Shown: one piece after another, positions 1-35,576 of the stretch
Position numbering within the stretch: position 1 is the first letter of the stretch
How the letters are laid out: each line of letters opens with the position of its first letter
Assembly: GCA_018826885.1 (NCBI GenBank)
Contig: JAHJYN010000069.1
Coordinates: 1 to 35,576 of the forward strand
Reading direction: 5' to 3'
DNA length: 35,576 nucleotides
Source: Alphaproteobacteria bacterium
GTDB taxonomy: Bacteria > Pseudomonadota > Alphaproteobacteria > Caulobacterales > Caulobacteraceae
The notes under the pieces: generated by a model
Seen by the model: the letters and a program-made list of their open reading frames with translations, nothing else
Databases searched by the model: none
What the model was told of the DNA's origin: nothing
Translations under genes and position numbers: made by a program

Positions 1-678
1 GGCGACTCGGTCTGGACCTATGAGGCGGGCACCAAGCTCAGCAGTGCCGAAAACCGGTTCACCCTGGCCGGCGCGGTCTTCTACAACGACTACAGCGACA
101 TCATCGCCCAGAACAGCCTGGCGCCCATCGTCGGCGGCGGCGGCTTCGTCGGCATCAACCTCAATACCGGTGACGCCGAAAGCTATGGCATAGAGGTCGA
201 GTTCACCGCGCAGCTGACGGACGTCTGGACGCTGAGCGGCGGTGGTCTGCTGCAGAACGCCCGCATCACCGACTCGACCCAGTATGAGGTGATCACCGGC
301 CGGACCCTGCCCAGCGACCGGATCCCCTTCCTGCCGGACTGGACCGTCAATCTGCAGAGTGACTACGTCATCCCCTATGGCGCGGGCGATTTCATCTTTA
401 CCGCCGGGGTGTATGGCAAGGGTGACCGCAACGGCGCCAGCCTGTCGAACACCTTCGCGCCGAAGCTGGACGAATACTTCCTGGTCAACACCTCCCTGAC
501 CTATCAGGGCGATGGCTGGGAGGCCTCGATCTTTGCCAATAACCTGCTCGATGAGGACTATTACGAAGCCTATATCGACAGCTCGGTTCTGACGGTCGCG
601 GGCCTCCCCGCGCTGGGCAACCTCGGGCAGATCGGCGACGGTCGCCGCGTCGGCATCCGTCTGGGCTACAGCTTCTGA
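1..678 (+). CDS. TonB-dependent receptor, C-terminal part (truncated by window start)
   Basis: Frame 1 is open from base 1 (GDSVWTYEAGTKLSSAENRFTLAGAVFYNDYSDIIAQN...) to the stop at 678. Typical outer-membrane beta-barrel strand pattern, ending ...GDGRRVGIRLGYSF with a terminal aromatic Phe. Confidence 0.9.
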   Translation, partial: GDSVWTYEAGTKLSSAENRFTLAGAVFYNDYSDIIAQNSLAPIVGGGGFVGINLNTGDAESYGIEVEFTAQLTDVWTLSGGGLLQNARITDSTQYEVITGRTLPSDRIPFLPDWTVNLQSDYVIPYGAGDFIFTAGVYGKGDRNGASLSNTFAPKLDEYFLVNTSLTYQGDGWEASIFANNLLDEDYYEAYIDSSVLTVAGLPALGNLGQIGDGRRVGIRLGYSF

Positions 679-720
679 GGCCTGACGTGACCGATCCTGT
701 CATCGCGCATGGGACGGCGG

Positions 721-745
721 GGAGGGGGGCATGAACGCCCCCTCC
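721..745 (+). promoter_or_regulatory. Hairpin sequestering the Shine-Dalgarno of the downstream FAD oxidase gene
   Basis: GGAGGGGG (721-728) is perfectly complementary to CCCCCTCC (738-745). The ATG at 731 lies in the 9-nt loop and the SD-like GGAGG is in the stem. Confidence 0.6.
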
Positions 746-2134
746 TTCGCCTCCGGTCCGACCGGCCTCAAGCTCGACCTGGTCGACAGCCTGCGCGCCC
801 TGTTCGGGGATCGGCTGAACCTGACCGAGGCGATCCGGGCCCAGCACGGCGCCAGCGAGTCGCACTTCGCTACCGTCCTGCCCGACGCTGTGGTGTTTCC
901 GCGCTCCACCGAAGAAGTGGTGGCCCTGGTGAAGGCCTGCGTCGCCCATGACACGCCGATCATCCCCTATGGCGCGGGCACTTCGATTGAGGGAAACACC
1001 ACCCCGGTCCGGGGCGGCGTAACCGTCGACCTGTCGCAGATGGACGCCATTCTCGAGGTCAATGCCGACGATTTCGACTGCACCGTCCAGGCGGGGGTCC
1101 GGCGTGAGCAGCTCAACGAGCACCTGCGCGATGTCGGTCTGTTCTTTCCCATCGATCCCGGCGCCAATGCCACGATCGGGGGCATGGCCTCGACGCGCGC
1201 CTCGGGCACCAATGCCGTCCGCTATGGCACCATGCGCGAGGCCATCCTCAGCCTGCGGGTGGTCACACCGGACGGGCGCGACATCCGGACCTCGCGCCGC
1301 GCCCGCAAATCGGCCGCCGGCTATGACCTGACGCGGTTGATGATCGGGGCCGAAGGCACCCTCGGCATCATCACCGAAGTCACCCTGCGCCTGCACGGCA
1401 TCCCCGAATCCATCCTGTCGGCCGTCTGCAGTTTCGACACCATGGCGGGTGCGGTCGACACCGTCGTCCAGTCGATCCAGCTGGGTATTCCGCTGGCCCG
1501 TGTCGAGATTCTGGATGATGTCCAGATGCGCGCCGTCAACGCCTGGTCCGATCTCGACTATCCCGAGACCACCACCCTGTTCTTCGAGTTTCACGGCTCC
1601 GAGCGCTATGTCCAGGAACAGGTCGAGACCGTGTCCGAGCTGGCCAGCGGCAATGGCGGCAATGCCTTTCAGTGGGCGGTTCTTCCCGAGGATCGCGACC
1701 GGCTGTGGAAGGCGCGGCACCAGGCCTATTATGCGGCCGTCGGCCTGCGGAAGGGCTGCGTCGGCTGGCCGACCGATGTCTGTGTGCCGATCAGCCGCCT
1801 AGCCGACTGCATTCTGGAAACCAAGGCCGACCTCGAGACGGCCTCCATTCCGGGCCCCATTCTCGGTCACGTCGGCGACGGCAATTTCCACGTGGTCTTC
1901 GTCATCGACCCGGACAACCCCGACGAACAGGCCGAGGCCGAAGCCCTGAACCACCGTCTGGTCCGACGCGCCCTCGACATGGGGGGCACCTGCACCGGTG
2001 AGCACGGGATCGGGCTCGGCAAGCAGGACTGGCTGGTCGAGGAACTGGGTGAGGCGGTCGAGACCATGCGGATGATCAAACGCGCGCTGGATCCGCAGAA
2101 CCTGTTCAATCCCGGCAAGATCTTCAGCCTTTGA
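731..2134 (+). CDS. FAD-binding oxidoreductase, D-lactate dehydrogenase/glycolate oxidase GlcD-like
   Basis: 467 aa. FAD-linked oxidase motifs PYGAGTSIEGNTTPVRGGVTVDLSQMD and DPGANATIGGMASTRASGTNAVRYGTM; C-terminal GHVGDGNFHVVFVIDPDN...GGTCTGEHGIGLGK. Confidence 0.9.
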   Translation: MNAPSFASGPTGLKLDLVDSLRALFGDRLNLTEAIRAQHGASESHFATVLPDAVVFPRSTEEVVALVKACVAHDTPIIPYGAGTSIEGNTTPVRGGVTVDLSQMDAILEVNADDFDCTVQAGVRREQLNEHLRDVGLFFPIDPGANATIGGMASTRASGTNAVRYGTMREAILSLRVVTPDGRDIRTSRRARKSAAGYDLTRLMIGAEGTLGIITEVTLRLHGIPESILSAVCSFDTMAGAVDTVVQSIQLGIPLARVEILDDVQMRAVNAWSDLDYPETTTLFFEFHGSERYVQEQVETVSELASGNGGNAFQWAVLPEDRDRLWKARHQAYYAAVGLRKGCVGWPTDVCVPISRLADCILETKADLETASIPGPILGHVGDGNFHVVFVIDPDNPDEQAEAEALNHRLVRRALDMGGTCTGEHGIGLGKQDWLVEELGEAVETMRMIKRALDPQNLFNPGKIFSL

Positions 2135-2156
2135 CCCGCCGTTTGGGAGTATCCTG

Positions 2157-3485
2157 ATGGGAACCGATGCCGGTCTTGCGGTCGCGGAGGCTGCGCCTCC
2201 CGCGCCTCCGCCCACCTCGCTGACACGCACGGCCTGGGGCGGGATCCTGCTGCTGGCCCTGATCGTCCTGTGCGGGGCCACAACCCGCACCCTGTTCGCG
2301 CCCATTCAGGAAGTCGCCAAGCTCAGCCTCGGCCTGTCCGACTTTCAGATCAGCCTGGTGCAAGGCATCGCCGCCGCCGTACCCGTCGCCATCATCTCCC
2401 TGCCGCTCGGGTGGCTGGCGGACCGAACGACGCGCACGCGCATCCTGATCGGTCTGGCGATCGCCTGGACCCTCGGCACGATCGCCACGGCCTTTGCTCC
2501 GAATTTCGAGACCCTGTTCCTCGCCCGGATGCTGGCGGGTGTCGGCGGCACCTGCGTGGTGCCCGTGGCCATTTCGGTCGCTGCAGACATGTCGCTGCCG
2601 GCCAGCCGGGGCCGGTCGCTGCTTTTCCTGTCGATGGGCAATGTGTTCGGCGGCGCGGCGGCCTTTGTCGCGGGCGGTGCCTTGTTCACCCTGTTCTCGG
2701 GTCAGGTCGATCTGCCCTTCGTCCAGCTGGAGGCTTGGCGCGAAGTCTGTCTGCTGCTGGGTATCCTGAGCGCCGTGCTGATCCTGCCGCTCCTGGCCCT
2801 GGCCGAGCCAGCCCGCCAGGAGGTTGAGCAGGTCAATGCCAGCTTCCGGGCGATGGCTTCGGCCCTGTGGCGCCGGCGGACCTTTCTGGCGCCGCTGTTC
2901 GTGGGCCAGATCACGGTGACCATGGCGGATGTGGCGGCCACCATCTGGGCCGCGCCGGTCCTCAGTCGGGACTTTGCCCAGAGCCCGGGTCAGGCGGCCG
3001 CCCTGATCGGCGGCGTGCTGATCATAGCGGGCGTCGTCGGGTCGATCATGGGCGGCGTGGTCGCCGACTGGGGGCACAAGCGCAACATGCGGGGGGGCGT
3101 GCTGATCGGCGCTGTGGTCGCGGCGGCCATCGGTGTGCCCGCCGGCCTGTTCCCCATCATGACCGACACGACGATGTTCGGCGTGGTCCTGCTGATCCTC
3201 ATGATTTCCGGCACCGTCTGCGGACTGGTGACCGCCACCGCCATCGCGGTTCTGGTGCCCAACGAAGAGCGCGGGACCTGCCTCGGGGCCTTCATGATCC
3301 TCGGCACGCTGATCGGCATGGGCGTGTCGCCGATCCTGGTCAGCCTCGGCAGTCAGGTGTTGGGTGGCGAGGCCCAACTGGCGCTGTCACTGGCCATTGT
3401 GGGGGTCGGCGTGGGCATCATCTCCCTGGCAGGCTTCGTGATCGCCATGATCAATGCGCCCCGGCCGGTACCGGCGGCGAACTGA
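2157..3485 (+). CDS. MFS transporter
   Basis: 442 aa, about 12 hydrophobic segments, MFS loop motif GWLADRTTRTRILIGLAIA. GGGAG-type RBS 22 bp after the previous gene. Confidence 0.88.
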   Translation: MGTDAGLAVAEAAPPAPPPTSLTRTAWGGILLLALIVLCGATTRTLFAPIQEVAKLSLGLSDFQISLVQGIAAAVPVAIISLPLGWLADRTTRTRILIGLAIAWTLGTIATAFAPNFETLFLARMLAGVGGTCVVPVAISVAADMSLPASRGRSLLFLSMGNVFGGAAAFVAGGALFTLFSGQVDLPFVQLEAWREVCLLLGILSAVLILPLLALAEPARQEVEQVNASFRAMASALWRRRTFLAPLFVGQITVTMADVAATIWAAPVLSRDFAQSPGQAAALIGGVLIIAGVVGSIMGGVVADWGHKRNMRGGVLIGAVVAAAIGVPAGLFPIMTDTTMFGVVLLILMISGTVCGLVTATAIAVLVPNEERGTCLGAFMILGTLIGMGVSPILVSLGSQVLGGEAQLALSLAIVGVGVGIISLAGFVIAMINAPRPVPAAN

Positions 3486-3520
3486 TCGACAGGGTCGCCC
3501 GGCGGCGCTAGCGTCGCCTC

Positions 3521-4684
3521 ATGTCCAGCCTTGCCGAATACAGCCTGTCAGACCTTCTGGCGCCCGTCACCCTTGAGCAATTTCGTACCGGGGTCGAGGG
3601 CCGCGCGCCGCTGCACATTCCAGCGGAGGGCGGATCGGCCGACGCCCGTTGCGCGCTGCTGGACTGGGACACCTTCAACGGGTTGCTGGCCCAAAGCTCG
3701 ATCTGGACCCATTCGACCCTGCAACTGGTCCATAGCGGCAAACAGCTGCCCGCCGAAAACTACTGCGCCGAGGTTCAGACCATGTCCGGGCCCGTCGTGC
3801 GACCGTCCCCGGCCAAGGTGCAGGTCATGATGGCGATGGGCGCCACGGTCATCGCCAATGACGTTGGAGCCCTGACCCCGTCGCTGCGGGCCATCTGCGA
3901 CACCCTGCGGACGACCTATGCCGCATCGGTGGCGGCCAATGTCTACTGCTCGTTCAAGGGGGTGCAGGGGTTCGGGCCCCACTATGACACCCACGACGTC
4001 TTTGCCGTGCAGACCGGGGGAGAAAAAGTCTGGCGGCTGTACCGCAACCGCGAGACTGACCCCGTCGACTATCCCGGAGAGGGCGAGGAGGTCCGGCGCT
4101 ATCTGGCCTCCGCCTGTGGCCCCGTGATGCAGGAAGTCCGCATGCGGCCGGGGGACGTCCTCTACGTCCCGCGCGGCTGGTATCACGATGCCCTCGCGGT
4201 CGACGGACCCTCGCTGCACGTGACCCTCTCGGTGACGCCGCTCTATGGGCGTATCCTGTTCCGTCTGCTGGAGTCGGCGGCGATGCAGGATCCGGCCTTC
4301 CGTGCATGGCTGCCGCCGGCGACCCAGGGGGACGGCAAGCCGCTGGCCGCGCAACTGGCGGATCTGGGTCAGAGGCTGGCCACGCTGTCGGCCAGTCCGG
4401 CCTTTGCCCGGGAAATCGCCATGACCCAGCAGAGGCTGATCGGGCGGTCATCCGACTATCGCCTGCCGGAGCGCATTGCCCTGACGCGCTTCAGCCCCAC
4501 GGGCCTGATGCCGCCCGCGGTCGGTGGGCCGGCCGCTGTCGCCATGGAGTGGGCCATGGCCCAGCCGCGCTTTGTGCTGGAGGACATGATTGCCCAGTTC
4601 GACTTCGTGCCCGAGGTCGAGCTGCGCGCGGCGGTCGAGGCGGCGGTGAAGGCGGGTGCGCTCAAACCGGTCGACGCCCCCTAA
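3521..4684 (+). CDS. JmjC/cupin-domain 2-oxoglutarate Fe(II) oxygenase-like protein
   Basis: 387 aa. FGPHYDTHDVFAVQTGGEKVWRLY (HxD) followed by RPGDVLYVPRGWYHDALAVDGPSLHVTL (distal His), resembling the ribosomal oxygenase/JmjC fold. Confidence 0.82.
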   Translation: MSSLAEYSLSDLLAPVTLEQFRTGVEGRAPLHIPAEGGSADARCALLDWDTFNGLLAQSSIWTHSTLQLVHSGKQLPAENYCAEVQTMSGPVVRPSPAKVQVMMAMGATVIANDVGALTPSLRAICDTLRTTYAASVAANVYCSFKGVQGFGPHYDTHDVFAVQTGGEKVWRLYRNRETDPVDYPGEGEEVRRYLASACGPVMQEVRMRPGDVLYVPRGWYHDALAVDGPSLHVTLSVTPLYGRILFRLLESAAMQDPAFRAWLPPATQGDGKPLAAQLADLGQRLATLSASPAFAREIAMTQQRLIGRSSDYRLPERIALTRFSPTGLMPPAVGGPAAVAMEWAMAQPRFVLEDMIAQFDFVPEVELRAAVEAAVKAGALKPVDAP

Positions 4685-4719
4685 GAAAACACCCGGACGC
4701 AGGGGCCTGCGTCCGGGTG
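4680..4719 (-). terminator. Intrinsic terminator for katG
   Basis: Perfect inverted repeat CACCCGGACGCAGG-GG-CCTGCGTCCGGGTG (4690-4719). On the minus strand it is followed by GTTTTCTTAG (T-rich). Lies 27 bp downstream of the katG stop. Confidence 0.82.
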
Positions 4720-4745
4720 CCTCTCAGTCGGTCCGGGCCGCTGGA

Positions 4746-7074
<2,329 letters not shown>

Positions 7075-7223
7075 GATCGGTCGGGAACACGGCATAGCCC
7101 TCAACCTGTCCCCGATTTAACTTGCCGGGGCCCGGCGAAATGCTACGCGCCAGACAATCTGCTTGTAGCCAAAGACGAATTCGCGTCGTCCGGGGCCGCT
7201 ACCTCCTCTTGATCGGGCTGAAC

Positions 7224-9437
7224 ATGTCGAACCGCACGCTGCTTCTGACGACGGCGCTCCTCTTTGGATGCGCTCTGTCTGCCGCCCCCGCCCTGGCGCA
7301 GGATGCCGATCAGGATCCGCCGGTGGCGGCCGAGGACGAGGACGCTGAAGAAGAGTCGACCGAGGTCGACGAGATCATCGTCCAGGGCACCCGGACCGAC
7401 ATCATCACCGCCGCCGACCGGATGATCTACAACGTTACGAACGACGTCCAGGCCCAGACCGGTTCGGTCGCAGATGTCCTGCGCAACGTCCCGGGTGTCG
7501 AGGTCGATCTCCAGGGCAATGTCAGCCTGCGCGGCGACGGCAATGTCACCATCCTCGTCGACGGCCGCCCGTCCGCCATGCTTCGCGGTGCCTCGCGCGC
7601 CGACGTCCTGCAGGCCATGTCCGGCAGCCAGATCGAGCGCGTGGAAGTCATCACCAACCCTTCGGCAGCGTTCAGCCCCGAAGGCAGTGGCGGCGTCATC
7701 AATCTGGTCACCCGGACAGCGCAGCCGTCGGTCACCTCCGTCGGCGTTCGTGCGTCGTGGGATGGCGGCGAGCGCGGCAACCTCTCCCTGAGCGGCAGCC
7801 GCACCAAGGACGGCCTGACCCTTTCCGGTGACGTGGGCCTTCGCCACAACGTCAGCGACGTGGACAGCGAATCGAGTCGCCTGCGGCCCGGCGCGACGCC
7901 GGCAACCACCATCACCGAGGACAGTGTCTCGACGGGGAGCAACACCAATACCTTCGGCAATGCCCGCATCGGCGCTGACTATGACCTGAACGCCCGTGAC
8001 CGGATCAGCGGCGAGCTGAGCTATCGCGCTTTCGATGCCGAGAACGACGGACTGCAGACCTTTGAGCGCGCAGACGGCAACGGTACGGTCAGCGACCGCT
8101 ACGAGCGTCTGCAGACCGGCGGCTTCGCCAACAGCAATGTCGGCGGTCGCCTGTCCTGGCGCCGCAAATTCGAGGGCGACCAGCACGAGCTGGCGGCGGA
8201 CTTTGAGGTCGACTCCAGCTCGTCCGAGCGCGACCTCGATCTCATCTCGACCACCTCGATCGGCGGCGAGCCGGACTTCCTGCAGCGGACCGGCAGCGAC
8301 AACGAGAGCGACTCCTATGGCTTCAAGCTGGACTACACCCGCCCAATGGGCGAGCGGCGCCTGCTGAAGATCGGCTACGAGGGCGACCTCGATATCGACG
8401 CCTTCGACTCCTTCGGGTCGCGCGGGCCCGACGAGGCCGGGCTGGTGCCGATCGCCGCCCTGACCAACCGTTTCGACTACGAGGAATGGGTCCACGCCGC
8501 CTATGTCACCTATGAGCGGCCGTTCGGCGATCTCGATGTCCAGGCGGGGCTGCGCGTCGAGCAGGTCGACTTCCAGCTGGACCAGATCACGGACTCCATC
8601 TCGGTCCAGCGTGACTATCTGAAGGCCTATCCGACGCTGAACTTCGGCTATCAGATGACCGACAGCCAGCGTCTGCGCGGGGGCTACAGCCGCCGGATCA
8701 GCCGTCCGTCGCCCCAGGATCTGAACCCCTACACCATCTACATCGACCCGCAGAACCTGCGGCGCGGGAACCCGGACCTCGAGCCCGAGATCACCGACTC
8801 GTTCGAGCTGACCTGGCAGTTGCGTCGTGGCCCGACCTTCTATGCGGTGACGGCCTTCTATCGCGACAGCAGTGGCGGCGTGACCGACGTCTCGCAGGAT
8901 ATCGGTGGGGGCGTGGTGCTGACGACCCGCGAGAACCTGGGCGAGAGCCAGCGCACCGGCGTGGAGTTCATCGTCAATGGACGCTTCGGTCCCAAGGTTA
9001 CGTACAATGCCTCGGGGACCCTGTACCAGAATGACATCAGCATTCCGGGCATCGCGGGCGGCATCGAGCGCAGCGGCACCAGCGGCACGGCCCGCGCCTC
9101 GATCAACTGGTCGCCGACGGATACCGACTTCTTCCAGCTGAACGGCTTCTATGTCGGCGAGCAAATTCAGGCCCAGAGCGAGCGTGGCTCATTCGGCATG
9201 CTGAACATCGGCTATCGTCGGAAATTCACCGACAGCTTCAGCATGGTGCTGACCGGTACCAATATTCTGGATACGGCCGAGATCGAGTCCTTCACCGACA
9301 CGCCTGACTTCCAGGACCGCAGCCGGGTCCGGTTCAGCGAGCCGACCTATTACATCGGCCTGACCTACACCTTCGGCAGCAGCCCGCGACGTCAGGAGCC
9401 GGCGTTCGACTTCGGCACGCCCGGCGTTCCGCAGTAG
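7224..9437 (+). CDS. TonB-dependent receptor (outer-membrane beta-barrel family)
   Basis: Signal peptide MSNRTLLLTTALLFGCALSAAPALAQ; plug domain VADVLRNVPGVEVDLQGNVSLRGDGNVTILVDGRPS...IERVEVITNPSAAFSPEGSGGVINLV; long beta-barrel. Start chosen at the signal peptide Met. Confidence 0.92.
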   Translation: MSNRTLLLTTALLFGCALSAAPALAQDADQDPPVAAEDEDAEEESTEVDEIIVQGTRTDIITAADRMIYNVTNDVQAQTGSVADVLRNVPGVEVDLQGNVSLRGDGNVTILVDGRPSAMLRGASRADVLQAMSGSQIERVEVITNPSAAFSPEGSGGVINLVTRTAQPSVTSVGVRASWDGGERGNLSLSGSRTKDGLTLSGDVGLRHNVSDVDSESSRLRPGATPATTITEDSVSTGSNTNTFGNARIGADYDLNARDRISGELSYRAFDAENDGLQTFERADGNGTVSDRYERLQTGGFANSNVGGRLSWRRKFEGDQHELAADFEVDSSSSERDLDLISTTSIGGEPDFLQRTGSDNESDSYGFKLDYTRPMGERRLLKIGYEGDLDIDAFDSFGSRGPDEAGLVPIAALTNRFDYEEWVHAAYVTYERPFGDLDVQAGLRVEQVDFQLDQITDSISVQRDYLKAYPTLNFGYQMTDSQRLRGGYSRRISRPSPQDLNPYTIYIDPQNLRRGNPDLEPEITDSFELTWQLRRGPTFYAVTAFYRDSSGGVTDVSQDIGGGVVLTTRENLGESQRTGVEFIVNGRFGPKVTYNASGTLYQNDISIPGIAGGIERSGTSGTARASINWSPTDTDFFQLNGFYVGEQIQAQSERGSFGMLNIGYRRKFTDSFSMVLTGTNILDTAEIESFTDTPDFQDRSRVRFSEPTYYIGLTYTFGSSPRRQEPAFDFGTPGVPQ

Positions 9438-9449
9438 GGCAGGCGCTGT

Positions 9450-10787
9450 TCAGTCCCGGTCGCGGTGGTCGGCCGGGTGGATGCCGTGCCGCGCCATCTT
9501 GTCGTAAAGCGTCTTGCGCGGCAGGCGGAGCGCGGCAGTGACCTTGCGGACATCGCCGCGGCAACTACTCAGGGCTTCGCGGATCAGCTCGGCTTCATAG
9601 CGGGCGACCCTGTGGGCCAGACTGTCCTGTGCGCTATCGGGCGCGCTGTCCGAGAGGCCGACGGCCACCTGATTGGCGAAGTTGGACAGTTCACGCAGAT
9701 TGCCCGGCCAGTCGTGCTCGATCAGGTGGCGACGTACGGCGTGATTGATCGGCGGCAGGGGCCGGCCCATCCGGGCTGATGCGCGGGCGAGGAAGCGGGC
9801 GAACAGCATCTGCACATCATCCGCCCGCTCCCGGAGCGGCGGAACGCGCAGCCGGACGACATTGAGCCGGTAGTAGAGATCCTCTCTCAGGTCCCCGCGC
9901 GCCACGGCCTCGGCAGGGTCGGTTTGCGTCGCGGCCAGCACCCGCAGGTCCAGCGCCCGGGGCTCGGTGGCGCCGAGCGGCAGGACCTCGCGCTCCTCCA
10001 GAACCCGAAGCAGGGTCAGTTGCGCCTGCCGGGGGGCCAGGTCGACCTCGTCGAGAAACAGGCTGCCCTGATGAGACTGTTCGACCTGACCTTCCCGTCG
10101 CCGGGTGACCCCGGACGCATAGCCGACGTCCTGCCCCATCAGCTGCGCCTCGACCCCCGCCTCGGTCAGGGCGGCACAGGTCACGGCGATAAAGGGTCTC
10201 GGGCGTCGTCGGCCCGCGTTGTGGATCGCACGGGCCACGGCCTCCTTGCCCGAACCGGTCTCGCCTTCGATCAGGACATCGACCTCGGCGTCGGCCAGTT
10301 GCCGGATCGCCCCGCGCAGGGCGGTGATGGACGCACTCTCCCCGCTGAGGGGAATGGACTGTTCGGTCTCGGCCGCGAGCGTCGCGAGCCGCCGGTTGTC
10401 GAGGATCAGGGCGCGCTTCTCCAGCGCCCGCCTCAGGGTTTCGATCAATCGCTCGGGCGCGAAGGGCTTGGCCAGGAAGTCATAGGCGCCGCGCTTCATC
10501 GCCTCGACGGCGTCGGCGATGTCGCCGTGTCCGGTGATCAGGACCACGGGCAGGTCCGGGTCGAGCGCGGTCAGCCGATCGGCGAATTGACGACCGTCCA
10601 TGCCGGGCATCCTGAGGTCGGTGACCACCACCCCCTCGAACCCTGCCCCCACGACCTTCAGGGCCGCCTCGGCCGAGGGATAGGTCGTGACGTTGAGACC
10701 GGCCAGTCCCAGGCGCTCGGCCAGGGCGTCGCGAAACGGGGCGTCGTCCTCGACAAGGGCGATACGATCAAGGGCGGCGAAGCTCAT
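9450..10787 (-). CDS. dctD: DctD-like response regulator (receiver + AAA+ + Fis-type HTH)
   Basis: Receiver VEDDAPFRDAL...VVVTDLRMPGMDG...VLITGHGD..KPF; AAA+ Walker A GETGSGKEAVARAIH; Walker B GSLFLDEVDL; C-terminal Fis HTH. Partner of the adjacent DctB-like kinase, next to dctA. GAFTGA motif is replaced by GYASGV. Confidence 0.9.
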   Translation of the reverse strand: MSFAALDRIALVEDDAPFRDALAERLGLAGLNVTTYPSAEAALKVVGAGFEGVVVTDLRMPGMDGRQFADRLTALDPDLPVVLITGHGDIADAVEAMKRGAYDFLAKPFAPERLIETLRRALEKRALILDNRRLATLAAETEQSIPLSGESASITALRGAIRQLADAEVDVLIEGETGSGKEAVARAIHNAGRRRPRPFIAVTCAALTEAGVEAQLMGQDVGYASGVTRRREGQVEQSHQGSLFLDEVDLAPRQAQLTLLRVLEEREVLPLGATEPRALDLRVLAATQTDPAEAVARGDLREDLYYRLNVVRLRVPPLRERADDVQMLFARFLARASARMGRPLPPINHAVRRHLIEHDWPGNLRELSNFANQVAVGLSDSAPDSAQDSLAHRVARYEAELIREALSSCRGDVRKVTAALRLPRKTLYDKMARHGIHPADHRDRD

Positions 10788-12589
10788 GATGCATGCGCCA
10801 GAACGATCTGGAATACAGTGCCGACCGGGGAGGGTTCGTGGGACAGTTCGCCCCCGAACCCGGCAACGATATCGCGGCTGATGACCAGCCCCAGCCCCAG
10901 CCCCGACGCCTTGCTGGTGACGAAGGGGGTGAACAGGCGCTCGCGCACGTCCTCCGGCAGGCCGGGCCCATTGTCGGTGAGGCGGATCACGACTTTTCGT
11001 CCAGTCCGTCTGGAGGACAGAGCCAGGGTCGGCGTCGCGGCACCCTCCAGCGCCTCAATGGAATTCTGGAGCAGGTTCAGCACGACCTGTTCCAGTCGGT
11101 TGCGTTCGGCCTTGACCTTCAGGCCCGGAGACAGGGCGGAGCGGTCCAGCCAGATGCCGCGTTCCCGAAGCCGCGCCGCGACCAGCAACAGGGCACCATC
11201 GATGGCCTCTTCCACATCGACGGCCACCACCTCCGACCGGGTCTTGCGGGAGAAGGCTCGCAACTCGTCGGTGATGGTCCCGACGCGCTCGGTCAGGCCG
11301 GAGATCGACGTCAGACTGCGGAGGGCCGCATCGTTGTCGCCCCGCTCGAGATAGACTCCTGCGGTGTCGGCGTGGGTGCGGATCGCCGCAATCGGTTGGT
11401 TGATCTCATGGGCGACCCCGGCCGCAATCTGACCCACCGTGGCCAGCTTGTTGGCCTGCACCAGCTCGTCCTCAAGCACCTGACGGCTCAGTTCGAGGCC
11501 GCGGCGTTCCTCCATCTCGTGGCTGAGGGCCTCATTGGCCGCACTGAGCTCCGCAGTCCTGAGTGTCACCTGCCGTTCCAGTTCGGCGCGCGCAGCTTCC
11601 TGCTCGATCGCGCGATTGCGGGCTCTCTGACGCCGCCGAAGCAGGATACCGGTCAGCCCGGCCAGCAGGGCGATGCTGAGGCCGGCAAGAATGCGTGCCG
11701 CCCCAACGGCGCGCGACATCATCTGATCGGCGGGCCAAAGCAGATGGAGCGTCCATCCCAGCCCCATGCTGGCATCGGTCTCGTGGGCGTAAAGCCGGGA
11801 CACGCCGTCGCGGCTGACCCTCAGGAGACCCGACCCGGGCGCGGCGAACGGCATGTCCTGCAACGGTTCGCCGGTCGTTTGTTCCTCGGCCAGCTGCCTG
11901 CGCCGGGCCTCGCTGAGGGTGCGGGTCGTGCGAAAGCGCCATTCAGGCGACGTCGTGATCAGGACGACACCGTCAGCGTCCGTGACATAGGTGGGCTCGC
12001 CGGCGCTGCGCCAGGTCTGCTCCAGGGCGTCGAACTCGACCTTGGCGACGATCACGCCGGCCGGCGTCCCGTCGGCACTGTCGATGCGCCGCGCGAGGTA
12101 AAGCCCGGGCCTGCCGCTGACGGTCCCGAGGGCAAAGAAAGCCGCCTCGCCGTCGCGCATGGCCTCGATATAGTAGGGACGAAAGCGATAGTTCGAGCCG
12201 ACGAAACTGGTCGGCTCCCGCCAGTTGCTGGCCGCCAGCGCCGTGCCGTCTGCATCGAGGACATAGAGGGCGGCTGCCCGTACCTCTCCCGCCAGCTGTT
12301 CCAGCTTCAGGTTCAACCGATCCCGACGCTCGGTCGACGGCGTGCTCACGAGGGCGAGAAGTTCGGGATCGACCGCCAAAACCGAGGGTACGGTTTGCTG
12401 GCGCTCCAACTCACTCGCCAGGACGGCCCCGTGCAAAACGGCGGCGGTCTCGGCCTGTCTGCGGGTCGCGGCCTCGGCATCCATCCGCGCCAGCCAGCCG
12501 GCCACGCCGATCGCCAGCACGCCGACGATCAGCCAGACGCCCGCGAACAGGCGCCACTGAGTCGTCTGGGACAGGCGGGACAATGTCAT
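10784..12589 (-). CDS. dctB: DctB-like C4-dicarboxylate sensor histidine kinase
   Basis: Two TM segments flanking a periplasmic sensor region; H-box GQIAAGVAHEINQPIAAIRTHADTAGVYL; N-box NLLQNSIEAL; G boxes DNGPGLP and GLGLGLVISRDI. ATGA overlap with dctD. Confidence 0.92.
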   Translation of the reverse strand: MTLSRLSQTTQWRLFAGVWLIVGVLAIGVAGWLARMDAEAATRRQAETAAVLHGAVLASELERQQTVPSVLAVDPELLALVSTPSTERRDRLNLKLEQLAGEVRAAALYVLDADGTALAASNWREPTSFVGSNYRFRPYYIEAMRDGEAAFFALGTVSGRPGLYLARRIDSADGTPAGVIVAKVEFDALEQTWRSAGEPTYVTDADGVVLITTSPEWRFRTTRTLSEARRRQLAEEQTTGEPLQDMPFAAPGSGLLRVSRDGVSRLYAHETDASMGLGWTLHLLWPADQMMSRAVGAARILAGLSIALLAGLTGILLRRRQRARNRAIEQEAARAELERQVTLRTAELSAANEALSHEMEERRGLELSRQVLEDELVQANKLATVGQIAAGVAHEINQPIAAIRTHADTAGVYLERGDNDAALRSLTSISGLTERVGTITDELRAFSRKTRSEVVAVDVEEAIDGALLLVAARLRERGIWLDRSALSPGLKVKAERNRLEQVVLNLLQNSIEALEGAATPTLALSSRRTGRKVVIRLTDNGPGLPEDVRERLFTPFVTSKASGLGLGLVISRDIVAGFGGELSHEPSPVGTVFQIVLAHAS

Positions 12590-12596
12590 GGGTCAA

Positions 12597-12616
12597 CAAT
12601 GCGGATTTTCGCACAA
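12597..12616. promoter_or_regulatory. Putative DctD operator, copy 1
   Basis: caaTGCGGATTTTCGCACAA; matches 16/20 the reverse complement of copy 2. Confidence 0.6.
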
Positions 12617-12629
12617 ATGGCCAGACAAG

Positions 12630-12649
12630 TTGTGCGTAAATCCGCACAA
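12630..12649. promoter_or_regulatory. Putative DctD operator, copy 2
   Basis: TTGTGCG-TAAATC-CGCACAA, perfect 7-bp inverted arms. Centre lies 33 bp (about 3 helical turns) from copy 1, in the dctB/dctA intergenic region. Confidence 0.65.
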
Positions 12650-12728
12650 TCGGGCGACTTTTCAGACGACACCGAGGATTATCGGTAGGATTGTCAATGA
12701 GATAACCTTGCTTTCACCTGCTCTTGCC

Positions 12729-12746
12729 GATCCGGCTTGCCGGTTC
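12729..12746. repeat. Inverted repeat upstream of dctA
   Basis: GATCCGGC-TT-GCCGGTTC, 8-bp arms with one mismatch. Confidence 0.4.
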
Positions 12747-12824
12747 CGATACTGGCGCTCTGCGATGCCGATGAACGGCACGTGGGCGTAGTACGGACAA
12801 TGATCCGTCGAGGGAGGTTCAGGT

Positions 12825-14183
12825 TTGATCCAGGTTCATCACGACCAGGGTGCGTCCACGCATCGCCAGCCCATCTGGAAGCACCTGTACTTCCAGGTTC
12901 TGGTGGCGATCACCGTCGGCGGCCTCATCGGACACTTCTTCCCCGAGACCGGCGAAAGCATGAAGCCGCTCGGCGATGCCTTCATCAAGCTGGTGAAGAT
13001 GGTCATCGCCCCCGTGATCTTCCTGACCATTGTGATCGGCATTGCCGGGATGCGCGACATTGGCCGGGTGGGCCGGGTCGCGGCCAAGGCCTTCGGCTAT
13101 TTCTTCGTCTTCTCGACTCTCGCGCTGATCATCGGCCTGACGGTCGCCAATGTGGTCCGCCCCGGTGACGGGCTGAACATCGACCCGGCGACCCTGGATT
13201 CGGGGGCAGTCGCGCAATACGCCGAGGCCGCCCATGAAAGCACCATCGTCGGCTTCCTGATGAGCATCATCCCGGACAGCCTCTTCGGGGCCTTCACCTC
13301 AGGCAACATCCTGCAGGTGCTGTTCGTCTCGATCCTGTTCGGCATCGCCCTGGCCCTCATTGGCGAACGCGGCCAGCCGATCATCGACTTCTTCGAGACC
13401 GCCAGCCTCGCAGTGTTCAAGCTGGTGGCCATTGTCATGAAGGCCGCGCCGATCGGGGCGCTGGGCGCCTTCGCCTTCACCATCGGCGCCTATGGCATCG
13501 CCTCGATCGCCAACCTGGCTGCGCTGATCGCGACCTTCTATGTGACCTCGTTGATCTTCGTGCTGGGGGTCCTCGGGCTGGTGGCCTGGGCCAACGGCTT
13601 CTCGATCTTCAAGTTGATCCGCTACCTCAAGGAGGAGCTGCTGCTGGTGCTGGGCACCTCCAGCTCCGAGGCGGCCCTGCCCAGCCTGATCGCCAAGATG
13701 GAGCGGGCCGGAGCGGCCAAGTCGGTCGTCGGTCTGGTCGTGCCGACCGGCTATTCCTTCAATCTGGACGGCACCAACATCTATATGACGCTGGCGGCCC
13801 TGTTCATCGCCCAGGCGCTGAATATCGACCTCACCATCTGGCAGCAGCTGACGCTGCTCCTGGTCGCCATGCTCAGCTCCAAGGGCGCAGCCGGAATCAC
13901 CGGCGCGGGCTTTATCACCCTGGCCGCCACCCTGATGGTGGTGCCTGATGTGCCGGTCGCCGGCATGGCCCTGATCCTCGGCATCGACCGCTTCATGAGC
14001 GAGTGCCGGGCCCTCACCAACTTCATCGGCAACGCCGTGGCCACGGTCGTCGTGGCTCGCTGGGAAAAGGCGCTGGATACGGACGCCCTGACCCTGGCGC
14101 TGAACGGCAAGCCTCAACCGCTGGCTGCCGCGCCCGATCCGGCGGCCGGCCCGGGGGACGATCTGGTTCTGGCGGACGACTGA
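12825..14183 (+). CDS. dctA: C4-dicarboxylate transporter DctA (dicarboxylate/amino acid:cation symporter), TTG start
   Basis: [122 protein letters not shown] 7 nt upstream of the TTG. Confidence 0.96.
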
Positions 14184-14219
14184 AGCCGCCGAAAAACAAG
14201 AAAATCGAGGGAGGAAATC

Positions 14220-17200
14220 ATGTTGAATACACACCGCCAGTGGCTGATGGCAGGAACGGCCCTGCTGACCGCATCGGTCTTTGCGACCGGAGCCCTTGCC
14301 CAGTCTGCACCGGCCTCTGCACAGGATCCCCAGGATCAGGCTGCGGCGCGGGTCGATGACATCGTCGTGGTCGGCTCGAACATCCGGGGGGCCCGGACGA
14401 CGGCCGCCCTTCCGGTGGTCGTGGTCGACCAGGAGCAGATCGATGCGACCGGCGCTGTGTCCGGCGATGAGCTGATGCGGACCATTCCGCAGATGGGCGA
14501 CGTTCTGTTCGACTCGTCGAACAACCCGCAAACCAGCAATGCTGCGCGCGGCGACGTCAACTCCGTCAACCTGCGCTCGCTGGGCGTTGGTAACACTCTG
14601 GTGCTGCTGAACGGCCGACGTCTTGTGGCGCACCCGACCAGTCAGGGTACATCGGACACGGGGACCGTCCCCGTGATCAGCTACAACTCCAATGCCATTC
14701 CGGTTGGCGGGCTGGACCGCCTTGAAGTTCTTCTGGACGGCGCGGCCGCCATCTATGGAGCCGATGCCGTTGCGGGCGTCGTCAATACGGTGCTGCAGGA
14801 CGACTTCGACGGCCTGACGATCAGCACCCGCTACGGCGGGGCCGAGGGCACCCGGATGAGCGAATGGGACGTCAACCTGTTTGCCGGGCGCGACTTCGAT
14901 CGGGGCAATATCTCGGTGTTCGTCAACTATACGGACCGGACCGCGCTCTGGGCCTCGGACCAGGAGTTCACCTCCACCGACGATCTGCGCCTGCTGTTCG
15001 ACGACTACCCGGACTTTGCCGGGACCACGGCTCTGGACGGCCGGTCTTCGAACACCCCCTGGGGCCGGTTCAGCGTCGGATCGCGGCCCACGATCCGCTC
15101 GAACGGCACGGCGGTGACCAACACCTCCGGGTCCTTCCGCTTTCAGCCCGCCAGCTTCGGCTGTGGCGTGGACGTTGGTCGGGGCATCTGCATCAACAGC
15201 GGCAACCACAACTTCAACACGACACATCGGGAACTGCGGTACGACACCCGCTACGAGACCACGGTCCGGCCGACGGTCGAGCGGCTGAACCTCTTCCTGA
15301 CGGGGCACGTGGACGTCACAGCGGACGTCGAAGCCTTCTTCGAGGTCGGCTACTACTCCGCGAGCAGCGAGGCCGTTCAGCCGCCGGTGGTCAATCTCAA
15401 CGCCATCTGGATCCCGGCCAGCAACTACTGGAACCCATTTGGTCCGGTGACCTTTGCAAACGGCGCCGCCAACCCCAACCGCCTACCTGGCCTGACCAAT
15501 GTGCCAACGGCCGGCCTGCCCGTGCTGATGACGAATTACCGCTACGTCGATACGGGCTTCCAGACCGTCAAGGTCGAGAATCGTCAGCTCCGCTTCCTTG
15601 GCGGGGTTCGCGGTGAATGGCGCGGCTACGACTGGGAAAGCGCGATCCTCTATTCGGAAGCCGAGGCCGAGGACACCTCGCCGAACATCAACCGGACACT
15701 CCTGCAGCAGCAGTTGGCTCTGTCGACACCCGATGCCTACAATCCGTTCAGTGGCGGCTGCGTGGACACGACCAGCTATGGCGACTGTTCGCCCAGCAGT
15801 CAGGCTGCGGTTAATGCCATTGTGTTCGATCTCCAGCGCGTCTCGCGCACCACCCTGGCGCTGGCCGACCTGAAGCTGACGCGCGGGGACTTCTTCGAAC
15901 TGCCGGCTGGTCCGGTCGGTATCGCCTTCGGCGTCGAGGTCCGTCACGAAACCCAGGAGGATGACCGGGACGCCAACCTCGACGGCACCTTCACATTCAC
16001 CGACATGGTCACAGGTGAGACCAGCCTGTCGAACGTCGCAGCGGTCAGCCCCAATCCGGACACCTATGGCGATCGCACCGTCGGCTCTGCCTATCTGGAG
16101 TTCGCCGTTCCGCTGGTCTCGCCTGAAATGAACATCCCGCTCGTCTATCAGCTGGACGTTCAGCTGGCCGGCCGGTTCGAGCACTATTCGGATTTTGGCT
16201 CGGTAGCCAAGCCCAAGGTTGCGGCCGCCTGGGACATCGTGCCGGGCGTTCGCGTACGGGGCTCCTATTCGGAGGGCTTCCGGGCACCGAACCTGGAACA
16301 GACCAATGCCACCCAGTACGCCCGGGCTGGCAGCGGCACGGACTATGTCCGCTGTGAAGCTGACCTGCGCGCCGGGCGGATTGCCACCTTTGCAGACTGC
16401 TCGCAGGGCACCTCCGGCCTTTCGCTGCTTGTCGCGGGGAACCCGGACCTGGAACCGGAAGAGAGTGTCAATACCTCGTATGGCCTGGTCCTGCAGCCGG
16501 GCTTCATTCCGGAAGCGTTCGGAGACTTCACGATTACGGTTGACCGATGGACGATCGAACAGGAACAGATCGTCGGCCTCCTCGGCGTGCAGACCGCCCT
16601 GGCGCTCGACTATCTGCTTCGGGTGGGAGGCAGTTCCAACCCGCTGGTGACCCGCGATGCACCAAATGCCGATGATGTCCTGCTGTTCGACGGCACCGGG
16701 CTGACCGTCGCGGGAGAGGCGAGGTCGGTGAGCGACCAGTTCATCAACCTCCAGCCTCAGACAGTCAGCGGCATCGACTTCGGGATCAACTGGTCCCTGC
16801 GGCGCACGGCCTGGGGCTCGTTCTTTGCAACGATCAATGCCAGCCAGCTGACGGAGTTCACACGGGACCCCGGTCCGATCGTTAATGAGCTATACGACGC
16901 TCGCGAAGCTGGCACCATCAACATCGGTACGACCCTCCCCGACCCGAGCGAGTTGATCCGTCAGAACGGACGCCCGGAGTGGCGGGTCAGCACGACCTTC
17001 ACCTGGCGCAAGGGGCCCTGGCGGGCCGGTGTGTCGACCCAGTACATCGGCGACTTCGAACAGCCCGGCCTGCTGGGCACGTCAGGCGAGCCCTTCCTGG
17101 TCGAGGACCAGCTGGTCACCAATCTGTATGGCGACTATGAATTTCCTGACGAGACCCGGGTTCGCCTCGGCGTGCGCGACCTGACCGACGAGGGCCCGTC

Positions 17201-17282
17201 TCTGGCCGACGGCGGCTATCGCGGGTCGGTTCACAACCCCTGGGGCAGATACTGGTACATCAATGTCCGGAAGTCATTCTGA
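14220..17282 (+). CDS. Large TonB-dependent receptor
   Basis: 1020 aa. Signal peptide ending ...TGALAQ; plug VDDIVVVGSNIRGARTTAALPVVVVDQEQI...VNLRSLGVGNTLVLLNGRR...LDRLEVLLDGAAAIYGADAVAGVVNTVL; C-terminal ...NPWGRYWYINVRKSF. GAGGGAGG RBS; 36 bp after dctA with no terminator. Confidence 0.95.
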   Translation: MLNTHRQWLMAGTALLTASVFATGALAQSAPASAQDPQDQAAARVDDIVVVGSNIRGARTTAALPVVVVDQEQIDATGAVSGDELMRTIPQMGDVLFDSSNNPQTSNAARGDVNSVNLRSLGVGNTLVLLNGRRLVAHPTSQGTSDTGTVPVISYNSNAIPVGGLDRLEVLLDGAAAIYGADAVAGVVNTVLQDDFDGLTISTRYGGAEGTRMSEWDVNLFAGRDFDRGNISVFVNYTDRTALWASDQEFTSTDDLRLLFDDYPDFAGTTALDGRSSNTPWGRFSVGSRPTIRSNGTAVTNTSGSFRFQPASFGCGVDVGRGICINSGNHNFNTTHRELRYDTRYETTVRPTVERLNLFLTGHVDVTADVEAFFEVGYYSASSEAVQPPVVNLNAIWIPASNYWNPFGPVTFANGAANPNRLPGLTNVPTAGLPVLMTNYRYVDTGFQTVKVENRQLRFLGGVRGEWRGYDWESAILYSEAEAEDTSPNINRTLLQQQLALSTPDAYNPFSGGCVDTTSYGDCSPSSQAAVNAIVFDLQRVSRTTLALADLKLTRGDFFELPAGPVGIAFGVEVRHETQEDDRDANLDGTFTFTDMVTGETSLSNVAAVSPNPDTYGDRTVGSAYLEFAVPLVSPEMNIPLVYQLDVQLAGRFEHYSDFGSVAKPKVAAAWDIVPGVRVRGSYSEGFRAPNLEQTNATQYARAGSGTDYVRCEADLRAGRIATFADCSQGTSGLSLLVAGNPDLEPEESVNTSYGLVLQPGFIPEAFGDFTITVDRWTIEQEQIVGLLGVQTALALDYLLRVGGSSNPLVTRDAPNADDVLLFDGTGLTVAGEARSVSDQFINLQPQTVSGIDFGINWSLRRTAWGSFFATINASQLTEFTRDPGPIVNELYDAREAGTINIGTTLPDPSELIRQNGRPEWRVSTTFTWRKGPWRAGVSTQYIGDFEQPGLLGTSGEPFLVEDQLVTNLYGDYEFPDETRVRLGVRDLTDEGPSLADGGYRGSVHNPWGRYWYINVRKSF

Positions 17283-18606
17283 CCTGAACCCGAAAAAGGG
17301 CCGCCGCCTTCTGTCCGGGCTGGCGGCCCTCGCGGCGGGACTTGTCCTCGGCTGCGCTCCGGTTGTTGCGGGTCAGCGCCATGATCCGACGCTTTCGACG
17401 ACGCCGATCGACTGTCCCCGGTCGGTCGGCGCCGGCGTGACCTGCCTGTCGCTACAGGACGCGGCCGGGGCCTGGCTGATCATCGCCAAGCCCGCGAACT
17501 GGAACGGGCGTCTGATCGTCCATGCTCACGGCGGCCCCCGTCTGGGCGAGCCGGAGCGCGAGGACTCGCTGGAAGACCTCGACCGGTTCTCGGTCATGGT
17601 GCGCCAGGGCTATGCCTGGATCGGGTCCTCCTATCGGCGGGGGGGCTACGGCGTCCGCTCGGCCGCTGAGGATGTCGACCGCAGCCGGGCCGTCTTCTGG
17701 GGCCTGTTCGGGCGCCCCGAACGCACCCTGCTGCACGGCCAGTCGTGGGGCGGCAATGTCGCGGCCAAGACGGCCGAACTGTATGGCACCGATGAGGCCG
17801 GCACATTGACCTACGACGGGGTGCTGCTGACCAATGGCGTCCTGAACGGGGGCACCAGGGCCTATCAGTTCCGGGCCGATCTGCGGGCCGTCTACCAGTA
17901 CGTCTGTGGCAATCACCCGGCGCCGTCCGATCCGCAGTATCCGGTCTGGCAGGGCCTGCCTGCGGGAGCGCAGATGAGCCGGGCCGAATTGCGACGCCGG
18001 ATCGTCGATTGCACCGGCATTGGCCTGTCGGGGCGGGACCGGACCGCCCAGCAGAGCCGCCGCAAGCGCGACATCCTGGCCGTCACCGGTCTCGAGGAGG
18101 ACGAGCTGATCGCCCATATGAACTGGGCCACCTTCACCTTCCAGGACCTGGTGCAGGTGCGCCTTGGCGGTCGCAATCCGTTCGACAACAGCCGCACGGT
18201 CTACAGTGGCTCCTCGGACGATACAGCGCTGAATGCGGGCGTTGAGCGGTTCACGGCCGACCCTGAGGCCGTGGCCATGCTGGCGCACGATGCCGACCTG
18301 ACCGGCCAGATCGTGGCGCCGACGATGACCCTGCACGCCCTGCACGACCCGACAGTCTTTTATGCCGCCGAGGCCGTGTATGCCGAGACTGTCGACTCGG
18401 CCGGTCGCTCGCACCTTCTGGTTCAGGCCGCCACCGACGAAGACCAGCACAGCAAGCTGGAGGACGCCAGCTATCTGACGGTGCTCGCCGCTCTTGAGCG
18501 CTGGATCGACACTGGCGAACGCCCCGACCCGACCCGCTTCCAGCAGGACTGTGTGGCCGATCATACGCCCCGAAGCTGTCGGTTCGTCACGCCGACACTG
18601 CCCTGA
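17263..18606 (+). CDS. Exported alpha/beta hydrolase, probable lipoprotein
   Basis: N-terminus PKKGRRLLSGLAALAAGLVLGC (lipobox-like VLGC); nucleophile elbow GQSWGGN; candidate Asp (LHALHDPTVF) and His (ATDEDQHSK). Overlaps the end of the TBDR gene by 20 bp. Confidence 0.78.
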   Translation: MSGSHSDLNPKKGRRLLSGLAALAAGLVLGCAPVVAGQRHDPTLSTTPIDCPRSVGAGVTCLSLQDAAGAWLIIAKPANWNGRLIVHAHGGPRLGEPEREDSLEDLDRFSVMVRQGYAWIGSSYRRGGYGVRSAAEDVDRSRAVFWGLFGRPERTLLHGQSWGGNVAAKTAELYGTDEAGTLTYDGVLLTNGVLNGGTRAYQFRADLRAVYQYVCGNHPAPSDPQYPVWQGLPAGAQMSRAELRRRIVDCTGIGLSGRDRTAQQSRRKRDILAVTGLEEDELIAHMNWATFTFQDLVQVRLGGRNPFDNSRTVYSGSSDDTALNAGVERFTADPEAVAMLAHDADLTGQIVAPTMTLHALHDPTVFYAAEAVYAETVDSAGRSHLLVQAATDEDQHSKLEDASYLTVLAALERWIDTGERPDPTRFQQDCVADHTPRSCRFVTPTLP

Positions 18607-18630
18607 TAGATCGCAAACGGCCCAGCTGGC

Positions 18631-18655
18631 CGAACCCGGCGGCGTCTCGGGTGTT
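18631..18655 (+). promoter_or_regulatory. EcfG/SigT-like promoter candidate for ku
   Basis: CGAAC-N16-TGTT against a GGAAC-N16-CGTT type consensus, ending 25 bp before the ku ATG. Confidence 0.35.
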
Positions 18656-18680
18656 CTGACTCCGCAAAAAGGAGTCATGC

Positions 18681-19547
18681 ATGGCTGCGCGCGCATACTG
18701 GCAGGGCAATATCCGTCTGGCCCTGGTCTCCATTCCGGTCGAAATCTACGCGGCGGTGAAGTCCGGCGCCGCGATCAGTTTCCGCCAGATCCACGAGCCG
18801 TCGGGCAAGCCGATCTCGTATGAGAAGGTCGTCTCCGGCATCGGCCCCATCGACACCGACGAGATCGTGAAGGGCTATGAAATCTCAAAGGGCAACTACG
18901 TCCTGCTCGACGACGACGAAATCGAGGCCGTGCGCATCGAGAGCAAGAAGACGCTGGATCTGGTCCAGTTCGTCGAGGCGCACGAGATCGACCCCCTCTA
19001 TTTCGAAAAGCCCTACTACGTCGTGCCCGCCGACGATCTGGCGGAAGAGGCCTTCATCGTCCTGCGCGAGGCCCTGCGCGCTGCGAAGAAGATCGCACTG
19101 GGTCAACTGTCGGTGCGCGGTCACGAAAAGCTCGTCGCGCTGAAACCCTGTGGCAAGGGCATACTGCTGGAGACGCTGCGTTATGGCGACGAGGTCCGTC
19201 AGGGTCAGTCGTTCTTCAAGGGCATCGGCACCGACAAGCCGGAAAAGGACCTGATCGATCTGGCCAGTTCGCTGATCGAGCAGAAGACGGCCCCCTTTGA
19301 CGCCTCGGAATTCCACGACCGTTACGTCGACGCCCTGAAAAAGCTGGTCGAGAAGAAGGCCAGGGCCAAGGGCAAGAAGGTGCTGGAGGATGTCGAGGAG
19401 CCCGCATCGGCCACCGGCGGCAATGTCATCGATCTGATGGCGGCCCTGAAGAAGTCGGTCGGCGACAGCAAGGGCAAGACTGCGGCGAGCAAGACCGCCA
19501 CGCGCAAGACCTCGACCCGCAAGACGCCGGCGAAGAAGCGGGCCTGA
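18681..19547 (+). CDS. ku: Non-homologous end joining protein Ku
   Basis: MAARAYWQGNIRLALVSIPVEIYAAVKSGAAISFRQIH..., FVEAHEIDPLYFEKPYYVVP, RGHEKLVALKPCGKGILLETLRY; Lys/Thr-rich C-terminal tail. AAGGAG RBS. Confidence 0.97.
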   Translation: MAARAYWQGNIRLALVSIPVEIYAAVKSGAAISFRQIHEPSGKPISYEKVVSGIGPIDTDEIVKGYEISKGNYVLLDDDEIEAVRIESKKTLDLVQFVEAHEIDPLYFEKPYYVVPADDLAEEAFIVLREALRAAKKIALGQLSVRGHEKLVALKPCGKGILLETLRYGDEVRQGQSFFKGIGTDKPEKDLIDLASSLIEQKTAPFDASEFHDRYVDALKKLVEKKARAKGKKVLEDVEEPASATGGNVIDLMAALKKSVGDSKGKTAASKTATRKTSTRKTPAKKRA

Positions 19548-19550
19548 CCC

Positions 19551-22097
19551 ATGGCCACCAGGGCGCGGTCAAAGGCGAAGACCCGGGCCGACGATCTGCT
19601 CGCGGAATACAATCGCAAGCGCGACTTTGACCGCACGGCCGAACCGCGCGGCGAGAGGGGTACCGGAAAGGGCGGGGACCGCTTTCTGGTCCAGAAGCAC
19701 GACGCCACCCGTCTGCACTGGGACCTGCGGCTGGAGGTGGACGGCGTGCTCAAGAGCTGGGCGGTGACCAAGGGGCCCTCGACCGACCCGGACATCAAGC
19801 GGCTGGCCGTGCGCACCGAGGACCACCCCCTGTCCTATGGCCGCTTTGAGGGCATCATTCCCAAGGGCGAGTACGGGGGCGGCACCGTCATGCTGTGGGA
19901 CGAGGGCCGTTGGGAGCCCATCCCCGGCAAGTCCGCTGAGGACCTCGAGAAGGGCCATCTGCATTTCATCGTCCACGGCCAGAGGATGAAGGGGGAGTGG
20001 CTGCTGATCCGGCTCAAACCCCGCAAGGGCGAAAAGCGCGAGAACTGGCTACTGCGCAAGATCGAGGACGCCCATGCCGCGCCCGGTGACGGTCTGGTCG
20101 AAGCGGCCCTGACCAGTGTGCTGACCGGTCGCTCCATGGCCGAGATCGCCGCCGACAGGAGCGGAAACCACGCGCTGGCCGGCAAGACGGGCAAGGCCTT
20201 CACCCGGGTCATGGCCGAGGCCGCCGCCCACACCGACAAGGCCCGCAAGCGGCGCAAGCCGGTCCCCCCGGGGGCACCCGCCTTCCGCGCGCCCCAGCTG
20301 GCGACGCTGGTGGATGCCGTGCCGGCCGGCAACGGCTGGATGCACGAGATCAAGTTCGACGGCTACCGCGCCCTGGTGTCGGCTTCAGGCGCGGATGTCT
20401 CGATCTTCACGCGGACGGGCAAGGACTGGACCGACAAGTTCGGCCCGCTGGTCGAGGTACTGAAGGCGATGGACCTGCCGGCCTGTCTGATTGACGGCGA
20501 GATCGTCGCCTATGACGCCAAGGGCAATCCCGACTTTTCCGCGCTGCAGGCGGTGCTCAAGCGGGGCACGGGCAGCCAGACGCCGGGCGACACCCTTGCG
20601 TTTCACGCCTTCGACCTGCTGTCGCTGGAGGGCGAGGATCTGGCGCCCCTGCCCAATGTCGAGCGCAAGGAGCGGCTGGAGGCCCTGCTACGCGCCGCCG
20701 AGCCCCCGATCCATGTCGCCGACCATCTGATCGGGGCGGGCGAGACCCTCTATGCCTCCCTCTGCCAGGCGGGGCAGGAGGGCATCATCTCCAAGCGCAT
20801 CGACGCCGCCTATCGGTCCAAGCGCACCCGCGACTGGCTCAAGGTCAAATGCACCCTGCGGCAGGAGTTCGTGATTATCGGCTGGAAAGCATCCACCGCC
20901 CGGGGCCGGCCCTTCGCTTCCCTTCTGCTGGCGCAGAAGGAGGGCGATGACTGGGTCTACAAGGGCAATGTCGGGACGGGCTTCACCCAGGACACGCTCG
21001 ACGATCTGGCCCGGCGGATGAAGCGGCTGGAGCGCAAGACGCCGCCCGCCGAGGTCGACCGGACCGCCTCGCGCGACGTCACCTGGCTCCGGCCCGAACT
21101 GGTCGCCGAGGTGGCCTTCAAGGAATTCACAGCGGACGGCAATGTCCGCCACGGCAGCTTCCTTGGGCTACGCGGCGACAAGCCTGCGACGGCCGTCACG
21201 CCGGAGGTGGCGGTCAAGGCGAAGTCATCGCCTGCGCCGAAGGTGCGGATCACGAGCGCTGACCGGGTCATCTTCCCCGACAGTGGTCAGACCAAGGGCG
21301 AGCTGGCGGACTACTATGCCGCTGTCGCGCCGCTGATGCTGCCGTTCGCCGCGCACCGCCCGGTCAGCCTGGTCCGCTGCCCGCAGGGCCGGGCCCGCAA
21401 ATGCTTCTTCCAGAAGCACGACAGCGGCAGCTTTGGCCCCCACGTCCACGCCGTGCCGATCCGCGAGAAGGATGGCGAGGTCGAGGAATATCTGTTCGTC
21501 GACAATGCGGCCGGGATCGCTGCCTGCGTCCAGATGGGTACCATCGAGTTTCACGGCTGGGGCAGTCGCACCGATGACGTCGAGGCGCCCGATCGCATGG
21601 TGTTCGACCTCGATCCCGATGAGGGGCTGGATTTCGGCGATGTGACGCGCGCTGCCCGCGACATTCGCCGCCGCCTGTCGGACCTCGGCCTGATCAGCTT
21701 TGCCCTGCTGTCGGGCGGCAAGGGGGTGCATGTGGTCGTGCCCCTCAACCCCGGCCATGACTGGGAGGCGCACAAGGACTTCTCGCGCCGGTTCGCGGGC
21801 GCGCTGTCGATGGCCGAGCCTGACCGTTTCACCCCCACCATGAGCAAGGCCAAACGCAAGGGGCGGATTTTCATCGACTGGCTGCGCAACCAGCGGGGCA
21901 GCACGGCGGTGCTGCCCTATTCGGCGCGCGCCCGATCCGGCGCGCCGGTCGCCGTGCCTGTAACCTGGGACGAGCTGGACGGCATGAAGGACGCCCATCC
22001 GTATTCTATTGCCGACGCCGACACCCTGCTGGACCGGGCGAGCGACACGGCCCTGTCCGGCTGGGGCTTTGCCAGCCAGACCCTTCCGGACGTCTGA
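19551..22097 (+). CDS. ligD: ATP-dependent DNA ligase D (phosphoesterase-ligase-polymerase)
   Basis: N-terminal 3'-phosphoesterase (FLVQKHDATRLHWDLRLEVDGVLKSWAVTKGPS); ligase lysine motif EIKFDGYRAL; C-terminal primase/polymerase (DRMVFDLDPDEGLDFGDVTRAARDIRRRL). Starts 3 bp after the ku stop. Confidence 0.97.
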   Translation: MATRARSKAKTRADDLLAEYNRKRDFDRTAEPRGERGTGKGGDRFLVQKHDATRLHWDLRLEVDGVLKSWAVTKGPSTDPDIKRLAVRTEDHPLSYGRFEGIIPKGEYGGGTVMLWDEGRWEPIPGKSAEDLEKGHLHFIVHGQRMKGEWLLIRLKPRKGEKRENWLLRKIEDAHAAPGDGLVEAALTSVLTGRSMAEIAADRSGNHALAGKTGKAFTRVMAEAAAHTDKARKRRKPVPPGAPAFRAPQLATLVDAVPAGNGWMHEIKFDGYRALVSASGADVSIFTRTGKDWTDKFGPLVEVLKAMDLPACLIDGEIVAYDAKGNPDFSALQAVLKRGTGSQTPGDTLAFHAFDLLSLEGEDLAPLPNVERKERLEALLRAAEPPIHVADHLIGAGETLYASLCQAGQEGIISKRIDAAYRSKRTRDWLKVKCTLRQEFVIIGWKASTARGRPFASLLLAQKEGDDWVYKGNVGTGFTQDTLDDLARRMKRLERKTPPAEVDRTASRDVTWLRPELVAEVAFKEFTADGNVRHGSFLGLRGDKPATAVTPEVAVKAKSSPAPKVRITSADRVIFPDSGQTKGELADYYAAVAPLMLPFAAHRPVSLVRCPQGRARKCFFQKHDSGSFGPHVHAVPIREKDGEVEEYLFVDNAAGIAACVQMGTIEFHGWGSRTDDVEAPDRMVFDLDPDEGLDFGDVTRAARDIRRRLSDLGLISFALLSGGKGVHVVVPLNPGHDWEAHKDFSRRFAGALSMAEPDRFTPTMSKAKRKGRIFIDWLRNQRGSTAVLPYSARARSGAPVAVPVTWDELDGMKDAHPYSIADADTLLDRASDTALSGWGFASQTLPDV

Positions 22098-22103
22098 GGC
22101 CGG

Positions 22104-24251
22104 TCAGACCATCAGGGCGATGTCCAGCCGCGGCCCACTGCGGTGACGCGCCCGAACCGTGGCTGTGCCTCCCATATTGGTGAAGTCCAGGTCAGTTCGG
22201 CTGTCGCCAACCCCCAAGCCGGTGACGTTCAGCCGGTCAATGCCGCTGGGCAGGCGCGGCCGATCGACCGTGATCCGGCCCTGCAGTGCGTCAATCTCGA
22301 TCCCCAGACTGGCCTGCAGCAACAGGAACACCGACCCGGCGGCCCAGGCCTGGGGCATGCAGGCGACCGGATAGGGTACCGGCGGCTCTCCTGCCTCCCG
22401 GGCAAAGCCGCAGAACAGCTCGGGCAGCCGCATCTCGAAATTGACGGCGGCCGCATAGAGATCATCCAGCACCCGGGCCACCGCCTCGCGCTCGCCATAG
22501 CGCGCCATGCCGGCGACGCAGAACGCCGTGTCATGCGGCCATACCGACCCGTTGTGATAGGACATGGGATTATAACGGGGCTGCTGCGTGGCCAGGGTGC
22601 GAAGGCCCCAGCCGGTCCGAAAGCGCGCCGACAACAGGCTTTCCGTGACCCGCCCCGCGCGGTCTGCTGCGGGCAGGCCCGAGAACAGCAGGTGACCGGC
22701 GTTGGATCCCAGCACCCGACACGGCTGACCTTCGCCATCCAGGGCGATGGCGTAAAAGCCCGCCTCTTCCATCCAGTAGCGGGTCTCGACCTCGGTCTTC
22801 AGGCGCAGGGCCCTGTCTGACCACTGATCGGCGTCGTCGTGCCCAAGGGCCCGGGCCATATCGGCCATCGCCTGCCACGCCTGATAGGCGTAGCCCTGAA
22901 CTTCCAGCAGGGCGATGGGCCCCTTCGGAAAGCGGCCATCGGCGTGAAAGATGGAGTCCTCGCTGTCCTTCCAGCCCTGATTGGACAGGCCGGTGTCGCG
23001 ACCCCGCGCATAGTCGATCAACCCCATGCCATTGGCCTGACCCTTCGCCTCCATCCAGCCCGCAGCGGCCACCAGATTTGGCCAAAGGCCCCGGATGAAG
23101 CCCAGTTCGCCCGTCCTCCGCGCATAGGCGCCGGCCAGGGCCACGAACAGGCAGGTGGTATCGACCCCGCCGTAGTAGACTCCGAACGGCACCTCACCGA
23201 GGGCGGACATCTCGCCGCCGCGGGTCTCGTGCATGATCTTGCCGGGTTCGACGTCCTGAAAGGCATCCGTGGTCGTACCCTGACGCATTGCCAGATAGGT
23301 CAGGACGCCGCGTGCGAGGCTGGGGTCGAGCCACAGCATCTGCCAGGCGGTGATGATGCCGTCGCGCCCGAACGGCGTCGAGAACCACGGCACCCCGGCA
23401 TAGGGATAGGGCCCGGTCGGCAGGTCGGTGGTCAGAAGCGCGACATCGGCCCGTGACTGGTCCAGCCACTGGTTGAAGCGCGGGCTACGAACGCCGCGCA
23501 CACCGCCGCCCCGCCGTCGTCTGGCTCGCATCGCGAGGCGCGCCTGAACGGCCGCCAGCCGCCAACGGCCTGCATCGGGGCTATCGCAAGAGTCCGCTCC
23601 GGCCTCGATGTACAGGTCAAACCGGCTGTTTCGGCTGAGCGACAGCTGGAAGCTGGCCTGTCGCCCCGACATCCTGCCGGGGGGCTCCGAAAAGGACAGA
23701 CAGGTCTGACGGGTGACCCCGTCCAGCCCCTGATAGCCAAAGCGGACCCGCCGACCGTCGCACTCGGGCGCCAACGCCCGTCCCCTCGTCTGACGGGACA
23801 CGCCCCGAACCTCGAAGATGTCGCGATAGTCGGCGTCGTACTCGATGGTCAGGGGCAGGATGACGTCGTCGATGCCATGATTGGTCAGGCGGACGCGCTC
23901 ATACATCCGCTCCTGCCACAGGAACCGGCGCCGCTCGATGTGGATGATGCCTGCGGGGGCGGATCGTCCGCCCATGGGCGGCAGGGGGCGATTGGTCGCC
24001 TGGCAGATGAAGAACACATTGTCGTCCGACAGGGCCGTGCTCAGCCGCGACGGCGGCGCGCCGCCCACCAGCAGGCGCAGGCGTGACAGCATGCGGGTAT
24101 CGCGCAAAAAGAACCCGTCCGCCCCTCCGGTCAAATCTCCCCAGGCGTCTGCGACCAGGAAGGCGTCCCCCTCCTTCAGCGGCATCAGTCTGTCCAGGAC
24201 TGTGACCTCGGACTGTGCCGAAACAGCCGGCCACGTCTGGTCATCCTCCAT
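22104..24251 (-). CDS. Amylo-alpha-1,6-glucosidase / glycogen debranching N-terminal domain protein
   Basis: GDE-type N-terminal region (DAWGDLTGGADGFFLRDTRMLSRLRLLVGG) and (alpha/alpha)6 catalytic region (GVPWFSTPFGRDGIITAWQMLW, NPMSYHNGSVWPHDTAFCVAGMARYG). Start reset from the ORF-track 24596 to the ATG at 24251 with an AGGAGAG RBS. Confidence 0.9.
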   Translation of the reverse strand: MEDDQTWPAVSAQSEVTVLDRLMPLKEGDAFLVADAWGDLTGGADGFFLRDTRMLSRLRLLVGGAPPSRLSTALSDDNVFFICQATNRPLPPMGGRSAPAGIIHIERRRFLWQERMYERVRLTNHGIDDVILPLTIEYDADYRDIFEVRGVSRQTRGRALAPECDGRRVRFGYQGLDGVTRQTCLSFSEPPGRMSGRQASFQLSLSRNSRFDLYIEAGADSCDSPDAGRWRLAAVQARLAMRARRRRGGGVRGVRSPRFNQWLDQSRADVALLTTDLPTGPYPYAGVPWFSTPFGRDGIITAWQMLWLDPSLARGVLTYLAMRQGTTTDAFQDVEPGKIMHETRGGEMSALGEVPFGVYYGGVDTTCLFVALAGAYARRTGELGFIRGLWPNLVAAAGWMEAKGQANGMGLIDYARGRDTGLSNQGWKDSEDSIFHADGRFPKGPIALLEVQGYAYQAWQAMADMARALGHDDADQWSDRALRLKTEVETRYWMEEAGFYAIALDGEGQPCRVLGSNAGHLLFSGLPAADRAGRVTESLLSARFRTGWGLRTLATQQPRYNPMSYHNGSVWPHDTAFCVAGMARYGEREAVARVLDDLYAAAVNFEMRLPELFCGFAREAGEPPVPYPVACMPQAWAAGSVFLLLQASLGIEIDALQGRITVDRPRLPSGIDRLNVTGLGVGDSRTDLDFTNMGGTATVRARHRSGPRLDIALMV

Positions 24252-24294
24252 GGGATGACTCTCCTTCAGGGGTTTGGCTTTTCCCTTGACCGGA

Positions 24295-25401
24295 TCAGGC
24301 AACGGCAGCCGTCGGGAGAGGCATGATATCGGCGATGCCGGGCAGGGGCGGCAGTTCTGATGCCGCATAGGGCGCGTGGGCCAGCAGCCCCCGATAGATG
24401 TCCAGATAGCGGTGCGCCATGGCTGTCGAGGAGAATCGCTGGTCGAACCGGGCCCGGATGGCCGCCCGGTCCAGCTGAACCGCCTTGCGCACCGCGGCCA
24501 CGGCTCCGTCCAGATCGTCAACCAGATAACCGGTGACGCCGTCCTCGATGACTTCCGGCGCTGCGCCGCACCGATAGGCGACCACAGGCGTGCCACAGGC
24601 CATGGCCTCGATCATGACCAGACCGAACGGCTCAGGCCAGTCGATCGGAAACAGGAAGGCGTCGGCCTGACCGAGGAAATCGGACTTGGCCGCATCCCCG
24701 ATTTCGCCGACGAATTCGACCAGGGGATTGTCCAGCAGCGGCAGGATCTTCGTCTCGAAGTAGACGGCGTCGGCGGGATCGACCTTGGCGGCAATCTTCA
24801 GCGGCATACCGAGGCGCGTGGCGATCTCGATCGCCCGGTCAGGCCGCTTCTCGGCGGCAATCCGCCCCAGAAACGCCAGATATCCCGAAGGCCGGGGGCT
24901 GAAGCGATACAGGTCCGCGTCCATGCCGTGCTGGACTGTCGCCGCCCAGTTCGCCCACGGCAGGGGATGACGCTGATTGTTGGAGATGGAAACCAGCGGA
25001 TATTGCGACCAACGCTCATAGACGCCCGCCAGGTCCTTCAGGTCCAGACGCCCGTGCAATGTCGTCAGGGTGCGCTCTGCCCGGTCCTCGAAGAAGGGGA
25101 AATGCAGCATGTCCGTATGAAAATGGAGTATGTCAAACTGGTCGGCGCGTCGACGCACCTCGGCCAGCATCGACATATGGGCCGCGAGGTCGGACTTCAG
25201 CGGGGAGGGGTCCAGTCGAATGGCCTGATCCCGCACCGGGACCAGACGGGCGCGTGTACGGGCCTCGGCGGATGAAAACAGCGTGACCTCATGCCCCAGA
25301 TCGACGAGTGCGTCGGTCAGATGGGCCACGACCCGTTCGGTGCCGCCGTACAGCATGGGCGGCACGGCTTCGTAGAGGGGAGCAACCTGGGCAATTTTCA
25401 T
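24295..25401 (-). CDS. Glycosyltransferase family 4
   Basis: MKIAQVAPLYEAVPPMLYGGTERVVAHLTDALVDLGHEVTLF; GT-B C-terminal signature PIDWPEPFGLVMIEAMACGTPVVAYRCGAAPEVIEDGVTGYLVDD. Start at the ATG at 25401. Confidence 0.92.
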   Translation of the reverse strand: MKIAQVAPLYEAVPPMLYGGTERVVAHLTDALVDLGHEVTLFSSAEARTRARLVPVRDQAIRLDPSPLKSDLAAHMSMLAEVRRRADQFDILHFHTDMLHFPFFEDRAERTLTTLHGRLDLKDLAGVYERWSQYPLVSISNNQRHPLPWANWAATVQHGMDADLYRFSPRPSGYLAFLGRIAAEKRPDRAIEIATRLGMPLKIAAKVDPADAVYFETKILPLLDNPLVEFVGEIGDAAKSDFLGQADAFLFPIDWPEPFGLVMIEAMACGTPVVAYRCGAAPEVIEDGVTGYLVDDLDGAVAAVRKAVQLDRAAIRARFDQRFSSTAMAHRYLDIYRGLLAHAPYAASELPPLPGIADIMPLPTAAVA

Positions 25402-25486
25402 GGAGCGGGTCCGGTAAGCGCCTTGCAGCAGCCCCAGTTGAAGCCCCGGCTGCAGCTCCCGGTTCCAATGTCCGGAAGACGACAAA

Positions 25487-25511
25487 GGAACGGGTCACGC
25501 GTCGCGGGATT
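25487..25511 (+). promoter_or_regulatory. EcfG/SigT-like promoter candidate for the PfpI-family gene
   Basis: Exact -35 GGAAC, N16, then GATT (weak -10), 35 bp upstream of the ATG. Confidence 0.25.
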
Positions 25512-25546
25512 AGGGGGGGACCCCCACCCTCGGACTGGAGAGAGTC

Positions 25547-26089
25547 ATGACCCGCACGCTTGTCGGAAAACGCATCGCCGTTCTCGCCACGGATGGCTTC
25601 GAACAGGTCGAACTGGACAAACCCGTCGAGGCCCTCCGCGAGGCCGGTGCCACCGTTGACATTGTCGCCCCCGAGGGTGGCGAGATCCAGGGCTTTGAAC
25701 ATCACGACAAGGGCCGCAAGGCCGCCGTCGACAAGACGCTCGATACGGTGAGTGCCTATGATTACGACGGCCTGGTCCTGCCGGGCGGCGTGATCAATCC
25801 CGACGCCCTGCGACTGGAGGAGAAGGCCATCCGCTTCATCGCCGCCTTCGCCGGGGCCGACAAGCCGATCGCGGCCATCTGCCACGGACCCTGGACGCTG
25901 ATCGACGCGGGTATGGTCAAGGGCCGCAAACTGACCTCATGGCCGTCGCTCAAGGTCGACCTGCAGAACGCGGGTGCCGAGTGGGTCGATGAGACGGTCG
26001 TCATCGACGGCAAGCTGGTCACCTCACGCAATCCCGATGATCTGCCCGCCTTTTGCGACGGCATGATCAGGGTGTTCGCCGCGACCTGA
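25547..26089 (+). CDS. Type 1 glutamine amidotransferase-like, PfpI/DJ-1 family
   Basis: GKRIAVLATDGFEQVELDKPVEALREAGATVDIVAPEGGEIQG, DGLVLPGGVINPDALR, AAICHGPWTLIDAGMVKGRKLTSWPSL (nucleophile Cys elbow). Confidence 0.93.
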   Translation: MTRTLVGKRIAVLATDGFEQVELDKPVEALREAGATVDIVAPEGGEIQGFEHHDKGRKAAVDKTLDTVSAYDYDGLVLPGGVINPDALRLEEKAIRFIAAFAGADKPIAAICHGPWTLIDAGMVKGRKLTSWPSLKVDLQNAGAEWVDETVVIDGKLVTSRNPDDLPAFCDGMIRVFAAT

Positions 26090-26175
26090 CCCCGCTGCTC
26101 CGGGGAACAGCGCGCCAGTCGGCGGTCGTACTGTTTCGGGCTTGACTCGTCGCCCCCTGAGAGAGGCATATAAGA

Positions 26176-26190
26176 GAACATTTAGTGAAC
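26176..26190 (+). promoter_or_regulatory. Alphaproteobacterial-type LexA/SOS box
   Basis: GAAC-ATTTAGT-GAAC (exact GAAC-N7-GAAC, i.e. GTTC-N7-GTTC on the other strand) immediately before the imuA ATG; TATAAG -10-like element at 26169-26174. Confidence 0.88.
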
Positions 26191-26943
26191 ATGATGTCCT
26201 CACCTGCCACTCTCAGCCACCTGCGCGCGCATCTTTCTTCACGCGGATCCGTCTTGCGGGCCCCGGCAGTGCGGCTGTTCGACATCCCGCCGACAGGGCG
26301 CGGTGCGGTGTTTTCCTCCGAGGCCGTGCATGAGGTCTATGCCGCCTCGACCCGGCATGGATCGGCGGCGGAGGGCTTTGGTCTGGGGCTGGCGCTTCAG
26401 GCCGGGGGGACCCTGGTGTGGATCCATGAAGATCGGGGTCGGCATGAGAGGGGCGCGCTGTACGGCAGCGGCCTGCGGGAGTGGGGGGTAGAGACCGGAA
26501 ACCTGTTGCTGGTTGGGGTGCCGGATACGGCGGCCTTGCTGGCGGCGGCAGAAGAAGCCCTGCGTAGCGGAGCGTCGTCCGCCGTCCTGATGAGCGGCTG
26601 GGGGGAAGCCCGGGCCTTTACCCTGACCGCCAGTCGTCGTCTGGCACTGGCCGCTGCGACCGGGCGGACGACGGCGATTTTCGTTCGAACGGGGGCGCAG
26701 CCGCAAGCCAGTGCTTCGGACACGCGATGGTCGGTCAGCGCTGCCCCTTCGAGAGCGCTGGAAGCGGGGGCGCCGGGCCGACCGGCTTTTCGGGTGAATT
26801 TGTTGCGAAGCCGGGCAGGGGGGATCCCGGGCGAGTGGATCATGGAGTGGGATCGTGAAACGCGATCATTTGTCGAACCGAAGACATCTGGCGGTCTGGT
26901 TTCCGCTCCTGCCCATCGACCGGCTGGGATCCGGGCGGCCTGA
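26191..26943 (+). CDS. imuA: ImuA-like protein (RecA-like translesion accessory factor); alternative GTG start at 26185
   Basis: RecA-like/ImuA pattern (GAVFSSEAVHEVYAAS..GSAAEGFGLGLALQ); directly upstream of and overlapping imuB in a canonical imuA-imuB-dnaE2 cassette with an SOS box. Confidence 0.88.
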   Translation: MMSSPATLSHLRAHLSSRGSVLRAPAVRLFDIPPTGRGAVFSSEAVHEVYAASTRHGSAAEGFGLGLALQAGGTLVWIHEDRGRHERGALYGSGLREWGVETGNLLLVGVPDTAALLAAAEEALRSGASSAVLMSGWGEARAFTLTASRRLALAAATGRTTAIFVRTGAQPQASASDTRWSVSAAPSRALEAGAPGRPAFRVNLLRSRAGGIPGEWIMEWDRETRSFVEPKTSGGLVSAPAHRPAGIRAA

Positions 26944-28396
26944 GGGGCCTTTCTGCCTGATCGACAGACGGGCCAATGCCCTGCGGCTGGTCGCCGTGGA
27001 TGCGGAGGGGCTGGCGCTCGGCCTTGCGCCCGACATGACCCTGGCGGATGCCCGCGCCCAGGTGCCCGAACTGGAAGCCTGGCCGCATGATCCGGGTGCG
27101 GACAGGGCCTGCCTGGACCGGTTGCGGGAGAGTTTTGGCCGTTTCTCTCCCATGGTGGCGGGCGACGACCCCCATGGTCTGATGCTGGATGTTACGGGCT
27201 GCGCCCACCTGTTCGGCGGAGAAGCGGGCCTGATGCAGGCCGTTCAGGCCCTGGCGCGGCGACTGGGGCTTGAGGCCCGCTGCGCCCTGGCCCGTACCCC
27301 CCAGGCCGCCCGCGCCCTGACCCGCTTTGGTTCGCCGGGAAAGATTGTGGCCGAGGGCGGGGACCGCCCTGCGGTGCGTTGCTTGCCGGTCGCGGCCCTG
27401 GAGTTGGCCCCGTCGGATACTCAGGCCCTGAGACGGGCGGGGCTGAAGACCATCGGCGATGTCGATGACCGTCCGCGGGCTTCGCTGGCAGCGCGCTTCG
27501 GGCGCGAGTTCTCGACCCGACTGGACCGTATTCTGGGGCTGGAGGATGCGCGGATCACGCCGGTTCGGGCCCCGGCCCCGGTCGTGGCGGACCGTCTGCT
27601 GATGGAGCCGCTGATCACGACCGAACCGCTGGAGACGGTGATCGCCGACCTGCTGGGGGATGTGGCATCCCGTCTGGAAGTCCGGCTTTCCGGAGCCCGG
27701 CGGTTCCGCCTGACCGTTTTCCGGGTTGACGGCCATGTCCGCCGTATCGGCCTCGGCGTGGCGCGTCCCATGCGGGATGTCCCGGGCCTTGCGCGACTGT
27801 TCCGGGAGCGGCTGGCTGCGCTCACCACCCCCTTGGACCCGGGCTTTGGCATTGATCATCTGCGGATGGAGGCGCTGGATCTGCAGCGGCTGGCCCCGGT
27901 TCAGGTCGACCTCGACACCACGACCGAGGGGAGCGAGGCGCTGGACGCCCTGATCGACCGGCTGGCGGCGCGCCTCGGGTCTGCGGCGGTCAGCCGGGTG
28001 CGACCGGCGAACTCCTATCTCCCTGAGCGGGCCAGTCAGCTGATCCCCGCCGGACATCCCGGAGAAAGGGAGACCACCTCCTGGCCCGAGCGGGATCCCC
28101 AATCCCCGCCGCTGCGCCCCCTGCATCTGTTCGACCCGCCCCAGCCGGTCGAGGTCATGTCTCCGGTGCCCGATGGCCCTCCGGTTCGCTTCAAATGGCG
28201 GCGGGTCACGCATCGGATCATCAATGCCGAGGGACCGGAGCGGATCGAGGGCGAGTGGTGGCGGCGCAGGGGCGGGCGGGTGCGGGACTATTACCGGGTG
28301 GAGGATGAGGAGGGGCGTCGCTTCTGGCTGTTCCGGGCGGGCCATTTCGGTGAGCTGCCGCCGCCGCGCTGGTATGTCCACGGCCTGTTCGCATGA
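26855..28396 (+). CDS. imuB: ImuB, Y-family polymerase-like protein
   Basis: LAVWFPLLPIDRLGSG.. at the position of the polymerase catalytic acidic motif; FGRFSPMVAGDDPHGLMLDVTGCAHLFGGEAGLM; ALARTPQAARALTRFG. GTG start. Confidence 0.93.
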   Translation: MKRDHLSNRRHLAVWFPLLPIDRLGSGRPEGPFCLIDRRANALRLVAVDAEGLALGLAPDMTLADARAQVPELEAWPHDPGADRACLDRLRESFGRFSPMVAGDDPHGLMLDVTGCAHLFGGEAGLMQAVQALARRLGLEARCALARTPQAARALTRFGSPGKIVAEGGDRPAVRCLPVAALELAPSDTQALRRAGLKTIGDVDDRPRASLAARFGREFSTRLDRILGLEDARITPVRAPAPVVADRLLMEPLITTEPLETVIADLLGDVASRLEVRLSGARRFRLTVFRVDGHVRRIGLGVARPMRDVPGLARLFRERLAALTTPLDPGFGIDHLRMEALDLQRLAPVQVDLDTTTEGSEALDALIDRLAARLGSAAVSRVRPANSYLPERASQLIPAGHPGERETTSWPERDPQSPPLRPLHLFDPPQPVEVMSPVPDGPPVRFKWRRVTHRIINAEGPERIEGEWWRRRGGRVRDYYRVEDEEGRRFWLFRAGHFGELPPPRWYVHGLFA

Positions 28397-31300
28397 CCCC
28401 ACCCGCTTATGCCGAACTGGTGGCCGCCAGCAATTTCTCGTTTCTGAGGGGCGCGTCGCATCCCAAGACCCTGGTGCTGACCTCGCTGCTGCTGGGCCAG
28501 GCCGGTCTGGGACTGGCCGACCGCAATACAGTGGCCGGCGTGGTGCGGGCCTGGAGCGCGCTGAAACAGTTACGCGAGGATGGCTGGTCCCCGCCCGAGA
28601 AGCTGCGGGACGGTGGGTCGCCCGGCGAAATCCGCTGGAGGGAGGACCCGCTGAACGACCCTGAGATGGTCGATATGGTCCGTGAACGGGCAGGGACCTT
28701 TCGGCTGCTGACCGGCACCCGGCTGGGCTTTGCCGACGGGACGCCGGACATCGTCGCCTATCCGGAGGATCGCGAGGGATGGGGGCGACTGACGCGGCTG
28801 CTGACACTGGGGAACCGCCGCGCGATCAAGGGCGACTGCCACCTCAATCTGGCCGACCTGCTGGCCAACCCCGAAGGCCTGCTGCTGATCGTCATGCCCG
28901 AGCGGAACAGGGACGGCCTGCCGGCCCTGCTGGACCGGTTGAATGCGGTCCGGCCGGGGGCTGTCTGGCTGGGCGCGACCATGCCCCGACGCGGGGACGA
29001 CCGCCGACGGCTGGCTCGACTGGGAGAGATCGCCGACCAGGCGAATACTCCACTTCTGGCGACCAATGATGTGCTCTATCACGCGCCCTCCGAGCGCGAT
29101 CTGCAGGATGTGCTGAGCTGTATCCGCGAGGGGACCAGCATCGATCAGGCCGGGCGACGCCTGCTGGCCAATGCCGAGCGGCACCTCAAGACTCCGGCCG
29201 AGATGGCCCGCCTGTTTGCCGATGCGCCCCAAGCCCTTGCCGAGGCCATGGAGTTGCTGAAGCGGCCCATCTTCGACCTGTCGGAGATTCGCTACCAGTA
29301 TCCGGAAGAGCCGATCCCGCCCGGGCGGACACCGCAGGCCTGGCTGGAACAGCTGGTCGGGGAACGCCTGCCCCTTCGCTACCCCGACGGGGTTCCGGAC
29401 AAGGTCCGGGCCACCCTGGCAAAGGAGCTGGCCTATATCGCGGCCCGGGACCTGGCGCCCTATTTTCTGACCATTCACGACATCGTCCGCGAGGCCGATA
29501 ACCGCCGCATCCTGTGCCAGGGGCGCGGGTCAGCGGCCAATTCGGCGGTCTGTTTCGTGCTGGGCATCACCAGTGTCGACCCGGCCCAGCACGACCTGCT
29601 GTTCGAGCGGTTCATGTCGGCCGACCGCAACGAACCTCCCGACATCGATGTCGACTTCGAGCATGAACGCCGGGAAGAGATCATCCAGTACATCTATGGG
29701 CGCTATGGCCGCGAGCGGGCGGGCATTGCCGCGACCGTGATCCGCTATCGACCGCGCAGCGCCATCCGCGAGGTCGGCAAGGCGCTGGGCCTGACCGAGG
29801 ATGTCACCGCCCGCCTCGCCTCCAGCCAGTGGGGCAGCTGGGGCTCCGAAATTCCGGACCGGGATGTGCTGCAGGCCGGGCTTGATCCGGCCAATCCGAT
29901 GATCCGGCGTGCGGTCACCATGGCCGGACGCATCCTGGGCTTCCCGCGCCACCTGTCGCAGCATGTCGGGGGCTTTATTCTGACGCGCGGGCGGCTGGAT
30001 GAACTGGTCCCGATCGGCAATGCGGCCATGGCCGACCGCACCTTTATCGAGTGGGACAAGGACGACATCGACGAATTGGGCCTGATGAAGGTCGATGTGC
30101 TGGCGCTGGGCATGCTGACCTGTATCCGCAAGGCGCTGGACCTGATGCGCCTGCATGAGGGGGTCGACCACGACCTGGCGACGGTGCCGGCCGAACAGGC
30201 CGACGTCTATGACATGCTGTGCAAGGGGGACTCGATCGGCGTGTTTCAGGTCGAGAGCCGGGCCCAGATCAACATGCTGCCGCGGCTGAAGCCGCGAGTC
30301 TTCTACGATCTGGTGATCCAGGTGGCGATCGTGCGTCCGGGACCGATCCAGGGCGACATGGTCCATCCCTATCTGCGCCGCCGCTCAGGGACCGAAGCGG
30401 TGGTCTATGCCAGTCCCGCCCCGCCACATGATCCCGACGAACTGAGGAAGGTCCTGCACCGGACGCTGGGGGTCCCCCTGTTTCAGGAGCAAGCGATGAA
30501 GGTCGCCATGGTCGCGGCCGAGTTCACCGACAAGGAGGCCAACGGCCTGCGCAAGGCCATGGGCACCTTTCGCGGTGACGGCACCCTGCACACCTATGAG
30601 GACCGCATGGTCGGGCGGATGATCGCGCGCGGCTATGATCCCGATTTTGCCAAGCGCTGCTTCGAGCAGATCAAGGGCTTCGGCTCGTACGGGTTTCCCG
30701 AAAGCCACGCGGCCAGTTTCGCGCGGCTGGTCTATGTCTCCAGCTATATCAAATGCCGCCACCCGGCTGCTTTTACCGCCGCCCTGCTGAACAGCCAGCC
30801 GATGGGCTTCTATGCCCCGGCCCAGATCGTGCGGGATGCGCAGGAACACGGGGTCGAGGTGCGGCCGGTCGATGTGAACCACAGCCACTGGGACAATACG
30901 CTGGAAGGTCCGGCGGACGCCTTGGCCCTCAGGCTGGGCCTGCGCCAGATCGGCGGCTTCCGCGAGGACTGGGCCGACGATCTGGTTCTGGCGCGCACCG
31001 GGACGTTCGGGACGATCGAGGGGCTGTTGCGTCGGGCTCGGCTGCCGGTCGCGGCGATCCGCAAGCTGGCCGACGCCGATGCCTTCCGCTCGCTCGGGCT
31101 GGATCGGCGCGAGGCCCTGTGGGAAGCACGACGGCTGCCGGACGATGACGCCCTGCCGCTGTTTGCGGCCGCGTCGGCCCGGGAACTGGGCGAGGAGCCG
31201 GATGCCAACCTGCCGCGCATGGGCCTGGGGGAGCACGTCGCCGCCGACTATCAGACGACGCGGCTGTCGCTGAAGGCCCATCCCATGGCCATCCTGCGGC

Positions 31301-31722
31301 CGGCCTTTGCCGCCGAGGGCCTGCTGACCTGTCGTGAGGTCGAGGCCCGCCGGTCCGGATCCGTTGTGCGCACGGCCGGGGTGGTGCTGGTCCGTCAGCG
31401 GCCCGGCAACGGCAAGGCCATTTTCGTCACCCTGGAGGACGAGACCGGGGTCACCAATCTGGTTCTGTGGGTTCCGGTGTTTGAGGCGCACCGCCGCATC
31501 GTCATGAGTGCGCGCCTGCTGGGCGTCGAGGGCACGGTGGAAAAGAGCGCCGAGGGTGTCGTGCACCTGATGGCCCGGCAACTGTGGGACCGCACGGGCG
31601 AGCTACAGCACCTGTCCGCCGACCACGACGCCGTGGTCCAGCTGTCGGGTGCCGATGAGTTCATCAAGCCCCAGCACCCCCGGAACCTGCGTGTCTTGCC
31701 GGGATCACGGGACTTTCACTGA
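28393..31722 (+). CDS. dnaE2: Error-prone DNA polymerase III alpha subunit DnaE2 (ImuC)
   Basis: 1109 aa. PHP start YAELVAASNFSFLRGASHPKTLV; GRGSAANSAVCFVLGITSVDP; PDIDVDFEHERREEIIQYIYGRYGRERAGIAATVIRYRPRSAIREVGKALGL; ATGA overlap with imuB. Confidence 0.97.
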   Translation: MTPPAYAELVAASNFSFLRGASHPKTLVLTSLLLGQAGLGLADRNTVAGVVRAWSALKQLREDGWSPPEKLRDGGSPGEIRWREDPLNDPEMVDMVRERAGTFRLLTGTRLGFADGTPDIVAYPEDREGWGRLTRLLTLGNRRAIKGDCHLNLADLLANPEGLLLIVMPERNRDGLPALLDRLNAVRPGAVWLGATMPRRGDDRRRLARLGEIADQANTPLLATNDVLYHAPSERDLQDVLSCIREGTSIDQAGRRLLANAERHLKTPAEMARLFADAPQALAEAMELLKRPIFDLSEIRYQYPEEPIPPGRTPQAWLEQLVGERLPLRYPDGVPDKVRATLAKELAYIAARDLAPYFLTIHDIVREADNRRILCQGRGSAANSAVCFVLGITSVDPAQHDLLFERFMSADRNEPPDIDVDFEHERREEIIQYIYGRYGRERAGIAATVIRYRPRSAIREVGKALGLTEDVTARLASSQWGSWGSEIPDRDVLQAGLDPANPMIRRAVTMAGRILGFPRHLSQHVGGFILTRGRLDELVPIGNAAMADRTFIEWDKDDIDELGLMKVDVLALGMLTCIRKALDLMRLHEGVDHDLATVPAEQADVYDMLCKGDSIGVFQVESRAQINMLPRLKPRVFYDLVIQVAIVRPGPIQGDMVHPYLRRRSGTEAVVYASPAPPHDPDELRKVLHRTLGVPLFQEQAMKVAMVAAEFTDKEANGLRKAMGTFRGDGTLHTYEDRMVGRMIARGYDPDFAKRCFEQIKGFGSYGFPESHAASFARLVYVSSYIKCRHPAAFTAALLNSQPMGFYAPAQIVRDAQEHGVEVRPVDVNHSHWDNTLEGPADALALRLGLRQIGGFREDWADDLVLARTGTFGTIEGLLRRARLPVAAIRKLADADAFRSLGLDRREALWEARRLPDDDALPLFAAASARELGEEPDANLPRMGLGEHVAADYQTTRLSLKAHPMAILRPAFAAEGLLTCREVEARRSGSVVRTAGVVLVRQRPGNGKAIFVTLEDETGVTNLVLWVPVFEAHRRIVMSARLLGVEGTVEKSAEGVVHLMARQLWDRTGELQHLSADHDAVVQLSGADEFIKPQHPRNLRVLPGSRDFH

Positions 31723-31765
31723 CCGGGATATGGAATCCTCGATATCGCGAAGCTGCCGGGACCCC

Positions 31766-32440
31766 TTATCCGGTCGGCATCAGGAAGACCTCGTTGACGG
31801 CGCACCGGGGGTCGGCCTCCAGGGCAAACAGGGCGGCGCTCGCCACGTCTTCCGGTTGAAGCTTATCGGGCTTGGCTTCGTCGAAGAAGGGTGTGTCCAC
31901 CATGCCCGGGGCGATGATGGTGCAGCGCCCTCCGAATTCCTTCATCTCCTCGGCAAGATTGCCGCCATAGCCGTGCACGAACCACTTGGTGGCGCCATAG
32001 ACCGAGCCGGACAGGTGCCGGCGGCCGGCGGCCGAGCCGGTGAGCAAGAGATGCCCGGCCTGCGGCTTCAGATGCGGCATGGCGGCCTTGGCGGTCCAGA
32101 GCACGCCCATGACGTTGACCTGGATCATCTTCGCCCACTCTTCCGGGTCGCCCGCCTCGGTGCCCGACGTCGAGACGCCCATGCCGGCATTGGCATAGGC
32201 CGCCTTGAGAGGGCCGGCGTGCTCCACGAACCGGTCCAGCGCCGCCTTCACCTCGTCGAGCTCGGTGACGTCCCCGGGCAGGGCCATGGCCTTGTCGCCC
32301 AGTTCATTGACCAGCGCGTCCAGCTTGTCCTCGGAACGCGCGAACAGGCCGACGTGCCAGCCCTTGGAGACGGCGAGGCGTGCGGTGGCGGCGCCGATGC
32401 CGCTGGAGGCGCCGGTGATGAACAGTGTCTTCGCGCTCAT
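31766..32440 (-). CDS. SDR family oxidoreductase
   Basis: [55 protein letters not shown] (YxxxK). Start set at the ATG at 32440. Confidence 0.94.
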   Translation of the reverse strand: MSAKTLFITGASSGIGAATARLAVSKGWHVGLFARSEDKLDALVNELGDKAMALPGDVTELDEVKAALDRFVEHAGPLKAAYANAGMGVSTSGTEAGDPEEWAKMIQVNVMGVLWTAKAAMPHLKPQAGHLLLTGSAAGRRHLSGSVYGATKWFVHGYGGNLAEEMKEFGGRCTIIAPGMVDTPFFDEAKPDKLQPEDVASAALFALEADPRCAVNEVFLMPTG

Positions 32441-32576
32441 GGTCGATATCCCGTGTTGAAGGTCAGGCCTGTCGAGCGCTTCGGAGCCCATTCCGTTGCC
32501 TCGGCACGGCCAGCGACGGGCCAGCGGTGGGGCAGGGGGGTGGCGTCGGGTCGCACCGTCGATCCGGATGGAAAGG

Positions 32577-32601
32577 GCAACGCCCACGGCCCGGTCGCGT
32601 T
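32577..32601 (+). promoter_or_regulatory. EcfG/SigT-like promoter candidate for the aldehyde dehydrogenase gene
   Basis: GCAAC-N16-CGTT, 27 bp upstream of the ATG at 32629. Confidence 0.3.
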
Positions 32602-32628
32602 GACACCGGACACCCTGAAAGGACCCCC

Positions 32629-34005
32629 ATGTCGACGATCACGACCGTAAACCCCGCGACCGAGCAGGAACTCGAGACCTATTCCGTCATGACCGAGGCC
32701 GAGGCAACCGAGCGGCTCGAAGCCTGTTACGCGGCGTTTCTGGAGTGGCGCAAGACGGACCATTCAGAGCGGGCAAAGGTGCTGAAGGCGATCGCCGGCA
32801 GGCTGCGCGACGAGGCCGACGACCTGGCCGCCCTGATGACGCGCGAGACCGGCAAGCTGCTGAAGGACGGCCTGACCGAGGTCGAGATCTGCGCGGCGAT
32901 CATGGACTACACCGCAGCGAACGGGCCGGACGCGCTGGCCGATGAGGAGCGCACATACGGCGCCGACGGACAGCGCGGCGTGGTCAGCTATCAGCCGGTC
33001 GGCGTCATCTATTCGATCCAGCCGTGGAATTTTCCTTTCTACCAGCCGGTCCGCGTCCTGGCCGCCAGCCTGATGGCGGGTAATGGCTGCGTCCTCAAGC
33101 ATGCCAGCATCTGCACGGGTTCGGGCCTGCGGTTGCGCGATCTGTGCATCGAGGCCGGCCTGCCCGAGGACCTGTTCCAGGTTGTCGTCATCGACCACGA
33201 CATCAGTGACGCCCTGATCGCCCATCCCCTGGTGCGCGGCGTGACCCTGACCGGTAGCGACGAGGCGGGGCGGCACGTCGGGGCGGTCGCGGCCAAGGCG
33301 CTGAAGAAGACCGTACTCGAGCTGGGCTCGAACGATGCCTATCTGGTCCTGGAGGACGCTGACATCGAGACGGCCGTGAAATTCTCGGTCATGGGGCGGC
33401 TCTACAACAATGGCGAGACTTGCGTGTCGGCCAAGCGCTTCATCGTGACTGACAAGGTGTACGATGCCTTTGTTGACCAGTTCGTGGCCCAGATGGAGGC
33501 CATCACCCTCGGCGACCCGATGGACGAGGACTGCGAGCTTGGCCCCTTGTCCAGCCAGGACCAGTTCGAGACCGTTCGCGATCAGGTCGAGAAAAGCGTC
33601 GCCAGGGGCGCGAGAATCCTGTGCGGCGGACAGGTGCCCGATCGTACGGGCGCCTACTATCCCGCGACCGTGCTCGGCGATGTCACCCCCGGCATGCCAG
33701 CCTATGACGACGAGATCTTCGGGCCCGTTGCCTCGGTCATCCGCGCCAGGGATGACGCGGACGCCATGCGCCTGGCCAATGACAGCCGATACGGGCTGGG
33801 CGGCGGCATCTTCTCGAGCGACGAGGACAGGGCTTTAAGGCTGGCGCGCGATCAATTCGATACGGGAATGGTCCGGATCAATTCCTTCGGCGCTGCGGAC
33901 CCGAACATGCCCTTCGGCGGGGTCAAGGATTCCGGGTATGGGCGCGAACACGGGGGCTTCGGCCTGAAGGAGTTCGTCAACGTCAAGTCGATCTTCCTGC
34001 CGTGA
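32629..34005 (+). CDS. NAD(P)-dependent aldehyde dehydrogenase, succinate-semialdehyde dehydrogenase-like
   Basis: ALDH motifs YSIQPWNFPFYQPVRVLAASLMAGNGCVLKHA, TGSDEAGRHVGAVAAKALKKTVLELGSNDAYLVLEDAD, NNGETCVSAKR (catalytic Cys). Start set at MSTITTVNPATEQELETY with GAAAGGA RBS. Confidence 0.93.
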   Translation: MSTITTVNPATEQELETYSVMTEAEATERLEACYAAFLEWRKTDHSERAKVLKAIAGRLRDEADDLAALMTRETGKLLKDGLTEVEICAAIMDYTAANGPDALADEERTYGADGQRGVVSYQPVGVIYSIQPWNFPFYQPVRVLAASLMAGNGCVLKHASICTGSGLRLRDLCIEAGLPEDLFQVVVIDHDISDALIAHPLVRGVTLTGSDEAGRHVGAVAAKALKKTVLELGSNDAYLVLEDADIETAVKFSVMGRLYNNGETCVSAKRFIVTDKVYDAFVDQFVAQMEAITLGDPMDEDCELGPLSSQDQFETVRDQVEKSVARGARILCGGQVPDRTGAYYPATVLGDVTPGMPAYDDEIFGPVASVIRARDDADAMRLANDSRYGLGGGIFSSDEDRALRLARDQFDTGMVRINSFGAADPNMPFGGVKDSGYGREHGGFGLKEFVNVKSIFLP

Positions 34006-34148
34006 TCCGGTGCGACCTGTCGGGCGGCCCTGACCGGCTGGGGGTCTGACACACCCGCTGAAATGGCTTGGCTCAGCCCTCAGAAGTCGGCCATTGTCCG
34101 GGCAGGCGGTCTAAGCCGGAGCCGCGCGCCGGGACATATGAGACTGTG

Positions 34149-34631
34149 ATGACGTTCGAACCTGTTCCCCTGCAACTGCTGGAGCGCGGTTACCTGAGCG
34201 TGATGCGCATCCGGGCCGCTATCGGGTGGCTGATTGTCGGACTGGCGGCGGCGGGGACAGAAGTCTTCCTTTACTGGCGCACGGAAATCTCTCCGGGTCT
34301 GGTTGCCGGCCCGGTCATCCTGCTTGGCCTGACGTCCGTAATTTTCTTTGTGCCGCGACGCTGGCGGCGATGGGGCTATGCCTTCACGGACCGGGAGCTG
34401 CACGTCGCCTGTGGATGGCTGGTCCGCACCCACACCGTCGTTCCTGTTTCCCGCGTGCAGCACATTGACGTCAGTCAGGGGCCCCTAGAACGCGGCGCGG
34501 GTGTCGCGACCCTGAGCCTGCACACGGCCGGCACAGAAAAGAGCCTTGTCGTGCTGCCCGGCATCAGTCGCCAGCGCGCCGAAGACATCCGCGACGCGAT
34601 CCGCGGCCGGATCAGCGACGCCCCCTGGTGA
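34149..34631 (+). CDS. Bacterial PH-domain membrane protein (YdbS-like)
   Basis: Two hydrophobic segments then YAFTDRELHVACGWLVRTHTVVPVSRVQHIDVSQGPLERGAGVATLSLHTAG. Confidence 0.85.
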   Translation: MTFEPVPLQLLERGYLSVMRIRAAIGWLIVGLAAAGTEVFLYWRTEISPGLVAGPVILLGLTSVIFFVPRRWRRWGYAFTDRELHVACGWLVRTHTVVPVSRVQHIDVSQGPLERGAGVATLSLHTAGTEKSLVVLPGISRQRAEDIRDAIRGRISDAPW

Positions 34632-35576
34632 CCGCGCCCGGCACTTCCAGCGGCACAGACATCATGCCGCCGCGTCGGCTGGACCCTCGCACCATCCTTG
34701 TGGGCTCCCTGCAGGGTGCGCCGTCCCTGATCCTTGGCGTGCCCGTGTTTCTGGCATGGTCGCGGGGAGAGGGTATTTCCCCGGTGTCGTTGTTGATCGG
34801 ACTGGCGGCTCTGGCGGTGATCGCGGCTTTCTCTTCCTGGCTTCGCTGGCGCACCTTCACCTACCAGATCCTGCCCGGCCAGATCGTCATCGCCCGCGGC
34901 CTGATCAAGCGGACCCGTCGATCCATACCGGCCGAGCGCATTCAGGATGTCTCGATCAACCGGGGCCCCCTGTCGCGGTTGCTCGGCATTGCCGAGGTCC
35001 GGATCGAGACCGGGGGTGGCGAGGCCGATGAAGGCCGGCTTGTCAGCGTCAGCCTGTCGGAAGCGCACAGGCTGCGCGAGGTGCTTCGCGACATCCGCCG
35101 GCGAGACGGCGCCGTCGCGTCAGAAGCGCCCCCGGAGGCGGATGTCGAGAGGCCGCTGTACCGACTCGGGCTTGGGCGGCTGCTCTTCTCCGGACTTTTC
35201 AACTTTTCTCTTGTCTGGCTCGCCGCCATTTTCGGCCTGCTGCAGTACCTGGAACAGGTGCGCGGCTATGGCTGGGAACGGCTGCTGGAGGCGGTCGGGG
35301 TCGCAGAACAGGCGATACAGTCGCAGCTGAGCCTGACGGTGGTGCTGGGTGTCGCCGGAGCCGCCGCCCTGCTTGGATTGCTGGCCGGTATCGCCCGAAC
35401 TGTGCTGCAGAATTTCGGCTTCAGGCTCACGTTTGACGACGCCCGGTTTCGCTACAGACGGGGCTTGCTGACCCGGACCGAGGTGGTGGTCGCGCGGCGG
35501 CAGATTCAGCTCGGTCTTGTGGAGCGGGGCGCCGTGAGCGGCGTTCTGGGGTGGTCGGCGTTCAAGGTTCAGACAC
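34628..35576 (+). CDS. Bacterial PH-domain membrane protein (YdbT-like), truncated by window end
   Basis: GTG start overlapping the previous TGA; frame open to the last base: FTYQILPGQIVIARGLIKRTRRSIPAERIQDVSINRGPLSRLLGIAEVRIETGGGEADEG... and a second repeat FRYRRGLLTRTEVVVARRQIQLGLVERGAVSGVLGWSAFKVQT. Missing from the ORF track because it has no stop. Confidence 0.85.
   Translation, partial: MTAPGTSSGTDIMPPRRLDPRTILVGSLQGAPSLILGVPVFLAWSRGEGISPVSLLIGLAALAVIAAFSSWLRWRTFTYQILPGQIVIARGLIKRTRRSIPAERIQDVSINRGPLSRLLGIAEVRIETGGGEADEGRLVSVSLSEAHRLREVLRDIRRRDGAVASEAPPEADVERPLYRLGLGRLLFSGLFNFSLVWLAAIFGLLQYLEQVRGYGWERLLEAVGVAEQAIQSQLSLTVVLGVAGAAALLGLLAGIARTVLQNFGFRLTFDDARFRYRRGLLTRTEVVVARRQIQLGLVERGAVSGVLGWSAFKVQT

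Follow-up and report, generated by a model that had tools for sequence, protein, structure and literature searches.

The window analysed here, that is, the whole stretch of 35,576 nucleotides, carries a locus with the gene order dctD<-dctB<- dctA->TBDR->hydrolase, where TBDR stands for a TonB-dependent receptor. Its genes and sites are the following:

9450..10787, minus strand: dctD, NtrC-type response regulator of 445 aa (Pfam Response_reg, Sigma54_activat and HTH_8)
10784..12589, minus strand: dctB, sensor kinase with a dCache domain (Pfam)
12598..12615, no strand: upstream palindrome of a tandem pair, TGTGCG-N6-CGCACA with two mismatches here, probable DctD operator (pattern search, 39-locus comparison)
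12631..12648, no strand: second palindrome, perfect, TGTGCGTAAATCCGCACA, lying 33 bp from the upstream one and likewise a probable DctD operator
12724..12753, plus strand: candidate sigma70-type dctA promoter, TTGCCG-N18-GATACT (pattern search in 39 loci)
12825..14183, plus strand: dctA, C4-dicarboxylate:cation symporter of the SDF family, 452 aa, TTG start (NCBIfam, PF00375)
14220..17282, plus strand: TBDR, 1020 aa, plug and barrel (PF07715, PF00593)
17263..18606, plus strand: hydrolase, exported alpha/beta-hydrolase of an unnamed family, 447 aa
17353..17355, plus strand: Cys31 codon of the candidate lipobox VLGC of the window hydrolase, not conserved in most relatives
17743..17745, plus strand: codon of the predicted nucleophile Ser161, within HGQSWGG (alignment, 107-sequence conservation)

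The preliminary description had placed dctA, the TBDR gene and the hydrolase gene as three co-directional open reading frames, the first two separated by a gap without a hairpin. The frames were found there, and inspection of the 36 bp between dctA and the TBDR gene, which contain a GGGAGG ribosome-binding sequence kept in relatives, revealed neither a terminator-like nor a promoter-like site. Translational coupling had been proposed from the overlap of the last two genes; these do share 20 bp in the window, but the overlap is confined to the nearest relatives, the other spacings usually ranging from a short overlap to ~60 bp (maximum 97 bp), and the coupling would thus be clade-specific.

The DctA protein exceeded the cut-offs of two NCBIfam DctA models (NF002461, 672.4 bits, cut-off 513; NF009587, 572.8, cut-off 570) and also matched PF00375, and the TBDR exceeded those of both of its Pfam families (PF07715, 45.1, cut-off 23.9; PF00593, 101.4, cut-off 27). 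Mean column identity was 74% in an alignment of 27 TBDR sequences; the predicted structure was poor (pLDDT 66). The hydrolase matched none of the Pfam and NCBIfam families at E<=0.001, tannase and PHB depolymerase included, and a 38-sequence profile found no sequence relatives of it in the PDB, PahZ1 likewise not being found; by sequence it thus has no homologue that has been characterised. The B. halotolerans hydrolase shares 89% identity with it. Residues S161, D362 and H396 (Ser-Asp-His) were invariant in 107/107 homologues and form the predicted catalytic triad, and six conserved cysteines likely make three disulfides. The structure model showed an alpha/beta fold (mean pLDDT 87), whose best Foldseek matches were esterases at low TM scores that denote distant similarity (0.33-0.45), the closest folds being MHETase, feruloyl esterases, LipA and tannase. 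Judged from alignment and model, the protein is a serine alpha/beta-hydrolase, with the GxSxG nucleophile elbow, the Asp, the His and the fold all present. It had also been taken for a lipoprotein, and the window protein does carry a candidate lipobox, with an atypical Leu at -2; but this trait is clade-specific, the Cys occurring in the window and in ~10/57 hydrolases of the receptor-bearing Caulobacterales group, whereas most of the others seem to have ordinary signal-peptidase-I signals. Among Burkholderiales homologues, 15/22 have a lipobox.

The distribution of the cassette was surveyed in 131 genomes of a Brevundimonas-like group, hereafter the genus. Orthologues of both the hydrolase and the TBDR were present in 69 genomes and neither in the other 62, a perfect co-occurrence (69/69, 0/62); the two genes are acquired or lost together. 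Order and strand were kept in all the genus loci with enough flank (n = 38/38). The cassette also occurs, in the same order, in Caulobacter, Asticcacaulis, Hyphomonadaceae and Lysobacterales, and the poor conservation of the three-gene order that the preliminary description had named as an argument against the operon was not found. The arrangement is far more than chance. Lysobacterales hydrolases nest within those of Caulobacterales, indicating that the module moved between the two orders; to judge from the sequences, the cassette apparently spread by horizontal transfer. The hydrolase family as such occurs in hundreds of genomes. Genomes without the cassette keep dctA, whether or not dctBD is present, and have no TBDR homologue within ~7 kb; in the three examined (L155, L158 and L160) an OprO/P-type porin gene comes after dctA, so that this slot seems to encode an outer-membrane entry step.

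A second copy of the cassette was observed in the assembly, on contig C151. Its interpretation as a paralogue or duplication was rejected, as the downstream genes of C151 repeat those found from position 26996 of the window onward, and C151 is probably the homologous contig of a co-binned relative.

Control by DctBD had been proposed for the operon. The DctB sensor region matched S. meliloti DctB structures in a PDB sequence search (2zbb, E 4e-58), and loop comparison showed that the sigma54-contact loop of DctD reads GYASGV, not GAFTGA. No sigma54 -24/-12 site above shuffles was detected in the dctB-dctA region (p was 0.755 for the window and had a median of 0.615 across 39 loci); rpoN is present. 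The sigma70-type pattern was found in 19/39 loci, where shuffled sequences would give 0.7; in the window's clade it mostly sits ~82-104 bp before the start of dctA. With GAFTGA lost, a sigma70-like promoter conserved and no -24/-12 site better than chance, the classical sigma54 type of DctD control is unlikely; the tandem palindromes beside dctB, with one or two matches at the operator position in nearly all the genus loci, still fit control by DctBD. GAFTGA-less NtrC proteins of Caulobacter and Rhodobacter capsulatus have been tied to sigma70-dependent promoters (PMC10274813). The window DctD is likewise an NtrC-type regulator without the sigma54 loop, but it is a DctD, known here from its sequence.

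Neighbouring genes offered clues to the substrate. In seven Pseudoxanthomonas and two Luteimonas loci the hydrolase gene is followed, after 115-154 bp, by a gene for malic enzyme; the linkage is confined to these two genera of Lysobacteraceae, is missing from Tahibacter, Pseudoxanthomonas sp. J35 and L117, and might stem from an older dctA-maeB link. In the Aquidulcibacter/Maricaulis operon a PahZ1-like homologue of poly(aspartate) hydrolase sits between the TBDR and the hydrolase, the extra Aquidulcibacter gene matching the PahZ1 structure 6ve6 (E 3e-72); such an insertion is limited to Aquidulcibacter-type loci. Four genus genomes carry a parallel locus (L259-L262) with a PahZ1-like hydrolase, a TBDR, FecI/FecR, an SDF symporter and an aspartase. 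Its logic is the same, namely a receptor, an exported serine hydrolase, an SDF symporter and an enzyme that channels the acid into central metabolism, although its hydrolase is unrelated by sequence to that of the window, FecI/FecR take the place of DctBD and the TBDR is of the STN type. All three contexts suggest malate in oligomeric or polymeric form. At other loci, paralogous TBDRs (42-48%) are paired with an SDF symporter and a gamma-glutamyltranspeptidase or M14 peptidase.

We read the operon as a nutrient capture system for a bulky C4-dicarboxylate conjugate, with L-malate oligo- or polyesters as the likeliest substrate, and give this interpretation, drawn from comparative sequence evidence, a probability of about 0.6. 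The conjugate, probably too large for ordinary pores, would be carried over the outer membrane by the TBDR with TonB energy, as its family suggests. The exported serine alpha/beta-hydrolase would then free the acid in the periplasm, a step to which the export signal, the invariant triad, the disulfide-type cysteines and the strict pairing with the TBDR all point, and DctA, a symporter by family assignment, would take in the free acid as its presumed substrate. DctB may sense the freed acid in the periplasm, and DctD may activate the divergent dctA promoter from the two palindromic operators, probably via sigma70 RNA polymerase and not sigma54, by analogy with the GAFTGA-less NtrC proteins. The core of the preliminary description, one operon for capture, hydrolysis and import of a dicarboxylate conjugate, is thus favoured by the conserved order, the co-occurrence of TBDR and hydrolase, the transfer of the cassette and the malic-enzyme, PahZ1-like and parallel-locus contexts, but it was weakened as regards overlap coupling, lipoprotein status and classical sigma54 control.

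Other readings of the same genes were weighed. The TBDR could carry free dicarboxylates or, like FecA, a metal-dicarboxylate chelate, standing in for a porin where the outer membrane is poorly permeable, with the hydrolase an accessory acting on something else; the OprO/P porin that can fill the place behind dctA in TBDR-less relatives agrees with a slot that is mere outer-membrane entry for free acids. We consider this unlikely, given that the hydrolase is never apart from the TBDR in the genus, and that the operon has no flanking FecI/FecR genes and its TBDR no STN domain detectable with Pfam, whereas some other SDF-linked TBDR loci of the genus carry FecI/FecR. It is similarly improbable that a feruloyl-esterase-like hydrolase frees malate for DctA from a small plant or algal ester, such as hydroxycinnamoyl- or galloyl-malate: the nearest folds and a tannase-family gene beside the hydrolase in four Burkholderiales loci speak for such a substrate, but the fold similarity is low, the hydrolase falls outside the tannase Pfam family and the operons of Caulobacterales and Lysobacterales showed no genes for aromatic catabolism. 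Aspartate is also accepted by DctA-type carriers, and the PahZ1 homologue within the Aquidulcibacter operon would suit a poly- or oligo-aspartate substrate (beta-aspartyl amide); the separate PahZ1, SDF and aspartase locus of the genus, and the malic enzyme, not aspartase, as the metabolic gene beside the hydrolase, make this quite improbable. That the TBDR-hydrolase pair has no functional tie to dctA and is merely co-transcribed with it is very improbable, for although the hydrolase occurs without dctA or TBDR in Burkholderiales and in ten rhizobial loci, where it stands alone beside aldo/keto reductase and CorA-type genes that give no functional hint, the order is conserved over Caulobacterales and Lysobacterales, the module was transferred between orders, and carboxylate-binding proteins flank the hydrolase even where dctA is absent (LysR and a TctC-type protein in most Burkholderiales loci).

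Compared with known systems, the capture operon proposed here is a CUT-like TBDR locus in a dicarboxylate variant. CUT loci, common to xanthomonads and Caulobacter (e.g. sux), combine a TBDR, a degrading enzyme, an inner-membrane transporter and a regulator (Blanvillain et al. 2007, PMC1790865). The operon unites the same four elements, with the hydrolase as the presumed degrading enzyme, but its carrier is the dicarboxylate symporter DctA, its regulator is a dicarboxylate two-component system and no carbohydrate-active domain was found with Pfam or NCBIfam. The words dicarboxylate and dctA are absent from the text of PMC1790865, and literature searches for dctA together with a TBDR gave nothing on point. 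As in S. meliloti-type dctA-dctBD loci, dctBD is divergent from dctA and the DctB sensor region is closely related; unlike them, the operon has a TBDR and a hydrolase after dctA, a DctD without GAFTGA and a sigma70-like candidate promoter.

A bacterial enzyme for polymalate use was reportedly purified in 1999. The polymalate hydrolase of Comamonas acidovorans 7789, for which no named gene was found, is a protein of ~43 kDa that resides at the outer membrane, cuts from one end and is reported to be without serine-esterase activity (PMC9210645). Burkholderiales homologues of the window hydrolase, often with a lipobox and with a predicted mature mass of 44-45 kDa (45.5 kDa in the window), may resemble it, but the invariant Ser-Asp-His triad fits poorly with the reported lack of such activity. 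It is a tentative and rather doubtful proposal that the unnamed family is a bacterial poly/oligo(beta-L-malate) hydrolase and the operon a TonB-dependent polymalate-utilisation locus that has spread through Caulobacterales and Lysobacterales, while Burkholderiales, often in the form of outer-membrane lipoproteins, and rhizobia would have the enzyme without a TBDR.

The genus appears to use one design, a TBDR with a periplasmic hydrolase and an SDF symporter, repeatedly for conjugates of the malate, aspartate and glutamate types, so that substrates can be predicted and mutants tested directly. If our reading is true, TonB-dependent scavenging would extend from sugars, metals and aromatics to conjugates or polymers of C4-dicarboxylates, an unnamed hydrolase family would gain a testable role, and bacterial polymalate use would have candidate genes.

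The three genes that the preliminary description had joined in one operon, dctA, a TonB-dependent receptor (TBDR) gene and an exported alpha/beta-hydrolase gene, run in one direction at the coordinates it had assigned to them, with dctB and dctD divergent from dctA.

Genes of the dctA locus in the window
12825-14183, + strand: dctA; product over both NCBIfam DctA cut-offs
14220-17282, + strand: TonB-dependent receptor, 1020 aa; Plug and barrel domains
17263-18606, + strand: exported hydrolase, 447 aa; no Pfam or NCBIfam family matched
10784-12589, divergent from dctA: dctB
9450-10787, divergent from dctA: dctD

No STN domain was found in the window receptor by domain search. The hairpin-free gap between dctA and the receptor gene was borne out by a scan of the + strand, which detected nothing terminator-like there. 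In relatives as in the window, the receptor gene has the ribosome-binding sequence GGGAGG ahead of it. The Ku gene starts 74 bp past the hydrolase; a stable hairpin (GACTCC-loop-GGAGTC, window 18600-18690) encloses its apparent ribosome-binding sequence.

Within the genus (131 genomes; relatives with names are Brevundimonas), the hydrolase (at least 54% identity) was present in 69 genomes, the receptor (at least 57%) in exactly the same 69, and neither in 62, counts that are not phylogenetically independent. The order of leftward dctD and dctB followed by rightward dctA, TBDR and hydrolase was kept in all genus loci with sufficient flank (n = 38/38). Among the best 80 loci of a named genome collection, which included Caulobacter, Asticcacaulis, Aquidulcibacter, Pseudoxanthomonas, Luteimonas and Tahibacter, the receptor lay immediately 5' of the hydrolase in 70; dctA was also present in 63 of these, and the contig end was reached in six of the remaining seven. 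In the hydrolase tree, Caulobacterales sequences enclose those of Lysobacterales, suggesting that the cassette was probably transferred between orders.

Genomes devoid of the pair retained dctA, and some dctBD, but no homologue of the receptor lay within about 7 kb. In three such relatives (L155, L158 and L160) an OprO/P-type porin directly follows dctA (by Pfam in L155 and L158); the slot behind dctA, holding either a porin or receptor plus hydrolase, thus seems to encode an outer-membrane entry step. Rhizobial and Burkholderiales hydrolases occur without dctA or a TBDR, so the enzyme does not depend on either. Inspection by eye of one Brevundimonas group (L105, L108, L111, L116, L121) places a further TBDR-like gene and a gene for a PhoD-like phosphatase behind the hydrolase; these two may form a phosphorus-capture unit of their own.

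A second dctA-TBDR-hydrolase set (97, 69 and 86% identical to the window's) was found on C151 (locus L003), another of the assembly's 315 contigs. The genes behind it are those from window position 26996 onward, so C151 is probably the homologous contig of a co-binned relative. The C151 receptor shares 89% identity with the B. poindexterae receptor but just 69% with the one in the window, which suggests receptor exchange inside an otherwise conserved operon.

An AlphaFold2 model of the hydrolase built from an alignment (mean pLDDT 87) has a predicted alpha/beta-hydrolase fold. Ser161 (HGQSWGG), Asp362 and His396 were kept in 107/107 homologues, and each of the six cysteines was missing from at most one homologue, the pattern expected of a serine hydrolase in the periplasm or at the surface. 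The closest structures were MHETase, feruloyl esterases, LipA and lipases, with TM values that were low (0.33-0.45); a profile search gave no solved-structure sequence relative, and named records call the protein 'alpha/beta hydrolase' or 'hypothetical protein'. In line with the proposed lipoprotein signal, the window hydrolase has a candidate lipobox (VLGC), but a lipobox occurs in only about 10/57 hydrolases of the receptor-bearing Caulobacterales group; it occurs in 15/22 from Burkholderiales, which have no such receptor adjoining.

Neighbouring genes gave clues to the substrate. A gene of malic-enzyme type (765-773 aa) comes next, 115-154 bp past the hydrolase, in seven loci from Pseudoxanthomonas and two from Luteimonas; in the L093 copy, Pfam finds a PTA domain alongside both domains of malic enzyme. 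Aquidulcibacter/Maricaulis loci L146 and L149 have, between the receptor and hydrolase genes, a further gene whose 315-aa product matches poly(aspartic acid) hydrolase-1 (PahZ1; PDB 6ve6, 3e-72). A parallel locus in four genus genomes (L259-L262) carries a PahZ1-like hydrolase, TBDR, FecI/FecR, symporter of the SDF family (which includes DctA) and aspartase, and is a probable poly(aspartate)-use locus; there, the PahZ1-like hydrolase and STN-TBDR genes diverge from aspartase-FecI-FecR-SDF symporter. Paralogous receptors (42-48%) adjoin an SDF symporter with gamma-glutamyltranspeptidase (L184) or M14 carboxypeptidase (L174), and others (51-55%) adjoin gamma-glutamyltranspeptidase and M20 peptidase without SDF. 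Same-subfamily receptors at L183, L184, L178, L180, L186 and L187, adjoined by gamma-glutamyltranspeptidase, M20 peptidase and/or SDF symporter, mark possible gamma-glutamyl-conjugate uptake loci. In Burkholderiales, 14-15 of about 24 loci have the hydrolase next to a TctC-type carboxylate-binding protein and a LysR gene that is divergent; a TRAP transporter lies downstream in two, and a tannase is present in four. Together, the malic-enzyme, PahZ1, SDF/peptidase and TctC contexts favour a hydrolase that would release a carboxylic acid, with malate the leading candidate. A polyester found in nature is poly(beta-L-malate), and a 43-kDa outer-membrane hydrolase of it was purified from Comamonas acidovorans (PMC9210645). 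A poly(beta-L-malate) hydrolase is a possible, though less likely than not, reading of the window enzyme; against it, the Comamonas enzyme was reported to lack serine-esterase activity (PMC9210645).

Two palindromes, 33 bp apart, lie between dctB and dctA.

Palindromes TGTGCG-N6-CGCACA
12598-12615: two mismatches
12631-12648: perfect

One or two matches occupy this position in nearly all genus loci; the two-mismatch count within the window alone was not above chance, and the evidence lies in the perfect match and positional conservation. Around aa 222 the window DctD has GYASGV in place of the GAFTGA of sigma54 activators, and across Caulobacterales loci this loop is degenerate or reads GAFAGA, GAFPGA, GAFSGA or GAFNGA. 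No -24/-12 element upstream of dctA exceeded shuffles. TTG...GATACT-like promoters, a pattern picked after a few of these same sequences had been viewed, occurred in 19/39 loci (0.7 expected), mostly at a fixed position in the window's clade, where the candidate dctA promoter would be sigma70-like. In Caulobacter and R. capsulatus, NtrC proteins without GAFTGA work at sigma70 promoters (PMC10274813). Taken together, these features make DctBD control of the operon plausible and a sigma54 route improbable; DctD probably no longer acts through sigma54, despite the presence of rpoN in the genome.

The observed gene arrangement is real, and the case for it is stronger than the preliminary description made it. 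The proposed dctA-TBDR-hydrolase operon is alike in kind to the known CUT loci, which combine a TBDR with an enzyme, transporter and regulator (PMC1790865), but would differ from them in substrate class, as a CUT-like locus for a new one.
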